A stretch of DNA of 64,000 bases, taken from Tropicimonas sp. IMCC6043 (GTDB taxonomy: Bacteria; Pseudomonadota; Alphaproteobacteria; Rhodobacterales; Rhodobacteraceae). The notes under the pieces were generated by a model that saw only the letters and a list, made by a program, of their open reading frames with translations, did no database searches and was not told the DNA's origin. Where the stretch lies: the NCBI RefSeq assembly GCF_004146235.1, contig NZ_SELO01000023.1:1-64000 (forward strand), read 5' to 3'. Numbering within the stretch: position 1 is the stretch's first letter; each line of letters starts with the position of its first letter. The position numbers and the translations under genes are program-made. Of the stretch, positions 1-64,000 are shown piece by piece.

Positions 1-54
1 GGGGATGACGGCTATTCGATAGCTGTTACGCATTGAACCTGTCCACGCGAAGTC

Positions 55-297
55 TCACGCTTCGAGCCATTCCCGGAAGGCTGTGCCATAATCCGGATGC
101 CAGCGCGAGAGCGGCGGACGGTTTTCGGTGATGTCGCCGGCGGCCCAGGCGATCCGTTTCTCGTCGGTCTGCCGATCGACTTCGTTGTCGGGACAGAGGA
201 TGTAGAAATCCCCCGCCTCGACCCGGTCGAACAGGAAGGTCACTGTCTGTTCGGGCGTCCAGGCGCCTGCGGGCCACGCGATGTCCGGGCCCCGCAC
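55..297 (-). pseudogene. C-terminal fragment of a short-chain dehydrogenase/reductase
   Basis: About 80 residues survive of an SDR-type oxidoreductase that is normally 250 or more residues long. The segments CPDNEVDRQTDEKRI and ENRPPLSRWHPDY are typical of the C-terminal substrate region of one SDR subgroup. The Rossmann GxxxGxG motif and the catalytic YxxxK are absent. Reading upstream on the minus strand, the frame runs straight into the IS5-type transposase remnant at position 300, so the 5' part was lost at that junction. The GTG at 297 is only the first in-frame start after the junction and is not likely to be used. Family assignment is by recognition of the motif; expression is not expected. 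Confidence 0.6.
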
Positions 298-299
298 TC

Positions 300-485
300 T
301 GGAAGAAGTGGACCGGCTATCATGCCCGAAGCCGCGTCGAGGCGCAGATGAACCGCCTCAAGCCCTTCGGCGAACGGATCATGTCACGCGATCCCGACCG
401 CCAAATCGCCGAAATAAAGATCCGCATCGCCATCATGAATCGCTGCTCGGCCCCCGGAAGGGCCGAAAACGAAGCCGTCGCTTGA
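300..485 (+). mobile_element. IS5-family transposase C-terminal remnant
   Basis: The frame starting at 300 reads WKKWTGYHARSRVEAQMNRL and continues with FGERIMSRDPDRQIAEIKIR up to a TGA at 483-485. This is the usual tail of IS5-group DDE transposases, containing the YhxRSxvEaxm block around the catalytic Glu. About 61 residues remain; the first DD residues, the start and the left inverted repeat are gone. It abuts the truncated dehydrogenase at 297 and lies 4 bp from the end of the neighbouring iolG. It is a relic, not a functional element. Confidence 0.7.
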
Positions 486-489
486 ACAC

Positions 490-1473
490 CTAAATCGGCA
501 CGGATCGACCAGTTTTCCAGGATTCAGTGGCTGCATCTGCAATCAGTTGCGCCTTCAGGCCGTCATGGATCGAAGGCACCGGCTGTGTGCCCTTGCGAAC
601 GCTCGTAATGAAGCTTTCCAATTCACTCCGATATGCCGCTTCGTAGCGTTCGAGGAAGAAGACTTTTGCTGGCGCACTTTGAAAGCCAGCACGATTGGCC
701 AGCTCGACTGTATCCTGGTGGACATTGCCGGCCCGGAGCAAACCCTTCGCTCCGTGCACCTCGATCCGTTGATCATATCCATAGGTGGCTCGTCGGGAGT
801 TGGAAATCTGACATATCCGCCCGCTGGGCGTGGTCAGTGTCACCGCGGCGGTGTCAACATCGCCAAGTTCGGCCACTTTCGGGTCCACGAGGGCCGAACC
901 GAGCGCATGGATAATGTTCGGCTCCTCTCCGAGCAGAAAGCGGGCCATATCGAAATCGTGGATCATCATGTCCCGGAACAGCCCGCCCGAGGTCCGGACG
1001 TAGTCGTGTGGTGGCGGGGAGGGATCGCGCGAGAGAATAGTCACAATCTCCACATTGCCGATTTCACCCTCGTTGATCAGGCGTTGGAGCCGGGCGAAGT
1101 TCGGATCGAAACGTCGGTTGAACCCTGTCATGAAAGGTATGCTGGCCCGACTCACCGCGTCGATGCATTCTCGAATACGGTCTGCCGACAAATCGATCGG
1201 CTTCTCGCAGAAAATTGCCTTTCCGGCTTTGGCAAGTGCATGGATCAGGTCAAAATGGGTCGTTGTCGGAGTTGCAATCACCGCGGCGTCGATATCATCG
1301 GCCGAGACGATCTCTTCCACTGTCCGGGCGTCTGATCCGGTCTCTGCGGCCAGCGCCTTCGCAGCGTCGTGGACGGCATCGGCCACGGCGACCAACCGCG
1401 CGTCGGGAAGCGCCAAAACGCTGCCGGCGTGAACCCGGCCGATACGGCCACAACCGAGAATTCCGATGCGCAT
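490..1473 (-). CDS. iolG: Inositol 2-dehydrogenase IolG
   Basis: This 327-residue Gfo/Idh/MocA oxidoreductase catalyses NAD-dependent oxidation of myo-inositol to 2-keto-myo-inositol, the first cytoplasmic step of inositol catabolism. The N-terminal Rossmann motif GILGCGRIGRVHAG (residues 4-17), the EKP motif at 90-92, and the GGLFRD and IHDFDMA block (Asp168, His172) match the NAD-binding site and the Lys-Asp-His triad of characterised inositol dehydrogenases. The start at 1473 has a GGAAAGG-like ribosome site upstream. It is the last gene of the leftward operon iolD-iolC-iolB-iolJ-iolG, 6 bp after the aldolase. Two more members of this family lie across the divergent promoter, so the exact inositol isomer preference cannot be assigned from sequence alone. 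Confidence 0.9.
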   Translation of the reverse strand: MRIGILGCGRIGRVHAGSVLALPDARLVAVADAVHDAAKALAAETGSDARTVEEIVSADDIDAAVIATPTTTHFDLIHALAKAGKAIFCEKPIDLSADRIRECIDAVSRASIPFMTGFNRRFDPNFARLQRLINEGEIGNVEIVTILSRDPSPPPHDYVRTSGGLFRDMMIHDFDMARFLLGEEPNIIHALGSALVDPKVAELGDVDTAAVTLTTPSGRICQISNSRRATYGYDQRIEVHGAKGLLRAGNVHQDTVELANRAGFQSAPAKVFFLERYEAAYRSELESFITSVRKGTQPVPSIHDGLKAQLIADAATESWKTGRSVPI

Positions 1474-1479
1474 CCTGCA

Positions 1480-2319
1480 CTACCTTTCCAGTGGCTTGCT
1501 GATCGGGCGCAGCACCTGTCGCGTCGCCGCAACAAGAGGATCATGAGTTTCCTTGAGGATCTGCACCCGATCGAACCGGTCCTCGTCCCGGTTCACGGCG
1601 CTCCGCAGCGCTGCCCCAAAGGCCATGCGGAGCTCTGTGCCGATGTTGAATTTGCAGATGGCGGAACCTCGCGACAGATGCCGACGCTGTTCGATCGGAA
1701 CACCGGACCCGCCGTGAATGACGAGTGGAACATCCGTAACGGCTTCAATCGCTCGGATGCGCTCTTCGTCAAGCCCCTCGCCACTCTGCTTTTGCAGATG
1801 GACGTTGCCGACAGAGATTGCCATTGCATCCACGCGCGTTGCACGCGCGAAGGACGCCGCCTCTTCGGGGTCGGTGCCTGCGGAAGCCTCTCCATTGGAA
1901 TACCCGACGAAGCCGATCTCGCCCTCGCAGGATATCCCTGCCGAATGGGCGAGCTCGGCAACGGCTGCGGTCTCGTCCATGTTTTGGGCAAGCGGCTTTC
2001 GTGACCCGTCATACATGAGCGAGGTAAAACCCGAGTCCAGCGCGACTTGGCATTCTTCCATCGTATAGCCGTGGTCGAGATGAGCCACGACAGGCACCGA
2101 CGCGCCTTCTGCCAGATAGCGAAACATCTTTCCCAAGATCGGCAAGGGCGTGTGTTCTCGGCAAGAAGGACCTGCCTGCAGGATGACGGGCACTTGCTCG
2201 GCTTCGGCGGCATCCACATAGGCGCGCATGTCCTCCCAGCCGAGCGTAACCAGACCTCCCACGGCGTAGCCCTGCTTCATTGCTGGTTGCAGGACCTCTG
2301 CAAGAGTCGCGATCGTCAT
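1480..2319 (-). CDS. iolJ: Class II aldolase, probable 6-phospho-5-dehydro-2-deoxygluconate aldolase (IolJ-like)
   Basis: A 279-residue zinc-dependent class II fructose-bisphosphate aldolase-family protein. HLDHG at residues 80-84 carries the catalytic Asp and a zinc His. YDGS (103-106), EGEIG (132-136), GNVH (His174) and IHGGSG (His202) complete the active site and phosphate loop. In the iol operon the expected reaction is cleavage of DKG phosphate to malonate semialdehyde and DHAP. The start at 2319 overlaps the iolB stop as ATGA (2316-2319), indicating translational coupling; a longer frame to 2466 runs into iolB and was not used. No methylmalonate-semialdehyde dehydrogenase (IolA) is in the window, so the last step must be encoded elsewhere. 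General glycolytic aldolase activity remains an alternative. Confidence 0.82.
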   Translation of the reverse strand: MTIATLAEVLQPAMKQGYAVGGLVTLGWEDMRAYVDAAEAEQVPVILQAGPSCREHTPLPILGKMFRYLAEGASVPVVAHLDHGYTMEECQVALDSGFTSLMYDGSRKPLAQNMDETAAVAELAHSAGISCEGEIGFVGYSNGEASAGTDPEEAASFARATRVDAMAISVGNVHLQKQSGEGLDEERIRAIEAVTDVPLVIHGGSGVPIEQRRHLSRGSAICKFNIGTELRMAFGAALRSAVNRDEDRFDRVQILKETHDPLVAATRQVLRPISKPLER

Positions 2320-3158
2320 TTGAACTTGGCCACCATGTCCATGATGCCGGGAATCGTGTGGAGTTGGGCCGCATGGGTGGGTTGGAAATACTGTTTCAGG
2401 CTGCGCTGGCTCAGCCCGCCAAGAATGGTGAAGTAGTACATCTCGTAGCCTGGGAGCACGGCGCACGGGTGGTAGCCCTTGTCGATCAGGATCGTGGAGC
2501 CATCCATGATGTGATAGGCGTCTCCCGGCTCGTTATCCTGCCGTTGCAGCATCTGCAGGCCGGTGCCGTAGTTCGGGCGAAACCGGAAATTGTAGGTTTC
2601 GTCGTGACGGGTTTCGTCGGGAAGGCGATCGGTGTCATGCTTGTGGCTGGGGAAGCCTGACCATCCTCCCTGGCCGACGGTATAGAGTTCGCTCACGAGC
2701 AGCCGGCCCACCTTGTCGTGGTGTCTTGCGCCGAGAATGTGCTTGATCTTGCGGTGCGTCTTGGTTTCGTCCGAACCGTATTGCACCACGTCCAGGCCAT
2801 CCGCGCGGACCTCGAACGGCTCCAGGGCCTTGTCGTATTTGGCGCCGGCGATGAATGTCTCCGTGGCGTCGGTTTCGCAAGTGATCCGGACTTTCGCGCC
2901 GACGGGGACATAAACGCCCTCTGGCTCGCCGTCCCAGACGTCGATCGTTCGAGTGCCAAGTGACGCAAAGGTCACGCCCTCAACTTCGACATTTACGGTG
3001 CCGGTGGCAGGCACGACGCAGGTTTCGTAACCCGGCACGGCGTATTCGAAGCTCTGGCCTTTGGTGAGCTTGACGATGTTGAAGTAGTTGAGCGGCACCA
3101 ATGGGTGATTGGTGTCCACGATGGGCTGGTTCTGATTGTCATGTGGGGCAATGTGCAT
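2316..3158 (-). CDS. iolB: 5-deoxy-glucuronate isomerase IolB
   Basis: A 280-residue bicupin of the IolB family, which isomerises 5-deoxy-D-glucuronate to 5-dehydro-2-deoxy-D-gluconate. The metal-binding cupin motif is visible as PSHKHD at 170-175 followed by the HDETYNF segment near 186-192. The C-terminal DKGYHPCAVLPGYEMYYF stretch is typical of the family. Length is close to the family norm. It lies 14 bp downstream of iolC and overlaps the aldolase gene by 4 bp, so it is co-transcribed with both. Confidence 0.92.
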   Translation of the reverse strand: MHIAPHDNQNQPIVDTNHPLVPLNYFNIVKLTKGQSFEYAVPGYETCVVPATGTVNVEVEGVTFASLGTRTIDVWDGEPEGVYVPVGAKVRITCETDATETFIAGAKYDKALEPFEVRADGLDVVQYGSDETKTHRKIKHILGARHHDKVGRLLVSELYTVGQGGWSGFPSHKHDTDRLPDETRHDETYNFRFRPNYGTGLQMLQRQDNEPGDAYHIMDGSTILIDKGYHPCAVLPGYEMYYFTILGGLSQRSLKQYFQPTHAAQLHTIPGIMDMVAKFK

Positions 3159-3172
3159 GGATCTTGGCCTTT

Positions 3173-4156
3173 TCAGTTGTCGGTTGGGCCGGGATGAGCG
3201 GCAAGAAACGCATCGAGTTCGGCCGTCGTCGGCATCGATGGAGCACAGCCCGGTTTGGAGACGACGATGGAGGCGCAGGCCGAGCCGCGCAGAACCGCCT
3301 CGCGCAGATCCCGTCCCTCGGCAATGCCAGCCAGAAGGCCGGCCATGAAACTGTCGCCGGCGCCATTCGGCTTGACGGCGGTCACGGGGAAGATGCCGGT
3401 GTGGATTTCCTGCCCGTCCGCGAGCGTGATGGCGCCCTTCTGGCCCATCTTGTAGATCACGATGCGCCCGGGCTGCCGGGCGAGTTCGCGCGCCTTGTCG
3501 AGCCCCTTGTCAAGGCCGCCGGCCATGAAACCGAACTCATCGTCATTGCCAACGATTAGGTCGCATTCGTCCCCGGCACGGGACAGAACCTCTGAGGCAA
3601 CCTCGGGCGATGGCCAGGAGTATGGGCGGTAATCGATATCGAAGATAACCGGAAGGCCAGCCTTCCGCGCGTTCCGAAAGGCCCGGAAGGTGGAGCTGCG
3701 CGAGGGTTCGGCGGCAAAAACGGTCCCGGCGGTAATCAGGGCGCCGAAGGCGTCATAGTCGACACGGTCAACGTCCTCTTCGGTGACCTGGAAATCGACC
3801 GCGTTGTTTCGATAGATGCAGAGCTGGAAGTCCTCCATCGTGCTCTCGTAGACCGCGAGCGAAATGCGGTATTCCCCGTCCAGCACGCGCAGGTATTGGG
3901 TGTCGACGCCGTAATGGCGGAGCTGATTGGCACAGTATCTGCCGACGCAATCGTTCGAGATCGAAGTCACGAGTGCCGATTGTCCGCCCAACTTGCACAA
4001 CCCGGCGCAGATATTGGCCGACGAGCCTCCGAGGCCTGCCCGAAAGGTCTCTGCGACTTCTGCCTTCGTGCCTTGCGGATCGGCAAACATGTCCATGCCG
4101 GCCCGTCCGAATACCACGAAGCGATTCTTGCGGATTCCGTCGAGAAGGGCGCTCAT
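3173..4156 (-). CDS. iolC: 5-dehydro-2-deoxygluconokinase IolC
   Basis: A 327-residue PfkB/ribokinase-family kinase that phosphorylates 5-dehydro-2-deoxy-D-gluconate (DKG) at C6. GRAGMD near residue 17 and GGSSANIC near 43-50 form the N-terminal PfkB signature. KPNGAGDSFMAG near 265 is the ATP/anion-hole signature with the catalytic Asp, in the KPNGAGD form common in IolC. The start at 4156 shares one base with the iolD stop (TGATG), so the longer frame to 4255 inside iolD is not needed. In some bacteria IolC is fused to a DUF2090 aldolase domain; here it is the kinase alone, which fits with a separate aldolase gene in the operon. Confidence 0.92.
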   Translation of the reverse strand: MSALLDGIRKNRFVVFGRAGMDMFADPQGTKAEVAETFRAGLGGSSANICAGLCKLGGQSALVTSISNDCVGRYCANQLRHYGVDTQYLRVLDGEYRISLAVYESTMEDFQLCIYRNNAVDFQVTEEDVDRVDYDAFGALITAGTVFAAEPSRSSTFRAFRNARKAGLPVIFDIDYRPYSWPSPEVASEVLSRAGDECDLIVGNDDEFGFMAGGLDKGLDKARELARQPGRIVIYKMGQKGAITLADGQEIHTGIFPVTAVKPNGAGDSFMAGLLAGIAEGRDLREAVLRGSACASIVVSKPGCAPSMPTTAELDAFLAAHPGPTDN

Positions 4157-6021
4157 CACACACCCCTCCGCTGACGCGTGCGGGCCGATTCCCACTCTTC
4201 GTGCGCCGCACGAACCCTGGCGCTTTCCGAAACATGAGGCGTGCCGCATTCCCACCAGGTGTGCCCCTGATCGGTCCAGGAATCGTGAGCCTCAACCTTC
4301 ATGCAGATCACATAGGTCTTGTCCGACGCCTTGGCCCGCTTGAAGGCTTCGCCCAGTTCCGCGGCATTGGCGACAGTCTCGGCAGTCGCGCCCATCGAGG
4401 CGGCATGTGCCTCGAAATCCACGAGGAAGGGTTCGGGGATCGTGGGAGCATCTTCGATAAGGCAGTTGAAGCTTTCGTTGCCGGTATTGTTCTGAAGCTT
4501 GTTGATGACGGCCCAGCCGCCGTTGTCGAGCAGGAGGACGATCAGCTTTTTTCGGGTCAGGACAGAGGAATAGATGTCCGAGTTCAGCAGCAGGTAGGCT
4601 CCGTCACCGACGAAAACGATGGTGTCTTTGTCGCGTTCCCGCTCGGTCTGCGCGATCCGGGCCCCCCAGCCACCGGCAATCTCGTAACCCATGCATGAAT
4701 ACCCGAATTCCACGTCGACCGTTCCCTGCGACAGCGTCCGCCAGTTGGCAGTCACTTCGGCCGGCAATCCTCCCGATGCCGTCACGACGCGGTCGCGAGG
4801 ATCGCAGAGCGCGTTCACCACGCCGATCGCTTGCGCATAGGAGTTCGGCCGGTTTCCATGAGTCACATTGTCGGCAACGTAGGCATCCCATTGCCTGCGT
4901 TGAGCCTGCGCGAACTCGACCCATTCGGCAGGAGCCGCGTAGCCCGCCATGGCGGCCCCGAGCGCTTCCAGTGCGCGTTTCGCATCTCCCACAACGGGAA
5001 GCGAACGGTGCTTGCCCGCATCGAACCTTGCAGCGTTGATCGAGATGAAACGCGCGTTCATATCGAATGCCGTCCATGACCCGGTGGTGAAATCCTGCAG
5101 GCGCGTACCGATGGCGACGATGACGTCGGCTTTCTCCGCAATCGCGTTGGCGCTGTCCGATCCGGTAACCCCGATGGGTCCAATGTTGAGCGGATGGGAT
5201 GCGAGCAGGTTGGCTCTACCGGCAATCGTCTCGACGACTGGGATCTGGTGCGCCTCGGCAAAGGTCGTGAGTTCGGTCACGGCACGGGAGTACTGCACCC
5301 CGCCGCCAGCGATAATCATCGGTCGTTGCGCCGAATTCAATAACGCCACCGCATCCGCGATTTCATCGGTATCCGGGGAAAGGCGGCGAATGCGGTGAAC
5401 CTTGCGTTCGAAGAACACGGCCGGAAAATCATAGGTCCAACCCTGCACGTCCTGTGGGAGCCCTAGGAACGCGGGGCCGCAATCTCCGGGATCCAACATG
5501 GTGGCAAGTGCTGCCGGCAGAGATTGAATGACCTGCGCCGGGTGAGTGATCCGGTCCCAGAAGCGCACGACGGGCTTGAAGGCATCGTTCACGCCAAAGG
5601 TCGGGTCCTGGAAATTTTCCATCTGTTGCAACACCGGGTCCGGCAGGCGGCTGACATATGTATCGCCGCACAGCATGAGCATCGGCAGTCGGTTGGCATG
5701 TGCCAGCGCGGCGGAGGTAACGAGATTTGACGTGCCGGGGCCGGCACTCGCCGTGCAGAACATGAAGCGCTGGCGCAGCCATTGCTTGGCGTAGGCAGCG
5801 GCCGCGAAGCCCATGCTCTGCTCGTTCTGCCCGCGGTAGAGCGGGAGTTCCTCGCGATGATTGTAGAGTGCCTCTCCAAGGCAGGTCACGTTGCCGTGCC
5901 CAAAAATTCCAAAACCTCCTCCGCAAAGGCGAATTTCTTCTCCATCGATCTCGATGAACTGGTTTGCAAGCCAGCGAATGATGGCTTGCGCCGTTGTGAG
6001 GCGGATCGTCTCTGCACCCAT
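4156..6021 (-). CDS. iolD: 3D-(3,5/4)-trihydroxycyclohexane-1,2-dione hydrolase IolD
   Basis: A 621-residue thiamine-diphosphate enzyme that opens the ring of trihydroxycyclohexane-1,2-dione to give 5-deoxy-glucuronate. The N-terminal pyrimidine-binding domain contains YRGQNEQSMGFAAAAYAK with the cofactor-activating Glu, followed by the TASAGPGTSN motif. A central domain follows, and a C-terminal pyrophosphate domain has VGDGAYLLLNSD and LLLDNGGW as the GDG-N metal motif. The start at 6021 is preceded by GGGAGAGGGAACG; the upstream frame extension to 6048 lacks support. It is the first gene of the leftward iol operon and faces the dehydrogenase at 6144 across a 122-bp region containing a LacI-type palindrome. 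Confidence 0.95.
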   Translation of the reverse strand: MGAETIRLTTAQAIIRWLANQFIEIDGEEIRLCGGGFGIFGHGNVTCLGEALYNHREELPLYRGQNEQSMGFAAAAYAKQWLRQRFMFCTASAGPGTSNLVTSAALAHANRLPMLMLCGDTYVSRLPDPVLQQMENFQDPTFGVNDAFKPVVRFWDRITHPAQVIQSLPAALATMLDPGDCGPAFLGLPQDVQGWTYDFPAVFFERKVHRIRRLSPDTDEIADAVALLNSAQRPMIIAGGGVQYSRAVTELTTFAEAHQIPVVETIAGRANLLASHPLNIGPIGVTGSDSANAIAEKADVIVAIGTRLQDFTTGSWTAFDMNARFISINAARFDAGKHRSLPVVGDAKRALEALGAAMAGYAAPAEWVEFAQAQRRQWDAYVADNVTHGNRPNSYAQAIGVVNALCDPRDRVVTASGGLPAEVTANWRTLSQGTVDVEFGYSCMGYEIAGGWGARIAQTERERDKDTIVFVGDGAYLLLNSDIYSSVLTRKKLIVLLLDNGGWAVINKLQNNTGNESFNCLIEDAPTIPEPFLVDFEAHAASMGATAETVANAAELGEAFKRAKASDKTYVICMKVEAHDSWTDQGHTWWECGTPHVSESARVRAAHEEWESARTRQRRGV

Positions 6022-6102
6022 TCTCGTTCCCTCTCCCGGTAGCCCCAAGCAACGACTCTGGCCGATTGCAGCTTGCGCGAATTCGACTCCAACGATAACA
6101 AT

Positions 6103-6120
6103 TTTGCAACCGGTTGCAAA
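6103..6120. promoter_or_regulatory. LacI-type operator, 18-bp perfect palindrome
   Basis: The sequence TTTGCAACCGGTTGCAAA is a perfect palindrome centred on CG, the usual architecture of LacI-family operators. It sits in the divergent region between iolD (start 6021) and the dehydrogenase at 6144. An identical 18-bp copy occurs at 10464-10481 beside the lacI-type gene and the ABC transporter. The match and the location support common control by the repressor encoded at 9376-10419. Binding itself is inferred. Confidence 0.85.
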
Positions 6121-6143
6121 TCGAATCTGATTGGGGAGGGATC

Positions 6144-7244
6144 ATGGACCAGCGCGGGATCGGCATTGGTATCCTGGGAGGTGGCTACATGGGTAAAGCC
6201 CACTCCGTCGCCATGGCCGCCGTGGGAGCCGTGTTCGAGACGGCGCTCCGTCCGCGCCTCGAGATGATCTGCTCCAGCAGCGCGGAAACATCCGAACGCT
6301 ATCGCAGGGCATATGGGTTCGCACGGGCCACGCATGATTGGCGCGCGCTGGTCGATGACCGCAGCGTGGAGGCCATCATCATCGCAACTCCGCAGGTGAT
6401 GCATCGAGACATCGCGGAGGCTGCATTTGCGCTCGGCAAGCCCGTGCTTTGCGAGAAGCCAATGGGCGCCTCGCTCGAAGATGCCGAGGCCATGGTCGCG
6501 GCGGCGGAGGCAGCAGGCGTGCCGAACATGGTCGCTTTCAACTACATCCGAACCCCGGCGAGCCAGTTCGCGCGGCAATTGGTCAAGAAGGGCGAGATTG
6601 GTGCAGTCACCTGGTTCCGTGGCGAGCATACCGAAGATTTCTATGCAGACCCCCAAATGCCGGCGAGTTGGCGCACATCTGGTATGGCAAATGGCACGAT
6701 GGGAGATCTTGCCCCGCACATGATCAACGCCGCGCTGGCGCTGATCGGGCCGATCTCCTCCCTCGTGGCCGAGGTCGAAACGGTGCATTCCGAGCGTCCC
6801 GGCGGCAACGTCACCAACGATGACCAGGCACAGATGATGTGTCGGTTTGCCAACGGCGCCATGGGTCAGATGCACTTCAGCCGGATCGCGACGGGCCGGA
6901 AGATGGGCTATGCCTACGAGATCACCGGCACGAAGGGCGCGATACGGTTCGACCAGGAGGACCAGAATGCGCTTTGGCTCTATCGATCCGAAGGGCCCGA
7001 GGCAGAGCGCGGTTTCACCAAGATCCTGACAGGGCCGACCCACCCGGACTACCTGCAATTCTGTCAGGGTCCGGGCCACGGCACGGGATATCAGGACCAG
7101 ATCATCATCGAAGCCAGGGACTTCCTGGAGGCAATCGAGACCGGCAAGCCGGTCTGGCCGACGTTTCGTGACGGGCTGGACGTCCAGCGCGTCGTTCAGG
7201 CCGCGATCGAGTCCTCCCGAACGAGAACCTGGCAAGACGTCTAA
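6144..7244 (+). CDS. Gfo/Idh/MocA-family sugar or inositol dehydrogenase
   Basis: A 366-residue NAD(P)-dependent oxidoreductase with an N-terminal Rossmann motif GILGGGYMGKAHS, the CEKPMG motif near residue 108 and a conserved substrate-side block MGDLAPHMINAA. The GxYMGKAHS form and the overall length resemble levoglucosan- or inositol-type dehydrogenases of this family. The ATG at 6144 follows GGGGAGGG and lies 24 bp after the operator palindrome, so repression would be direct. It is the first gene of a rightward set with an IolE-like protein and a second dehydrogenase. Within this operon a role in oxidising another inositol isomer or a related cyclitol or sugar is plausible, but the substrate is not readable from sequence. 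Confidence 0.8.
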   Translation: MDQRGIGIGILGGGYMGKAHSVAMAAVGAVFETALRPRLEMICSSSAETSERYRRAYGFARATHDWRALVDDRSVEAIIIATPQVMHRDIAEAAFALGKPVLCEKPMGASLEDAEAMVAAAEAAGVPNMVAFNYIRTPASQFARQLVKKGEIGAVTWFRGEHTEDFYADPQMPASWRTSGMANGTMGDLAPHMINAALALIGPISSLVAEVETVHSERPGGNVTNDDQAQMMCRFANGAMGQMHFSRIATGRKMGYAYEITGTKGAIRFDQEDQNALWLYRSEGPEAERGFTKILTGPTHPDYLQFCQGPGHGTGYQDQIIIEARDFLEAIETGKPVWPTFRDGLDVQRVVQAAIESSRTRTWQDV

Positions 7245-7270
7245 CCGGCAACTGTTGAAAGGCCCGGACC

Positions 7271-8164
7271 ATGACCATTCGCATTGGCAATGCCCCTTGT
7301 TCCTGGGGCGTGGAATTTGCAGATGACCCGAGAAACCCCACCTGGCAGACCGTCCTGAAGGAATGCGCCGAGGCGGGCTACAAGGGAATCGAGCTGGGTC
7401 CGGTCGGTTTCATGCCTGAAGATCCCGCTGTTCTTGGAGACGCTCTCGCGGAACATGACCTCGAACTGATTGGCGGCGTTGTTTTCCGAGCATTTCACGA
7501 CCCCGACCAATGGGATGACGTGCTCGACGGGATCCATCGGACATGCAAGGCGCTGACCGCGCATGGTGCGCAGCATCTCGTGCTGATCGACTCGATTTCC
7601 GGACGCCGCGCGGCCACGGCCGGTCGCGTTGCAGAGGCTGAGCAAATGGATCCTGCCGAATGGACTGCATTCCGTTCTCGCATCGCAGAGGCGGCACGGA
7701 TCGGAACCGAGGAATACGGGCTAACAGTGGGTATGCATGCCCATGCCGCTGGCTTCATGGATTTCGAACCGGAGCTCGAGCGGCTACTGGACGAGGTCGA
7801 CGAGGCCATCCTGAAGATTTGCTTCGATACCGGCCACCATTCCTATGCCGGGTTCGATCCGGTTGCTTTCATGAAACGGCATATCGGCCGCATATCCTAT
7901 ATGCATTTCAAGGATATCGACCCGAAAGTGAAGGCCGAGGTGATCGCCGCCCGCGCAGGCTTCTACGATGCCTGCGGCCAGGGAATCTTCTGCAAGCTGG
8001 GACTTGGGGATGTCGATTTCCCTGCTGTGCGCCAAGTGCTGCTCGACAATGGTTTCGAAAGCTGGTGCACGGTTGAGCAGGATTGCGACCCCACGCTTGA
8101 CGTCACGCCGATGGAGGACTCGCGCTACAATCGCGAATTCCTCGAGTCCATCGGCTTCAACTGA
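7271..8164 (+). CDS. IolE-like inosose dehydratase (sugar-phosphate isomerase/epimerase fold)
   Basis: A 297-residue TIM-barrel protein of the xylose-isomerase-like superfamily. The opening IGNAPCSWGVEF, the segment CFDTGHHSYAG, HFKDIDP followed by a long insert, and the C-terminal VEQDCDP block match the arrangement of inosose dehydratase IolE, where these supply metal and substrate ligands. The leftward operon encodes every core iol step except IolE, so this gene fills the missing dehydration of 2-keto-inositol. An epimerase acting on a related keto-sugar is the main alternative. The gene starts 26 bp after the preceding dehydrogenase with AAAGG upstream, and ends 12 bp before the next. Confidence 0.72.
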   Translation: MTIRIGNAPCSWGVEFADDPRNPTWQTVLKECAEAGYKGIELGPVGFMPEDPAVLGDALAEHDLELIGGVVFRAFHDPDQWDDVLDGIHRTCKALTAHGAQHLVLIDSISGRRAATAGRVAEAEQMDPAEWTAFRSRIAEAARIGTEEYGLTVGMHAHAAGFMDFEPELERLLDEVDEAILKICFDTGHHSYAGFDPVAFMKRHIGRISYMHFKDIDPKVKAEVIAARAGFYDACGQGIFCKLGLGDVDFPAVRQVLLDNGFESWCTVEQDCDPTLDVTPMEDSRYNREFLESIGFN

Positions 8165-8176
8165 GGGATCCGGTCC

Positions 8177-9310
8177 ATGAGAAAACTGAAATGGGGTATG
8201 ATCGGTGGTGGCGAGGGCAGCCAGATCGGGCCGGCGCATCGTCTTGGGGCCTTGGCGGATGGTCATTTTTCCTTCGCCGCGGGAGCTTTGGATCATCGAC
8301 CGGAGGCTGGCCGGGAATACGCCCAAAGGCTCGGGATCGCTGCTGACCGCGCCTATGGCGACTGGAGAGAAATGCTGGAGGGCGAGCGCAGGCGGGACGA
8401 CCGCATAGATCTCGTGACCGTCGCAACGCCAAACGCAACGCATTTCGAGATCACCAAGGCGTTCCTGAAGGCGGGCTTCAACGTGCTATGTGAAAAGCCC
8501 ATGACGATGACGGTCGAAGAGGGTGAAGAGATCGTGCGTGTGGCCAAGACGACCGGTCGGATCTGTGCGGTGAACTATTGCTATTCTGCCTATCCAATGG
8601 TCCGGCAGGCGCGTGCGATGGTTCGTGCAGGCGAAATCGGCAAGGTGCGTCTTGTCGTGACCAACTTCAGCCACGGACACCACGGCGATGCGACAGATGC
8701 CGACAATCCGCGCGTGCGCTGGCGGTACGATCCGGCGATGGCCGGAGTCTCGGGCCAGTTCGCGGATTGTGGCATTCATGCCCTCCACATGGCCTGTTTC
8801 ATCTGCGATGACCAAGTCGAAAGCCTTTCTGCCGACTTCGCCTCGACCATTTCCAGTCGCGAACTGGAAGATGACGCAATGGTGAATTTTCGCATGTCTG
8901 GCGGCACTGTTGGGAGGCTATGGACGTCCTCGGTCGCAATAGGCCGGCAGCACGGCTTCGACATTCAGGTCTTCGGCGAGACTGGAGGGTTCCGTTGGGC
9001 GTCCGAGCAACCAAACCAGCTGGTCTACACCCCTGTGGGCGGGCGCACCGAGATCATCGAAAAGGGCGAGGCTGGGTTGCACCCCGATGCGCAGCGGCTG
9101 TCCAGAGTGGCGATCGCGCATCCCGAAGGGTTTCCTCTGGCAGTTGCCAACATCTATTGCGACCTGGCGGACGCCATCCGTGGGGAGGTACGCGATTGCC
9201 TGCCTGGCGCGGCTGACGGCGTTCGTTCCATGGCCGCGGTCCACACGGCTGTTGCGTCTGCCCGAGATGGCGGCGCCTGGCTGGACGCCCGTCCGTCCAT
9301 TTTCCGCTGA
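8177..9310 (+). CDS. Gfo/Idh/MocA-family dehydrogenase
   Basis: A 377-residue oxidoreductase, longer than IolG, with the N-terminal motif GMIGGGEGSQIGPAHR seen in a distinct subgroup of the family. It has CEKPMTMT near residue 112 and the substrate-domain block FADCGIHALHMACF. It is the third gene of the rightward operon beginning at 6144. A strong hairpin lies 36 bp after its stop codon. Position in an inositol locus suggests oxidation of a cyclitol or a sugar derived from it, but the sequence does not give the substrate. It is the second of three members of this family within the 13-kb module. Confidence 0.78.
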   Translation: MRKLKWGMIGGGEGSQIGPAHRLGALADGHFSFAAGALDHRPEAGREYAQRLGIAADRAYGDWREMLEGERRRDDRIDLVTVATPNATHFEITKAFLKAGFNVLCEKPMTMTVEEGEEIVRVAKTTGRICAVNYCYSAYPMVRQARAMVRAGEIGKVRLVVTNFSHGHHGDATDADNPRVRWRYDPAMAGVSGQFADCGIHALHMACFICDDQVESLSADFASTISSRELEDDAMVNFRMSGGTVGRLWTSSVAIGRQHGFDIQVFGETGGFRWASEQPNQLVYTPVGGRTEIIEKGEAGLHPDAQRLSRVAIAHPEGFPLAVANIYCDLADAIRGEVRDCLPGAADGVRSMAAVHTAVASARDGGAWLDARPSIFR

Positions 9311-9345
9311 GTTTTTAAGGATATGACTTGCGCCGCCCGACCGCT

Positions 9346-9368
9346 CCGACACCCGTGGCAGGTGTCGG
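9346..9368. terminator. Hairpin between convergent genes, possible bidirectional terminator
   Basis: CCGACACC at 9346-9353 and GGTGTCGG at 9361-9368 form an 8-bp perfect stem with a 7-nt loop. It lies between the stop of the dehydrogenase (9310) and the stop of the convergent lacI-type gene (9376). No clear T-run follows on either strand, so termination efficiency is uncertain. Confidence 0.5.
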
Positions 9369-9375
9369 GACGAAA

Positions 9376-10419
9376 TCACGGGGCAGGTCGGAGTGTTTTT
9401 CTTTCCACCACGGAGCAAGGGAAGAGCCGTGCCTCGGGATACCGGTCCGGCTCTTCCAGCGTGGCCTCAACGAGTTCGATCGAGGAGCGGATAATCTGCC
9501 TGATCGGCTGACGTATCGTGGTGAGCGAGATGTTTTCCCAGGCTGCCATTTCCATATCGTTGAGCCCGATCAGGCCAACATCATCCGGAACGCGAAGACC
9601 GGCATCCTGCACGGCGCTGAGAACGCCGATCGAGAGCACGTCGTCGCCGCAGAAGAAAGCTTCAGCGATAGGTTTGCCCTCCGACAAGAGCCGTTGCATC
9701 TCGGCGCGCCCGGCTTCGAAAGAATAGGCCGTGGCGTAAGAGTGACTCACGTCCAGTTCCGGATGCTTTGCCAGCTCTTCGGTGAAACCGGCAAAGCGGT
9801 CCTGGGTGGATGTCGCCTGCTCGGGGCCGCCAAGAAAACCGATGCGGCTGTAGCCGCGCTTCACAAGCTCTCGTGCCGCCATGCGGCCGCATTCGACATT
9901 GTCGATCCCCACCACGTGGACCTGCGGAGAACTCGAGTAGCGGCCGAAGCTGTGCACAACGGGGATATCCGCGTCGCGAAACGCTCGGGCAAAGGCGGGG
10001 GGCAATGTCGACGATGCCACCACGACTCCATCAACGGAGTATTGCCGCAGCATTCGGACCGAGTTGTCGGGCTCCGTCTCGTTCGTGAGGTTCACCAGCA
10101 GCGGCCGCAGGCCGCGATCCTGAAGCCCGCGGGTGAAGAGGTCGAAAACTTCCAGAAAGATCGGATTGTGAAAGTTGTTCGAAACCAGCCCGATCAGCTT
10201 CGTTCGGCCTGTCGTAAGGCTGCTCGCGAGTGCATTCGGGCTGTAGCCCAGCTCTGACGCGGCCTTTTCGACCTTGCGTCGCATCTTGGCTGACACAGAA
10301 GCGCCGTCGGTAAAGGTGCGCGATACTGCGGAACGAGAAACTCCCGCCCGCTCAGCAACGTCCTTAAGAGTCACCGGCACGCTCTGGCCCTCCGATAAAA
10401 CGCGACCAACGCTATCCAT
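9376..10419 (-). CDS. LacI-family transcriptional regulator of the inositol module
   Basis: A 347-residue repressor with an N-terminal LacI helix-turn-helix (TLKDVAERAGVSRSAVSRTF, residues 17-36) and a hinge helix (YSPNALASSL), followed by a periplasmic-binding-protein-like effector domain starting at TKLIGLVSNNF. The ATG at 10419 gives a 16-residue extension before the HTH; an internal start is possible. It is divergent from the ABC transporter at 10562, with an 18-bp palindrome between them that recurs upstream of iolD. By context it should sense inositol or an intermediate and repress both operons and possibly itself. Effector and target sites are inferred. Confidence 0.88.
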   Translation of the reverse strand: MDSVGRVLSEGQSVPVTLKDVAERAGVSRSAVSRTFTDGASVSAKMRRKVEKAASELGYSPNALASSLTTGRTKLIGLVSNNFHNPIFLEVFDLFTRGLQDRGLRPLLVNLTNETEPDNSVRMLRQYSVDGVVVASSTLPPAFARAFRDADIPVVHSFGRYSSSPQVHVVGIDNVECGRMAARELVKRGYSRIGFLGGPEQATSTQDRFAGFTEELAKHPELDVSHSYATAYSFEAGRAEMQRLLSEGKPIAEAFFCGDDVLSIGVLSAVQDAGLRVPDDVGLIGLNDMEMAAWENISLTTIRQPIRQIIRSSIELVEATLEEPDRYPEARLFPCSVVERKTLRPAP

Positions 10420-10463
10420 ACATCAGTCGCAAGGTGAGCACATTATGGAAATCCGCCTACCGA

Positions 10464-10481
10464 TTTGCAACCGGTTGCAAA
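10464..10481. promoter_or_regulatory. LacI-type operator, second copy
   Basis: TTTGCAACCGGTTGCAAA, identical to 6103-6120. It is 45 bp upstream of the repressor start and 80 bp upstream of the binding-protein gene, so it could control both divergent transcripts. Confidence 0.85.
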
Positions 10482-10561
10482 AATGATCGATTCGTGTTCT
10501 TGTGTGTTCGAGCGAAGGGAAAACACCGCTCCGATCAATGAATCGATACAGGGAGGACACC

Positions 10562-11512
10562 ATGAAATCGAACCTGACCAAGCTTCTGTTGGGTGCAGCT
10601 ATCGCAGTTGCGCCAATCGTTGCGCCGACTTTTGCCTCAGCCGAGGGCGAGAGATACGTCCTCGTGAGCCATGCACCGGACAGTGACAGCTGGTGGAACA
10701 CGATCAAGAACGGGATCGCGCTTGCCGGGGAGCAGATGGGTGTGGAGGTGGAATACCGCAATCCTCCGACCGGCGATATTGCGGATATGGCCCGTATCAT
10801 CGAACAGGCCGCGGCCTCCGCCCCGAACGGGATCATCACGACGCTTGCCGACTATGACGTTCTCAAAGGGCCAATCATGGATGCGGTGGCCTCGGGTGTC
10901 GATGTCATCATCATGAACACCGGAACCCCGGATCAAGCGCGCGAAGTAGGAGCGCTCATGTATGTCGGTCAGCCGGAATATGATGCTGGTCTTGCCGCCG
11001 GCCGGCGCGCCAAGGACGAAGGCGTCACGTCGTTCCTGTGTGTCAATCACGCAATCCAGCAGCCCACGGTGGGCGAACGCTGCCAGGGTTTCGCTGACGG
11101 CCTCGGCGTTGAACTCGGCGAGTCGATGCTCGACAGCGGCACAGACCCGGCCGAGATCAAGAACCGCGTCATGGCCTATCTCAACGCACACCCCGACACC
11201 GACGGCATCCTGACGCTCGGTCCGGTTTCGGCGGACCCGACCATTCTCGCGCTCGAGGAAAACGGAATGGCGGGAGACATCTATTTCGGAACGTTCGATC
11301 TCGGGGACGAGATCGTCAAGGCGATCAAGAGCGGTGTGATCCAGTGGGGGATCGACCAGCAGCCCTTCCTGCAGGCCTACCTGCCGGTCGTGATCATGAC
11401 GAACTACCATCGCTACGGCGTCCTTCCGGGCAACAACATCAATTCCGGCCCGGGCTTCGTGACCGCCGACGGACTTGAAATGGTAGAGAAATACGCTGGC
11501 GAATACCGCTGA
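10562..11512 (+). CDS. ABC transporter periplasmic sugar/inositol-binding protein
   Basis: A 316-residue binding protein of the Peripla_BP_4 (ribose-type) group. The first ~27 residues are a Sec signal peptide ending in FASA. The mature part begins YVLVSHAPDSDSWWNTIKNG, the usual first strand and helix of the family, with later blocks NTGTP and GTFDLGDEIV. The start at 10562 has GGGAGG upstream; an upstream in-frame ATG-like start at 10502 would destroy the signal peptide. It is followed by a strong hairpin and then the permease and ATPase. Co-regulation with iol genes through the shared operator points to inositol uptake, comparable to the IbpA-IatA-IatP type; the ligand is inferred. Confidence 0.85.
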   Translation: MKSNLTKLLLGAAIAVAPIVAPTFASAEGERYVLVSHAPDSDSWWNTIKNGIALAGEQMGVEVEYRNPPTGDIADMARIIEQAAASAPNGIITTLADYDVLKGPIMDAVASGVDVIIMNTGTPDQAREVGALMYVGQPEYDAGLAAGRRAKDEGVTSFLCVNHAIQQPTVGERCQGFADGLGVELGESMLDSGTDPAEIKNRVMAYLNAHPDTDGILTLGPVSADPTILALEENGMAGDIYFGTFDLGDEIVKAIKSGVIQWGIDQQPFLQAYLPVVIMTNYHRYGVLPGNNINSGPGFVTADGLEMVEKYAGEYR

Positions 11513-11520
11513 GCCGACCA

Positions 11521-11547
11521 GGAGGCGCAGGGTTCGCCTGCGCCTCC
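11521..11547 (+). terminator. Strong intercistronic hairpin after the binding-protein gene
   Basis: GGAGGCGCAGG (11521-11531) pairs perfectly with CCTGCGCCTCC (11537-11547) across a 5-nt loop GTTCG. There is no immediate T-run. In this position such hairpins usually cause partial termination or block 3' decay, raising binding-protein mRNA over that of the membrane components. Confidence 0.75.
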
Positions 11548-11584
11548 ACTCACTTTCTTCCCAAAGACAAACGGAGCTTGAGCG

Positions 11585-12709
11585 ATGTCACAGACAGCGC
11601 AGTCACAAACTGTGTCCGACGAACGCGTCAAGGAAATGTCCGCCTTGCGCCGTGCGCTGATCCGCCCGGAACTGGGAGGTCTGGTCGGAATCGTTGCGGT
11701 CTTTGCCTTCTTTCTGCTCTTTGCATTCGACAGCGGAATGTTCGGTTCTCAAGGCGTGATGAACTGGTCGACCGTGTCGGCACAGTTCATGATTATTGCC
11801 GTCGGCGCTTGTCTCTTGATGATCGCGGGAGAGTTCGATCTCTCTGTCGGATCCATGATCGGCTTTTCGGGCATGATGATCGCGATCCTGTCGGTCACGC
11901 TGGGTTGGCCCGTGTGGCTCGCGATCGTCGTGACCTTCGTGCTGTGCATCGCCATTGGGGCACTCAACGGTTACATCGTGATCCGAACCGGCCTGCCGAG
12001 CTTCATCGTTACCCTTGCATTCCTGTTCATCCTGCGCGGCTTTACGATCTACCTGCCGCAGACGATCGAGCGGAAGACGATCATCAGCGGTGTCAGGGAC
12101 GTGGCCGAGGGCGACTGGCTCGCCTCGCTGTTCGGTGGAAAGATCCTGACCGGTTTCTTTACCTGGCTGGGCAATGCCGGGCTTATCGAGACGTTCGAAC
12201 GTGGCACCCGCGAGGGACAACCGGTTGTCGACGGAATCCCAATGCTGATCGTCTGGGCGATCGCGCTCGTTGTGTTCGGGCATATTCTCCTGACCCGCAC
12301 GCGCTTCGGCAACTGGATCTTTGCGTCGGGCGGAGACGCGGAGGCCGCACGCAACTCCGGCGTGCCGGTCAGCCGGGTAAAGATCCTGATGTTCATGTTC
12401 ACTGCGTTCTGTGCCTGTGTCTTTGCCACCTGCCAGGTGATGGAGTTTGGCTCTGCCGGTGCCGACCGCGGTCTCCTGAAGGAATTCGAGGCAATCATTG
12501 CCGTGGTCATCGGAGGCGCTCTCCTGACGGGCGGCTATGGTTCCGTCATTGGTGCTGCGCTCGGTGCCTTGATCTTCGGAGTGGTGCAACAAGGGTTGTT
12601 CTTCGCCGGAGTGGAAAGCTCGCTGTTCCGCGTCTTCCTTGGCATCATCCTGCTCTTCGCAGTGATCCTGAATACCTACATTCGCCGGCTGATTACGGGA
12701 GAACGTTGA
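11585..12709 (+). CDS. ABC transporter permease, ribose/inositol type
   Basis: A 374-residue BPD_transp_2-family permease with about 8-10 hydrophobic segments. The block [19 protein letters not shown] near residue 79 is the signature of ribose/galactose/inositol-type permeases. [26 protein letters not shown] near residue 294 corresponds to the cytoplasmic coupling region. The N-terminal ~35 residues are hydrophilic. It lies 72 bp after the binding-protein gene with a hairpin between, and 1 bp before the ATPase gene, so it is the second gene of the transport operon. Confidence 0.88.
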
Positions 12710-12710
12710 G

Positions 12711-13505
12711 ATGAACACGCGCACAACCCACGAACCGATTATCCGCATGGTGAATATCGAGAAACATTTCGGCTCGGTCATTGCGCTGGCCGGTGTTTCC
12801 GTCGACGTTTATCCGGGGGAATGCCATTGCCTGCTGGGTGATAACGGCGCCGGAAAGTCAACTTTCATCAAGACCATGTCGGGCGTACACAAACCCACTG
12901 CGGGGGAGATCTTGTTCGACGGCAAGCCAATGCACTTTGACGATCCACGCGATGCAATTTCTGCAGGGATCGCGACGGTTCACCAGCATCTGGCGATGAT
13001 TCCGTTGATGTCGGTCAGCCGAAATTTCTTCATGGGAAATGAACCACTTAAAAAGATCGGCCCCCTGAAGTTCTTCGATCATGATCTGGCCAACCAGGTG
13101 ACGATGGAAGAGATGCGCAAGATGGGAATCAACCTGCGTGGTCCAGACCAGGCCGTCGGGACCCTGTCTGGCGGTGAGCGGCAGACGGTGGCCATTGCCC
13201 GTGCGGTTCACTTTGGAGCCAAGGTCCTGATCCTCGACGAACCCACGTCGGCGCTCGGCGTACGCCAGACGGCCAACGTGCTCGCGACGATTGACAAGGT
13301 GCGTAAACAGGACGTCGCAGTGGTCTTCATTACGCATAACGTGCGCCATGCTCTCGCCGTTGGTGACCGCTTCACCGTTCTTAACCGTGGTCAGACATTG
13401 GGCACCGCGCAGCGCGGCCAGATTACCCCAGAGGAGCTGCAAGACATGATGGCGGGCGGCCAGGAGCTTGTGGCTTTGGAAGAATCTCTCGGCGGAACGA
13501 TTTAG
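12711..13505 (+). CDS. ABC transporter ATP-binding protein, single-domain, inositol module
   Basis: A 264-residue nucleotide-binding protein: Walker A GDNGAGKS near residue 44, signature [14 protein letters not shown], Walker [13 protein letters not shown], and a switch His in [10 protein letters not shown]. Ribose-type importers often use a ~500-residue double ATPase; here only one domain is present, so a homodimer is expected. The gene begins 1 bp after the permease stop. An IS6-type remnant follows about 60 bp downstream, so the operon may have lost distal genes. Confidence 0.88.
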
Positions 13506-13565
13506 GGAGGCATTGTCAGAGCGACTTCTGTCGAGCGGGGCAGGGGGGTCTCGTGGCGTCTCGGG

Positions 13566-13880
13566 ATGACGAACGACGAGCCGTTCAATCACTTCAAGAC
13601 GAGCCGCGAGATCATCCGCTTGGCGGTGATGATGTGCGTCCGTTTCCCGATGTCTCTCCAGAACGTCGAGCATGTGCTGCTCGGGCGAGGTAAATGCTTC
13701 GTGACGACGATGCGGGGCAAGATTGCGGCACCAGAAGTCCTGAAGAAATCAATGAAACACTACGGTCGGCCAATTGCGTTTGTTCCGGACAAGCTCCGGT
13801 ACTAAGGCGCCGCATTGACGGAGGTCGACGCACCGAACCGACAGAAAACCGGGCGTTGGCACCTGCCATTCCGATGAATA
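13566..13880 (+). mobile_element. IS6-family transposase remnant with internal deletions and nonsense codon
   Basis: The frame from 13566 reads FNHFKTSREIIRLAVMMCVR then FPMSLQNVEHVLLGRG, the N-terminal part of IS6/IS26-group transposases. It jumps directly to TTMRGKIAAPEVLKKSMKHY with GRPIAFVPDKLR, the late DDE region, so most of the catalytic core is missing. A TAA at 13803-13805 interrupts the frame, after which the same frame continues GAALTEVDAPNRQKTGRWHL before a second stop near 13877. The remaining sequence to 14109 shows no other gene. The element is dead. Confidence 0.75.
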
Positions 13881-14109
13881 GATCGCACCATCAAACCATG
13901 GGATCAAACACCTGCAAAACGCGCGGCGGGAGATAAATTGCGGTCGGCAAGACACAGGATTCCTTCCTTTCGCCCAAGTATTCCGGAACCGGCAACCCTG
14001 TACGCATGTTGAGCAGTATGCCAAACCTGTTCGAGACGTTCGTCATGGCGAGTGGATCGAGCGCTCGGTCTCGCCCCGCGCGGTGTCTCAGGCGTCCGAA
14101 CTTCTTCGG

Positions 14110-15186
14110 TCACCCTGCGTCAATTCGTGCGCCATCCCGCGGATCGAAGAAATGGAGGTTGCTGGCATCGAAACCAAGACCGATGCGTTCTTTGGGTCTG
14201 ATCCGAACTTTCGGATCGAGCCGGGCCGTCACTTCCTGACCTTCGAGATCGCAGATCGCCATCGTGTCCGACCCCAGGGGTTCATAGACATCGACCATGG
14301 GTGTCAGGAGGCCGTCGTCAAGCGAGGTCCAGTAGATGTGCTCGGGGCGGATCCCCACATCCACGTGCGTCCCGGTCCGCAGCGGGAGGTCAGCGGTGGG
14401 AACCGATGTCGAGCCGACACGGAGAACGGTCTGTGATCCGGTCCTGTCGACAATTGCATCGAGGATATTCATCTGCGGCGAGCCGATGAATTCACCCACG
14501 AAGCGGCAATTGGGTCGCTCGTAGAGTTCGAGCGGATGGCCTTGCTGCACCACGCGTCCCTGGTCGAGCACCACCACGCGGTCCGCCAGCGTCAGCGCTT
14601 CCGTCTGATCGTGGGTAACATAGACGGTCGTGGTGCCGAGCATGGCATGGAGGCGCTTGATCTGGGTACGCATCTCGACACGAAGCTTGGCATCGAGGTT
14701 CGACAGCGGTTCGTCGAACAGGAACACCGAGGGCTCTCGCACGATCGCCCGTCCCATTGCCGCCCGTTGCCGCTGTCCACCAGAAAGTTGGGCGGGCCGC
14801 CGCTCCAACAGTGGTTCGATCTGGAGGATGCGGGCGCTCTCCTGCACCTTTCGGTCGATATCGCGCTTCTTCCAGTCGCGCATGCGGAGCCCGAAGCCGA
14901 TGTTTTCGGCAATCGTCATATGCGGATAGAGCGCGTAGTCCTGAAACACCATCGCCACGTCGCGGTCACGCGGCTCGACCTCGTTGACCAGCCTTCCGCC
15001 AATCGTGAGCCGCCCGCCCGAGATCTCTTCAAGTCCCGCAATCATGCGCAGGAGGGTGGACTTGCCGCAACCGGACGGACCGACGAAGACCACGAACTCA
15101 CCGTCACCAACGTCAAGGTCCACGCCGTGGATCGCGCGAAAGCTTCCGTAGTCCTTGACGATCCCCTCCAGCCGAACCTCAGCCAT
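14110..15186 (-). CDS. ABC transporter ATP-binding protein, UgpC/MalK type
   Basis: A 358-residue ATPase with Walker [10 protein letters not shown] near residue 37, [16 protein letters not shown], Walker [17 protein letters not shown] and a long C-terminal OB/TOBE regulatory region (from about residue 240) typical of MalK/UgpC proteins. The ATG at 15186 follows GGGAGGAG; the longer frame to 15246 would run into the palindromic operators. It is transcribed away from the GntR regulator, binding protein and two permeases that form the rest of the importer. No other ATPase exists in that operon, so this protein very likely energises it. Confidence 0.88.
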
Positions 15187-15244
15187 CGCCGCTCCTCCCG
15201 TTTTGCCGGCTGCCGAAATCGGTTCGCGCGACATTCGCCATTGC

Positions 15245-15274
15245 ATTATCGATAATTTGCTTGTTATCGATAAT
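15245..15274. promoter_or_regulatory. Tandem palindromic operators (TTATCGATAA twice)
   Basis: ATTATCGATAAT (15245-15256) and TTATCGATAA (15264-15273) are two palindromes whose centres are 18 bp apart. They lie in the 99-bp space between the divergent ATPase and GntR genes. This is the natural place for the GntR protein to control both transcripts. I saw no further copy in the window. Confidence 0.7.
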
Positions 15275-15285
15275 CAACACGCAAG

Positions 15286-16017
15286 ATGAAAGCCACTGTC
15301 AGAGAGCGTAACGCAGGGATGGTTTCCGTGACGCTTCATCACCAAGCAGCTCCCGAGGTCGCCGCGAAGGCGTCGGGACGCCGGAGCGAGCACGTGTTCA
15401 GCGAACTGCAGCGGGAAATCGTGCTTGGCCTTGCGGAGCCGGACGGCGCCCTGATCGAACTCGATCTTGCGCAGCGTTTTGATTGCAGTCAGGGGACGGT
15501 CCGCGAAGCGCTGATGCGGCTGAACGAAGAGGGCCTTGTCACACGGCGCCCGAGACGGGGAACGTCGGTTGCGCCATGTCGGTCGGCGGATGCCCGGGCG
15601 CTGATCGGGCTTCGGTTGAGCATCGAGTGCGACAACATTGGTCGCCTGCTGCGCCGTGCTGGCGGCGACCTCGACGAGCGACTGCATGCCAAGCTCAACG
15701 ACATGCGCAACGCGGCGCGCGACGCGGACGAATACGGGCTTGCAGCACATGACCGGGCATTTCACCTTGCCCTCTTCGAAGCGGCCGACCTGCCATTGGT
15801 TGCGCCGATCCTCCGCCGGTGTCTTCTGCATGTGCACCGGTTCAAGATCATGAATTCCGGCCAACTGAGGGATCTGGAAGAAACCGCGGAGCGACATGTG
15901 CCCATCCTCGATGCGCTGCGCGCCCGAGAGCCCGACCGGCTCGCGGAAGTGTTGCGCCACCATATTTCCACCATCGTGGATTTCGGTCCCGACCTGACAG
16001 AGCGGAGCACACAATGA
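15286..16017 (+). CDS. GntR-family regulator, FCD type
   Basis: A 243-residue regulator with a winged HTH at about residues 35-90 (IELDLAQRFDCSQGTVREAL and RPRRGTSVAP) and an all-helical FCD ligand-binding domain (HDRAFHLALFEAADLPLVAP with conserved Asp and His metal ligands). The ATG at 15286 is only 12 bp after the second operator and lacks a clear ribosome site; the ATG at 15319 is an alternative start just before the folded domain. It opens the rightward operon and overlaps the hydrolase gene by ATGA. Presumably it controls its own operon and the divergent ATPase. Confidence 0.85.
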   Translation: MKATVRERNAGMVSVTLHHQAAPEVAAKASGRRSEHVFSELQREIVLGLAEPDGALIELDLAQRFDCSQGTVREALMRLNEEGLVTRRPRRGTSVAPCRSADARALIGLRLSIECDNIGRLLRRAGGDLDERLHAKLNDMRNAARDADEYGLAAHDRAFHLALFEAADLPLVAPILRRCLLHVHRFKIMNSGQLRDLEETAERHVPILDALRAREPDRLAEVLRHHISTIVDFGPDLTERSTQ

Positions 16018-16922
16018 GACATCCGAGTCCATCGATGCAGGCGATCCTGAATCGGCTCGAGACAGAAGATGCCGGGCTGCCGCGTCCAACTGACGTCGAT
16101 GCCTCGCGTGGGCGGACATTGGCGCTTCTGAACAATCTTCGGTGGAACGAGGCCCTGCCTGAAATGGCCGAGGCACGAACCATCCTGCACGCTGGCATGC
16201 CTTCGCGCCTCGTCATTCCTGAAAACGACACGGGCAGGGATGCGATCCTGCATGTGCATGGCGGTGGCTGGGCCTTCTGTTCGCCGGCGACCCACGAGGG
16301 CGCGGCCAGGCGCCTGGCAATCGCCTGCCAGGCGCCGGTTCTCACCTTCGACTACCGGCTCGCGCCGGAAAATCCTTATCCCGGCGGTCTCGAGGATTGC
16401 CTCACGGCCTGGGAGGCGCGTGGGCGGGATCGAAGGTGGAGCATCGCCGGCGACAGCGCGGGGGCAAACCTTTGCCTCGCACTGATGCTTCGGCTTCTGG
16501 CCGAGGGCCGCGAGATGCCCGTGACGGCCCTGCTGTTCTATGGTGTCTACGGTGCAGATTTCGGCACCGAGTCCTATGTCGAACAGGCCGATGGGCCGGG
16601 CCTGACGCAAGCCGGGATGCGCACCTACTGGAACTACTACGTCCCGGCGGAAAATCGGAACGATCCCTGTGCGGCGCCGCTTTGTGCCGCCGACGAGGAT
16701 CTCGCCCGGTTGCCCCCACTTTACCTCAGTGCGGCAGAACTCGATCCGCTGCGGTCCGACACGGAGTTGTTGCTGGCCCGCCTTAGGGCCGTCGGGCGTC
16801 GGGACCGGTATGATCTCTTCCGTGGCGTGATCCACGGTTTCATGCAGATGGGAAATGCCCTGCCGGAAGCGCGAGACGCTTTCGTGCGGGCTGGAAAGGC
16901 GTTTCGGGAGGAGACCGCCTGA
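16014..16922 (+). CDS. Alpha/beta hydrolase, hormone-sensitive-lipase-like esterase
   Basis: A 302-residue hydrolase-fold-3 enzyme. HGGGWAF near residue 82 is the oxyanion-hole motif, GDSAGAN near 145 holds the nucleophilic Ser, and an Asp in AELDPLRSD and His in GVIHGFMQM complete the triad. No signal peptide is seen, so it acts in the cytoplasm. Its start overlaps the regulator stop (ATGA). Placed before a sugar importer, it could remove an acyl group from an imported sugar or open a lactone; this is inference only. Confidence 0.8.
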   Translation: MRHPSPSMQAILNRLETEDAGLPRPTDVDASRGRTLALLNNLRWNEALPEMAEARTILHAGMPSRLVIPENDTGRDAILHVHGGGWAFCSPATHEGAARRLAIACQAPVLTFDYRLAPENPYPGGLEDCLTAWEARGRDRRWSIAGDSAGANLCLALMLRLLAEGREMPVTALLFYGVYGADFGTESYVEQADGPGLTQAGMRTYWNYYVPAENRNDPCAAPLCAADEDLARLPPLYLSAAELDPLRSDTELLLARLRAVGRRDRYDLFRGVIHGFMQMGNALPEARDAFVRAGKAFREETA

Positions 16923-16949
16923 ACAGAAAATCATCAAAGGGAGGAAACG

Positions 16950-18170
16950 ATGATGAAGACGACAGTGAGACTGGGGCTGAGTGCCAGCCTTCTTGCGCTT
17001 GCGGCCAGCGCGGCCAGCGCCGAAAGCACGGTGCGTTTCTGGTACCATTTCGACAATGCGGACAACCCGATGGACGCGTTGATCGCAGCATTCGAAGAGG
17101 CCAATCCCGATATAACGATCGAGGCCGAGAACGTCCCCTGGAACAGCTACTACGACACGCTCTATACCTCGATCGTCGGTGGCAACGCGCCGGACGCGGC
17201 GATGGTCAAGATGTTCGCGCAGCCGCGACTTCTCGAAATGGGCGCGCTTGAGCCGCTCGGCGAGCGGATCGACGCGTGGGACGGCAAGGCCGACATGCTG
17301 GACAATCTGCTTGATTTGACCCGCGGCGATGACGGCGAGAACTACTATCTGCCGGTGCAGTATGTAGCACTCTATCTCTACTACCGTGCGGACATGTTCG
17401 ACGAGCTGGGACTGAGCGTCCCCACAACCTGCGACGAATTCCGCGACGTTGCCAAGGCGCTCACGCGGGATACCAATGGTGACGGCCAGATGGATGTCTA
17501 TGGCTTCGGCTTCCGGGGCGGCAAGGGCGGGCATGACCACTGGGCCAGCTTCACGCTCGGCCGTGACGGAGTCAGCCTCGTGGACGGAATGGACTCCGAA
17601 GCAGCACTCGAGGGCACCCAGTTCGTGGTCGACCTCTTCCGCGAGGACGGCGTCTTCCCACCATCGGCCCCCAATGACGGGTTCCAGGAGATCATCGGGG
17701 CCTTCAAGGCCGGCACGACGGCCATGACGATCCACCACATCGGATCGGCCAACGGCATGGTCGAAGCGCTCGGCGACAAGGTCTCCGCGGCGCCGGTCCC
17801 GGAATGCGGCGGCGGCCACTGGACTGCCTTCGGCGACGAGAGCACGGCGGTCTTTTCCACGGCAGAGGACAAGGACGCCGCGTGGAAATGGATCTCGTTC
17901 CTCTCGACTGCCGGAAACAACACCATGTTCAACGAGGCCACGGGACAGCTTCCGGTCACCAAGACCGACAGCGCGAAATGGTCATTGCACCCCGAGCGTT
18001 TCGTCACGGCGACGATGGAGTCACTGCCCTTCGCCAATCTCCTGCCGAACCGCTCCGAAACCTCGGATTTCGTCAACACGGTCTGGCCAGTGGCGATGCA
18101 GCGTGCCCTCACGGGGGAAATCACCGCGGCCGAGATGAACGCCGAGATTGCCGAACTCTTCGGGCAGTGA
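16950..18170 (+). CDS. Extracellular sugar-binding protein (family 1), ABC importer
   Basis: A 406-residue binding protein of the MalE/UgpB class. A Sec signal peptide ends near ASAASA (about residue 24). The mature domain starts STVRFWYHFDNADNP, and NVPWNSYYDTLYTSI and ATGQLPVTKTD are typical family blocks. Two adjacent ATG codons (16950 and 16953) follow GGGAGGAAACG. It is followed by a hairpin and two MalFG-type permeases. The ligand cannot be read, although the downstream ketose-epimerase-like and dehydrogenase genes suggest a monosaccharide or polyol. Confidence 0.87.
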   Translation: MMKTTVRLGLSASLLALAASAASAESTVRFWYHFDNADNPMDALIAAFEEANPDITIEAENVPWNSYYDTLYTSIVGGNAPDAAMVKMFAQPRLLEMGALEPLGERIDAWDGKADMLDNLLDLTRGDDGENYYLPVQYVALYLYYRADMFDELGLSVPTTCDEFRDVAKALTRDTNGDGQMDVYGFGFRGGKGGHDHWASFTLGRDGVSLVDGMDSEAALEGTQFVVDLFREDGVFPPSAPNDGFQEIIGAFKAGTTAMTIHHIGSANGMVEALGDKVSAAPVPECGGGHWTAFGDESTAVFSTAEDKDAAWKWISFLSTAGNNTMFNEATGQLPVTKTDSAKWSLHPERFVTATMESLPFANLLPNRSETSDFVNTVWPVAMQRALTGEITAAEMNAEIAELFGQ

Positions 18171-18188
18171 AAACCACGCAAAGAGCGG

Positions 18189-18207
18189 GGCGGCGGCATC
18201 CGTCGCC
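18189..18207 (+). terminator. Intercistronic hairpin after the sugar-binding-protein gene
   Basis: GGCGGCGG (18189-18196) pairs with CCGTCGCC (18200-18207), 8 bp with one G-U, loop CAT, 19 bp after the stop codon. It lacks a T-run. It is likely an mRNA-stabilising or attenuating structure between binding protein and permease. Confidence 0.55.
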
Positions 18208-18257
18208 TCGCGAAATCATGCTGCCCGACCAATCGGCCCAAAAGAGCCCGACGCCCC

Positions 18258-19184
18258 ATGAGTGCCACTGATCCTTCGCAATACGACGTGCCTGAACGTC
18301 CGGTTCGCCGATCTCTGGCCCGGCAGGTCCTGCCATACGCCATGCTGTCCCCGGCGGTTCTGGTCACGCTCGCCATCGTCTTCCTGCCGATGATCCAGAC
18401 TGCGTGGATGAGCCTGCATGAATACGTTCTGTTCCGTCCGAAGGAGTTCGACTTCATCGGGCTGGAAAATTTCCGCGCCGTCCTCGGCGACGAAGTCTTC
18501 TGGATCTCGCTTCGTCACACGCTGATCTGGATCGGCATCACTGTTCCCGCCCAACTTCTGCTCGGCCTCGTGACGGCGCTGCTACTCAACCAGAGCTTCC
18601 CGTGGCGGCCTCTGGCCAGGGCGCTGATCATCATCCCCTGGGCGCTGCCCTCGGTGGTGATCGCGCTGATGTGGGCCTGGATCTACGACAGCAACTACGG
18701 CGTGATGAACGACTTCCTGCTACGGCTGGGACTCATCCAGCGCTCCATGCCCTGGCTTGCCGATCCCGATACCGCCCTCGGTGCCATCATGCTGACGCTC
18801 ACCTGGCAGGGTTTTCCCTTCTTCGCTGTGATGATCCTCGCCGGCCTTCAGGCTATTCCGAAAAGCTACTATGAGGCCGCCTCGATCGACGGCGCCTCCA
18901 CTTGGCGGCAGTTCCGCCACATCACCCTGCCCGGCATCTCTGGCGTGCTCGTCACTGCCGTCCTGCTCCGCGTCATCTGGGTGGCCAATTCCTTCGACGT
19001 GATCTTCGTGATGACCGGCGGCGGCCCGGGCTACGCGACATACACGCTGCCGCTCTACGCGTTCATCAAGGCCCGCACCAACCTCGACTTCGGCTACGGC
19101 TCCGCGCTGGCCGTCACCTTCACGATCTTGCTGATGATAATCGTCGTGATCTACCTGCGGCGCACCGGAAAGGCGCTTCGCTGA
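18258..19184 (+). CDS. Sugar ABC transporter permease, MalF type
   Basis: A 308-residue permease with about six membrane segments. The EAA loop reads YYEAASIDGASTWRQFRHIT followed by LPGI near residue 210, the contact site for the MalK-type ATPase. The N-terminus has a ~25-residue cytoplasmic segment before the first helix. The ribosome site before the ATG is weak. The stop overlaps the next permease start by one base (TGATG). Confidence 0.88.
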   Translation: MSATDPSQYDVPERPVRRSLARQVLPYAMLSPAVLVTLAIVFLPMIQTAWMSLHEYVLFRPKEFDFIGLENFRAVLGDEVFWISLRHTLIWIGITVPAQLLLGLVTALLLNQSFPWRPLARALIIIPWALPSVVIALMWAWIYDSNYGVMNDFLLRLGLIQRSMPWLADPDTALGAIMLTLTWQGFPFFAVMILAGLQAIPKSYYEAASIDGASTWRQFRHITLPGISGVLVTAVLLRVIWVANSFDVIFVMTGGGPGYATYTLPLYAFIKARTNLDFGYGSALAVTFTILLMIIVVIYLRRTGKALR

Positions 19185-20017
19185 TGGCTCTCAAGCGCAA
19201 GTCCCTTCGCCGCCGTATCCTGACAGTAGACCTGCCGATGCTGGCGGTCCTCGTCTTCACCCTCGGCCCCTATCTCTGGATGTTCCTGACATCGATCACG
19301 CCTGAGAACCGGCTATTCACCGAAGGCCCCTCGATCGCGGGCGCCACGCTAGAGAATTACACCCGGCTCTTCCGCACCGTGGGCTTCGCCGACAACCTGC
19401 TCGACAGTTTCATCGTCGCCAGCGGAACGGTTGTCGTCGGCCTGTCGCTCTCGGTCACCGCGGCCTATTCGTTCTCCCGGTTTTCCTTCCGTGGGCGCCG
19501 CGCGCTGATGATGCAGTTCCTGCTCATCAACATGTTCCCTCTGGTGCTGCTGATCCTGCCGCTCTTCGTGCTGATGCGGGTGCTGGGCCTGCTCGACAGC
19601 CACCTTGCCCTCATCATCGCCAATTCCACGATCGCCATCCCTTTCTCGGTCTGGATGATGACGAGCTACATGAACGGCATCCCCCGGTCCCTCGACGAAG
19701 CCGCGATGACAGACGGATGCACACGGCTCGGTGCCATGCGGCGGGTCGTGCTGCCGCTCTGCCTGCCGGGGATCATCGCCACGGGCATCTACATCTTCAT
19801 CACCGCCTGGAACGAATACCTCTACGCCCTGACGCTCGGGGGCCGCAACGTGCGAACTATCACTGTCGCCGTGCAGACGCTGATCGGCGAATACGAGGTG
19901 CAATGGGGTCTGCTGACCGCAGGCGGAATCGTCGGCGCGATGCCGGCCACCGTGCTGTTCCTGCTGGTACAGAAACGCCTGATCTCCGGCCTTACCCAGG
20001 GCGCGGTCAAGGGCTGA
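19184..20017 (+). CDS. Sugar ABC transporter permease, MalG type
   Basis: A 277-residue permease with six predicted membrane helices and the EAA motif [20 protein letters not shown] near residue 180. The start at 19184 shares a base with the preceding stop. A longer frame from 18902 lies inside the other permease and was rejected. Together with 18258-19184 it forms the heterodimeric channel of this importer. Confidence 0.88.
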
Positions 20018-20036
20018 GACAGGAAAGGAAGACCAC

Positions 20037-20924
20037 TTGGACAACCCCGTCGGCATCATCTCGATGCAGTTCATCCGGCCCTTCACGCGGAAGGACCTGC
20101 ACTATTTCGCGCATTCGAAGGCGCTCGGCTTCGACTTCGTCGAACTCCTGGTGCCGGAGCCGGAGGACGATCTCGCACCGGCCGACGTCCGCCAGGCGGC
20201 GGGGGATGCCGGGATCGATATCGTCCTTGCGGCACGGGTGAACCCGCAGCGCTCTATCGCCTCGGACGACCCCGCCGCCCGGCAAGGTGGGCTGGACTAC
20301 CTGAAGACCTGCATCGAGGTCGCGGAGGCCATCGGCGCCCGGATCGTCGGCGGCCCGCTCTACGGCGAACCGATGGTCTTCGCCGGACGGCCGCCGCTGC
20401 CTCGAACCGACGAGGACATCGCCGCACGCGCCGCCCGTACCGTCGAGGGGCTCGCCGCCGTCGCGCCGCTGGCCCGTGCCGCTGGCAAGGTCTTTGCCGT
20501 GGAGCCGCTCAACCGGTTCGAGACGGACATTCTCTCCACCACCCGGCAGGCCATCGAAGTGGTCGACGCGGTGGATGATGCCGGCCTCGGTATCATGCTC
20601 GACACGTTCCACATGAACATGGAGGAACGCTCCATTCCGGACGCGATCCGCGCCGCTGGCTCGCGGATCGTCCATTTCCAGGCGAACGAGAACCACCGCG
20701 GTCATCCTGGAACAGGCCACCTCGACTGGCCCGCAATCTGCAGGGCGCTTGCAGAAGTGAACTACAAGGGCCCCGTCTCGCTCGAACCGTTCCGGCGCGC
20801 CGACGATCGCGTGGCACTGCCAATTGCCCACTGGCGCGCCCCGAGAGAGGACGAGAGCGACAAGCTGAAAGCCGGCCTCGGCGTGATCCGGTCAGCGCTG
20901 GCTCTCGCGGAGGTGGATCAATGA
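20037..20924 (+). CDS. Sugar isomerase/epimerase, D-tagatose/D-psicose 3-epimerase-like
   Basis: A 295-residue TIM-barrel protein. Candidate metal ligands occur in the expected order: Glu in [11 protein letters not shown], Asp in [11 protein letters not shown], His in [15 protein letters not shown] and Glu in VSLEPF. This is the ketose 3-epimerase pattern, and the second Glu acts as the catalytic base in that family. Translation appears to begin at TTG (20037) with AGGAAAGGAAG 8 bp upstream; no ATG gives the full N-terminal strand. The stop overlaps the next gene by ATGA. It would interconvert the imported ketose or a derivative in the cytoplasm; the substrate is unassigned. Confidence 0.78.
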
Positions 20925-21919
20925 CCCTGAATATCGGTTGGATCGGCTGTGGCAGGCATGCGCGCCAGATGCTTTTGCCACGCCTGCCAGATCACGGAAT
21001 CCGGTTGACTGCCCTGTGCGACAGCGATCGTGCCGCGATGGCAGCGACCGCGCAAGCCTACGGTGTTGCTGACTGCTACAGCGACTTCCGGGACCTGTTG
21101 CGGCATCCCGGGCTGGACGCTGTCGGCATGGCTGTCGGCCCGGATATCCATCAGGCTGCCGCAATCGCTGCGTTGGAACGCGGCTTGCCCGTTTTCATGG
21201 AGAAACCTCCTGCCGCGACCGCCGCCGGCGCGAAGGAGGTGGCCGCTGCTGCGCGGAAGGCCGGCAAGCCGGTGATCGTGGGCTTCATGAAGCGCTATTC
21301 CAGCGGCAACCGCATCGCGATGAACCTGCTCAAGAAAGCGAATTTCGGCCCGATCCTTGGCATAACCGGAAGCTATCTGACTGCGCCCACCTATTTCGAG
21401 GGCGAGCCGGACTACACAGGCTTCTTTCTGCATCACTGCGTCCACTACATGGACCTCGTCCCCTGGTTTGCGTCCAGCGAATTCGCCGAGCTGAGTGTCC
21501 GAAAGGTCAGCCCGGCGCCGGGCCGGCTTCTGCTGCACCTCGGCTTCACGACCGAGGCGGGCGCGATCGGCAACATCGTCATGGGAACGGTCCAGTCCCG
21601 GGGAACCCCGATGGAGGAGATCCGGATCATGGGCGATCACAAGCGGATCGAGGTGGACAATATCGTCAACGTCGAACTCCACCGGGACCCGCCATTCAAA
21701 GCCGACGATCCCGCGGCGACTCTCGACGACACCGTGGACACCCTGACCTGGCAACCCAATTTCACAGCGGCGGCCAATGAGGACCACAAGGGCTATAGCG
21801 GGCTACTCGCCGATGCCGCTGCGGTCCTGAGAGGAGAGAGCCGCGACGCACCGACGATCGAAGACGGAGTTCTCGCGATGGAGCGCCTGGAGCGTATGAT
21901 CGCGTTGATCGAGAAGTAG
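20921..21919 (+). CDS. Gfo/Idh/MocA-family dehydrogenase
   Basis: A 332-residue oxidoreductase: Rossmann motif [21 protein letters not shown] near residue 92, and a substrate-domain segment [12 protein letters not shown] containing His and Asp that may be catalytic. It is the last gene of the GntR-controlled operon, coupled by ATGA to the epimerase. A dehydrogenase next to an epimerase and a sugar importer indicates a short oxidative entry pathway for a rare sugar. It is the fourth member of this family in the first 22 kb. Confidence 0.8.
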
Positions 21920-22144
21920 ACGGGTCGTGTATTATCCCGACCTACCTATGGCGGCCCATTGCGAAGTGGTTCAAAACGAATTGTCGTCGCGCACGCCTTG
22001 ATTGCCCCTGGTTCCGCCGCAAACCGCGCGAATCCTCACACGTCCCGCAGGGCGTCGGTTCCCGCCTTCCGGATCGGTGCAGTGGCCTCTGAGGCGAGAT
22101 GAGCCTAAGATCGCTGCCGAGCTTTCCGGATAGGAAAAGGGTCC

Positions 22145-23059
22145 GTGGCCTTCACGCTTCGACAGGTTCAGTATTTCGTCGCTGTTGCGGAGCACGGCTC
22201 CATCAGCCACGCGGCGCAGGCGCTGTCGATTTCTCAATCCTCAGTGACAGAGGCTGTTCGATTTCTTGAAGACGATCTCGGCGTCAAGTTGTTTGACCGG
22301 CACGCGAGGGGTCTCAGCATTACTCATAAGGGCCACCAGTTCCTCCGGCACGCGACGTCGATTCTTTCGGAAGTCTCGGGCGCGCGCAGGGCACTGGAGA
22401 TCGAAGGCGAGGAGATTACCGGGACGCTTCACCTTGGCGTCACGTCTCTGATGGCTGGCTATGTCATGTCGGATCTCCTGGCGCGGTACCGGCGTGCGAA
22501 TCCGCTCGTCGAAGTCTCGGCGATCGAGGACAATGGCGAGTATCTCGAACACCTGCTGGTCGGTGGCGAGCTGGACGTGGCAGTCATGGTCACGTCAAAC
22601 CTGAGCGATCGGATGGCACTTCAGGTGGAGATCCTCGAGGTCTCGCCCTATCGCCTCTGGTTGCCGATCGGGCATCGGCTGGTCGCTGAGGATTCGATCA
22701 CGCTCGATGATCTGACCGGCGAACAGCTGATCATGCTGGACATCGACGAGATGGGCGAAGCGGCCGTCAAATTGCTGTCGGCACTCGGAACCCGGCCGAA
22801 GATCGCATTTCGCACCAAGTCGGTCGAGGCGGTTCGCAGCCTGGCGGCCACCGGCGCCGGAATCGCGCTTCTGCCGGACCTCGTATACCGTCCATGGTCG
22901 CTCGAGGGGGACCGGATCGTCTCGCGGGACGTCTCCGGGTCGCTGCCAGTGGTTCAGGTTGGGATGGCCTGGAGAAAGGGCTCACCCCTTTCCAAGGCGG
23001 CGCGGGATTTCATCACGATTGCTCAGGAACATCGATCTGTCAGGGACCGCCAGAAGTAG
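22145..23059 (+). CDS. LysR-family regulator
   Basis: A 304-residue LysR-type regulator. The HTH is at residues 4-60 (LRQVQYFVAVAEHGSISHAA, SQSSVTEAVRFLEDDLG), followed by a substrate-binding domain with two Rossmann-like lobes. The start is GTG at 22145, because no in-frame ATG precedes the conserved first helix. It is codirectional with the polyamine-type transport operon, and a 17-bp inverted repeat with an ATC-N9-GAT LysR box lies immediately after its stop. The 225 bp upstream hold no gene; TTTCC-GGATA-GGAAA near 22125 may be part of its own promoter control. Confidence 0.85.
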   Translation: MAFTLRQVQYFVAVAEHGSISHAAQALSISQSSVTEAVRFLEDDLGVKLFDRHARGLSITHKGHQFLRHATSILSEVSGARRALEIEGEEITGTLHLGVTSLMAGYVMSDLLARYRRANPLVEVSAIEDNGEYLEHLLVGGELDVAVMVTSNLSDRMALQVEILEVSPYRLWLPIGHRLVAEDSITLDDLTGEQLIMLDIDEMGEAAVKLLSALGTRPKIAFRTKSVEAVRSLAATGAGIALLPDLVYRPWSLEGDRIVSRDVSGSLPVVQVGMAWRKGSPLSKAARDFITIAQEHRSVRDRQK

Positions 23060-23060
23060 G

Positions 23061-23077
23061 TATCGGATTTTCCGATA
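23061..23077. promoter_or_regulatory. Inverted repeat with LysR box (ATC-N9-GAT)
   Basis: TATCGGA and TCCGATA flank a TTT spacer, giving ATC-N9-GAT, the classical LysR-box spacing. It is 2 bp after the lysR stop and 106 bp upstream of the binding-protein start, a plausible activator site. A weak hairpin terminator is the alternative, but the stem is AT-rich and has no following T-run. Confidence 0.5.
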
Positions 23078-23182
23078 TCGATCATCTGAATTTTGAATTT
23101 GCGAACGTTGACGGCGGCGCGCATCCTTCGCGGCAATTCAGAAACCCATGAGGGTTCGGACTTACCCAACAGGAGAACGGAA

Positions 23183-24343
23183 ATGCGCGCTTCATCCCAG
23201 AAAACAATTCTACTTGCCACGGTGAGCCTTGTCGCGACCCAGGCATTCGCCGCCGACATGCTGACCGAAATCGGCCCCGGCGAGGGTCAGGTGAACATCG
23301 TGGCCTGGCCGGGCTACATCGAGCGCGGCGAGACCGACGCCGCCTTTGACTGGGTCACCAAGTTCGAAGAGGCCACCGGCTGCATGGTCAACGTCAAGAC
23401 AGCCAATACCTCCGACGAGATGGTCGCGCTGATGAACGAGGGCGGCTTCGACCTCGTCACCGCGTCGGGCGATGCCTCGCTGCGCATGATCGCTGGCAAG
23501 CGGGTGCAGCCGATCAACACGGACCTGATCCCGAGTTGGAGCACAATCGACGACCGCCTGAAGGAAGCGCCATGGCATTTCGTGGACGGCACCCATTATG
23601 GTACGCCCTACATGTGGGGCCCGAATGTGCTGATGTACAACACCGAGGCCTTCCCGGAAGCGCCGACCAGCTGGTCGGTGGTGTTCGAGGAAACCACGCT
23701 GGCGGACGGCCAGAGCAACAAGGGCCGCGTGCAGGCGTATGACGGCCCGATCCACATCGCGGATGCCGCCAACTACCTGATGGCCCACCAGCCCGAACTT
23801 GGCATCACCTCGCCCTACGAGCTGAACCAGGAGCAGTACGATGCTGCGCTCAACCTGCTGCGCGGCCAGCGCGAGTTGGTGTCCCGCTATTGGCACGACG
23901 CGTTCATCCAGATCGACGACTTCAAGAACGAAGGCATGGTCGCTTCCGGCTCCTGGCCGTTCCAGGTGAACCTGCTGCAGGCAGACGGCGTGCCGGTCGC
24001 CTCGGTGATCCCAGAAGAGGGTGCCACGGGCTGGGCCGACACCACGATGATGCATGCCGAGGCCGAGAACCCGAACTGCTCCTACATGTGGATGGAGCAC
24101 ACGCTGTCCTCGAACCTGCAATCCGACCTCTCGGTCTGGTTTGGCGCCAACCCGTCTGTGCCCGCCGCCTGTTCTGACGGCAGCGGCATGCAGACCGCCG
24201 AGGGTTGCACCACCAACGGCATGGACGATTTCGAGAAGATCAAGTTCTGGCAGACTCCTGTCAGCAAGTGCGAGAGCCAGGGCGAGTGCGTGCCCTACTA
24301 CCGTTGGGTTTCGGACTACATCGGCGTGATCGGCGGCCGCTGA
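23183..24343 (+). CDS. Polyamine-type ABC transporter periplasmic binding protein (PotD/PotF-like)
   Basis: A 386-residue binding protein with a signal peptide ending at FAADM (about residue 24). Mature blocks VNIVAWPGYIERG, GGFDLVTASGDAS and PYMWGPNVLMYN are typical of the spermidine/putrescine binding class. The start at 23183 follows AGGAG; the frame extending to 23093 is non-coding in character. Six cysteines cluster in the last third (PNCSYMW, AACSDG, EGCTTNG, KCESQGEC), which may form disulfides. The downstream aldehyde dehydrogenase of the putrescine-degradation type supports a polyamine or related amine ligand. Confidence 0.85.
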   Translation: MRASSQKTILLATVSLVATQAFAADMLTEIGPGEGQVNIVAWPGYIERGETDAAFDWVTKFEEATGCMVNVKTANTSDEMVALMNEGGFDLVTASGDASLRMIAGKRVQPINTDLIPSWSTIDDRLKEAPWHFVDGTHYGTPYMWGPNVLMYNTEAFPEAPTSWSVVFEETTLADGQSNKGRVQAYDGPIHIADAANYLMAHQPELGITSPYELNQEQYDAALNLLRGQRELVSRYWHDAFIQIDDFKNEGMVASGSWPFQVNLLQADGVPVASVIPEEGATGWADTTMMHAEAENPNCSYMWMEHTLSSNLQSDLSVWFGANPSVPAACSDGSGMQTAEGCTTNGMDDFEKIKFWQTPVSKCESQGECVPYYRWVSDYIGVIGGR

Positions 24344-24364
24344 CCCGACAAACACGGCCACTCA

Positions 24365-24389
24365 CCCCATCGCCCTTTGGGCGGTGGGG
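24365..24389 (+). terminator. Intercistronic hairpin after the polyamine-binding-protein gene
   Basis: CCCCATCGCCC (24365-24375) pairs with GGGCGGTGGGG (24379-24389), 11 bp with one G-U, loop TTT. It stands between the binding-protein stop and the ATPase start, as in the two other ABC operons to its left. Confidence 0.7.
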
Positions 24390-24406
24390 CCTCCCAAGAG
24401 TAATAC

Positions 24407-25408
24407 ATGAATACAGCAGCAGTAAGATTCAAAGGCGTTTCGCGCCACTATGGCTCCGTGCGCGCCGTCGATGAAGTGGACCTGAGCATTGCCGAAGGCG
24501 AGTTCTTTGCGATGCTTGGCCCCTCTGGTTCCGGCAAGACCACGTGCCTCCGCCTGATCGCCGGTTTCGACCAGCCGACTGCCGGCGAGATAACGATCTT
24601 TGGCGAGGATACCCGCGGCGTTCCACCCTACAAGCGCCACGTCAACACGGTGTTCCAAGACTACGCGCTGTTTCCGCACATGAACGTGCTCGACAACGTC
24701 GCCTACGGCCTGATGATTGCCGGCATGCCGAAGGCCGAGCGGCACAAGAGGGCCGAGGGCGCGCTTGAGCTTGTGGCCCTGCCGGGATTCGGGGGGCGCA
24801 AGCCTTCCGAGCTTTCGGGCGGCCAGCGGCAGCGCGTCGCGCTTGCCCGGGCGCTGATCAACGAACCTCGCGTCCTTCTGCTCGACGAGCCGCTCGGCGC
24901 GCTCGACCTCAAGCTGCGCGAACAGATGCAGCAGGAACTGAAAGACCTGCAGCGCAAGCTCGGCATCACCTTCATCTTCGTTACCCACGACCAGGGCGAG
25001 GCCCTGTCGATGGCCGACCGTGTCGCCGTGTTCAACGACGGCAAGATCGTGCAGATCGGCAAGCCCGAGGACGTCTATTACCGCCCGGAAGTGCCCTTCG
25101 TGGCCGATTTCGTCGGCTCCTCCAACGTGCTGCCGCCGCATGTGGTCGAAAAGATCGCCGGCAAGTGGACCCATGCCAGCGTGCGCCCCGAGGCGGTGTC
25201 GCTGGTGGATGCGGGTCTTGGCGTCGACGGGCTGCATGCGACCGTGCATTCGACCGCCTTCCTCGGCACAGCGACGCGGGTTTCGCTCGACCTCGACGGG
25301 TTCTCGATGGTCGCGCTGCTGCCCAAGGGCACGCGCATCCCCGAAACCGGCGAACAGGTCCATGTCAAATGGTCCCCCGAGGACCTGCACCTGATGGATA
25401 CCGCCTGA
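24407..25408 (+). CDS. Polyamine-type ABC transporter ATP-binding protein (PotA-like)
   Basis: A 333-residue ATPase: Walker A GPSGSGKTT near residue 39, [15 protein letters not shown], Walker B VLLLDEPLGALDLKLR, switch His in VTHDQGEALS, and a C-terminal TOBE domain (VHVKWSPEDLHLMD). The arrangement is that of PotA. Its stop overlaps the permease start by one base, so expression is coupled. Confidence 0.88.
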   Translation: MNTAAVRFKGVSRHYGSVRAVDEVDLSIAEGEFFAMLGPSGSGKTTCLRLIAGFDQPTAGEITIFGEDTRGVPPYKRHVNTVFQDYALFPHMNVLDNVAYGLMIAGMPKAERHKRAEGALELVALPGFGGRKPSELSGGQRQRVALARALINEPRVLLLDEPLGALDLKLREQMQQELKDLQRKLGITFIFVTHDQGEALSMADRVAVFNDGKIVQIGKPEDVYYRPEVPFVADFVGSSNVLPPHVVEKIAGKWTHASVRPEAVSLVDAGLGVDGLHATVHSTAFLGTATRVSLDLDGFSMVALLPKGTRIPETGEQVHVKWSPEDLHLMDTA

Positions 25409-26349
25409 TGAGCGAGCATGTCCTTGAAACCGAACGCTCCGGCGGGCTGAGAGGCATCTCGGATGTGCTGTGGCGCAATCCGCGGCTGGTGATCTTCCTG
25501 CTGCTGGCGCCGCCCGCGCTGTGGCTGGGCATCGTCTATCTGGGGTCCCTCTTCGCGCTCCTGGCGCAGAGCTTCTATTCCATCGACGAGTTCTCGGGGC
25601 TGATCCAATACGAGTTCACGCTCAAGACCTATGGCGAATTGTTCACACCCGCCAATTTCGACATAATCGTACGGACGGTAGTGATGTCGGCAAGCGTGAC
25701 CATTGCCGCCGCGATCATCGCCTTTCCCATCGCCTATTTCGCGGCACGTTACGCCAAGGGGAAATGGAAGGCGCTGTTCTACATCGGGGTCATGCTGCCG
25801 CTTTGGTCGAGCTACCTCGTCAAGGTCTACTCGTGGAAGTTGATTCTGGCCAAGGAAGGCATTCTCAACTGGCTGTTCGAGACGCTGCACCTGAGCTGGC
25901 TCTTGAACGCCTACCTCTCGATCCCGGTGATTGGAGGCAATTCCCTCTCGGTCAGTGCGACCGGCACATTCCTCGTGTTCCTCTATGTCTGGCTGCCGTT
26001 CATGGTGCTGCCGATCCAGGCATCGCTGGAACGCGTACCGCCCTCGATGCTCGAAGCCTCGGGGGACCTCGGAGCCTCGCCGCAGCAGACCTTCCGCCAT
26101 GTGCTGCTGCCATTGGCGCTGCCGGGGGTTATCGCCGGCTCGATCTTCACCTTCTCGCTGACGCTGGGCGACTACATCATCCCGCAGATCGTCGGCACCT
26201 CGCGCCGCTTCATCGGCCAGGCCGTCTATGCCTACCAGGGCACGGCCGGGAACATCCCGCTCGCCGCCGCCTTTGCCGTGGTGCCGATCGTCATCATGGC
26301 CTTCTACCTGTGGGTCGCAAAACGAAAGGGAGCCTTCGATGCGCTCTGA
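25408..26349 (+). CDS. Polyamine-type ABC permease (PotB-like)
   Basis: A 313-residue permease with six predicted helices and the EAA loop [20 protein letters not shown] near residue 218. The start at 25408 (TGATG with potA) is preferred over the upstream frame, which lies in another frame of the ATPase. Its 3' end overlaps the next permease by 11 bp. Confidence 0.88.
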
Positions 26350-27145
26350 TCGCGCCCCCCTTGGCCTGAAGATCGCCGCCGGCGCCGGCCTCGCCTTCAT
26401 GCACCTGCCTATCGTGCTGATCTTCGTCTATGCGTTCACGACCGAGGACAAGTCCTACCAGTGGCCGCCCCCGGGGCTGACGCTGAAGTGGTTCGGTGTC
26501 ACCTGGAACCGCCCGGATGTCTGGGAGGCGCTGTCGCTGTCACTGCGAGTGGCCGCCATCTCGACCGCGATCGCGCTGGTGCTAGGCACGCTCTGCGCCG
26601 CCGCCGTCAGCCGGACGAAATTCTTCGGTCGCGAGGCGATCTCGCTCATGGTGATCCTGCCGATCGCCCTTCCGGGCATCATCACCGGCATCTCGCTGCG
26701 TTCGGCTTTCAACCTCGCCGACATCCCGTTCAGCTTTTGGACCATTGTGCTAGGCCACGCGACCTTCTGCGTCGTGGTCGTCTACAACAACGCCGTGGCG
26801 CGGTTCCGGCGCACCTCCGGGTCGCTTGTCGAGGCATCGATGGATCTCGGCGCGGACGGCTTTCAGACCTTCCGCCACGTGATCCTGCCCAACATTGCCA
26901 CTGCACTTCTGGCGGGCGGAATGCTCGCTTTCGCGCTCAGCTTCGACGAGGTGATCGTCACCACCTTCACCGCCGGACAGCAGCAGACGCTGCCGATCTG
27001 GATGCTGGAAGAACTGGTGCGCCCGCGTGAACGCCCCGTGACCAACGTTGTCGCCATGATGGTGGCGCTGGTCACGCTGCTGCCGATCCTCGGCGCCTAT
27101 TACCTGACCCGCGGCACGGACACCGTCGCCGGGCAGGGCAAATGA
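26339..27145 (+). CDS. Polyamine-type ABC permease (PotC-like)
   Basis: A 268-residue permease with six predicted helices and the EAA loop [20 protein letters not shown] near residue 168. The ATG at 26339 lies within the last codons of the PotB-like gene, an 11-bp overlap that fits translational coupling. It is followed after 16 bp by the aldehyde dehydrogenase gene. Confidence 0.88.
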
Positions 27146-27161
27146 CAACAGGGAGATATAC

Positions 27162-28586
27162 ATGGAAACCAAGATGCTGATCGGCTCGAGCTTCGAGGCT
27201 GGAACCGAGACCGAGGAACAGGTGCTCAACCCGCGCACGGGCGAGACCGTCCTCAAGATGCCCGAGGCCAATGCCGAGCAGATCAACCGCGCGGTGGCGG
27301 CAGCCCGCAAGGGCTTTGCCACCTGGTCACGGACAACTCCGGCCGAACGGTCGGAAAAGCTGCTGGCGATCGCCGACGCGGTGGACGCCAACCTCGAGGA
27401 ACTCGCACAACTCGAGGCGCTGAACTGCGGCAAGCCGATCAACGAGGTCCGCACGGCCGAGGTTCCGGCGGTGTCCGACTGCTTCCGCTACTTCGCCGGT
27501 GCGGTGCGCAACATGCACGGGCCGCTCGCGGGCGAGTACATGGAGGGCCATACCTCGATGATCCGCCGGGACCCGGTGGGCGTCGTCGCCTCCATCGCGC
27601 CGTGGAACTACCCGATGATGATGATGGCGTGGAAACTGGCGCCGGCGTTGGCGGGCGGCAACACGGTGGTGCTCAAGCCCTCCGAGCAGACGCCGCTGAC
27701 GGCACTGAAACTGGCGAAGATCCTGTCCGACATCCTGCCCGAAGGCGTGGTCAACGTGATCGTGGGGCAGGGGGCGAGCGTCGGCAACACGCTGATCAAC
27801 CACCCCGGCGTCGACATGATCTCGATCACGGGTGACATAGCAACCGGCAAGAAGGTTCTGGTGGCCGCCGCGAATTCGGTGAAGCGGACGCACCTGGAAC
27901 TGGGCGGCAAGGCTCCGGTCATCGTCTATGACGACGCCGATCTGGATCGCGTCGTCGAGGGGTTGAAAGCCTTCGGCTACTACAACGCAGGCCAGGACTG
28001 CACCGCCGCCTGCCGCGTCTATGCGGGCAAGAAGATCTACGACAAGTTCGTGGCCGAGCTTTCCGGCGCAGTGTCTTCCATTGTCTATGCGAACCACGAC
28101 GACACCCTGAACGAAATCCCGCCGCTGATCAGCAAGCGCCAACGCGACCGCGTGGCGAGCTTCGTGCAGCGCGCCGCCGACCAGAGCCATATGGAGGTCG
28201 TCACCGGCGGCGCCCTGCACGAGGGGCCGGGCTTCTATTACCAGCCCACCGTCATCGCGGGTGCGCGGCAGTCCGACGAGATCGTCCAGCGCGAAGTCTT
28301 CGGCCCGGTTGTGTCGGTTACGCCATTCGGAGACGACGATGACGTGATCGGTTGGGCCAACGACAGCCAATACGGCCTGGCCTCCTCGGTCTGGACGAAC
28401 GACATCGGCCGGGCGCTTGATGCCTCGGCGCGGCTCCACTACGGCTGCACCTGGGTCAACACCCACTTCATGCTGGTCAACGAAATGCCCCACGGCGGCT
28501 TGAAACAGTCCGGCTACGGCAAGGACATGTCGATGTACGCCCTTGAGGACTACACGGCCGTGCGCCACGTCATGATCGCGCATTAA
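27162..28586 (+). CDS. Gamma-aminobutyraldehyde-type aldehyde dehydrogenase
   Basis: A 474-residue NAD-dependent aldehyde dehydrogenase. PWNYP near residue 147, the general base Glu in LELGGKAP near 246, the nucleophilic Cys in [12 protein letters not shown] near 281, EVFGPVVSV and [15 protein letters not shown] are all present. The pattern matches PatD/gamma-aminobutyraldehyde dehydrogenases, which convert 4-aminobutanal from putrescine to GABA. It is the last gene of the Pot-like operon, 16 bp after the permease, with an AGGGAGAT ribosome site. No putrescine aminotransferase or oxidase is nearby, so the preceding step is encoded elsewhere or the substrate differs. Confidence 0.85.
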
Positions 28587-28615
28587 GTCAACCGGTATCT
28601 GCCAGGTTCGCGACT

Positions 28616-28651
28616 GATCTCCGGCCCGATTGCCTTCCCTGGCCGGAGATC
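28616..28651 (+). terminator. Strong hairpin ending the polyamine operon
   Basis: GATCTCCGGCC (28616-28626) and GGCCGGAGATC (28641-28651) form an 11-bp perfect stem with a 14-nt loop, 29 bp after the dehydrogenase stop. There is no T-run, so factor-assisted termination or 3' protection is likely. Confidence 0.65.
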
Positions 28652-29025
28652 GCTGCACTGGCGGCAAAGGTTCCGGAGTTCGGCATCATGAAATGACCGA
28701 CGCCCGACGGCATCGACGTGCCGCCTTGGGTCCGAAACGATCCGCAAGGGGAGGGCGGTCATATCATCAACGCGGGCCTGCTCAGAGATCGGAGGTCTTC
28801 TCCGCCGGGCCCCCGACCGTTAAAACTCGGGGAGTGTCTCCTGCCCGGCCATTTTCACAACGCCGAATCTTTGGGCACAAAGGCATTGCCATCCCGTGCA
28901 TGACAAGCACCCCGTGCTTGCCTGGACAGCTGATTGGAGTTCTTGTGTCCAATCGCGGTGGAGACTGTTCATGTTGCGAAGCGGAGCGACCTACGACGAC
29001 TGCTCTGCCAAGCAGACGAAAGCGA
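28652..29025. other. Gene-free interval upstream of nasT
   Basis: About 370 bp separate the terminator-like hairpin from nasT. Short frames here do not look like coding sequence. The interval should contain the nasT promoter. A GGGCAC followed by ATTGCC near 28875 recalls a sigma-54 promoter, but the GG-to-GC spacing is 12 rather than 10, so I do not call one. Confidence 0.5.
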
Positions 29026-29610
29026 ATGTCGAACAAACTTTCAATTGTGGTCGTTGAGCCCGACCGGGAGCGCGCGATCCTGATCGTCGACAGCCTGCGT
29101 GCAGCAGGCGATTTCGACGTTTCGGTGATTTCCGAGGTCACCGGGCTGGCGCGCCACGTCTCAAGCCGCGATCCCGATGTCGTGCTGGTCGATCTCACGA
29201 GCCCTTCGCGCGACATCCTCGAGGAGTTGACGCTCGCCTCCGGACCGCTCGACCGGCCGGTGGCGATGTTCGTCGACCGCTCGGACGACAGCCTGACCAA
29301 GGCAGCCATCGAGGCGGGAGTCTCGGCCTATGTCGTCGACGGGCTGCGCGCCGACCGGATCAAGCCGATCATGGACGCGGCGATCGCCCGCTTTCACATG
29401 TTCCACCGGATGCGGCTCGAGTTGGAGACGACCAAGCGCGCGCTTGAGGAGCGCAAGGTGATCGATCGGGCAAAGGGCCTCCTGATGAAGGCGCGCGGTC
29501 TGGACGAAGAGGCTGCCTACGCGCTCCTGCGCAAGACGGCGATGGACCAGGGGCGAAAGGTGGTCGACGTCGCCGAGGCGCTGGTGACCGCCGCGGGGTT
29601 GCTGTCATGA
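29026..29610 (+). CDS. nasT: ANTAR-domain antiterminator NasT
   Basis: A 194-residue response-regulator-like protein. A receiver domain (LSIVVVEPDRERAILIVDSL, DVVLVDLTSPSRD) occupies residues 4-120 and a C-terminal ANTAR domain (KVIDRAKGLLMKARGLDEEA, AYALLRKTAM) binds RNA. In known systems NasT is held inactive by NasS and, when nitrate or nitrite is bound by NasS, binds two hexaloop hairpins in the nas leader to prevent termination. Such hairpins and a terminator are present at 30905-31022. The ATG at 29026 is the first before the conserved N-terminus; the frame upstream to 28630 is not convincing coding. It overlaps nasS by ATGA. Confidence 0.92.
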   Translation: MSNKLSIVVVEPDRERAILIVDSLRAAGDFDVSVISEVTGLARHVSSRDPDVVLVDLTSPSRDILEELTLASGPLDRPVAMFVDRSDDSLTKAAIEAGVSAYVVDGLRADRIKPIMDAAIARFHMFHRMRLELETTKRALEERKVIDRAKGLLMKARGLDEEAAYALLRKTAMDQGRKVVDVAEALVTAAGLLS

Positions 29611-30785
29611 GCCTGAAGCCGCTGGAAGCGGGCTTTATCCCGCTGGTCGATGCCGCGCCATTGATCCTTGCGCGCGAGATCGGCTTTGCCGAAGAGGAGG
29701 GCCTCGATCTCCGGCTTCGCGCGGCGCCAAGCTGGTCGACACTCAGGGACATGCTGGCCATCGGCGCGATCGATGCGGCGCATATGCTTTCTGCTATGCC
29801 GGTCGCCATGGCGCTCGGCCTAGGCGGCATCTCCGAGCGGATCGACGTGCTCTCGGTCCTCTCGGTCAACGGCAACGTTGTCGGAGTCTCCAGCGCGCTC
29901 GCGGAACGGATGCGCGTAGCCGGCCATCGGTTCGATTTCGCAGATGCCGACAGCGCCGGTCGCGCGCTTATCGAAGCGGCAGGGGACAGGCCCCGGATTG
30001 GCGTTCCCTTCCCCTTCTCCATGCACGCCGACCTGCTCTTCCACTGGCTCGGTGCGCTCGGTCTGCCCGCGCCGCAGGCGCTTCAGGTCGTCACGGTGCC
30101 GCCGCAGCTTATGGCGGAGGCCATCGCCGCGGGCGAGATCGATGCCTTTTGCGTCGGTTCGCCCTGGGGCTCCATCGCCGTCGAGAACGGAGTTGGCGAG
30201 CTCCTGTTGCCGGGCTCCGCGATCCGGGCCTTCGCCCCGGAAAAGGTTCTCGCGGTTCGGCATGGCTGGGCCGAGGCCGAGCCGGGCCTGACCCGGTCGC
30301 TCATGCGCGCGGCGTGGCGCACCGGCCGTTGGCTCAGCGAGGGCGGCAACCAGGTAACGGCGGCTGAGATCCTTTCCCGCCGCGAGTATCTCGACCTGTC
30401 GCCGGAGATCATTGAGCGGTCCCTTAGCGGCCAGCAGGTGATCTCCCCGCGAGGCGAGGTGCGCAGCGTGCCAAACTTCCTCGTCTTCTTCCGCGGCGCC
30501 GCAACATATCCGTGGCGCTCGCAGGCGGCCATGATCGCGCATTCCATGGCCGCGCGCGCGGGTCTTGACCGCGCAAACGCCATCGAGGCGGCGCGATCCA
30601 TCTTCCGCACCGATCTCTATCGGCAGAACCTGCGCGACCTTGGTGCCGAGATGCCCGGGGCGTCCGACAAGATCGAGGGCGCGCTCACCCGCCCGACGCC
30701 GGTCGCTTCCGAATCCGGCCGGCTGATTCTCGAACCGGATTCGTTCTTCGACGGCTACATTTTTGATCCAAGCACGCAAGACTGA
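29607..30785 (+). CDS. nasS: Nitrate/nitrite sensor NasS
   Basis: A 392-residue protein of the NrtA/CmpA nitrate-binding family that starts directly at the first conserved strand (LEAGFIPLVDAAPLILAREI) and has no signal peptide, as expected for the cytoplasmic sensor NasS rather than a transport component. The blocks GVPFPFSMHADLLFHWL, CVGSPWG and SVPNFLVFFRGAATYPWRSQ correspond to the anion-binding region seen also in the exported paralogue at 31060. It is translationally coupled to nasT (ATGA at 29607-29610). It is followed by the nas leader. Confidence 0.9.
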   Translation: MSLKPLEAGFIPLVDAAPLILAREIGFAEEEGLDLRLRAAPSWSTLRDMLAIGAIDAAHMLSAMPVAMALGLGGISERIDVLSVLSVNGNVVGVSSALAERMRVAGHRFDFADADSAGRALIEAAGDRPRIGVPFPFSMHADLLFHWLGALGLPAPQALQVVTVPPQLMAEAIAAGEIDAFCVGSPWGSIAVENGVGELLLPGSAIRAFAPEKVLAVRHGWAEAEPGLTRSLMRAAWRTGRWLSEGGNQVTAAEILSRREYLDLSPEIIERSLSGQQVISPRGEVRSVPNFLVFFRGAATYPWRSQAAMIAHSMAARAGLDRANAIEAARSIFRTDLYRQNLRDLGAEMPGASDKIEGALTRPTPVASESGRLILEPDSFFDGYIFDPSTQD

Positions 30786-30904
30786 CCGCCTTTTGGGCAG
30801 CGATCGCCGCGGGAGACGGCGAACTTTCGAGAATCCCCCCACCAAACCGGGCAAACCATCCCTGCGCGTTGACTTTGCAATGCTGCACCTGCATCCATGA
30901 TAAC

Positions 30905-30955
30905 GACCGGGGCAACGACGTCCCGTCACACGAAATCACCCTCAATGTCGTGGGT
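30905..30955 (+). ncRNA. Predicted ANTAR-target leader RNA with two hexaloop hairpins
   Basis: Two consecutive small hairpins are predicted. P1 pairs GAC and GGGGC (30905-30913, one bulged C) with GTCCC and GTC (30920-30927), enclosing the six-base loop AACGAC (30914-30919). P2 pairs ACCCTC (30938-30943) with GTGGGT (30950-30955, one U-U mismatch), enclosing AATGTC (30944-30949). Both loops are six bases with A at position 1 and G at position 4, the known ANTAR recognition pattern. A terminator begins 8 bp later and nrtA follows. NasT encoded just upstream is the obvious ligand. Folding was done by eye. Confidence 0.8.
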
Positions 30956-30963
30956 AGCCGAGC

Positions 30964-31022
30964 AAAGCCGCTCGACCTCCTGTCCCTCCGGGCAGGTTTG
31001 GTCAGCGGCTTTTTTGTTTTTT
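30964..31022 (+). terminator. Intrinsic terminator in the nas leader (attenuator)
   Basis: AAAGCCGCT (30964-30972) pairs with AGCGGCTTT (31004-31012). Inside it GACC/GGTC and CCTG-CCC/GGG-CAGG extend the stem, and it is followed by TTTTTTGTTTTTT (31010-31022). It lies 37 bp before the nrtA start and directly after the two hexaloop hairpins, so it should stop transcription of the nitrate operon unless NasT acts. Confidence 0.9.
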
Positions 31023-31059
31023 CGGCCCCCTTGCCGGGCCAGACACAGGACACAGAGAC

Positions 31060-32427
31060 ATGAAACGGACCGTCGCCTGCCTCCTCGCCACCTCCTGCCT
31101 TACGCTGCCCGCCGCGGCCGAGATGCTGGACGTCGAAAAGGACGAACTGACCTTCGGCTTCATCAAATTGACCGACATGGCCCCGCTCGCGATCGCCTAC
31201 GAGATGGGATATTTCGAAGATGAAGGTCTCTTCGTTACGCTTGAAGCCCAGGCGAACTGGAAGGTCCTGCTCGACGGCGTGATTGGCGGCCAGCTCGATG
31301 GCGCCCACATGCTCGCCGGTCAGCCGCTCGCCGCCACCATTGGCTTCGGCACCGAGGCGCATATCATCACGCCCTTCTCGATGGACCTGAACGGCAACGG
31401 CATCACCGTGTCGAACGAGATCTGGGAGCAGATGAAGGAGAACATCCCGTCTGATGCGGACGGCAAGCCGGTGCACCCGATCTCGGCCGCCGCCCTGAAG
31501 CCGGTCGTCGACAGCTACCGCGCCGAAGGCAAGCCCTTCAACATGGGCATGGTCTTCCCGGTCTCGACCCACAATTACGAGTTGCGCTACTGGCTCGCCG
31601 CTGGCGGCATCAAGCCGGGCTACTACTCCCCCGAGGACGTGACCGGCCAGATCGACGCCGAGGTTCTGCTCTCCGTGACTCCGCCGCCGCAGATGCCGGC
31701 AACGCTCGAGGCCGGCACGATCTATGGATATAGCGTCGGCGAGCCCTGGAACCAGCAGGCGGTCTTCATGGGCATCGGCGTTCCGGTGATCACCGATTAC
31801 GAGCTGTGGAAGAACAACCCCGAGAAGGTTTTCGGCATTACCGCCGCCTTCGCCGAGGAAAACCCCAACACCGCCATCGCCGTGACCAAGGCACTCATTC
31901 GCGCCGCCATCTGGCTTGACGAGAACGACAACGCCAACCGCCCGGAGGCGGTGGAGATCCTCAGCCGCTCCGAGTATGTCGGCGCGGACTATGACGTCAT
32001 CGCCAACTCGATGACCGGTACCTTCGAATACGAGAAGGGCGACAAGCGCGAGGTGCCCGACTTCAACGTGTTCTTCCGCTACAACGCGACCTATCCCTAC
32101 TACTCCGATGCCGTCTGGTACCTGACCCAGATGCGCCGCTGGGGCCAGATCGCCGAGGCCAAGCCCGACAGCTGGTATGACGAGGTCGCCCGCAATGTCT
32201 ACCGTCCCGACATCTACCTCGAGGCCGCGAAATCCCTCATCGACGACGGGCTCGCCACCGAAGACATGTTCGATTTCGAGACCGACGGCTACAAACCCGC
32301 GACCCCGGCGGAGGATGTCATCGACGGCATCGCCTATGACGGTCGCACGCCCAACGCCTATCTCGAAAGCCTGCCGATCGGCCTGAAGGGCGAACAGACC
32401 GTCGTCGGCAACGAAGTCCAGGGCTGA
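31060..32427 (+). CDS. nrtA: Nitrate ABC transporter periplasmic binding protein NrtA
   Basis: A 455-residue nitrate-binding protein with a ~21-residue signal peptide ending LPAAAE. The mature protein starts [20 protein letters not shown], with [45 protein letters not shown] and [20 protein letters not shown] as family blocks around the nitrate site. It is the first gene after the leader attenuator and heads the transport and reductase operon. The 127 bp to the next gene contain no clear terminator. Confidence 0.9.
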
Positions 32428-32554
32428 CAGCACCCGCAACCGCCGTTTCCCACGGCCCACCACTCACGGGATGGCGGGCGGGTCGAGCCTCCGCCAGGGG
32501 CGAGCATCCGAACCGCCATCCCGACACCAACCCTTCAAGTCAGGACCGCCCGAC

Positions 32555-33640
32555 ATGACCGCCATCGACCCTGTCTCCCTAAGCGCCGCCGAGGCCAAGG
32601 AAGCCCGCAAGGCCCGGCTCTTTACCCGCATCAACAAGGCCGATTCCTGGTTCAAGGTCTTCGGTCTCTCCTTCATGACACCGCTTCTCAAGGCCGCCGC
32701 CGGCGACAACCCGAAGGCACAGCTCAAGGAGATCTGGCTGCTCCTCGGCGTTCCGATCGTCGCCATCGCCGCTTTCCTGATGCTCTGGGCCACGCTGGCG
32801 CCCAAGGTGCAGACCTCGCTTGGCGCCGTGCCCGGCCCGGCGCAGGTCTGGGAACAGGTGATCAACCTCAACGAGGACGCAATCCGGGAGCGCGAGAAGG
32901 AAGCCGATTTCTATGCGCGCCAGGAAGAACGCAACGCCAAGCTCGAGGCCGCCGGCAAGTCCGACAAGGTCAAGTGGCGCGACTATACCGGCAAGCCCAC
33001 CTATTACGACCAGATCTGGACCTCCATCCAGACCGTCTTCTTCGGTTTCCTGCTGGCTTCGGTGGTCGCCATCCCGCTCGGCATCCTCGCCGGTCTCTCT
33101 CGCGTCGGCGACGCCGCGCTGAACCCGATCGTCCAGATCTTCAAGCCGGTCTCTCCGCTGGCCTGGCTGCCTATCGTGACGATGGTCGTTTCGGCCACCT
33201 ACACGACCAACGAGGGCCTGTTCACCAAGTCCTTCCTGATCTCGGCCATCACCGTCACGCTCTGTTCGCTCTGGCCGACGCTCATCAACACCTCCCTCGG
33301 CGTGGCCTCGATCGACAAGGACCTCGTCAACGTTTCCAAGGTTCTGAAGATGTCGACCTGGACCAAGATCACAAAGCTGGTGCTGCCTTCCGCGCTGCCG
33401 CTGATCTTCACCGGCCTCAGGCTCTCGCTCGGTGTCGGATGGATGGTTCTGATCGCGGCCGAGATGCTGGCGCAGAACCCCGGCCTCGGAAAGTTCGTCT
33501 GGGACGAGTTCCAGAACGGATCGTCGCAGTCGCTCGCCAAGATCATGGTGGCGGTCTTCACTATCGGCATTATCGGCTTCCTGCTCGACCGGCTGATGTT
33601 CGCGCTGCAATCCCTCTTCACCTTCTCGAACAACCGGTGA
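32555..33640 (+). CDS. nrtB: Nitrate ABC transporter permease NrtB
   Basis: A 361-residue permease. A ~45-residue cytoplasmic N-terminus precedes the first helix. A charged segment of about 45 residues (NEDAIREREKEADFYARQEE and following) separates the first helix from the remaining core, making it longer than many NrtB proteins. The core ends with the coupling loop VSKVLKMSTWTKITKLVLPS near residue 262. The ATG at 32555 is chosen because upstream codons to 32471 look non-coding. It is followed 5 bp later by the double ATPase. Confidence 0.87.
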   Translation: MTAIDPVSLSAAEAKEARKARLFTRINKADSWFKVFGLSFMTPLLKAAAGDNPKAQLKEIWLLLGVPIVAIAAFLMLWATLAPKVQTSLGAVPGPAQVWEQVINLNEDAIREREKEADFYARQEERNAKLEAAGKSDKVKWRDYTGKPTYYDQIWTSIQTVFFGFLLASVVAIPLGILAGLSRVGDAALNPIVQIFKPVSPLAWLPIVTMVVSATYTTNEGLFTKSFLISAITVTLCSLWPTLINTSLGVASIDKDLVNVSKVLKMSTWTKITKLVLPSALPLIFTGLRLSLGVGWMVLIAAEMLAQNPGLGKFVWDEFQNGSSQSLAKIMVAVFTIGIIGFLLDRLMFALQSLFTFSNNR

Positions 33641-33645
33641 GCGCG

Positions 33646-35349
33646 ATGTCCATCCTGAAATTCGACAACGTCTCCAAGAGCTTCGGTGAAGGCACGGCCA
33701 GGACCGACGTGCTTAAGGGCATCGACCTGGAGGTCCGGGAGGGCGAGTTCCTCGTGCTCCTCGGCTTCTCCGGCACCGGCAAGACCACGCTGATCAACCT
33801 GATGGCGGGGCTGGAGATGCCCTTCTCCGGGTCAGTCACCTTCAAAGGTTCGCCGATCACCGGCCCGGGCCGCGAGCGCGGAGTGATCTTCCAGAACTAC
33901 TCGCTGATGCCCTGGCTCACCGTGACCGGCAATGTCCGCCTCGCCGTAGACACCGTCTTCCCCAACCTCTCCAAATCCGAGAAGGAAGCGAAGGTCGCGG
34001 ACTACGTCAAGATGGTCGGCCTCTCCCATGCCGCCACCCGCCGTCCGGCCGAGCTCTCGGGCGGCATGCGGCAGCGGGTGAACGTCGCCCGGGCGCTGGC
34101 GATGAGCCCAGAGGTCCTCCTCCTCGACGAGCCGCTTTCTGCGCTCGATGCCCTCACTCGTGCCAATCTCGCCGACGAGATCGAGAGTATCTGGGAGGCC
34201 GACAAGAAGACCTGTGTGCTCATCACAAACGACGTCGACGAGGCCATCGTGCTTGCCGACCGGATCATCGCGCTCAACCCGGACGGCACGCTCGGAGAGG
34301 AGTTCCACGTCGACATCCCGCGGCCTCGCGAGCGCGGCGAGATGAACCACCACGAGGGCTTCAAGCAACTCCGCGGCGCGGTGACGAAGTATCTCATGGA
34401 TGTCGGCTTCGCCGCCAAGGCCGAGGAGACCAAGACCCTCCCGCAGATCACCGCGATCCACAACGAGCCGCTGCCCAAGGCGCTGGCGGATGCGCGGGAA
34501 ACCACGCTGGAGGAGAAATACCTGGACTTCAGCCAGATCCACAAGATCTACCCCACGCCCAAAGGACCGCTCACCGTGGTCGAAGACTTCAACCTGAAGC
34601 TCGACAAGGGTGAATTCATCTCGCTGATCGGCCATTCGGGATGCGGCAAGTCCACCGTGCTGACCATGGCCGCCGGGCTTAACGCGATCTCCAAGGGCGT
34701 GATCCGGCTGGACGGCCGCGGCGTCATCGGTGCTGATCCGGAACGCGCGGTTGTCTTCCAGTCGCCGTCGCTCTTCCCCTGGCTGACGGCGCGCGAGAAC
34801 TGCGCCATCGGCGTCGACCGGGTCTATCCGAAGGCATCGCGCGCCGAACGGCAGGACGTGGTCGATTACTACCTCGAGCGTGTCGGCCTCGCCGACAGCA
34901 TGGACAAGCCCGCGCATTCGCTTTCGAACGGCATGAAGCAGCGCGTCGGCATCGCCCGCGCCTTTGCACTCTCGCCCAAGCTCCTGCTGCTCGACGAGCC
35001 TTTCGGCATGCTCGACAGCCTCACACGCTGGGAGCTTCAGGAAGCGCTGATGGAGGTCTGGAGCCGCACCAAGGTCACCGCGGTCTGCGTCACCCATGAC
35101 GTGGACGAGGCGATCCTGCTCGCCGACCGGGTGGTGATGATGACCAATGGGCCGCAGGCCACGATCGGCCGCATCGTCGATGTGGACCTGCCCCGGCCAC
35201 GCACTCGCAAGGCGCTGCTCGCGCATCCTGACTACTACCTCTACCGCGAGCAGGTCCTGAGCTTCCTCGAGGAATACGAACACGGGGCCAAGCCGAAATC
35301 CGCCCCCGCTGAGCCCGAACCGAAGGCCAGCGCCAGCAAGGCCGCCTGA
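33646..35349 (+). CDS. Nitrate ABC transporter, tandem ATP-binding protein (NrtC/NrtD-like fusion)
   Basis: A 567-residue protein carrying two complete ATPase domains. The first has Walker A GFSGTGKT near residue 40, SGGMRQRVNVARAL near 138 and Walker B VLLLDEPLSALD. The second has GHSGCGKST near 328, LSNGMKQRVGIARAF near 425 and LLLLDEPFGMLD. In the first domain the usual switch His is replaced, the sequence being LITNDVDEA instead of VTHDVDEA, so one ATP site may be degenerate. Cyanobacterial NrtC instead fuses an ATPase with a binding-protein domain. The C-terminus is Ala/Pro/Lys-rich. The gene is co-transcribed with nrtB. Confidence 0.88.
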   Translation: MSILKFDNVSKSFGEGTARTDVLKGIDLEVREGEFLVLLGFSGTGKTTLINLMAGLEMPFSGSVTFKGSPITGPGRERGVIFQNYSLMPWLTVTGNVRLAVDTVFPNLSKSEKEAKVADYVKMVGLSHAATRRPAELSGGMRQRVNVARALAMSPEVLLLDEPLSALDALTRANLADEIESIWEADKKTCVLITNDVDEAIVLADRIIALNPDGTLGEEFHVDIPRPRERGEMNHHEGFKQLRGAVTKYLMDVGFAAKAEETKTLPQITAIHNEPLPKALADARETTLEEKYLDFSQIHKIYPTPKGPLTVVEDFNLKLDKGEFISLIGHSGCGKSTVLTMAAGLNAISKGVIRLDGRGVIGADPERAVVFQSPSLFPWLTARENCAIGVDRVYPKASRAERQDVVDYYLERVGLADSMDKPAHSLSNGMKQRVGIARAFALSPKLLLLDEPFGMLDSLTRWELQEALMEVWSRTKVTAVCVTHDVDEAILLADRVVMMTNGPQATIGRIVDVDLPRPRTRKALLAHPDYYLYREQVLSFLEEYEHGAKPKSAPAEPEPKASASKAA

Positions 35350-35372
35350 GCAGCCGCATTGGAGAGATGACG

Positions 35373-36314
35373 ATGAGTGACGTGATGGAACTCGCCCAGC
35401 AGACCTTTATTCAGGTCTCCGAGATCTGGGTCCCCGAGGGCGACCGGCTGGTGCTCGACAAGGGCAATTACGGCGGGCTCGACGCCTTCGCCGCCGCTTC
35501 ACACCGGGAGAGCTTTGCCAAGAGCGAGGGGCTGCCGGGCAAGGCCTGGGCCGAGGGGCGCCCGGTGGTTCTGAAGGAGTTTGACGGCTCCTATTTCAAA
35601 CGCACCGAGGCCGCCAAGGAGGCCGGGCTGACCAGCGCCGTCGCGGTGCCGGTCTTTGCCGGCGCGGCGCTCAAGGCGGTGCTCGTCGTGCTCTGCGGCG
35701 ACGATGCCGAGCGCACCGGCGCGCTCGAGGTGTGGGAGGAGGAAGACGGCCTCCTGATGCTCGACGAGGGCTATTACGGCGCCGCCAAGCATTTCGAATG
35801 GGTCTCCCAACATACGCATTTCCCCCGCGGGCAGGGCCTGCCCGGCGGTGTCTGGGCGGCGAGCGCGCCGATCCTGATGCGAGATCTCGGCTCGGGCTAT
35901 CACTTCATCCGCGCCGACAGCGCCGGTAAGGCAGGGCTCACCACCGGGCTCGGCCTGCCGATCCCCTCGCCGAGCGGCAAGACCTATGTGCTCACTCTGC
36001 TCTCCGCCCGTGGCACTCCGATCGCTCGGCGCTTCGAGATCTGGGACGCCCGCGCCTCCCGCGGCGCCGCCGCCGAAGCCATCCTGACCGACGGGATCTG
36101 TGAGCGCGATGGACCGCTCTGGAGCACAGAGAACCCGCCGGTCTCGCCACCGAAGGTCACCGCCTGGCAGGGCGCTCTGGGGCAAGTGCTGGGCTCCGGC
36201 CTGCCGGTCGTCAAGGCGGACGGCGCGGGGCTCCCGGTCGGCTACCGCTCGATGGTGGCGCTGCCGATCTACCGCGAAGACCAGCTGGCCTATGTGGTCG
36301 CCTGGTATCTGTGA
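35373..36314 (+). CDS. Triple GAF-like repeat protein in the nitrate operon
   Basis: A 313-residue cytoplasmic protein with three diverged GAF-like repeats at about residues 14-106, 114-208 and 215-313. Each opens with E-[IV]-W. The first two share GLPG-x-[AV]-W-A and a D-G-S/G-S-G-Y-x-F step followed by AGLT and a valine-rich or glycine-rich strand. The third is most divergent. No kinase, cyclase or HTH domain is attached. The second of two close ATG codons (35373) has GGAGAG at the proper distance. Its place between the transporter and nirB suggests a sensory or modulatory role in nitrogen uptake or reduction; there is no direct evidence for the ligand. Confidence 0.7.
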   Translation: MSDVMELAQQTFIQVSEIWVPEGDRLVLDKGNYGGLDAFAAASHRESFAKSEGLPGKAWAEGRPVVLKEFDGSYFKRTEAAKEAGLTSAVAVPVFAGAALKAVLVVLCGDDAERTGALEVWEEEDGLLMLDEGYYGAAKHFEWVSQHTHFPRGQGLPGGVWAASAPILMRDLGSGYHFIRADSAGKAGLTTGLGLPIPSPSGKTYVLTLLSARGTPIARRFEIWDARASRGAAAEAILTDGICERDGPLWSTENPPVSPPKVTAWQGALGQVLGSGLPVVKADGAGLPVGYRSMVALPIYREDQLAYVVAWYL

Positions 36315-36328
36315 GAGGGACGGAATCC

Positions 36329-38773
36329 ATGACCAGACTTGTTGTCATCGGCGCCGGCATGGCGTCCGGCCGTGTGCTGGAGCATCTCTTCGAGGCTGCG
36401 CCTGAGAAATTCGACGTCACGCTGTTCAACGCCGAACCGCGCGGCAATTACAACCGCATCATGCTCTCCCCGGTGCTCTCCGGCGAGAAGAGCTATGCTG
36501 AAATCGTCACCCATGACGACGCCTGGTATGGCGCGCACGGGGTGACCTGCCGCTTCGGCGAGCGGGTGACCGGCATCGACCGGGACCGAAAGGTCGTGAT
36601 CGGCGAAAAAGGCGAGGTTGTCTATGACAAGCTGATCGTCGCTACCGGCTCCAATCCCTTCATCATTCCCTTTCCTGGGCACGACCTGCCCGGGGTGGTA
36701 GCGTATCGTGATCTCGAGGACACCAACGCGATGATCGAGGCAGCCGGAACGCCCGGCGCCAGCGCCGTGGTGATCGGGGGCGGGCTTCTCGGGCTCGAAG
36801 CGGCCGCAGGGCTCAGGTTGCGCGGGATGGACGTGACGGTCCTGCACAATGTCGGCCACCTGATGGATCGCCAGCTCGACGAGACCGCCGGATATCTCCT
36901 GAAGAAGGATCTGGAGAAGCGCGGCATCGGCGTGATCACCCGGGCCGCCACGAAGGCGATCGAAGGCGACGGCCGCGTCGAGCGGGTGGTTCTGGAAGAC
37001 GGGACCAGCCTGCCGGCCGACATCGTGGTGATGGCTGTGGGCATCCGTCCCGCGGCGCAGCTCGGCCACGCGGCCGGGCTGGAGATGGGCCGGGCGATCA
37101 AGGTCGACGCGCAGATGCGCACGTCCGACCCGGACATCTTCGCCGTTGGCGAATGCGTCGAGTTCGACGGCGCGCTCTTTGGCCTCGTGGCGCCGCTCTA
37201 CGACCAGGCGAAGGTGCTGGCCAGGACGCTTCTCGGCGAGGAGGACGCTTTCCGGATGCGCGAGCTTTCCACCAAGCTGAAGGTGACCGGCTGCGATCTC
37301 TTCTCGGCCGGCGATTTCGCCGAAGGCGAGGAGCGTGAGGACATTGTCTTCCGCGACCCCGCGCGCGGCATCTACAAGCGCCTGGTGATCGAGGGCGACC
37401 GGCTCGTCGGCGCGGTGATGTATGGCGACACAGCTGATTCCAACTGGTTCTTCGGCCTGATCAAGGACGCAACCGACATCGACGAGATGCGTGACACGCT
37501 GATCTTCGGTCCGGCCTTTCAGGGGGGTGGCGCTGCCGCCGCGGACCCTATGGCGGCCGTTGCAGCCTTGCCGGATGATGCGGAGATCTGCGGCTGCAAC
37601 GGCATCTGCAAGGGCGACATCCTGAAGTCCATCGCCGGCGGGGCCCACACACTTGATGCGGTGCGCGCCCAGACCAAGGCCTCGGCCTCATGCGGAACCT
37701 GTTCCGGCCTCGTGGAACAGGTGCTCGCGATCACGCTCGGCGACGGCTTCCAGATGCCGACCGAGAAACCGGTCTGCACCTGCACCGAGCTCACTCATGA
37801 GGACGTGCGCCGCCTGATCAAGGCGAAGGAGCTGAAATCCCAGCCCGCCGTGTGGCAGGAGCTCGGATGGAAGACGCCGAATGGCTGCCATGTCTGCCGT
37901 CCGGCGATCAATTTCTACCTGCTGGCGGACTGGCCTCTCGACTACCTCGACGACCCGCAGAGTCGCTTCGTAAACGAACGCAACCACGCCAACATCCAGA
38001 AGGACGGCACCTATTCGGTGATGCCGCGGATGTGGGGCGGGATCACCACGCCGGACGAACTGCGCGCTATCGCCGATGCGGCCGACAAGTTCGGCGTGCC
38101 CACGGTGAAGGTCACCGGCGGCCAGCGCATCGATCTTCTCGGCGTCAGGAAGGAGGACCTCCCGGCCATCTGGGCAGACCTGAACGATGCTGGAATGGTT
38201 TCTGGTCACGCCTATACAAAGGGGCTCAGGACGGTGAAAACCTGCGTCGGCTCCGACTGGTGCCGCTTCGGGACGCAGGATTCGACCGGGCTCGGCATCA
38301 AGCTGGAGAAAATCCTCTGGGGCTCCTGGACGCCCCACAAGGTGAAGCTCGGCGTCTCCGGATGTCCGAGGAACTGCGCCGAGGCGACCTGCAAGGATGT
38401 CGGCATCATCTGCGTCGATTCCGGATACGAGATCGGCGTCGCCGGCGCCGCGGGAATGGACCTCAAGGAGACCGAGCTGCTCGCCAAGGCGACCTCCGAG
38501 GAGGAGGCCATTGCACTGGTGATCGCCTTCGTGCAGCTTTACCGGGAAAACGCCAAATACCTCGACCGGGCCTATAAATGGGTGGCCAAGGTCGGGCTCG
38601 ACTGGGTCAGGGAACAGATCGTCGATGATGCCGAGAACCGCGCCCGTCTCGTCGATCGGTTCGAAGTCTCTCAATCGGTCTACCGCAAGGATCCCTGGGC
38701 CGAACATGCCAAACCCAAACCGGCGCAGAGGTTCCACCTGCTGGCGGACCTGACGCAGGAGGCCGCGGAATGA
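36329..38773 (+). CDS. nirB: Assimilatory nitrite reductase large subunit NirB
   Basis: An 814-residue enzyme reducing nitrite to ammonium with NAD(P)H. The N-terminal FAD/NAD domains show VVIGAGMASGRVLEHL and AVVIGGGLLGLEAAAGL. A BFD-like [2Fe-2S] module follows (CGCNGICKGD and CGTCSGLVEQ, about residues 420-470). The C-terminal siroheme/[4Fe-4S] domain has TCVGSDWCRFG and SGCPRNCAEATCKD. The ATG at 36329 is chosen at the conserved start TRLVVIGAG. It overlaps nirD by ATGA. Siroheme synthesis genes are not in the window. Confidence 0.95.
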   Translation: MTRLVVIGAGMASGRVLEHLFEAAPEKFDVTLFNAEPRGNYNRIMLSPVLSGEKSYAEIVTHDDAWYGAHGVTCRFGERVTGIDRDRKVVIGEKGEVVYDKLIVATGSNPFIIPFPGHDLPGVVAYRDLEDTNAMIEAAGTPGASAVVIGGGLLGLEAAAGLRLRGMDVTVLHNVGHLMDRQLDETAGYLLKKDLEKRGIGVITRAATKAIEGDGRVERVVLEDGTSLPADIVVMAVGIRPAAQLGHAAGLEMGRAIKVDAQMRTSDPDIFAVGECVEFDGALFGLVAPLYDQAKVLARTLLGEEDAFRMRELSTKLKVTGCDLFSAGDFAEGEEREDIVFRDPARGIYKRLVIEGDRLVGAVMYGDTADSNWFFGLIKDATDIDEMRDTLIFGPAFQGGGAAAADPMAAVAALPDDAEICGCNGICKGDILKSIAGGAHTLDAVRAQTKASASCGTCSGLVEQVLAITLGDGFQMPTEKPVCTCTELTHEDVRRLIKAKELKSQPAVWQELGWKTPNGCHVCRPAINFYLLADWPLDYLDDPQSRFVNERNHANIQKDGTYSVMPRMWGGITTPDELRAIADAADKFGVPTVKVTGGQRIDLLGVRKEDLPAIWADLNDAGMVSGHAYTKGLRTVKTCVGSDWCRFGTQDSTGLGIKLEKILWGSWTPHKVKLGVSGCPRNCAEATCKDVGIICVDSGYEIGVAGAAGMDLKETELLAKATSEEEAIALVIAFVQLYRENAKYLDRAYKWVAKVGLDWVREQIVDDAENRARLVDRFEVSQSVYRKDPWAEHAKPKPAQRFHLLADLTQEAAE

Positions 38774-39102
38774 GCTGGATCGACATCGGGCATATCGACG
38801 ACATCCCGCTCCGCGGCGCGCGGTTGGTGAAGACCCATATGGGCTGCCTGGCGGTGTTCCGAACCGGGGAAGCGGAGGTCTTCGCCGCGTCCGATTCCTG
38901 CCCGCATCGCGGCGGCCCGCTCTCCGAAGGCATCGTGCATGATCGTAAGGTGACGTGCCCGCTGCACAACATGGTCTTCTCTCTGGAGACCGGCGAGGCG
39001 CAGGGCGCCGACGAGGGCCGGATCGAAACCTTCGCGGCGCGTGTCGAGCAGGGTCGGATCCTGCTCGACGGGACCCTGATCGCGGCGCGGGGCGCCGCGT
39101 GA
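38770..39102 (+). CDS. nirD: Nitrite reductase small subunit NirD
   Basis: A 110-residue Rieske-fold protein. CPH at 44-46 and CPLH at 63-66 give the C-x-H and C-x2-H pairs that bind a [2Fe-2S] cluster. Some NirD proteins lack these residues; this one retains all four. It is coupled to nirB upstream (ATGA) and nasA downstream (TGATG). Confidence 0.93.
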   Translation: MSWIDIGHIDDIPLRGARLVKTHMGCLAVFRTGEAEVFAASDSCPHRGGPLSEGIVHDRKVTCPLHNMVFSLETGEAQGADEGRIETFAARVEQGRILLDGTLIAARGAA

Positions 39103-41723
39103 TGGCCACCAGCTCCACCTGCCCGTATTGCGGCGTCGGCTGCGGCGTCCTGGTCGGCCAGTCCGACACGGGCGGCTGGACGATCAAGGGCGATCCGTCC
39201 CATCCCGCCAATCTCGGCCGGCTCTGCTCGAAGGGCACGGCGCTCGGCGAGACGCTGGACCTTTCGGACCGGCTGCTGGAGCCGCTGATTGGCGGCGAGA
39301 CGGCGGGCTGGGACACCGCGCTCGATCTCGTGGCGGCCCGGTTCCGAGCCGCGATCGACGCATATGGGCCGGACAGCGTCGGCTTTTACGTCTCCGGCCA
39401 ACTGCTGACCGAGGACTACTACGTAGCCAACAAGCTGATGAAGGGCTTCATCGGCTCGGCCAATATCGACACCAATTCGCGTCTCTGCATGGCATCGTCG
39501 GTCGCCGGTCACAAACGTGCCTTCGGAACCGACACGGTGCCGGGCCAGTATACGGATCTCGAGGAGGCCGACCTCGTGGTGCTGGTAGGCTCCAACCTCG
39601 CCTGGTGCCACCCGGTGCTCTACCAGCGGCTTGTGGCCGCGAAAAAGGCGCGCCCCGGCATGCGCGTGGTCAACATCGACCCGCGCAAGACCGCGACTTG
39701 CGACCTCGCCGACCTGCACCTGAAGATCGCGCCCGCGGGCGACGTGGCCCTCTTCAACGGATTGCTCGCGGAGATCGCCGAGAAGGGTGCGGTGGATAGC
39801 GAATACGTTCAGGCCCATGTCGACGGATTCGACGCCGCGATGGACGCCGCCTCCCGCGACGAACTCGCCGCCACCGGGCTCTCGCGCGCGGAGTTGCGGC
39901 AATTCTTCGATCTTTGGATCGGCACCGAAAAGGTCGTCACGATTTATTCGCAAGGCGTCAACCAGTCCTCCGCCGGCACCGACAAGGTCAATGCGATCCT
40001 GAACTGCCATCTGGCGACGGGGCGTATCGGCAGGCCAGGCATGGGGCCGTTCTCGGTCACCGGCCAACCCAACGCCATGGGCGGGCGCGAAGTCGGCGGG
40101 CTGGCAAACACGCTCGCCTGCCATCTCGACATCGAGAATGCCGAGCACCGTGCCGCCGTCCGCGCTTATTGGAACGCGCAGGCGCTGCCGGACACGGCGG
40201 GGCTGAAGGCGGTCGACCTCTTCCGCGCCGCCGGCGACGGACGGATCAAGGCGCTCTGGATCATCCACACCAACCCGGCGGTCTCCATGCCCGAGGCCGA
40301 CGCCGTCCGCGCCGCGATCGAGGCATGCGAGTTCGTCGTAGTCTCCGATATCACTGCAGCGACCGACACCGCGCGGCTCGCAGACGTGGTGCTGCCGGCA
40401 ACCGCGTGGGGCGAGAAGGACGGCACGGTCACCAACTCGGAGCGCTGCATCAGCCGCCAGCGGCCCTTCCTGCCCGCACCCGGCGCGGCGCGAGACGACT
40501 GGCGCATCCTCTGCGATGTCGCCGCCCGGATGGGCTGGGCGGATGCCTTCGATTTCAGTGGCCCGGCCGAAATCTTTCGGGAATACGCCGCCCTCTCGGG
40601 GATCGCCGGTCAACTCGGACGGGATTTCGACATCTCGGGCCTCGCCGACCTGAGTACCGCCGAATATGACGCGCTGGCCCCCACAGTATGGCCGGTGACA
40701 CGCCACCGGACAGGCGGGCGGTTCTTTGCCGAGGGCGGATTCTTCACCGAAAATCGACACGGCCGGATGCTGCCGCTCTCTCGACGTGCGCCGCGGTCCG
40801 TCCCGACGCCGGAATTTCCCTTCCGGTTCAACACCGGTCGTGTGCGGGACCATTGGCACACGATGACCCGGACCGCGAAATCGCCGCGCCTCAGCCAGCA
40901 CATGGCCGAGCCCTATCTCGAGATCCACCCCGAGGATGCCGAGCGCCTCGGCCTTGCGCCTACCATTATCTGCGAGGTGACGAGCCCCACGGGCCGCGCG
41001 CTCCTGCGTGTCGTCGTCACCGACCGCGTTCGCCCCGGCGAGGTCTTCGCCCCGATGCACTGGTCCGGCGAGACCGCCTCTGCCGGCCGGATCGACGCAC
41101 TGGTCCGGGCCGAGGTCGACTCGGTCTCCGGCCAGCCGGAGAGCAAGGCTTCCGTGGTCGCCGTCGCGCCCTTCCCCGCGCGATGGTACGGCTTCGCGGC
41201 GGCTGCCGGCGAGATCCGGCCACGAACCGACTACTGGGCGAAGGCACGCGCGAAGGCCGGCTGGCGCGCAGAACTGGCCTGCCGGGACGTTCCTGAAAGC
41301 TGGGAAGACTACGCACGACAGCTCTTCAACCTCCCGGATGCGGCGGCGGTGTCGGTCATCGACGCAAGGCGGGGTCTCGCGCGCCTTGCGCTGATGGAGG
41401 ACGGCCGCGTGGTTGCGATGTTCTTCGCCGCGCCCGGCCCCGTCGCCATCTCCCGCGCCCATGTCGCCGCACAACTCGGTGGGGAAGACGCCTCCGGCGT
41501 GCTTGCCGGCCACGCCGGCGCGGACCGGCCTGACCCCGGCGCAACGGTCTGCGCCTGTTTCGACGTTGGAATTAACACCATCCTCGCGGCCATCGAGTCG
41601 GGCAAGGTCCGAACGGTCGAGGAGATCGGCGCCGCTCTCCGCGCCGGGACGAGTTGCGGCTCTTGCCGTCCGGAACTGGCCACTCTCCTCAGAAACACCC
41701 TGCCGGCCGAAGCCGCAGAGTGA
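39102..41723 (+). CDS. nasA: Assimilatory nitrate reductase catalytic subunit NasA
   Basis: An 873-residue molybdopterin enzyme reducing nitrate to nitrite in the cytoplasm. Cys7, Cys10, Cys14 and Cys42 bind the [4Fe-4S] cluster, and the bis-MGD domains follow (NSRLCMASSVAGHKRAFG with the Mo-ligand Cys, GPFSVTGQPNAMGGREVGG, the C-terminal dinucleotide-binding domain FNTGRVRDHWHTMTRT). A BFD-like [2Fe-2S] domain ends the protein (Cys817, Cys819, Cys852, Cys855). No signal peptide. No separate NasB/NasG electron-transfer subunit is in the operon. The end of this gene closes the nas operon. Confidence 0.95.
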   Translation: MATSSTCPYCGVGCGVLVGQSDTGGWTIKGDPSHPANLGRLCSKGTALGETLDLSDRLLEPLIGGETAGWDTALDLVAARFRAAIDAYGPDSVGFYVSGQLLTEDYYVANKLMKGFIGSANIDTNSRLCMASSVAGHKRAFGTDTVPGQYTDLEEADLVVLVGSNLAWCHPVLYQRLVAAKKARPGMRVVNIDPRKTATCDLADLHLKIAPAGDVALFNGLLAEIAEKGAVDSEYVQAHVDGFDAAMDAASRDELAATGLSRAELRQFFDLWIGTEKVVTIYSQGVNQSSAGTDKVNAILNCHLATGRIGRPGMGPFSVTGQPNAMGGREVGGLANTLACHLDIENAEHRAAVRAYWNAQALPDTAGLKAVDLFRAAGDGRIKALWIIHTNPAVSMPEADAVRAAIEACEFVVVSDITAATDTARLADVVLPATAWGEKDGTVTNSERCISRQRPFLPAPGAARDDWRILCDVAARMGWADAFDFSGPAEIFREYAALSGIAGQLGRDFDISGLADLSTAEYDALAPTVWPVTRHRTGGRFFAEGGFFTENRHGRMLPLSRRAPRSVPTPEFPFRFNTGRVRDHWHTMTRTAKSPRLSQHMAEPYLEIHPEDAERLGLAPTIICEVTSPTGRALLRVVVTDRVRPGEVFAPMHWSGETASAGRIDALVRAEVDSVSGQPESKASVVAVAPFPARWYGFAAAAGEIRPRTDYWAKARAKAGWRAELACRDVPESWEDYARQLFNLPDAAAVSVIDARRGLARLALMEDGRVVAMFFAAPGPVAISRAHVAAQLGGEDASGVLAGHAGADRPDPGATVCACFDVGINTILAAIESGKVRTVEEIGAALRAGTSCGSCRPELATLLRNTLPAEAAE

Positions 41724-42144
41724 CACGCGTGCCCAAGGGTCGCGCAATGGCGAGCAGACCGCTGTCCGGCCAAGCACGTTGCTTGACGGACGTGACCCGG
41801 CGTCGGGCAACGAGTTCACGCTAAAAGACACCGAGTCAATGTTCTGACATCACAAATTCACTCCACTTCCCGAGGAACCATAAAAACGGTTTGTCCCCCG
41901 GGCCAGTCGGCTTCGCCTCGAGCTTGATCCCGGTACATCCTCTGCCCATCCGGGTATTGTGGAGCAACGCCAAAGAGGGATCGGCAAGTGTGGCGGCTCC
42001 TGCGGCCCGCGATACCGGATGTTCACGGCCAGAGTTTTCCTGCGCCGATCTTCATTCAGCGCCCATTTGCGCAACAGCTATGGCATCCACTGCTTGGGAT
42101 CGATACGGGAAGGTCGAATGCTGGTGGATTGGAGAGTATGGCGC
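41724..42144. other. Gene-free interval after nasA
   Basis: About 420 bp without a convincing gene. A 74-codon minus-strand frame at 41850-42074 has no recognisable features. CAAGCA-CGT-TGCTTG (41771-41785) is a short stem but too weak to call a terminator. The interval should hold the promoter of the amidohydrolase gene. Confidence 0.5.
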
Positions 42145-43239
42145 ATGACCTCAGACCAAATCGAAGTCGTTTCGCTGACCCGTCGCCTCGTCGCATTTGA
42201 TACGGTCAATCCTCCCGGAGAGGAAAGGTCGGCCATGCAGTATTGCGCAGATTTGCTTGGCCGCTTCGGCTTTGATTGTCGCTTGATTGATCACAGCGCA
42301 GAACGGGCCAGTTTGGTAGCGGTGCGCGGGGCGACAAGCGGCCTTTGTTTCAGCGGCCACCTCGACACGGTTCCTCTTGGGCGGGCGGAATGGCGCTGGC
42401 CGCCGCATGGCGGGCTGATCGAGGGCGATCGGCTCTACGGGCGCGGCAGCAGCGACATGAAGGGTGGCGTGGCGGCCTTCATCGTGGCGGCCGCGCTTAG
42501 TCGAAAGCCAGTTTCGATAGTTCTGACGGCGGGCGAGGAGACCGGTTGCGACGGTGCGCGCTGGCTGGCAGAGGCCGGAGCGCTGCCACCGGCGCGAGCG
42601 CTGATCGTGGGTGAGTCCACCGACAACCAGCCGGTCGCCGGCCACAAAGGCGTACTCTGGCTGAAGCTCACTGCAGAGGGACGAACGGCGCATGGCGCGA
42701 CGCCGGAACTGGGGATCAATGCGATAGGGCGGATGTCGGCCACACTCTCGCGTCTTGTCGATTTCGATCCGCAGGTGGAGCACCCTCAGATGGGGCGTGC
42801 GACCTGCAATCTCGGGACGATCCGCGCCGGAATCAATGTGAATTCGGTGCCGGATCTCTGCGAACTCACGGTGGATCTACGCTCCGTCGACGGGATCACC
42901 CATGATGAGCTGCGGAAGGCTGTGCTTGCAAGATGCGACGATGGGATCGGAGTTGAGACGATGCTCGACCTGCCGGCGGTCTGGACCGACCCTGCCGCTC
43001 CCTGGTTCAGAGGAGCCTCGGCTTGCGTCCGCCAGATCACCGGTCGCGAAAACGATCTGGCCTGTGCTACCTACTTTACCGATGCGTCCGTTCTGACGCC
43101 GGCGATGGGATATCCGGAGGTCATGATCCTCGGTCCCGGTGCCTTGGATCAACCGCACAGTACCGACGAACACGTCAGCATCGCCCGGCTGTCCGAAGCG
43201 GTCGAGATCTATGCAGCGTTGATCGAGGCCTTCGGGTAA
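42145..43239 (+). CDS. M20-family amidohydrolase, acetylornithine deacetylase-like
   Basis: A 364-residue dizinc peptidase-fold enzyme of the ArgE/DapE group. The metal ligands are visible: His and Asp in SGHLDTVP, bridging Asp in GRGSSDMKGG, the catalytic and metal Glu pair in TAGEETGC, Glu or Asp in IVGESTDN, and the distal His in DQPHSTDEH. The ATG at 42145 has GGAGAG upstream; ATG 42118 (GGAAGG upstream) would add nine residues and is an alternative. Its last 31 bp overlap the 3' end of the convergent tenA-like gene. An N-acyl-amine substrate is expected; an arginine-synthesis role is not supported by neighbours. Confidence 0.82.
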   Translation: MTSDQIEVVSLTRRLVAFDTVNPPGEERSAMQYCADLLGRFGFDCRLIDHSAERASLVAVRGATSGLCFSGHLDTVPLGRAEWRWPPHGGLIEGDRLYGRGSSDMKGGVAAFIVAAALSRKPVSIVLTAGEETGCDGARWLAEAGALPPARALIVGESTDNQPVAGHKGVLWLKLTAEGRTAHGATPELGINAIGRMSATLSRLVDFDPQVEHPQMGRATCNLGTIRAGINVNSVPDLCELTVDLRSVDGITHDELRKAVLARCDDGIGVETMLDLPAVWTDPAAPWFRGASACVRQITGRENDLACATYFTDASVLTPAMGYPEVMILGPGALDQPHSTDEHVSIARLSEAVEIYAALIEAFG

Positions 43240-43874
43240 GCGGCTGCGTGGAAGTCGATTTCGAGTTGCTGAACGTGACCGAAGACGCGAAGCGCCTCTG
43301 CACGCTGGACCTTGGACATATCCTTTCCGAGCGCATCGAGTCGGTCACGCAGCCAATGCGCCTGGGCCGTGAAGCCGGGGGCGGCGTGCATCTCGACCCA
43401 GTCGCGAACCATCGGATCGCTGATCGGCGCCGCTTGGACGGCACTGCACCACGTCCAGTACATCCACTCCGCCGCGAACATCGCAGTGACAATGGCGCCA
43501 AAATCCCCGTCACGGGCAATGGCATGCATCCCTTCGCGGAACGCAGCGACGCGCGGCTCGGCCTGAAGAGCCGGATCTGGAGAAATGCCTCGGCGGGAGA
43601 AGGCGTTCTCGAAATAGCTCATCTGTTCGTTGGCGAGCGCATCGAGCGTGGCGATCAGTTTGCGGCGATCGTCGAGGTTGGTGGACTTTGCGACGGCATA
43701 GCCGAAGATCGCAATTGCCGTCTCGACGAAAGCACCTTCAATCAGCAGGTAGCGGTCGAACACCTCCGCCGACAGGGTATCGGTAGCGATGTCCTGCACA
43801 AAGCGGTGCGAGATCATCGCGTCGAAAACCGCGGCGTTTTCCGCGAGGATTTTCTCCGTGAGCGGCTCAGTCAT
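43209..43874 (-). CDS. TenA/THI-4-family protein, TenA_E-like (catalytic Cys replaced)
   Basis: A 221-residue all-helical TenA-family protein. Classical TenA hydrolyses amino-pyrimidines for thiamine salvage using a Cys in an LPCxW motif. Here the aligned segment reads AMFAAEW (residues 131-137), so Ala135 replaces the Cys and a Glu follows, and the usual active-site Asp is Glu46 (LLIEGAF). This fits the TenA_E class rather than classical TenA. The distal Glu in VQQLEIDFHAAAY remains. The gene overlaps btpA by 8 bp upstream and the amidohydrolase by 31 bp at its 3' end. Its place among sugar-type genes is unusual for thiamine salvage. Confidence 0.75.
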   Translation of the reverse strand: MTEPLTEKILAENAAVFDAMISHRFVQDIATDTLSAEVFDRYLLIEGAFVETAIAIFGYAVAKSTNLDDRRKLIATLDALANEQMSYFENAFSRRGISPDPALQAEPRVAAFREGMHAIARDGDFGAIVTAMFAAEWMYWTWCSAVQAAPISDPMVRDWVEMHAAPGFTAQAHWLRDRLDALGKDMSKVQRAEALRVFGHVQQLEIDFHAAAYPKASINAA

Positions 43875-44709
43875 CGAGCCCCTCTTGCGCAGCAGCCACG
43901 AAGCGCGCGACTCGCGCGGGCTCGACCGGGTTCCACCAGACGCCGCCTTCTTTGAGCGAGGACGCGACGATCACGCCATTCGTGCGTTTGAGGATTTCAA
44001 CGATGTTTTCCTCGGTCACGCCTGAGCCCACGAGCAGGGGAAGGTGTGTCGCGCTCCCGATCTCCTCTATCTCCTCGATGGTGGCGCTGTTGCCCGTACG
44101 CTGGCCTGTGGCGATGATGCAGTCGCTGTCGAAGAAGGCCAGGTCGCGCGTCAATTCCGGAATCGAGCGGTCGGCGACGATGGCGTGACTGCCGTGTTTC
44201 ACATGGGCATCGGTAAAGACCTTCACCCGCTCGGCGCGGAGAAGGGAACGATACCGCAGCGCCTCGGCGGCGCGGCCCTCCATAAAACCCTCATTCGCGA
44301 CATAGGCGTTGGCCCACTGGTTCACCCGGACGAAATTGGCACCCCCGGCGACTGCGGTGGCCAGCGCCGGCAGCGGTGCGTTGGCCAGCACGTTAATTCC
44401 CATTGGCACTCCAAAGTCACGCCGGATCCGGTCAGTGACCACCGACAGGAAAGCCGGCGTTTCGGGGCCGATATCCTCGGGCTTGGAGAAAGGAATGTCG
44501 CCATGGTTCTCGACAATCAGCCCATGTAATCCGCCTTCGATGAGCCGTTCGGCGTCGCGCAGACAGGCGTCGTAGATCTCATCGAGCGTTTCGCCGCGGT
44601 AGCGGGGAGAACCGGGGAAAGGGGGGCAGTGGATCATTCCGATCAACGCCTTGTCGCGCCCGAAAATATCTCTTATCGCACCGGGAGTCCGGTCGGATAT
44701 GAGCTGCAT
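43867..44709 (-). CDS. BtpA/SgcQ-family protein
   Basis: A 280-residue TIM-barrel protein of the BtpA family. IGMIHCPPFPGSPRY near residue 23 is the family signature, followed by GLIVENHGDIPF, GINVLANAPLPALATA, VFTDAHVKHGSHA and LLVGSGVTEENI. BtpA was named for photosystem I accumulation in cyanobacteria and SgcQ belongs to an uncharacterised sugar operon in enterobacteria; the reaction is not established from this sequence. It is transcribed with the TenA-like gene, and its start is only 32 bp from the divergent kinase start. Confidence 0.85.
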   Translation of the reverse strand: MQLISDRTPGAIRDIFGRDKALIGMIHCPPFPGSPRYRGETLDEIYDACLRDAERLIEGGLHGLIVENHGDIPFSKPEDIGPETPAFLSVVTDRIRRDFGVPMGINVLANAPLPALATAVAGGANFVRVNQWANAYVANEGFMEGRAAEALRYRSLLRAERVKVFTDAHVKHGSHAIVADRSIPELTRDLAFFDSDCIIATGQRTGNSATIEEIEEIGSATHLPLLVGSGVTEENIVEILKRTNGVIVASSLKEGGVWWNPVEPARVARFVAAAQEGLDD

Positions 44710-44741
44710 GTCATGACCTTTCGGTGTGGAGGAAATGGAAG

Positions 44742-45620
44742 ATGAAAGCCTTCGTCATTGGCAACGTGGCCCTGGACGAGACGCTTTCCATCGAGGATTT
44801 TCCCCGCCCCGGCGCGTCGATCTTCGGCGCAGCGCTCTCGCATGACCTCGGCGGGAAAGGTGCGAACCAGGCGATTGCCATGTCGCGGACGGGACTGGAC
44901 TGCCGCTTTGCCGGAGCGGTGGGGCGAGATGCGCGGGGGGAGGAGATTGCCCGGCGTCTGGCCGTCGAAGGGCTCCCTGCGCGGTTGATCGAGATTGATG
45001 GCGTCGCGACCGATCTGTCCATCATCCTGATGGCCGAGAGGGGCGAAAACGCGGTCATTACCACGCGGGAGGCGGCCGCCGCCCTGACACCGGACATGGT
45101 GCGCGATGTGCTCGACGACGCCGAGCCGTGGGACCTTCTGGTGATGCAGGGGAATCTCGGCGCGGAGACAACCCGGGCGGCCCTTTCGCGCGCCCGGGAT
45201 CTTGAAATGCGAACCGCGATCAACCCCTCTCCGCTGCAACCGTATTTCGGCGAACTATGGTCACTTGTTGACAGCGCCTTCGTCAACGAGGGCGAGGCCG
45301 AAGCGCTCGGCGGTATCGAGGCGTTGCTCGCGGCGGGCGTTGAGAACGTCGTGCTGACGCTCGGTGGCCAGGGCGCCGCGCTGATCCGGACCGACGGGCG
45401 CGTGGACGTGCCCGCCGTGCCTTGCGCGGTGATCGACACGACCGGTGCCGGCGATTGCTTCATGGCGGTGGCATTGGCTTCGGCCGCGCTGAGAGGTGGT
45501 GCACTGGACGCGCGCGCGCTGGAACATGCCGCACGCGCTGCGGCCCACACCGTTGCGCGCCCGGGCACCGTTGCTGCGTTCCCTGACCGGGCCGAGATGA
45601 CCCGGATACTCGCCGCCTGA
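44742..45620 (+). CDS. PfkB/ribokinase-family sugar or nucleoside kinase
   Basis: A 292-residue kinase. GGKGANQAIAMSR near residue 34 is PfkB signature 1 and DTTGAGDCFMAV near 235 is signature 2 with the catalytic Asp. The compact N-terminus (AFVIGNVALDETLSI) resembles ribokinase-like nucleoside and sugar kinases. The ATG at 44742 follows GGAGGAAA. It diverges from btpA across 32 bp, too short for two independent promoters, so its promoter probably overlaps btpA. The substrate is likely supplied by the ribose-type transporter at 47552-50270, but this is inference. Confidence 0.83.
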   Translation: MKAFVIGNVALDETLSIEDFPRPGASIFGAALSHDLGGKGANQAIAMSRTGLDCRFAGAVGRDARGEEIARRLAVEGLPARLIEIDGVATDLSIILMAERGENAVITTREAAAALTPDMVRDVLDDAEPWDLLVMQGNLGAETTRAALSRARDLEMRTAINPSPLQPYFGELWSLVDSAFVNEGEAEALGGIEALLAAGVENVVLTLGGQGAALIRTDGRVDVPAVPCAVIDTTGAGDCFMAVALASAALRGGALDARALEHAARAAAHTVARPGTVAAFPDRAEMTRILAA

Positions 45621-45708
45621 TCCCCGCCCCCGGCGACCCGGGTCTGAGCCAGGGACGAACTCGGCCGCGCAGGTCGAGCCGGAGGCGGGAAACCTGTATC
45701 GACTGGGA

Positions 45709-46473
45709 TCACCGGTCGACGAGCCAGCCGAGAACGTTACTCCAGAGCCTCGCATAGCCCTCCCATTCACAGAAATCGGGAGAGAGCCAGTGCGGGCCGA
45801 TATCCGAGGTCCAGACAGCGGTCCGCCCCTTGCCGTGGCTGCCCAGGACCAGCAGCGGATGCCCGCCCTGATCATCGGGCAATTTCGCGATGACCTCGAC
45901 GTCGTCGCGTAATTCGACCTCGTTGACGCCAAGGATCGGCGGCCAGGCAGAACCCGTCAGGCCGGCCATCGTCGGATGTTCCGGTTGGAGGATTTCGGCC
46001 ACCGCGCCCTCGGGAACCTCCACGCGGTCGTCCCACGCCAGGCAGGTTACCGGCAGCACGTCCTCCACCGGTGTCTTTCGCCAGCGGGCCTTGCCGTCGA
46101 TGCCCTGAAACGAAAAATACCCGCCCATCATGATCAGGTTGCCGCCATCGGCCACCCATTGCTTCAACATCCTGAGGCGGTTGGGTACGCATTTCGAGCG
46201 CAGCCAGACGTCGGGCGGCAGCAGGAAGGTGTTTGCACCGATATCCGACAGGATGATGATGTCGTATTCCGCCAGCCCCTCGGGCTCGAAGGGAAAGCCT
46301 TCGGCCGCTGCGTGGGCCGTCATCTGTTCGATCTCGAAGTCGCTTCCTGCCATCGCCTTCAGCAGCGGATCCGCACCGGTATGGAAATGTACGGATCCGA
46401 ACTGGTCGAAGCCTTTGTAATGTGTCTCGGACGTGGTCCAGCTCTCGCCGACCAGAAGCACTTTGGTGCTCAT
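45709..46473 (-). CDS. Glutamine-amidotransferase-like (class I GATase-fold) protein
   Basis: A 254-residue protein opening STKVLLVGESWTTSETHYKG, with YDIIILSDIGANTFLLPP, WVADGGNLIMMGGYFSFQG and GHPLLVLGSHGKGRTAVWTS. This is a DJ-1/GATase-like Rossmann protein often annotated as a cytoplasmic or trehalose-utilisation-like protein. No clear nucleophile-elbow Cys is seen, so glutaminase activity is doubtful. It is the last gene of the leftward operon, 17 bp after the phosphotriesterase-family gene. Function is not known. Confidence 0.65.
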   Translation of the reverse strand: MSTKVLLVGESWTTSETHYKGFDQFGSVHFHTGADPLLKAMAGSDFEIEQMTAHAAAEGFPFEPEGLAEYDIIILSDIGANTFLLPPDVWLRSKCVPNRLRMLKQWVADGGNLIMMGGYFSFQGIDGKARWRKTPVEDVLPVTCLAWDDRVEVPEGAVAEILQPEHPTMAGLTGSAWPPILGVNEVELRDDVEVIAKLPDDQGGHPLLVLGSHGKGRTAVWTSDIGPHWLSPDFCEWEGYARLWSNVLGWLVDR

Positions 46474-46490
46474 CAGTTCCTCCTGTTCGT

Positions 46491-47555
46491 TCAGATCGTC
46501 GCGTCGAAAACGCGGCGGGGATTGGTCACCATCAGCTCTTCGAGAGCGGCGGGTTCGGCGCCATGACGCAGCAGGCGCGGCAGGAAATGCCGGGTGACGA
46601 AGGCGTAGCCGTTGCCGCCGTAGCGGGTGAGCATCATCTTGATGAAGACGTCATGCGACAGCAGCAACCGGTCGAGATAGCCGTGCTCGATCAGTCCAAT
46701 GATCGCGCGGGCCACCTCGTCGTCCGAGGGGCATTGCACGCCCTGATCGGCATAAAAGAAGTCCATGCCGATCATGTCGAACTCGATGAAGGCGCCCCTT
46801 TCAGCCAGCGTCGCCTGGTAGACGGGGTCCATGTGCGACGGGTTCATGTGGCAGAGCACCGTGTGGCGCAGGTCGCCGCCCTCTTCCTCGACGATATCGA
46901 GCACCTTATGCGCGAGCCGGAACCAGCCGGGCAGGTGCACCATCAGGGGCAATCCCGTGCGGCGTTGCGCCCGCGCGGCGCCGCGCAAGGATTTCTCCTC
47001 GTCTGGTGTGAAATCTGAGGAGACGCCGATCTCGCCGATGAGCCCGATCTTTGCATCGGTACCGTCGACGCCGTGAAGCGCCTCCGCCACGATCTCGTCG
47101 GCGATGTCATCGACAGAGAGTCCGGCGACCGTGTCCGGCATCGAGGAGGCGAGGTAGTAGCCCGCTCCCATGACGACCTGCACCCCGGTCTCCGCCGAGA
47201 TGCGCTGGAGCTTGGTCGGGTCCCGGCCAATGCCACGGCAGGTGGGGTCGACAATGCTCCGGCCGCCGACATCGGCGAATTGCTTTACCTCCGCTATGGC
47301 CAGGTCGAGATCGTCCAGCGCGATGTTGTGCTTGTTGACGAAGGGATCCTGCCGCAGTTCCGAAAGGATCTCGATGGAAACCGGAGTGTCGGCAAGGTAC
47401 TGACGCTCAGGTTCTGTCGGCGGGTTCCACCAGCAGGTGCAATCGTTCTGCAAATGCTCGTGCATCAGCGTGTGGCCGAGATCGGCGGACGGGATTGGCC
47501 CGTCCACCGTCATGATCCGCCCCGAACCCGTGTGGCATTCGGACAGTTCGCTCAT
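46491..47555 (-). CDS. Phosphotriesterase-family metal-dependent hydrolase
   Basis: A 354-residue amidohydrolase-superfamily protein. The metal site is visible as HEH (His32, His34) in HTLMHEHL, Glu in IGLIGEIGVSS at the bridging position (where phosphotriesterase has a carboxylated Lys), His in VLCHMNPSHMDP and Asp in LLLSHDVF. This is the PHP/lactonase-like subgroup, more likely to act on lactones or phosphorylated sugars than on organophosphates. Its start overlaps the permease stop (ATGA), so it is made together with a sugar-type importer. Confidence 0.82.
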   Translation of the reverse strand: MSELSECHTGSGRIMTVDGPIPSADLGHTLMHEHLQNDCTCWWNPPTEPERQYLADTPVSIEILSELRQDPFVNKHNIALDDLDLAIAEVKQFADVGGRSIVDPTCRGIGRDPTKLQRISAETGVQVVMGAGYYLASSMPDTVAGLSVDDIADEIVAEALHGVDGTDAKIGLIGEIGVSSDFTPDEEKSLRGAARAQRRTGLPLMVHLPGWFRLAHKVLDIVEEEGGDLRHTVLCHMNPSHMDPVYQATLAERGAFIEFDMIGMDFFYADQGVQCPSDDEVARAIIGLIEHGYLDRLLLSHDVFIKMMLTRYGGNGYAFVTRHFLPRLLRHGAEPAALEELMVTNPRRVFDATI

Positions 47556-48556
47556 GCGGATTTCCTTTTCGAAAAGCGCCAGTTTCGGTCGAAGAGCCGG
47601 GTGTTCATCCAGATCGCGATCAGGATGATTGTGCCGGTGACGATCTGTGTGAAGAAGGGCGAGATATGCATGAGGATCAGGCCATTGCCGATAACCGCGA
47701 TGGTCATCGTGCCGAGCACGGTGCCGAGCATCGAGGCCTTGCCCCCCATCAACGACGTCCCGCCGAGCACGACCGCCGCGATTACCTGCAGTTCGAAGCC
47801 CTGCGCCGCGTTGGACGAGCCCGACCCGAGCCGGGCCGCAATCAGGATGCCGGCCAGCGCACTCGCGACGCCGGAGACGATATAGACTGACGCGAGCACC
47901 TTCTTGGCCGGCATGCCGACACGCCGCGCCGCTTCCATATTGGAGCCGACCGCGACGACCTGCCGTCCATATTGCGTCTTCAACATCACGATGAAGCCCA
48001 GGATGGCGACCAGAATGGCAATCAGGGCTGGAACCGGGAAGCCCGCGATTTCGCCGCGCCCGAGCCAGAAGAAGCCGTCCGCATCGCGGATCGGGATCGA
48101 GTAGCCCTCAGTCATGAAGAGCGCCCAGCCGCGCAGGATCGACAGACCCGCGAGCGTGACGATGAAGGCCGGGATGCCCTGGTAGGAAATGAACCAGCCC
48201 TGTATTCCTCCAATCGCTCCGCCGGCGATCAGCATTAGCAGGACCACGACCGGCCAGGGCAATCCAGCGGCCATCAGGATCGCGGCCAGCGCGTTGATCA
48301 GCGCCACTGCGGAGCCAACCGAGAGGTCAATGCCCGCCGTGGTGATGACCAGCGTCATCGCCACGGCGACGACAAGGATCGGCGCAGCCTGGCGCACCAC
48401 GTTCAGAAGGTTGCCCGCCGTCAGGAATGTCGTTGTCATCGCGCCGAAGAAAAGCATGCAGATCGCGAAGAACAGTGCGATGGAGAGCACCTGCGCATGA
48501 TCGGTGAGAAAATCGGCCAGATCGGAACCGGCCTGCCGTTCGGTGTAGGTCGCCAT
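47552..48556 (-). CDS. ABC transporter permease, ribose type
   Basis: A 334-residue BPD_transp_2-family permease with about 8-10 hydrophobic segments. TTAGIDLSVGSAVALINALA near residue 72 is the ribose-permease signature and VVLGGTSLMGGKASMLGTVLG near 265 the coupling segment. The start at 48556 shares a base with the ATPase stop. Confidence 0.88.
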   Translation of the reverse strand: MATYTERQAGSDLADFLTDHAQVLSIALFFAICMLFFGAMTTTFLTAGNLLNVVRQAAPILVVAVAMTLVITTAGIDLSVGSAVALINALAAILMAAGLPWPVVVLLMLIAGGAIGGIQGWFISYQGIPAFIVTLAGLSILRGWALFMTEGYSIPIRDADGFFWLGRGEIAGFPVPALIAILVAILGFIVMLKTQYGRQVVAVGSNMEAARRVGMPAKKVLASVYIVSGVASALAGILIAARLGSGSSNAAQGFELQVIAAVVLGGTSLMGGKASMLGTVLGTMTIAVIGNGLILMHISPFFTQIVTGTIILIAIWMNTRLFDRNWRFSKRKSA

Positions 48557-49338
48557 CAGTGGGCCTCCTTGCCGACGATGAGGTCGACGAGTTCCTGAAG
48601 ATCGGTTTCGCCGATATTGCGCTCCGCAACCTTGGTGCCCTCATACATGACCGCTACCCGGTCGCAGACCCGGAACAGGTCCTGCATGCGGTGCGTGACG
48701 AGAACCACGGCCACGCCGCGGGCCTTCACCCGGTTGATCAGTTCGAGCACCGCCTCGACCTCCGCCACGGCCAGTGCCGAGGTCGGCTCGTCCATGAGCA
48801 GCACCTTGGGCGTGAAGCTCGCCGCCCGCGCGATGGCGATGGCCTGACGTTGGCCCCCGGAGAGTTTCTCGACCTTCGCGGTGAGCCGCGGGATGCGAAT
48901 TTCCAGCGCGGCGAGCATCCTCTCGGCCTCCGCCAGCATCCGTTTCTGGTCAAGAAAGGGGCCGCGCTTCAATTCGCGCCCGAGAAACAGGTTGCCGACC
49001 ACATCGACGTGGTCACAGAGCGAGAGGTCCTGGTAGACCATCTCGATATGCAGATCGCGCGCCTGGGAAGGCGTTGCGAAGCGGACCTTCCGGCCCTCCA
49101 TCTCGATTTCGCCCTCGTCCGGTATGTAGGTGCCCGAGATGACCTTGGAGAGGGTCGATTTGCCGGCGGCATTGTCGCCGATCAGCCCGAGGCACTCGCC
49201 AGGCCGCACATCGAGATCGACACCGCGCAACGCTTCGTGCGATCCAAATGTCTTGTGAATATTGCGGAGCCGCAGGATCGGCTCGGCCGGGAGGGGGCTC
49301 GCCCCCCTCCCTTCCTCATGTTCTGCCATTGCAGTCAT
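48556..49338 (-). CDS. ABC transporter ATP-binding protein, ribose type, single-domain
   Basis: A 260-residue ATPase: Walker A GDNAAGKST near residue 54 (Ala in place of the usual Gly), LSGGQRQAIAIARA, Walker B VLLMDEPTSALA, and switch His in LVTHRMQDL. Only one nucleotide-binding domain is present. The ATG at 49338 overlaps the binding-protein stop as TAATG; ATG 49329 is an alternative start. Confidence 0.87.
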   Translation of the reverse strand: MTAMAEHEEGRGASPLPAEPILRLRNIHKTFGSHEALRGVDLDVRPGECLGLIGDNAAGKSTLSKVISGTYIPDEGEIEMEGRKVRFATPSQARDLHIEMVYQDLSLCDHVDVVGNLFLGRELKRGPFLDQKRMLAEAERMLAALEIRIPRLTAKVEKLSGGQRQAIAIARAASFTPKVLLMDEPTSALAVAEVEAVLELINRVKARGVAVVLVTHRMQDLFRVCDRVAVMYEGTKVAERNIGETDLQELVDLIVGKEAH

Positions 49339-50270
49339 TAGAAGAGCGACCGGAAGTCGTCGACGTTTTCCTTGGTCACGATGGTGACCGGAACCGAGAT
49401 ATTCGCATCGACTTCGCCGCCATCCGAAAGGGTCATAAGCGCCTCGACCGCCGCCGCGCCCATCAGCGAGGGATCCTGCTGAATCACTGCCTTGACGTAG
49501 CCCTCATCGATGCCGTCGATCACCTGTGCCGTAAGGTCCCAACCGTAGATTGCGACATCTGCCTGCTTGCCCTGGCTGACCACGGCCGCCACAGCGCCCA
49601 TCAGCGCCGGCTCGCCGGTGGCGTAGAGCGCGTTCAGGTCGGGGTTGGCGGTGATAAGGTTCTCGGCTGCGCCGAGGGCGACATCCTGGATGTTCTGGCC
49701 GTCCACCGTGTCGGCAACCGTCACTTTGCCAGCGTCTAGCGCGCCCTCGAAGCCATCCTTGCGGACGTTCTGGATGTAGGAGTTCAAGGCACCGACGATT
49801 CCGAGCTTGGCCTCGCCTTCCATGTTCTCGTTGAAGTAGGCGGCGAGGTCCGCGCCGGCTTTCGCGTTGTCGACGCCGATCTGCGCGGCCTGCGGTCCGT
49901 CCGGAAGGATCGCATCGATGGCGACGACCGGAATGCCCGCCGCGGCGGCCTGCTCTACAGCCGGCATGATCCCGTTGACGTCAATGGCGACGACAGCCAG
50001 TCCGTCCACGCCTTCCTGGATGTAGGTCTCGATGGCGCTGTTCTGGGCGGCGGAGTCATTGTTGGCGTTGAAGATCACCAAATTGACGCCGGCAGCCGCG
50101 GCTGCCTCTTCCGCTCCCCGGTTCATCTCGTTGAAGAACAGCGCTTGCTGGTTGATCTGCACCAGAGCGAAGGTCTTGGCGTCCTGGGCCGAGACCGGAA
50201 GGGCGACGGCACCGAGAAGGGTCGATGCCAGAAGCACGCCAAGACTTCTGCGGGTAAAGTGTTCAGTCAT
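49338..50270 (-). CDS. ABC transporter periplasmic sugar-binding protein, ribose type
   Basis: A 310-residue Peripla_BP_4 protein. The N-terminus TEHFTRRSLGVLLAS followed by a hydrophobic stretch and VSAQD is a signal peptide with twin Arg (TRRSLG), so Tat export is possible. Mature blocks FALVQINQQALFFNEM, VDGLAVVAIDVNG, PVVAIDAILPDG and YGWDLTAQVIDG follow the ribose-binding pattern. The ATG at 50270 has GAGGAAA upstream; a GTG at 50282 is unlikely. It lies 24 bp after the LacI gene in the same transcript. Confidence 0.87.
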   Translation of the reverse strand: MTEHFTRRSLGVLLASTLLGAVALPVSAQDAKTFALVQINQQALFFNEMNRGAEEAAAAAGVNLVIFNANNDSAAQNSAIETYIQEGVDGLAVVAIDVNGIMPAVEQAAAAGIPVVAIDAILPDGPQAAQIGVDNAKAGADLAAYFNENMEGEAKLGIVGALNSYIQNVRKDGFEGALDAGKVTVADTVDGQNIQDVALGAAENLITANPDLNALYATGEPALMGAVAAVVSQGKQADVAIYGWDLTAQVIDGIDEGYVKAVIQQDPSLMGAAAVEALMTLSDGGEVDANISVPVTIVTKENVDDFRSLF

Positions 50271-50294
50271 CTTTTTCCTCACTGTTGAAGTTGC

Positions 50295-51311
50295 TCAGGC
50301 ATTTCTGATCGGCGGCGCAACCGAGTCCCGTTCGATCAGAGTGACAGGAAGTAACTCCTCGTGAGGGAGCGTGCTGTCTGCATCCGGCTTGAAGTCGAGA
50401 AGCAGCTCGAGCGCTCGCTTACCCAACTCCCGGACCGGCTGCCGCACCGCTGTCACGGCCGGTGCGAAAAGGTGAAGTGGACTGACGTCATCGAAGCCCA
50501 CAACAGAAACATCCCGTGGAACGGACATGCCCGTCTCTCCCAGTACCTCGTAGAGGCCGATCAGAAGCTCGTCCGAGGTGGCGAAGATTGCGGTCGGTCG
50601 GTCGTCGCTCCTGGAGATGAATTTCCGGGCCGCTTCCCGACCGGCCTCGACGGTATAAGGACCAGAAATGCGTTCGACCCGCAGGTCCGTGTCCGCCACC
50701 TCCCGCAACCCGCGCAGAAAACCCTTGTGGCGCCTTTCGCCGCTGATCATTTCATCCACGCCGCCGACAAAAAGCAGATGCCTGTGCCCATTGAGCGCCA
50801 GGTGCCGTCCGGCCAGGTAGCCGCCCGCATCATTGTCACAAAACAGCTTTGGTACATGCGTCGCGGCCACGTCCTCGTCCACAACGACACAGGGGCCCGC
50901 AGTGTTGATCTTCTCGGACAGCGTAGCATCGCCAGCATGGTTGGTGATGAAGATAAGGCCGTCGGCACGTCCTTGCCGGATATGGTCGAGATACGAAATC
51001 TCCCTCTCACGACGGTTCAGCGTGGCGTGCAGCGACAGCGACAGGTTTCGACGGTCTGCCTCGGCCTCCACCGAGGCGACGAAGGTTGAGAAAAACGGTG
51101 TCGAGATATCGGGAACCATCAGGGCGATTGTCTCGGAGCGACCGAGGCTGAGTCGGCGCGCTTGTGCATTGGGAACGTAGTTGAGCTCTTCGATCGCGGT
51201 GTCGATCGCGTCGGCGGTGCGTTTCGGCAGGTCAAGGGAGCCGTTCAGGTATCGTGAGACAGTCGTCTTCGACACATTTGCCAGCCGCGCAACGTCCTGC
51301 AAATTCGCCAT
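50295..51311 (-). CDS. LacI-family regulator heading the ribose-type ABC operon
   Basis: A 338-residue regulator. The HTH (NLQDVARLANVSKTTVSRYL, residues 3-22) and hinge (YVPNAQARRLS) precede a ligand-binding domain from ETIALMVPDIS. It is the first gene of a leftward operon with binding protein, ATPase, permease, phosphotriesterase-family and GATase-like genes, so it likely autoregulates through the repeats at 51333-51368. Confidence 0.88.
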   Translation of the reverse strand: MANLQDVARLANVSKTTVSRYLNGSLDLPKRTADAIDTAIEELNYVPNAQARRLSLGRSETIALMVPDISTPFFSTFVASVEAEADRRNLSLSLHATLNRREREISYLDHIRQGRADGLIFITNHAGDATLSEKINTAGPCVVVDEDVAATHVPKLFCDNDAGGYLAGRHLALNGHRHLLFVGGVDEMISGERRHKGFLRGLREVADTDLRVERISGPYTVEAGREAARKFISRSDDRPTAIFATSDELLIGLYEVLGETGMSVPRDVSVVGFDDVSPLHLFAPAVTAVRQPVRELGKRALELLLDFKPDADSTLPHEELLPVTLIERDSVAPPIRNA

Positions 51312-51332
51312 GAATGCTACCCAAGCGCAAAG

Positions 51333-51368
51333 TAAACCGGTTCAGTAAATCGGTACACTATATCGGTA
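51333..51368. promoter_or_regulatory. Three 13-bp-spaced direct repeats, including an AACCGGTT palindrome
   Basis: TAAACCGGTT (51333), TAAATCGGTA (51346) and TATATCGGTA (51359) recur exactly every 13 bp, 22 bp upstream of the lacI-type start. The first copy contains the CG-centred palindrome AACCGGTT typical of LacI sites. The array probably contains both promoter elements and repressor half-sites of this operon. Confidence 0.55.
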
Positions 51369-51371
51369 GGC

Positions 51372-51813
51372 CGATTCCTCTTGGGCTGTAAAGAGGTTTT
51401 CGGCGCACCGTCGTCGCCTCTGGTCAATCGGTCGTGAAAACGATGTTCATGCCCAATTTTTTGGCGGAGGACCATTCGAAGGGGACACTGGTTCCACCAA
51501 GCCTCATTGGCGGCGCCAGGCCGACTGCTGACGAAAATCTTTCCTGATCCTTGCATGTAAGACAATCATTGGTTTGACGACTGCAGTGTTCTGCCATCTT
51601 TGGTGCACGGGACTCATTGGTGCGCAATCAGAAGAAGACGCGGCCAGTGGAACTACAATAGGTCGGCCAAAGGAGGTGAACTTACGCACTTCGGCGGCTC
51701 AAACTCCGTCAGCGTTGCAAGCGCAGAGCGCTCCGGGTCCATATATTTGGACGGCATTGACCGGTTCAACCAAAGTGAACAAATCGGACGAGGGCAGGAG
51801 TGACTTCGTGTGA
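51372..51813. other. Gene-poor, low-coding-potential interval
   Basis: Around 440 bp between the LacI promoter and the hsdM relic. Short frames on both strands (for example 51424-51627 minus and 51600-51803 plus) show no family I recognise. AT content is higher than in the flanking operons and an HsdM relic follows, so this is probably degraded accessory DNA. Confidence 0.5.
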
Positions 51814-52000
51814 GTTGAAGCCAAGGTCGACGCGATCTGGAACGCGCTGTGGACGGGGGCTATCGAACCCGCGAACTGTAATGGAGCAGTTCACGCTTCT
51901 TCTCGTCCTCAGGGGCTTCGATGACGCACAATCCCGCGCGGAACGTCAAGCCCGGGCACGAGGCCCTAACGAGTTTGTTCGCTCGGGCCAGTTGGTTTCA
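51814..52000 (+). pseudogene. Relic of type I restriction methyltransferase HsdM (N-terminus, frameshifted)
   Basis: From 51814 one frame reads VEAKVDAIWNALWTG; after a frameshift near 51858 a second frame reads LSNPRTVMEQFTLLLVLRGF and DDAQSRAERQ. Joined, this is the characteristic N-terminal helical part of HsdM (aKVDaiWnalwtGGIsNPltviEQltyLLFlrrLDd). Only about 60 residues remain, without the NPPF methyltransferase motif, and a stop lies just before 51814. No hsdS or hsdR is present in the window. Confidence 0.65.
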
Positions 52001-52222
52001 CGCTTTCGCAAATCAAAAAAAAAGAGAGCGAGTTCCGGATATACGCTGCGACAGTGATCTGTCTCGACTTGTTCTGCGCTGCTGTCGTTCGCCGAAGTGG
52101 CGCATAAGGCCAAAACACACCAGGATTCTTGACTTTCTTAGTTGATCGGCCCCGCGCATTCATGCACGGGGCCGGTATTCTGATACCCTCTGGCATCGCA
52201 TTCGGTCGTCCACGCGCAGCTG

Positions 52223-53155
52223 TTACGCGGCTTCCAGCTCTTTGATCACGGGAAGCCCGGACGCCTTTACAGCGGCGCGGATCTCGACATCGGCCGCATC
52301 GCCGAGCGGCTTCAGCGGTTCGCGGATGTTGACGTTGTCGATGATCCCGCGAGCGCGCAGGGCGTGCTTCAGTGCGACGCTGCCTTCCATGTGCGAGCCG
52401 CGGTGGTACACGGCCTTGGTGACAGGCAGCAGCTGCTCATGGATTTTCCTGGCGGCGGTGTAGTCCTGTGCCTTCCCGGCCTTCAGATACTCGATCAATG
52501 CCTCGGGCGCCATGTTGCCGTAGCCGACCAGCAGGCCGTCGATATCGAACATCGTGGGCAGCAGCCACTCGTCGTGGCAGGACATGATGGCGAGATCCGG
52601 GAACTCGTTCTTCAGGACCGGAATCTCGTTGTACCAGCGCTTCATGTCGCGCACGCCGTTCTTGGTGGCGGTGACACCGGGGATCGCCGCAATGTCGAGT
52701 TGCGTCTGAAGATCGTAGGTGCACTTGGTGACGTTGGGATATTGGAACAGGATGCATTCCAGCCCGGATTCGGCGACGGCCTGGTACCGCGTCTGTGGGG
52801 CGCCCTTCTGGTAACCAAAGCGCAGCCAGCCGTGGTTCGGATAGACCAGCGCACCGCGGGCGCCTGCGTCGTATTTCTCTTTCGCCTCGAGCTCGGCGAC
52901 TTTCGTGCCTTCTCCGGTGATGCCGGCCACGATCGGGACGTCCACCGCGTCGGCGTAGACGCGGATCAGTTCGATCTGTTCGTCATGGGTGAGGAACGTG
53001 CCCTCGCCGGCGTGTCCGAGGATCACGAGGGTTTTCACACCGTCGATCCCAGCCAGCCATTTCGCGAGCTTCGCGTTCTGATCGTAGTCGACGTCGCCGT
53101 TGTCCTTGAAGATGGTCACGGGGGCCGGGTTCAGTCCTTTCCAGTCAATTGCCAT
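52223..53155 (-). CDS. Dihydrodipicolinate synthase/N-acetylneuraminate lyase-family aldolase or dehydratase
   Basis: A 310-residue DapA-family TIM barrel. The Schiff-base Lys lies in GVTATKNGVRDM near residue 150 and the catalytic Tyr in LFQYPN near 128. HAGEGTFLT corresponds to the carboxylate-binding GGxGE/GTTGE loop of the family, altered here, so a substrate other than that of DapA is expected. A GGAACGTTCC palindrome lies 57 bp upstream, related to that beside the LacI gene at 57605. Together with the oligogalacturonate-lyase-like and TRAP genes it may act on a uronate-derived keto-acid, but this is inference. Confidence 0.78.
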   Translation of the reverse strand: MAIDWKGLNPAPVTIFKDNGDVDYDQNAKLAKWLAGIDGVKTLVILGHAGEGTFLTHDEQIELIRVYADAVDVPIVAGITGEGTKVAELEAKEKYDAGARGALVYPNHGWLRFGYQKGAPQTRYQAVAESGLECILFQYPNVTKCTYDLQTQLDIAAIPGVTATKNGVRDMKRWYNEIPVLKNEFPDLAIMSCHDEWLLPTMFDIDGLLVGYGNMAPEALIEYLKAGKAQDYTAARKIHEQLLPVTKAVYHRGSHMEGSVALKHALRARGIIDNVNIREPLKPLGDAADVEIRAAVKASGLPVIKELEAA

Positions 53156-53208
53156 AGTAGGTCTCCCTGGGTTGATGAAAGTGTGGATTCGGTGGTTTGG
53201 TATCGATA

Positions 53209-53224
53209 CTGGGAACGTTCCTAT
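53209..53224. promoter_or_regulatory. LacI-type operator upstream of the DapA-family gene
   Basis: The core GGAACGTTCC (53212-53221) is a perfect 10-bp palindrome. Across 16 bp it agrees at 13 positions with the operator at 57508-57523. It lies between the promoter-proximal end of the DapA-family gene and the preceding operon. Confidence 0.7.
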
Positions 53225-53275
53225 TTATGCTGCCATTCGTGTCGTCTGTCAAGTCTTCATTCCCTCCTGATGATT

Positions 53276-54370
53276 CTATTGAGGTTGCGGGGCGGTTCGG
53301 AGCGTGGCCACGAAGACCTGTGCAGCACCTGTTCGGTCGGAGGTGAAGACGACCTGCGTCCCGTCGGGCGAAAAGCGCGGATGCGGGTGAGTGTGCTGCG
53401 GCGCGTAGACTTTCACTGGACCGTCGTTGTAGGGAAATGGCTCCGCCCAGTGATCCCCGCGCGATGAAGCCTCCGAGGCGAGCAGAAACTGCGGCGAGGT
53501 CTTTCCGGCAAGGTCGAGCAGGTGTAGCCCGCGATCGGGGAAGTTGGTGTCGCAGACGAGCCTCGTCCCTGTTGTGTCCGGCGCTCCGTGCCAGACCGGG
53601 AAGTCGGTCACGCGCGTCACTGCGCCCGTGTCGGGATCGATCTCGCCCATCCCGTTCGGCCAGTCCACGAACAGAACGGTTCGATGTCCGGGGCGCCAGA
53701 CCTCATGGGTGATCCACTGCATGTCGTGTTCGCGTTCGAAAATCCGGCGCGCACGGCCGCTCCGGTCGGTAACCCAGACACGGTCGGTCATCGGGCCGGC
53801 AAAAAGGATCAGGTCCTCATCGTCAGGGCAGAATTGTGGATGACCGATAGTGTCGCGTTCGAGGAATACCTCCGCGCTCTGTCTCTCGGTGTCGATCATC
53901 CAGAACCGGCTGACCGCGCCGGTCTTTACTGGCACCGCCCAGAATCGGCCGCTTGCGGAAAGAGCGGTGGTGCCCATCGCCGCCCCGACCATGCCGGCTT
54001 CGCGTATCTCGGCGCGGCCGAAATCGACCAGCTCCTCCACTCGACCGTCTGAGGTCGAGACACGCTTGCCGGATTGTCCGGAGACAAAATAGATCCACGC
54101 ACCGTCCTTGGAGGGGATCACCGACCATTCCGCCAGCGATGGATCGTCCGTGAGCTGAATGACCTCGCCCCCTTCCTGTTGCTCGATGTAGATCTGCGGA
54201 GCGCCAGACCTGTGCGAGAGAAAGACCAGGAATTGACCTGCCGCGTCCCACGCATCGACGAAGAAGAAGGGATGGTGGTGGATGGAGGGGTGCGCGGTCA
54301 CCTGCCGCACGATTGCGTTTTCGGTCTCCGAGACGACCCGGGATTCCGATGGAAGTGGATTCCAGACCAT
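53276..54370 (-). CDS. Oligogalacturonate-lyase-like beta-propeller protein
   Basis: A 364-residue propeller related to oligogalacturonate lyase (Pectate_lyase22). His261 in VWHGAPD and Gln325, His328 and His330 in APQHTHPHP reproduce the spacing of the Mn-binding His/Gln/His/His set known from the Yersinia enzyme. HHHPFFFVDAW near the N-terminus and HPHPRFSPDGTQVVFTSDRT at the C-terminus are typical. No signal peptide is present, so it is cytoplasmic and would act on an imported oligouronide by beta-elimination. It starts 3 bp after the TRAP permease gene, giving one operon. A substrate other than oligogalacturonate cannot be excluded. Confidence 0.75.
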   Translation of the reverse strand: MVWNPLPSESRVVSETENAIVRQVTAHPSIHHHPFFFVDAWDAAGQFLVFLSHRSGAPQIYIEQQEGGEVIQLTDDPSLAEWSVIPSKDGAWIYFVSGQSGKRVSTSDGRVEELVDFGRAEIREAGMVGAAMGTTALSASGRFWAVPVKTGAVSRFWMIDTERQSAEVFLERDTIGHPQFCPDDEDLILFAGPMTDRVWVTDRSGRARRIFEREHDMQWITHEVWRPGHRTVLFVDWPNGMGEIDPDTGAVTRVTDFPVWHGAPDTTGTRLVCDTNFPDRGLHLLDLAGKTSPQFLLASEASSRGDHWAEPFPYNDGPVKVYAPQHTHPHPRFSPDGTQVVFTSDRTGAAQVFVATLRTAPQPQ

Positions 54371-54373
54371 GAT

Positions 54374-56278
54374 TCAGTGATCCGCGGATTTGGCGAAGGG
54401 GGGGACAGGTCCATTCCTTCTGGAGAGCGTGAAGATCGCGGCAACCAGTGCCCATCCGGTGGCCACAGCCGCCAGCCAGGTCAGCGTGCCAGCCGGTGCA
54501 ACAACACCGAGCAGGCCGGCAAGGCCGATCGGGATACGGGTTGCCCAGGTGAGCTTCCGGCCGCACCAGCCGACAAAGGCTACCGCCCACAGCGCCGTCG
54601 AGACAAGCAGGGCGAGAGCGCTGAGTCCGATCTGGACGGCAGGTCCCTGAGCCAACACACCCGGATCGAAGACAAAGGCGAAAGGCACGAAGAATGCGAC
54701 GAGGCTGAGCCCGAAGGCCGACAGGCTGGTCTGCATGGTCGATGCCTTTCCAACACCCGCGGCTGCGAAGGACGCCAGCGCCACGGGGGGTGTCACCATG
54801 GAGAGCACGCAGTAGTAGAAGATGAAGAAGTGGGCCGCGAGCGGCTGGATGCCGAGATCCTCGATGGCCGGCACGAAGAGCACCGCGCCGATGATGTAGG
54901 CCGCCACGGTCGGAAGGCCCATGCCCATGATGATGCAGCCGAACATGGCCAGCGCAAGGGAGGCGTAGATCGACCCTTCGGACAGTGACAGGAGAGAACC
55001 CGCGAACTTGAGCGCCAGGTTCGATTGCACGGCGACCGCGATCACGAGGCCGATCGAGGCGATGGGGACGGCCACTTCGGCAGCCTGCTTGGGCGCCTCA
55101 CGAAGTGCGTCCAGAACCTCCTTGGTGCCGATCCAGGTGTTCCGGCGAATGAAGGGGGCGATGAAGCAGACGGCCGAGGCAGCGACAGCGGAATAGGCAG
55201 CCGAGTAACCGTAGATCAGCATACCGATCAGCAGCAACGGCGGCAGAATCAAGTGCAGGCGGGGCAGCAGCGGCGGAGTCTGGTTGACCTCTTCCGCTGT
55301 CAGAGCACGCACGCCGTCTCGCCGGGCGATCAGGTCGACGACAAGCAGCAGCGCAAGATAGAAGGCCAAGGCCGGGATCAGGCCGGCAAGGGCGATCTGC
55401 GCATAGGGAATGCCGAGCAGTTCGGCCATGACGAAGGCGGCGACCCCCATGACTGGTGGCATCAGCTGCCCGCCGGTCGACGCGATTGCTTCGATACCTG
55501 CCGCTCGGTAGTCGGGAATGCCTGTACGCTTCATCATCGGGATCGTGAGAACACCGGTGGAGACGACGTTGGCGACCGCGCTGCCAGAGATCGAGCCCAT
55601 CAGCGACGAACCGATGATCGCCGCCTTGGCGGTACCGCCGGTGGCGCGACCCGCAGCGCGAATGGCGAGATCCATGAAGAGCTGCCCGCCGCCAACCGCG
55701 GCATAGCAGGCGCCGAAGAGGATGAAGTAGAAGACGAAGCTGACCGATGTGGAGGTGGTGACGCCGAGAACGCCGGCGGTGGTCATCGTGGTGATTTCGA
55801 TGGCGGCTTCGAGCCCGAAACCGCGGAAATTCAGCCAGCCCGGCAGCACATTGCCCCAGAAGGCATAGGCGATGAAGGCCAGCAGGACCCAGACGAGAAT
55901 CCACCCCACTGCGCGGCGTGCGCCTTCAAGCAAGAGAAACACGAGCGTGATTCCGGCGGCGATGTCGATAGCGAAGATCGGCGAAACGTTTTCCATGCGC
56001 GTCGTCAGGCGCTCGAAAGCGAGCAGGTAGTAGGCGAGCACGGCGATCGATGCAGCAATCAAAGCGCTGTCGATGACAGCCCGGAGCCACCCTGGCAGCG
56101 CCGGTGCCTCGAGCGGACGCCAGAGGAACAACAGTACGAGCGTCGTGGCAAGGTGAACCGGACGGTCGAACAATGGCTGCTGCGGGTAGATCAGGATGTA
56201 GACCTGGAACAGGATCAGGCCGATGCCGATCACGAAAGCCAGGCTCTTGGCCGTTGAACGGTTGATTCCGCTGGACAT
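54374..56278 (-). CDS. TRAP transporter fused permease (TAXI type)
   Basis: A 634-residue membrane protein combining the small (DctQ-like, first four helices) and large (DctM-like, remaining ~12-14 helices) TRAP subunits in one chain, as usual for TAXI-type systems. GSSLMGSISGSAVANVVSTG near residue 230 and MGMGLPTVAAYIIGAV near 500 are the conserved large-subunit motifs. It follows the TAXI binding-protein gene by 91 bp. Solute uptake is driven by an ion gradient. Confidence 0.9.
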   Translation of the reverse strand: MSSGINRSTAKSLAFVIGIGLILFQVYILIYPQQPLFDRPVHLATTLVLLFLWRPLEAPALPGWLRAVIDSALIAASIAVLAYYLLAFERLTTRMENVSPIFAIDIAAGITLVFLLLEGARRAVGWILVWVLLAFIAYAFWGNVLPGWLNFRGFGLEAAIEITTMTTAGVLGVTTSTSVSFVFYFILFGACYAAVGGGQLFMDLAIRAAGRATGGTAKAAIIGSSLMGSISGSAVANVVSTGVLTIPMMKRTGIPDYRAAGIEAIASTGGQLMPPVMGVAAFVMAELLGIPYAQIALAGLIPALAFYLALLLVVDLIARRDGVRALTAEEVNQTPPLLPRLHLILPPLLLIGMLIYGYSAAYSAVAASAVCFIAPFIRRNTWIGTKEVLDALREAPKQAAEVAVPIASIGLVIAVAVQSNLALKFAGSLLSLSEGSIYASLALAMFGCIIMGMGLPTVAAYIIGAVLFVPAIEDLGIQPLAAHFFIFYYCVLSMVTPPVALASFAAAGVGKASTMQTSLSAFGLSLVAFFVPFAFVFDPGVLAQGPAVQIGLSALALLVSTALWAVAFVGWCGRKLTWATRIPIGLAGLLGVVAPAGTLTWLAAVATGWALVAAIFTLSRRNGPVPPFAKSADH

Positions 56279-56347
56279 GGACTCCTCCCTGGAGTTCGCG
56301 ATGACGATGCGAGAATGAATGGGCGGTCGAGTCTGCGTGGCGACGCA

Positions 56348-56372
56348 TGACCCGGCCGCCCTGAGCGGGTCA
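56348..56372 (-). terminator. Hairpin overlapping the stop codon of the TAXI gene
   Basis: TGACCCG (56348-56354) and CGGGTCA (56366-56372) form a 7-bp stem with an 11-nt loop. The outer bases include the TGA of the binding-protein gene. It sits between binding protein and permease as in the ABC operons of this window, but is weaker. Confidence 0.4.
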
Positions 56373-57368
56373 CATCAGACCGGCTTCCTTGTAGTAGCGC
56401 TCGGCGCCCGGATGCAGCGGGATACCGGTGTTTTCGGGCTTCATCGCCTGTGCAGGATCGAAGTTGCTCCAGGCCCCGTGCGATGCCTTCAACTCATCGG
56501 CATTCTCGATGATCGTCTTGGTGATCTGATAGGCCGTCTCTTCGTCGAGGCCGGCGTTGGCGATCAGGACGGTTCCGAGGTTGGCGCCGATCGTCGCGCT
56601 TTCCTGCCCTTTGAACCACGGGCCGTAGGTGCCGATCTTGAGCCCGTTTTCGGCAAGAAGATCCTGCACTTCCTGCGGCAGGTCGAGGAAGGAGACATCG
56701 GCGGTCAGTGCGACTTCGGTGATCGTCGGGTGACCCTTGATCATCGTATCGACATAGAGATCGGCATTGCCATTGCGGATCTGGTCGGGGATCTGGCCGG
56801 TGCCGACCTGGATGATGTCGCCGCCGTTGGACTTGATCTCGTCAGCGCTGGTTCCGAGCGCTTCGAAGATCATCTCGGCCGCCGGGACCGCCGACGAACC
56901 GACCGGCTTCATCAGCACACGTACAGGCTCATCCGACTGTAGAATTTCCTTCAGGTCAGTTGTGCCTCGCTTCTCGAGAAATCCGTTCCGCGCGATCACG
57001 CCGACATAGACGTCGTTGAGGCCTCCAACCAGAGCGCGGATGTCGGGCGCGGCCATGCCTTGGTAGGCGTCGCCACCATTGGCGGCCCAGACCGCGGTCG
57101 CGACGTTCGACAGAGCGATCTCGGCCTTGCCGCCCTGCACCACCATCGGGTTCGCGACACCGCCGCCGCGGGCGATCACCTCGACCGAATTGTTGCCGAG
57201 GATCGGCTCGATCATCTGCTCGAGCGTCGCGGCAAAGACGTACCAGGACGACCCCTCGCGCATCGCCCCGATACGAACGTCCTGGGCCACCGACGCGGTG
57301 GCGGTCAGCGTAATTGCGGCGGCGGCCAGCGTGGCTCCCCGAATGTGGCTTCGCATGTAGTTCAGCAT
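56370..57368 (-). CDS. TAXI-family TRAP transporter periplasmic binding protein
   Basis: A 332-residue TAXI-type solute-binding protein. The signal peptide ends at ASVAQ (about residue 29). VRIGAMREGSSWYVFAATLEQ, VIARGGGVANPMVVQGGKAE and KPVGSSAVPAAEMIFEALG match the family, although the canonical TGGTGGVYYP start motif is changed to GAMREGSSWY. The ATG at 57368 follows GGGAGGAG. It faces the LacI gene at 57605 across a region with a 16-bp palindrome. Confidence 0.87.
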   Translation of the reverse strand: MLNYMRSHIRGATLAAAAITLTATASVAQDVRIGAMREGSSWYVFAATLEQMIEPILGNNSVEVIARGGGVANPMVVQGGKAEIALSNVATAVWAANGGDAYQGMAAPDIRALVGGLNDVYVGVIARNGFLEKRGTTDLKEILQSDEPVRVLMKPVGSSAVPAAEMIFEALGTSADEIKSNGGDIIQVGTGQIPDQIRNGNADLYVDTMIKGHPTITEVALTADVSFLDLPQEVQDLLAENGLKIGTYGPWFKGQESATIGANLGTVLIANAGLDEETAYQITKTIIENADELKASHGAWSNFDPAQAMKPENTGIPLHPGAERYYKEAGLM

Positions 57369-57507
57369 GGATTCTCCTCCCGGTGTGTTTCCGTGCCCCG
57401 GCACATGATATCAGGGCAATCGTTCGTTCCAAAACTGGCACGGATCATGGCACTTCTACCTCTGGATCCATGTCAGCGTCCCAAAGCTCCTCCCATTAGG
57501 AACGTTT

Positions 57508-57523
57508 TTGGGAACGTTCCCAA
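57508..57523. promoter_or_regulatory. LacI-type operator, 16-bp palindrome with flanking half-sites
   Basis: TTGGGAACGTTCCCAA is a perfect CG-centred palindrome. Partial copies GGAACGTTTT (57499) and CGTTCCCAA (57538) lie about 12 and 23 bp from its centre. It stands between the TAXI gene and the divergent LacI gene; a related site is upstream of the DapA-family gene. Confidence 0.82.
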
Positions 57524-57604
57524 CCTGCCATTGCATCGTTCCCAAGTCAAGTGATATATTCGGGGCGTCCGGCAATCATGCCGGGGAACGCGAGGAGACG
57601 AGAA

Positions 57605-58624
57605 GTGAACCAGCAAAAGGCTCCAAGGGGGCGGGTTACCCTCCATGACGTCGCCCGTGCCTCCGGCGTATCGAAATCCACGGTTTCCAGATTGTTGGAC
57701 GAGCGCCTTCCCCGTTCCGACAGCGAGAAGGCCCGCCATGTCCGCAAGGTGGCGGCCGAACTCGGATACATGCGCGATGTTTCCGCCGCGAGCCTTCGGC
57801 GCGGCAAGACGGGAATGATCGGCGTCATTGTTTCGCGGCTGACGGACACGGTGGTCGCGATGCTCTACGAATCGCTCTCGCGCGCTGCCGCGAAATCCGG
57901 ACAATTCACCATTGTTGCAACAACGGAAGACGAACCGGACGCCGAGCGGCGCGCCGCCGACATGCTGTTGCACCGCGGTGTCGATGGGCTCGTCTTCGCC
58001 ACCGCACGCGAAGGTTGCGGCTTCACCGAAGAATTGCAGCAGCGCGGCGTTCCCCATGTTCTGGTGCTGCGCCGAAACGGGACCAGCCGCGCCTCGATCG
58101 GCGACGATCCGTTGGGGGGATATCTCGCCACGCGCCATCTTCTCGATCTCGGGCACAGGAACATCGCCATCCTCGCCGGGCCGGACTACGCGCTGAACGC
58201 CCGCGATCGTGTCGCCGGATACCGAAACGCGCTGGAGGAGGCAGGCATGGAGATCCGGCCGGAGTGGATCGTGCCCTCGGCTTTCGGGATCGACGCCGGG
58301 TCGGAGGCGGCGGAAACCCTTCTTGCCACCGGCGAGATGCCGACCGCGATCTTTGCCGTCAACGACAACATCGCCATCGGCGCGCTCTCAACCCTGACCA
58401 GGCGCGGAATATCGGTTCCTGACGACGTATCGATGGTGGGTTACAACGACATTCCCCTGGTCCGGCATCTTCCGGTTCCGCTGACCTCAGTGAGAGTGCC
58501 TTTCGACCAGGTCGCGACCTCGGCGCTCGAATTGCTGGGGGCCGAGTCTCTGACCGAAAGGGACCGGGTTCGAATTGCCACGCCGACACTGATACCGCGT
58601 CGCTCGACGATCCCGTGCCGCTGA
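57605..58624 (+). CDS. LacI-family regulator of the TRAP/oligouronide-type module
   Basis: A 339-residue regulator with HTH TLHDVARASGVSKSTVSRLL, hinge YMRDVSAASLRRG and effector domain from GMIGVIVSRL. GTG at 57605 with GAGGAG upstream is the preferred start; ATG 57578 is an alternative adding nine residues. It is divergent from the TAXI operon. The palindromes at 57508 and 53209 suggest that it controls both the transporter and the DapA-family gene. Confidence 0.86.
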   Translation: MNQQKAPRGRVTLHDVARASGVSKSTVSRLLDERLPRSDSEKARHVRKVAAELGYMRDVSAASLRRGKTGMIGVIVSRLTDTVVAMLYESLSRAAAKSGQFTIVATTEDEPDAERRAADMLLHRGVDGLVFATAREGCGFTEELQQRGVPHVLVLRRNGTSRASIGDDPLGGYLATRHLLDLGHRNIAILAGPDYALNARDRVAGYRNALEEAGMEIRPEWIVPSAFGIDAGSEAAETLLATGEMPTAIFAVNDNIAIGALSTLTRRGISVPDDVSMVGYNDIPLVRHLPVPLTSVRVPFDQVATSALELLGAESLTERDRVRIATPTLIPRRSTIPCR

Positions 58625-58798
58625 GGGAGCGGGGGTGACCCATAGACTTGGGACTCGCTCACTACTGCAAGGATTGGTCTCGTTCCGGCGGCGATTCGCC
58701 ACCTCCGCCGCGGAATCTTATGGCAGACCTTGCCTGAGCACGGATCTCACGTCGCCTTCCATGATTGACATGTAAGCAATGACTCAATCGAGACCAGC

Positions 58799-59065
58799 AT
58801 GACCACCAGCCCCACCGCCGAATTCCTGTCCAACGCCATCGAGACCTCGGGCCTGACCCAGCGCGAGATCGCGCAGAAGGCCGGGTTCGAGAAGCCCGAC
58901 ATCATCTCGATGATGAAACTGGGCGAGACCAAGGTGCCGATCGAACGTATCCGCGCCCTCGCAATAGCCTGCAACGTCGAGGCGAGCGATTTCCTGAGGG
59001 TAGCGTTGCAAGAGTGTCACCCCGAGATGTGGGGCGTCATGAATATGTTTTCGAGCCGAAGCTGA
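58799..59065 (+). CDS. Small XRE-type helix-turn-helix protein
   Basis: An 88-residue protein consisting almost entirely of a Cro/CI-type HTH (LTQREIAQKAGFEKPDIISM, residues 19-38) with RIRALAIACNVEASDFLRVA as the later helices. Length fits a single-domain regulator. It stands alone: 174 bp of gene-free DNA precede it and it converges on the TetR gene. No toxin partner is visible. Target is unknown. Confidence 0.7.
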   Translation: MTTSPTAEFLSNAIETSGLTQREIAQKAGFEKPDIISMMKLGETKVPIERIRALAIACNVEASDFLRVALQECHPEMWGVMNMFSSRS

Positions 59066-59137
59066 CCGACCGCGAGATCGGCATCCTCCACGCGCGCATA
59101 CGGCGTCATTGTCGGCTCCGGTGTTGCGGCATACGAA

Positions 59138-59926
59138 CTACCGAAGCGGCGGATGGGGACACTTGTCGGCGGGTGAACAGGGTTCTTCTCTTTCCTGGCT
59201 GACGAATCGGCTGATCTCGGCCGATTGCGAGTTCGACATGACGGCGCGCATAACCAGATCGACCACGAAACGGCGGTGCTCCTCTTGGCCGGCCTCGGAG
59301 TGGATCGTGTCGCCGAAACCGGCGCTGAAACTGTGCCGGTTCGAGACGTTGTAGAAACAGAGCGCCGAGATCGTCCAGTGGAGCCGCACCGGTTCCAGCC
59401 CGGGCCGGAAGTGACCGCGCCGCACCCCCTCGGCATAGATCTCGCCGACCTGCTTCACGGCGCCCTGGTTCAGCTTCCGGATCGCTTCGGACTGCGCCAG
59501 GTGGACCGCGTCCTGCGTGTTCTCATGCGCGATCATGGCAACGAAATCGGGGTGCTCGCGATGGAAATCGAAGGTGAACTCCACCAAGCGGCGCAACGCA
59601 TCCACCGGGTCGAGGCCCGAGAAGTCGATCTCGCCCTCACCCTCGCGCGCGCGTCGATACTCGGACTCGAGCGCTTCACGGTAGAGACCGAGCTTGTCGC
59701 CGAAATAATAGTAGATCATCCGCTTGGACGTCGCCGTCCTGCGGGCGATCTCGTCGATCCGAGTCCCGGAAAGCCCCTTGACCGAGAACTCCGACACCGC
59801 GACCTGAAGGATGTCGGCCTTCACGCTCTCAGGATCCTGTTTCCAGTGGGTTTTTCGCGCCTCTTTCTCCAGGACTGCCTCCCTCGGAACAAGTGGTCTC
59901 GATGCTGACGATTCCACTGATAACAT
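59138..59926 (-). CDS. TetR-family regulator divergent from the tct operon
   Basis: A 262-residue regulator, N-terminal HTH within LSGTRIDEIARRTATSKRMI and YYYFGDKLGLYREAL, and a C-terminal helical domain (TetR_C_33-like, with HENTQDAVHLAQSEAIRKLN). The ATG at 59926 is chosen because the next upstream start (59980) falls inside the palindromic operator. A ~40-residue extension precedes the HTH. It diverges from tctC, which it probably represses; ligand unknown. Confidence 0.83.
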   Translation of the reverse strand: MLSVESSASRPLVPREAVLEKEARKTHWKQDPESVKADILQVAVSEFSVKGLSGTRIDEIARRTATSKRMIYYYFGDKLGLYREALESEYRRAREGEGEIDFSGLDPVDALRRLVEFTFDFHREHPDFVAMIAHENTQDAVHLAQSEAIRKLNQGAVKQVGEIYAEGVRRGHFRPGLEPVRLHWTISALCFYNVSNRHSFSAGFGDTIHSEAGQEEHRRFVVDLVMRAVMSNSQSAEISRFVSQEREEPCSPADKCPHPPLR

Positions 59927-59963
59927 GAAATGTCCGAGTTGGTACAAAATATTCTTTGACAAT

Positions 59964-59979
59964 TGTACGGTATCGTACA
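59964..59979. promoter_or_regulatory. TetR-type operator in the tetR-tctC intergenic region
   Basis: TGTACG and CGTACA flank GTAT, a 16-bp inverted repeat. A TTGACA (59956-59961) lies just upstream on the plus strand and could be the -35 of the tct promoter, placing the repeat between -35 and -10; the -10 is not clear. This is a typical TetR arrangement. Confidence 0.68.
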
Positions 59980-60036
59980 TTTTAGAAGTGTCGCCGGTCA
60001 GGAGGATTCGGCGGAGTGCGAACTGGGAGGAAAGAC

Positions 60037-61029
60037 ATGAACCGCAAACTCATCGGCGCGGCCGTCGCCGCGATCCTGACGGCTGCGCCCGCGCTGGCCG
60101 AATTCCCTGAGAAGGACCTGCAAGGCATCGTGATGTGGGGCGCCGGCGGGTCGACCGACACCGTGATGCGTTCGGTGACGCCGCACGCCGAGGAGGTGCT
60201 CGGCGGCAACGTGATCATCCAGAACATGACCGGTGGCGTCGGCGCAATCGCCACGAAATTCGTCGCCGCGCAGGAGGCCGACGGCTACACTCTGCTGCTC
60301 GGTGCCGAGAACCCGCAGCTCTACAAGGTCATGGGGCTCGGCGACATCGACTACTCGGAGTTCATTCCGATCAACATCCTTGCCCGCGGCGTGCCGGTCA
60401 TCGTGGCCAACAACGATGCGCCCTTCAACACGTTCACGGAAATGGTGGATTACGTGAATGCCCACCCGAACGAAGTGAAGTTCGGCACCACCGGCCCCGG
60501 CGGCCTGCCTTCCACAGTCACCGCAATGGTGAGCAGCAAGGTCGATTTGCCGGTCACCGAGGTTCCTTATGACGGCGACGGCCCGGCGATCACCGCCCTG
60601 CAATCGGGCGCAATCGACGTGGTGCCGGTCGTGATGGGCGTGGCGATCGAGCATGTGAAGGCCGGCCGGGTGAAACCGATCGCGCTGATGGACACCGAGG
60701 CCAACCCGCTGATGCCCGATCTTCCGCCGATCACCGACGAATACCCGGACTACGCCACCTACCTGCCCTGGGGTCCCTTCTTCGGCGTATTCGTGAAAGA
60801 CGGCACGCCGGACGAGGCGGTCGACAAGCTCAAGGCAGCTTATTCCGCGGGCGCCGAGCATCCGGACTTCAAGGCCCTGATGGAGAACCGCGGCTATTCG
60901 ATCATGAATATCTCCGGGGACGAGGCGGTCAATTTCCTCGAGAAATATCAGTCGGTTACATCGTGGCTCGTCTTCGACGCGGGCATCGCCAAGGCGTCGC
61001 CGGAAGAATTCGGTATTCCGCGGCCCTGA
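60037..61029 (+). CDS. tctC: Tripartite tricarboxylate-type transporter binding protein TctC
   Basis: A 330-residue Bug/TctC-family periplasmic protein. The signal peptide ends at APALA (about residue 21). The mature protein shows QGIVMWGAGGSTDTVMRSVT, GVGAIATKFVAAQEADGYTL, GTTGPGGLPSTVTAM and VPYDGDGPAITALQSGAIDV, matching the ligand-enclosing loops of the family. The start at 60037 has GGGAGGAAAG upstream. It heads tctC-tctB-tctA. Ligands of this family vary widely (citrate, other carboxylates, aromatics). Confidence 0.88.
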   Translation: MNRKLIGAAVAAILTAAPALAEFPEKDLQGIVMWGAGGSTDTVMRSVTPHAEEVLGGNVIIQNMTGGVGAIATKFVAAQEADGYTLLLGAENPQLYKVMGLGDIDYSEFIPINILARGVPVIVANNDAPFNTFTEMVDYVNAHPNEVKFGTTGPGGLPSTVTAMVSSKVDLPVTEVPYDGDGPAITALQSGAIDVVPVVMGVAIEHVKAGRVKPIALMDTEANPLMPDLPPITDEYPDYATYLPWGPFFGVFVKDGTPDEAVDKLKAAYSAGAEHPDFKALMENRGYSIMNISGDEAVNFLEKYQSVTSWLVFDAGIAKASPEEFGIPRP

Positions 61030-61045
61030 TCGGGTAGTCTACAAC

Positions 61046-61080
61046 GGGAACCGCGGCGCCCATGCGGCAGCGCGGTTCCC
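61046..61080 (+). terminator. Intercistronic hairpin after tctC
   Basis: GGGAACCGCG (61046-61055) pairs perfectly with CGCGGTTCCC (61071-61080) around a 15-nt loop. It probably protects the tctC message or causes partial termination before tctB. Confidence 0.7.
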
Positions 61081-61098
61081 AGCGCTCGGGAGGATGTC

Positions 61099-61614
61099 AT
61101 GGGACCCAACAACACGCGCAAGCCCGGCGAGGCGATTTTCGCGCTCCTGTTGGTGCTCGTCAGCCTGGGCGCGCTCGCCAAGGCCTATGGGATCGCTGGC
61201 TTCGAGGGCCTGAGTTCGCCCGGCGCTTTCCCGATGGCCGCAGCGGCAATCATGCTTGCCTCCGCGCTGGTCGTCAGCGTGAACACGCTGCGCGCCACCC
61301 GCGACGGCGAGGCGGAGATGTTCCGCGATATACTGCCGGCGAACGCCGCGATCATGGCGGTACTGATCCTGCTCTATGCCATCGCCCTGCGCCCGCTCGG
61401 CTTCCTGCTGACGTCGCTGATCTTCCTCTTCGTCTCGACGCTGATCCTGGCGCGGCGCGGCGTGATATTCTCCGCCTTGGTTTCGGTCTTCAGCCTCGCG
61501 ATCATCTACGTCATCTTTCGCCTGGTCTTCTCGGTGCTCATGCCCGAGGGCCTCGTGCCCGAACGCGAGATCCTCGCCTGGATTGGCAATCTCTTCGCCG
61601 GGAGCCAGCCGTGA
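61099..61614 (+). CDS. tctB: Tripartite transporter small membrane subunit TctB
   Basis: A 171-residue protein with four predicted membrane segments (residues ~12-30, 45-62, 86-103, 108-145 as two helices) and no other domain, the normal form of TctB. GLSSPGAFPMAAAAIMLASA is typical of the family. Its stop overlaps the tctA GTG start (GTGA). Confidence 0.85.
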   Translation: MGPNNTRKPGEAIFALLLVLVSLGALAKAYGIAGFEGLSSPGAFPMAAAAIMLASALVVSVNTLRATRDGEAEMFRDILPANAAIMAVLILLYAIALRPLGFLLTSLIFLFVSTLILARRGVIFSALVSVFSLAIIYVIFRLVFSVLMPEGLVPEREILAWIGNLFAGSQP

Positions 61615-63134
61615 TAGAAGCCCTGCAATACCTCTCCATCGCTTGGCTCGATCCGAAGCTGCTGATGCTCGTCGCGCTTGGAACCTTCGCCGGCATCTAC
61701 GTCGGCGCCATCCCGGGCCTCTCGGTGACCATGGCGGTCTCGATTCTGATCTCCTTCACCTTCTCCTGGGAGGTCTACGAAGCGCTCAGCCTGATGGTCG
61801 GCATTTACATGGGCGGGGTTTATGGCGGCTCGCGCACGGCGATACTCCTGAATATCCCCGGTGCGCCCTCGGCTATCGCCACGGCGCTCGACGGCTACCC
61901 GCTTGCCCAGCAGGGCAAGGCCGGCGAGGCTATCGGCCTGTCGACCACGATGTCCGCCGTCGGCGGCCTCCTGGGAATCATCGTGCTCGCCTTCGCCGCC
62001 CCGGCGGTCAGCGAGTTTGCATTGACCTTCCAACCACGCGACTACATGCTGCTGGCGGTCCTTGGCATCCTGCTCGTCGGCTCGCTCTCGGGCGAGAGCC
62101 TGACCAAGGGGATCTTCGCCGGCGCGCTCGGCCTCCTGATCGGCACCGTCGGGCTCGACCCGCTGACCGCCCAGGAGCGCTTCACCTTCGGTGTGGTCGA
62201 GCTCTGGGGCGGCATCAGCTTCGTCGCGGTGATGATCGGCATGTTCGGCGTGGCCGAGGCGCTGATCCAGCTGCGCCATCTCGAGATGGCCGCAGTGAAG
62301 CAGACGATCTCCCGCATCGTTCCGCACTGGTCGGACGTACGGAAATACCTGCCGCTCTCCCTGCAAACCTCGGTCATCGGCGTGATCATCGGCGCCCTGC
62401 CTGGAACGGGAGGGGACATTGCCGCGCTGATGGCATACGACCACGCCAAGCGCGTGACCAAGGATCCCGAGGTACCCTTCGGAGAGGGCGCCAAGGAGGG
62501 GCTGGTAGCCCCCGAGACGGCCAATAACGCGGCCATCGGCGGCGCCTTTATCCCGATGATCACGCTTGGAATCCCCGGTGACGCCGTGACCGCGATCATC
62601 ATCGGCGCACTCTTCATCCACGGGCTCAACCCCGGCCCGATGCTGATGATCGAGAAACCCGACATGTTCTGGTTCATTGTCGGCGCATTGCTGCTGGCCA
62701 ATCTCTTCATGCTGATCTTCGGCCTGACCGGCATTCGCATCTTCACCCGCATCGTTGAAATGCCGCGCGCGGTGCTGATCCCGCTGATCCTGATGCTGTC
62801 GATCGTCGGCGCTTTCGCTGTCAACAACTCGATCACCGATGTCTACTGGATGCTCGGTTTTGGCGTTCTGGGTTACTTCATGAAGCTCTACGGGTATCAG
62901 GTCGGCCCGGTGATCCTAGGTGTGATCCTCAGCCGGCTGATCGACGAGAACTGGCGACGGGCGATCATCTCCGATCAGGAGAGTCTCCCGCGTCTCTTCC
63001 AGGGCATTCTCACGAGCCCGCTCTCGCTCGTGCTCTTCGCCTCGGTGGTGCTGATCTTCGTCAGCCAGACGCCGCTGTGGAGCGCACTCAAGAAACAGCT
63101 TCGGGCGAAGACGGATTCCTCGCCCGACGCGTGA
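61611..63134 (+). CDS. tctA: Tripartite transporter large membrane subunit TctA
   Basis: A 507-residue membrane protein with about 11-12 helices. GAIPGLSVTMAVSILISFTF near residue 27, YGGSRTAILLNIPGAPSAIA near 75 and GALPGTGGDIAALMAYDHAK near 262 are the hallmark TctA segments. PETANNAAIGGAFIPMITLGIPG is the second repeat motif. The GTG at 61611 is used; an upstream frame to 61062 lies inside tctB. A hairpin follows the gene. Confidence 0.92.
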   Translation: MIEALQYLSIAWLDPKLLMLVALGTFAGIYVGAIPGLSVTMAVSILISFTFSWEVYEALSLMVGIYMGGVYGGSRTAILLNIPGAPSAIATALDGYPLAQQGKAGEAIGLSTTMSAVGGLLGIIVLAFAAPAVSEFALTFQPRDYMLLAVLGILLVGSLSGESLTKGIFAGALGLLIGTVGLDPLTAQERFTFGVVELWGGISFVAVMIGMFGVAEALIQLRHLEMAAVKQTISRIVPHWSDVRKYLPLSLQTSVIGVIIGALPGTGGDIAALMAYDHAKRVTKDPEVPFGEGAKEGLVAPETANNAAIGGAFIPMITLGIPGDAVTAIIIGALFIHGLNPGPMLMIEKPDMFWFIVGALLLANLFMLIFGLTGIRIFTRIVEMPRAVLIPLILMLSIVGAFAVNNSITDVYWMLGFGVLGYFMKLYGYQVGPVILGVILSRLIDENWRRAIISDQESLPRLFQGILTSPLSLVLFASVVLIFVSQTPLWSALKKQLRAKTDSSPDA

Positions 63135-63156
63135 CGTGCGCCTCCGACTGCCCGGG

Positions 63157-63183
63157 CCGGCAGCTTGCTCCCCGAGCTGCCGG
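63157..63183 (+). terminator. Hairpin after tctA
   Basis: CCGGCAGCT (63157-63165) and AGCTGCCGG (63175-63183) form a 9-bp perfect stem with a 9-nt loop, 22 bp after the tctA stop. No T-run follows. Between here and 63328 I see no gene. Confidence 0.65.
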
Positions 63184-63328
63184 AAAGGTGTCGAATGCCG
63201 GCAATGGCAGGAGATGTGCCGCTCATTTGACAGGCGCAACGCCAGATCAAGGAAGTAGCCATGCCCGATCTTCGCCTGGGTCACATCGGGGCAACATCTC
63301 CCGCTCGTCATCTCCCTGGCTGCACTGC

Positions 63329-63566
63329 TTAGGTGTTCAGTCCCGGCATCTGGTGGATTGGATCGGCGACGAATCTGTCCGGCTCTGACGTCCAGACTTT
63401 GCAAATGTATTCGTAGGGCGTGAGGCCGCTGAGCGTCTTGAGACGACGGGCGAAGTCGCAAGCCGCCATGAAGTCGGCGAGGTGGCCGCGGAGCTGGCCA
63501 TGGTTGTCGCAGTTGAAACGTTTAACGGCGGCGTCTTAGATCGACCTGACCGTTCGTCGGGAAAAC
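63329..63566 (-). mobile_element. IS481-family transposase C-terminal remnant
   Basis: The minus strand reads HLADFMAACDFARRLKTLSG then LTPYEYICKVWTSEPDRF and HQMPGLNT before TAA (63331-63329). This is the C-terminus of IS481/IS3-type integrase-fold transposases. Upstream in the same frame DAAVKRF follows a TAA that replaces the usual Lys codon (RSI-stop-DAAVKRF), so the gene is inactivated as well as truncated. It lies about 200 bp from the tRNA. Confidence 0.75.
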
Positions 63567-63767
63567 GGTTCGCCGGACCGTTTTCTGACCCTCCTCACTC
63601 TACGGATGATTGGGTTTGGTGAACCGGTATTATTTCCTGTTGGTTTCGCAGGTCGGCGTTAGTTGGGTGCGAATTCAATTGACACCCACATGGCACCCAG
63701 CCCTAGACAAAGAGTCTCAACGCTATGTGGAGAAACGCCCTACATAATTATTTTTGTTGGGTAATAA
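63567..63767. other. Unassigned interval between IS remnant and tRNA-Phe
   Basis: About 200 bp at the 3' side of the tRNA, where integrative elements usually insert. No integrase fragment or repeat of the tRNA 3' end could be identified elsewhere in the window. Confidence 0.4.
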
Positions 63768-63842
63768 TGGTGCCCGGGGGCGGAATCGAACCACCGACAC
63801 GAGGATTTTCAATCCACTGCTCTACCCCTGAGCTACCCGGGC
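63768..63842 (-). tRNA. tRNA-Phe (anticodon GAA)
   Basis: On the minus strand the 75-nt molecule has acceptor stem GCCCGGG/CCCGGGC, D arm with GCTCAGGGGTAGAGC, anticodon loop TTGAAAA (GAA, reading Phe codons) on the stem GGATT/AATCC, T arm GGTGG-TTCGATT-CCGCC, discriminator A and an encoded CCA (63770-63768). All four arms fold. Confidence 0.95.
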
Positions 63843-63919
63843 TTGGGAGCGCATCTGCGCTGGGTTCGTGCCTTCTAGACGCAGCGCAGGGCCAAGTCCA
63901 GAGGGGCCGAACAAAAAAG

Positions 63920-64000
63920 TCACGCCGGATCGGACCCTCTGTCCTGGTCCGATATCCGATCGTTTTCAGGGGTTTCGTCGGTCTGGATCGCGTAGCTGCC
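63920..64000 (-). CDS. Possible 3' end of a gene running off the window
   Basis: On the minus strand an open frame enters from the window edge and ends at TGA (63922-63920). It encodes 26 acidic residues ending SDQDRGSDPA. A CTTTTTTG run directly follows the stop. The piece is too short to identify, and it could be non-coding; it would lie upstream of the tRNA on the same strand. Confidence 0.3.
   Translation of the reverse strand, partial: GSYAIQTDETPENDRISDQDRGSDPA

Follow-up and report, generated by a model that had tools for sequence, protein, structure and literature searches.

The window, a stretch of 64,000 nucleotides from Tropicimonas sp. IMCC6043, carries on its forward strand a leader that runs from the end of nasS (30785) to the start of an nrtA-like gene (31060). 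Directly 5' of it lie nasT (29026-29610), encoding a 194-aa protein with a receiver-like part and an ANTAR RNA-binding domain (Pfam ANTAR, 6.6e-23, queried without the first Met), and nasS (29607-30785), which overlaps the nasT stop and encodes an NrtA-like nitrate/nitrite sensor (Pfam NMT1_2, 4.8e-56). The closest named relative of NasS is that of Tropicimonas marinistellae, at 79% identity, and a signal peptide is not obvious by eye. The first gene 3' of the leader (31060-32427) encodes an NrtA-like nitrate ABC transporter binding protein (Pfam NMT1_2, 3.2e-94), followed by genes for a permease, a double-ATPase, a GAF protein and NirB; the open reading frame at 32974-35349 holds two ABC_tran stretches (Pfam) in a single frame, as an NrtC/NrtD-like fusion. 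An ANTAR protein and an NrtA-like sensor are hence co-encoded beside nas/nrt genes, as in NasS-NasT systems. Two further ANTAR genes occur in this genome: one AmiR-like (G000:C91, L002; Pfam 1.4e-30), and one AmiR-like under the curated cut-off (G000:C72, L003; 1.4e-5) that adjoins an ABC-transporter permease-like reading frame.

The leader contains three consecutive hexaloop hairpins, here termed P0, PM and P2, and an intrinsic terminator, all on the forward strand. P0 (30908-30925; CGGGGC-AACGAC-GTCCCG, 6 bp) has its loop at 30914-30919. The middle hairpin PM (30938-30955; ACCC(T)C-AATGTC-G(T)GGGT) has its loop at 30944-30949 and a stem, ACCC.C/G.GGGT, that carries a T.T mismatch. P2 (30959-30974; CGAGC-AAAGCC-GCTCG, 5 bp) sits between PM and the terminator, and its loop and 3' stem form part of the terminator's 5' arm. 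The terminator stem, AAAGCCGCT...AGCGGCTTT, spans 30964-31012, begins 8 nt past PM and runs into a 13-nt T-rich tract, TTTTTTGTTTTTT (31010-31022). Searched for A..G.. loops with four or more contiguous closing pairs, the stretch 30781-31060 yields AACGAC (6 bp) and AAAGCC (5 bp); AATGTC is absent from that search because of the T.T mismatch. Hairpins of at least 3 bp with a six-base A1/G4 loop, two of which mark an ANTAR target, are accordingly present as P0 and P2, with PM added if its mismatch is allowed. An earlier note on this DNA had named P0 and PM, and its two loops, both six bases with A at position 1 and G at position 4, are found where it placed them; its terminator, 8 nt beyond the second hairpin with a 13-base T-rich tract, was likewise confirmed.

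The folding energies are dominated by the terminator. The 131-nt leader fold beats all 200 shuffles (z -4.62), mostly owing to the terminator, whose region (30960-31022) folds at -33.7 kcal/mol; a simple terminator scan with loops of 3-8 listed no terminator here. For the 81 nt ahead of the terminator the z-score is -1.86, with 10 of 200 shuffles as good or better. As lone hairpins, P0, PM and P2 reach -10.1, -5.3 and -7.9 kcal/mol, a sum of -23.3 against -51.4 kcal/mol for the free leader including the terminator, from which it would follow that the antiterminator has to be held in place by a protein or by timing. RNAfold draws PM in one of four folds (30905-31022), favouring the pairing CACGA/TCGTG in the 131-nt leader and in the 81-nt and 76-nt pieces, and the enumerator of middle hairpins also picks a pairing other than the AATGTC hairpin. 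Taken by itself the PM of the window is weak, and the argument for it comes from its relatives.

Leaders for comparison were gathered via nasS, not by RNA similarity, from 25 of 60 close relatives with a match, 27 named contigs and 102 of 246 genomes across the window's family (genome-search family f1, taken as Rhodobacteraceae). The family sample comprises 101 loci; two of them (L018, L023) lie at contig edges, leaving 99 readable leaders. The motif is present in 93 of these 99; the other six (L065, L102, L114, L123, L125 and L019) lack it by the rules used, and L114 shows three hexaloops in a looser scan. Altogether there are 118 distinct leaders, 109 of which passed the automatic checks of the outer hexaloops (106 from the window's family and 3 from Roseibium); the nine that failed all still have A1/G4 in P0. 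These leaders are kin by descent, so the counts given below are not independent of one another. L018 was excluded from the counts, being at a contig edge, on the opposite strand and not 3' of nasS. It does contain a hexaloop-bearing match to the covariance model R1 (1638-1711, plus strand, E 1.3e-4) with a T tract behind it; this match lies upstream of nasS on the opposite strand and is not a nasS-nrtA leader.

The stems of all three hairpins covary, as the earlier note had proposed to look for in the leaders of relatives. In alignment A2, made up of 100 leaders linked to nasS and one further site in L060, and fitted to the model in a way that favours its structure, 14 of 16 pairs show changes on both sides (101 rows): five of six in P0, all five in PM and four of five in P2. 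The proportion of paired cells is 89.7%, compared with 73.9% in shuffles and 25-50% in slid structures, and none of 500 shuffles reaches any of the five covariation measures. By helix, paired cells amount to 90.8% in P0, 79.0% in PM and 98.8% in P2, PM being the least well paired. The A at loop position 1 is kept in 103 of 109 leaders in P0 and in 106 of 109 in P2, figures that are not independent evidence of loop conservation, because the calling of P0 and P2 demanded a purine at position 1 and G at position 4; PM was free of that demand.

P2 is tied to the terminator throughout the set. Independently of the fitted alignment, its loop and 3' stem pair with the terminator's 3' arm at no fewer than seven of nine positions in 106 of 109 leaders (107 of 110 with L018). 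At loop position 3 the partner in the arm gives A-T in 78 leaders, G-C in 15, C-G in 2, T-A, G-T in one each, and a mismatch in 10. The shared bases and the covariation demonstrate that P2 or the predicted terminator would form, never both. P2 is therefore a further hexaloop hairpin that is mutually exclusive with the terminator, just as the second hairpin overlaps the terminator in ANTAR leaders described before (PMC3369931). This bears on the idea, put forward in the earlier note, that NasT targets P0 and PM, with a separate terminator that no antiterminator hairpin overlaps. Both of those loops do carry A1/G4 in the window, yet the idea leaves aside a strongly conserved hexaloop with a covarying stem, and described ANTAR leaders are built otherwise, so it is very improbable. 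AACGAC and AATGTC are not the complete target, since the AAAGCC hairpin competes with the terminator, and the two hairpins followed by a separate terminator give way to three hexaloops, the last within the terminator arm. The broader proposal of a NasT antitermination leader stands, with nasT and nasS directly 5', a P0 that covaries and keeps A1/G4, and a conserved terminator; the third hexaloop had been overlooked. In 37 of 119 rows, L018 not among them, an octamer resembling an anti-Shine-Dalgarno sequence, CTCCTCCC, occurs within 110 nt 3' of P2 (shuffles: mean 0.67, maximum 6; for example L088, L137 and L141), and the window has a looser version.

The conservation also bears on a plainer account, in which the terminator only ends the nasTS transcript and nitrate control does not involve the hairpins. 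There would be nothing unusual in a terminator behind nasS, and Rfam, at curated and loose thresholds, matched no ANTAR-type family; its one match in the leader was a sub-threshold Burkholderia sRNA (14.6 bits, cut-off 40). Three loops conserved across the family with covariation and terminator overlap, together with the published binding of NasT to the nasA leader of Paracoccus denitrificans (PMC3795266), make this account almost certainly wrong. That the nasS-nrtA leader works by NasT (ANTAR) antitermination is very probable.

Upstream of P0, a TTGAC at 30869-30873, 45 nt 5' of the P0 loop, is a candidate -35 element; a scan for the sigma-70 consensus gave no complete promoter. In the stretch tested, TTGAC is present in 30 of 109 leaders, with 30 occurrences 42-49 nt 5' of P0, against a mean of 3.9 and a maximum of 11 in shuffles. 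In the outgroup leaders L057-L059, L212, L217 and L219, a sigma-54-like TGGCAC-N5-TGC was seen by eye just 5' of the leader. Set against the TTGAC of the main set, this possibly reflects a switch of promoter with the RNA switch retained.

The role of the middle hairpin is the point on which the remaining readings differ. PM is found in 108 of 109 leaders, the exception by the caller being L142. Its loop has 6 nt in 64 leaders, 7 nt in 33 and 8 nt in 11. G4 is present in 83 of 108 loops (200 shuffles of the same linkers: mean 18.7, maximum 30), a purine at position 1 together with G4 in 76 of 108 (200 shuffles: mean 8.2, maximum 17), and the full A1/G4 in 42 of 108; without the three Roseibium rows, G4 stands at 80 of 105 and purine-1/G4 at 73 of 105. 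Outside the 25 leaders that seeded the model, G4 holds in 24 of 34 strict-pattern leaders and 38 of 50 covariance-model leaders (L018 included). Position 1 is A in just 56 of 108 and is relaxed to A or G. The conservation of A1/G4 in relatives, on which the earlier note had staked its hairpins, holds for P0 and in PM is relaxed at position 1. Some leaders have perfect A1/G4 loops closed by C-G in PM (AAAGAT, AAGGGC, AAGGAC), and the PM loops of L097 (ACAGCC) and L110 (AAAGCC) are sequences used in P2 too.

These data can be weighed against an ordinary two-hexaloop ANTAR leader, in which P0 and P2 are the targets and PM is a mere structural spacer, a helix that brings the two closer and whose own loop is not contacted. 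The loops of P0 and P2 are far better kept than that of PM (with the demand on their calling stated above), and some PM loops have 7-8 nt and lack G4, as a spacer would permit. In a spacer no base of the loop would have to be fixed, whereas position 4 is the best-kept position of the PM loop (77%, 0.91 bits; the next reaches 0.45). Moreover, hairpin HI of P. denitrificans, found in the place of PM, is essential (PMC5424462), with the proviso that the three-base change made there might also break the helix. The spacer account is on this balance unlikely. Several features weigh against PM as a relay all the same: 25 of 108 PM loops lack G4 by the caller used, the window among them, where the top-scoring middle hairpin differs, and 44 of 108 loops have 7 or 8 nt. 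The relaxed position 1, the poorer pairing of the PM helix and, in the window, its T.T mismatch and low stability count on the same side.

The spacing of the hairpins is regular. The distance from the start of the P0 loop to that of the P2 loop is 42-59 nt in 104 of 109 leaders, and the median distances between loop starts are 28 nt from P0 to PM, 21 nt from PM to P2 and about 49 nt from P0 to P2. In eutP the two loop starts, A29 and A53, are 24 nt apart (PMC3369931). L142, the sole leader without PM, places P0 and P2 28 nt apart, and the other spacings below 42 nt (36 nt in L134, 38 nt in L147 and L148) accompany PM loops without G4. The hexaloops would thus fit a ladder climbed in eutP-like steps, but the exceptional leaders that bear on it are few. 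In the window, the P0-P2 linker of 33 nt falls outside both the 5-12 nt of eut leaders (PMC3369931) and the 2-25 nt accepted for ANTAR targets (PMC8164766); the P0-PM linker of 12 nt lies within both ranges, and the PM-P2 linker of 3 nt lies within 2-25 nt and is shorter than 5. Extension of the linker by 20 nt stops antitermination by EutV (PMC8934654). A linker of 3 nt engineered in eutP crippled it (PMC3369931), and the PM-P2 gap of the window, being of that very length, counts against a relay.

Beyond the family, three hexaloops were found in L174 (from the genome of L158), L224, L231, L240 and the Roseibium leaders L057-L059, and two in Ensifer L219 and in L227, L228 and L253. An outgroup scan found a terminator-linked hexaloop in 17 of 40 loci; as a sketch of the dual/triple split, three of these 17 have two upstream hexaloops, six have one close by (18-26 nt), three have one far off (37-49 nt) and five have none. 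That several alphaproteobacterial relatives possess a single hexaloop 5' of P2 counts against a relay. It also raises the possibility that PM and P2 constitute the two-hexaloop leader proper, as in several Rhizobiales-type leaders, with P0 added or auxiliary. The six outgroup leaders with one close upstream hexaloop accord with this, as does L219, in which PM-like and P2 hexaloops stand 21 nt apart and a tetraloop hairpin, judged by eye, occupies the place of P0. Within the window's family, however, the P0 loop is stricter than that of PM and its stem covaries strongly, PM being the degenerate member, which renders an auxiliary P0 rather improbable, and more so than the spacer account. A class-wide search with R1 gave matches in 6 of 289 genomes, two within the family; among the four others, L158 is a leader, L159 and L161 lie on contigs other than that of the NasT gene, and L160, about 130 nt from the NasT gene, may be a leader. 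Within the Tropicimonas genome, the window (a training row) is the sole strong match to R1, the next having E of at least 0.14.

Leaders of the same build precede genes of the siroheme-synthase type in four family genomes (L292, L293, L294 and L060, the last at about 3144-3200 on the minus strand). L292-L294 encode tetrapyrrole methylases (Pfam TP_methylase), two with a CysG dimerisation domain, and L060 does likewise by eye; the PM loops, read by eye, are AATGAC, GATGTTC, GAAGCC and AAAACC. This distribution suggests that cofactor supply belongs to the NasT regulon and that some relatives control siroheme synthesis jointly with nitrate assimilation. A weaker leader of the same type, recognized by eye, stands before a NirB-like gene in L295.

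Taken together, the leader probably acts as a NasT antiterminator composed of three ANTAR-type hexaloops, in which PM bridges P0 and P2, the contacts with NasT being putative and drawn from aligned sequences and from analogy with better-studied ANTAR proteins. The NasS and NasT steps are modelled on EutV and on NasS-NasT of P. denitrificans, in which nitrate dissociates the NasS-NasT complex and frees NasT (PMC3795266). In the absence of nitrate, NasS would retain NasT, and the terminator would halt transcription ahead of nrtA. In the presence of nitrate, freed NasT would first meet P0, close to the transcript's 5' end, next PM and finally P2. The three hairpins, about 21-28 nt apart, would let PM serve as a binding and relay site across the gap of about 49 nt between P0 and P2. 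NasT would then stabilize P2, whose loop and 3' stem are also part of the terminator's 5' arm, long enough for RNA polymerase to clear the terminator.

A comparison with EutV (6wsh), aligned with a two-residue offset deduced from residue types, is compatible with such contacts. NasT keeps R142, K143, K149, E160, Y164, R168 and M172 and carries the changes K147R, N173D, R175G and R177K, relative to the contact residues named for EutV (PMC8934654); the residues by which EutV contacts G4 are retained. EutV flips G4 out and stacks it on Tyr164, and A1 receives no specific contact (PMC8934654). The relaxed position 1 and the kept G4 of PM would therefore resemble a tolerated ANTAR contact, G4 being the base that EutV touches and A1 not.

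In a wider claim, NasT leaders in the window's family and in certain other Alphaproteobacteria would form a distinct three-hexaloop class of ANTAR antiterminator, with the middle loop an obligatory stepping stone for NasT, the outer loops about twice the dual-motif distance apart, and HI of P. denitrificans corresponding to the middle loop; as a whole this claim is tentative, with doubt slightly outweighing belief. One ANTAR dimer cannot hold two hexaloops at once, and how both come to be used is unsettled (PMC8934654). A natural three-hexaloop class and its two-hexaloop relatives would offer ready constructs for setting stepwise handover against simple tethering, and if the class is real, search models built on two hairpins and short linkers can misread such leaders. 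Among the papers listed in literature searches, few of them from subscription journals, no three-hairpin NasT/ANTAR leader appeared.

Among the closest known systems, the nasA leader of P. denitrificans is alike in its regulators, gene order and three-hexaloop spacing. In strain HAMBI_2443 (L218), counted from the nasA ATG, the 5' ends of the hexaloops AACGGC, AATGAT and GACGAT fall at -160, -134 and -111, with loop starts separated by 25 and 23 nt; two more loose hexaloop matches upstream, with 5' ends at -245 and -221, count against a relay. The published account describes two hairpins, HI at 137 bp and HII at 91 bp upstream of nasA. Mutation of HI severely cut transcription and induction and abolished growth on nitrate, and mutation of HII affected induced expression little (PMC5424462). 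By position, HI would be the middle hexaloop and HII the terminator, assuming that the leader of the published strain, PD1222, is identical to that of HAMBI_2443. The P. denitrificans leader differs from the window in having a poor terminator T tract and no clear overlap of the third hexaloop with the terminator, and its first gene, by our own reading of the translation, is a MFS-type transporter.

The Bradyrhizobium leaders (nosR, nirA) and the Ensifer leader share NasT-type control; in Ensifer L219 an A1/G4 hexaloop is followed by a terminator-linked one, but there are just two. EutX/Rli55 is reported to have an extra G4 hexaloop beside the dual motif (PMC8934654), in which it resembles the window, but it acts as a small RNA sequestering EutV and is no cis leader whose third hexaloop is linked to a terminator. 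With the dual-hexaloop RNAs of EutV/eutP, NasR/nasF and AmiR/amiE, the window shares short hairpins with six-base A1/G4 loops, the last overlapping an intrinsic terminator. Those RNAs have two hexaloops, whereas the window has three, with a conserved G4 hexaloop between the outer pair, and the three-hexaloop leader looks like a widespread variant of this known RNA switch.
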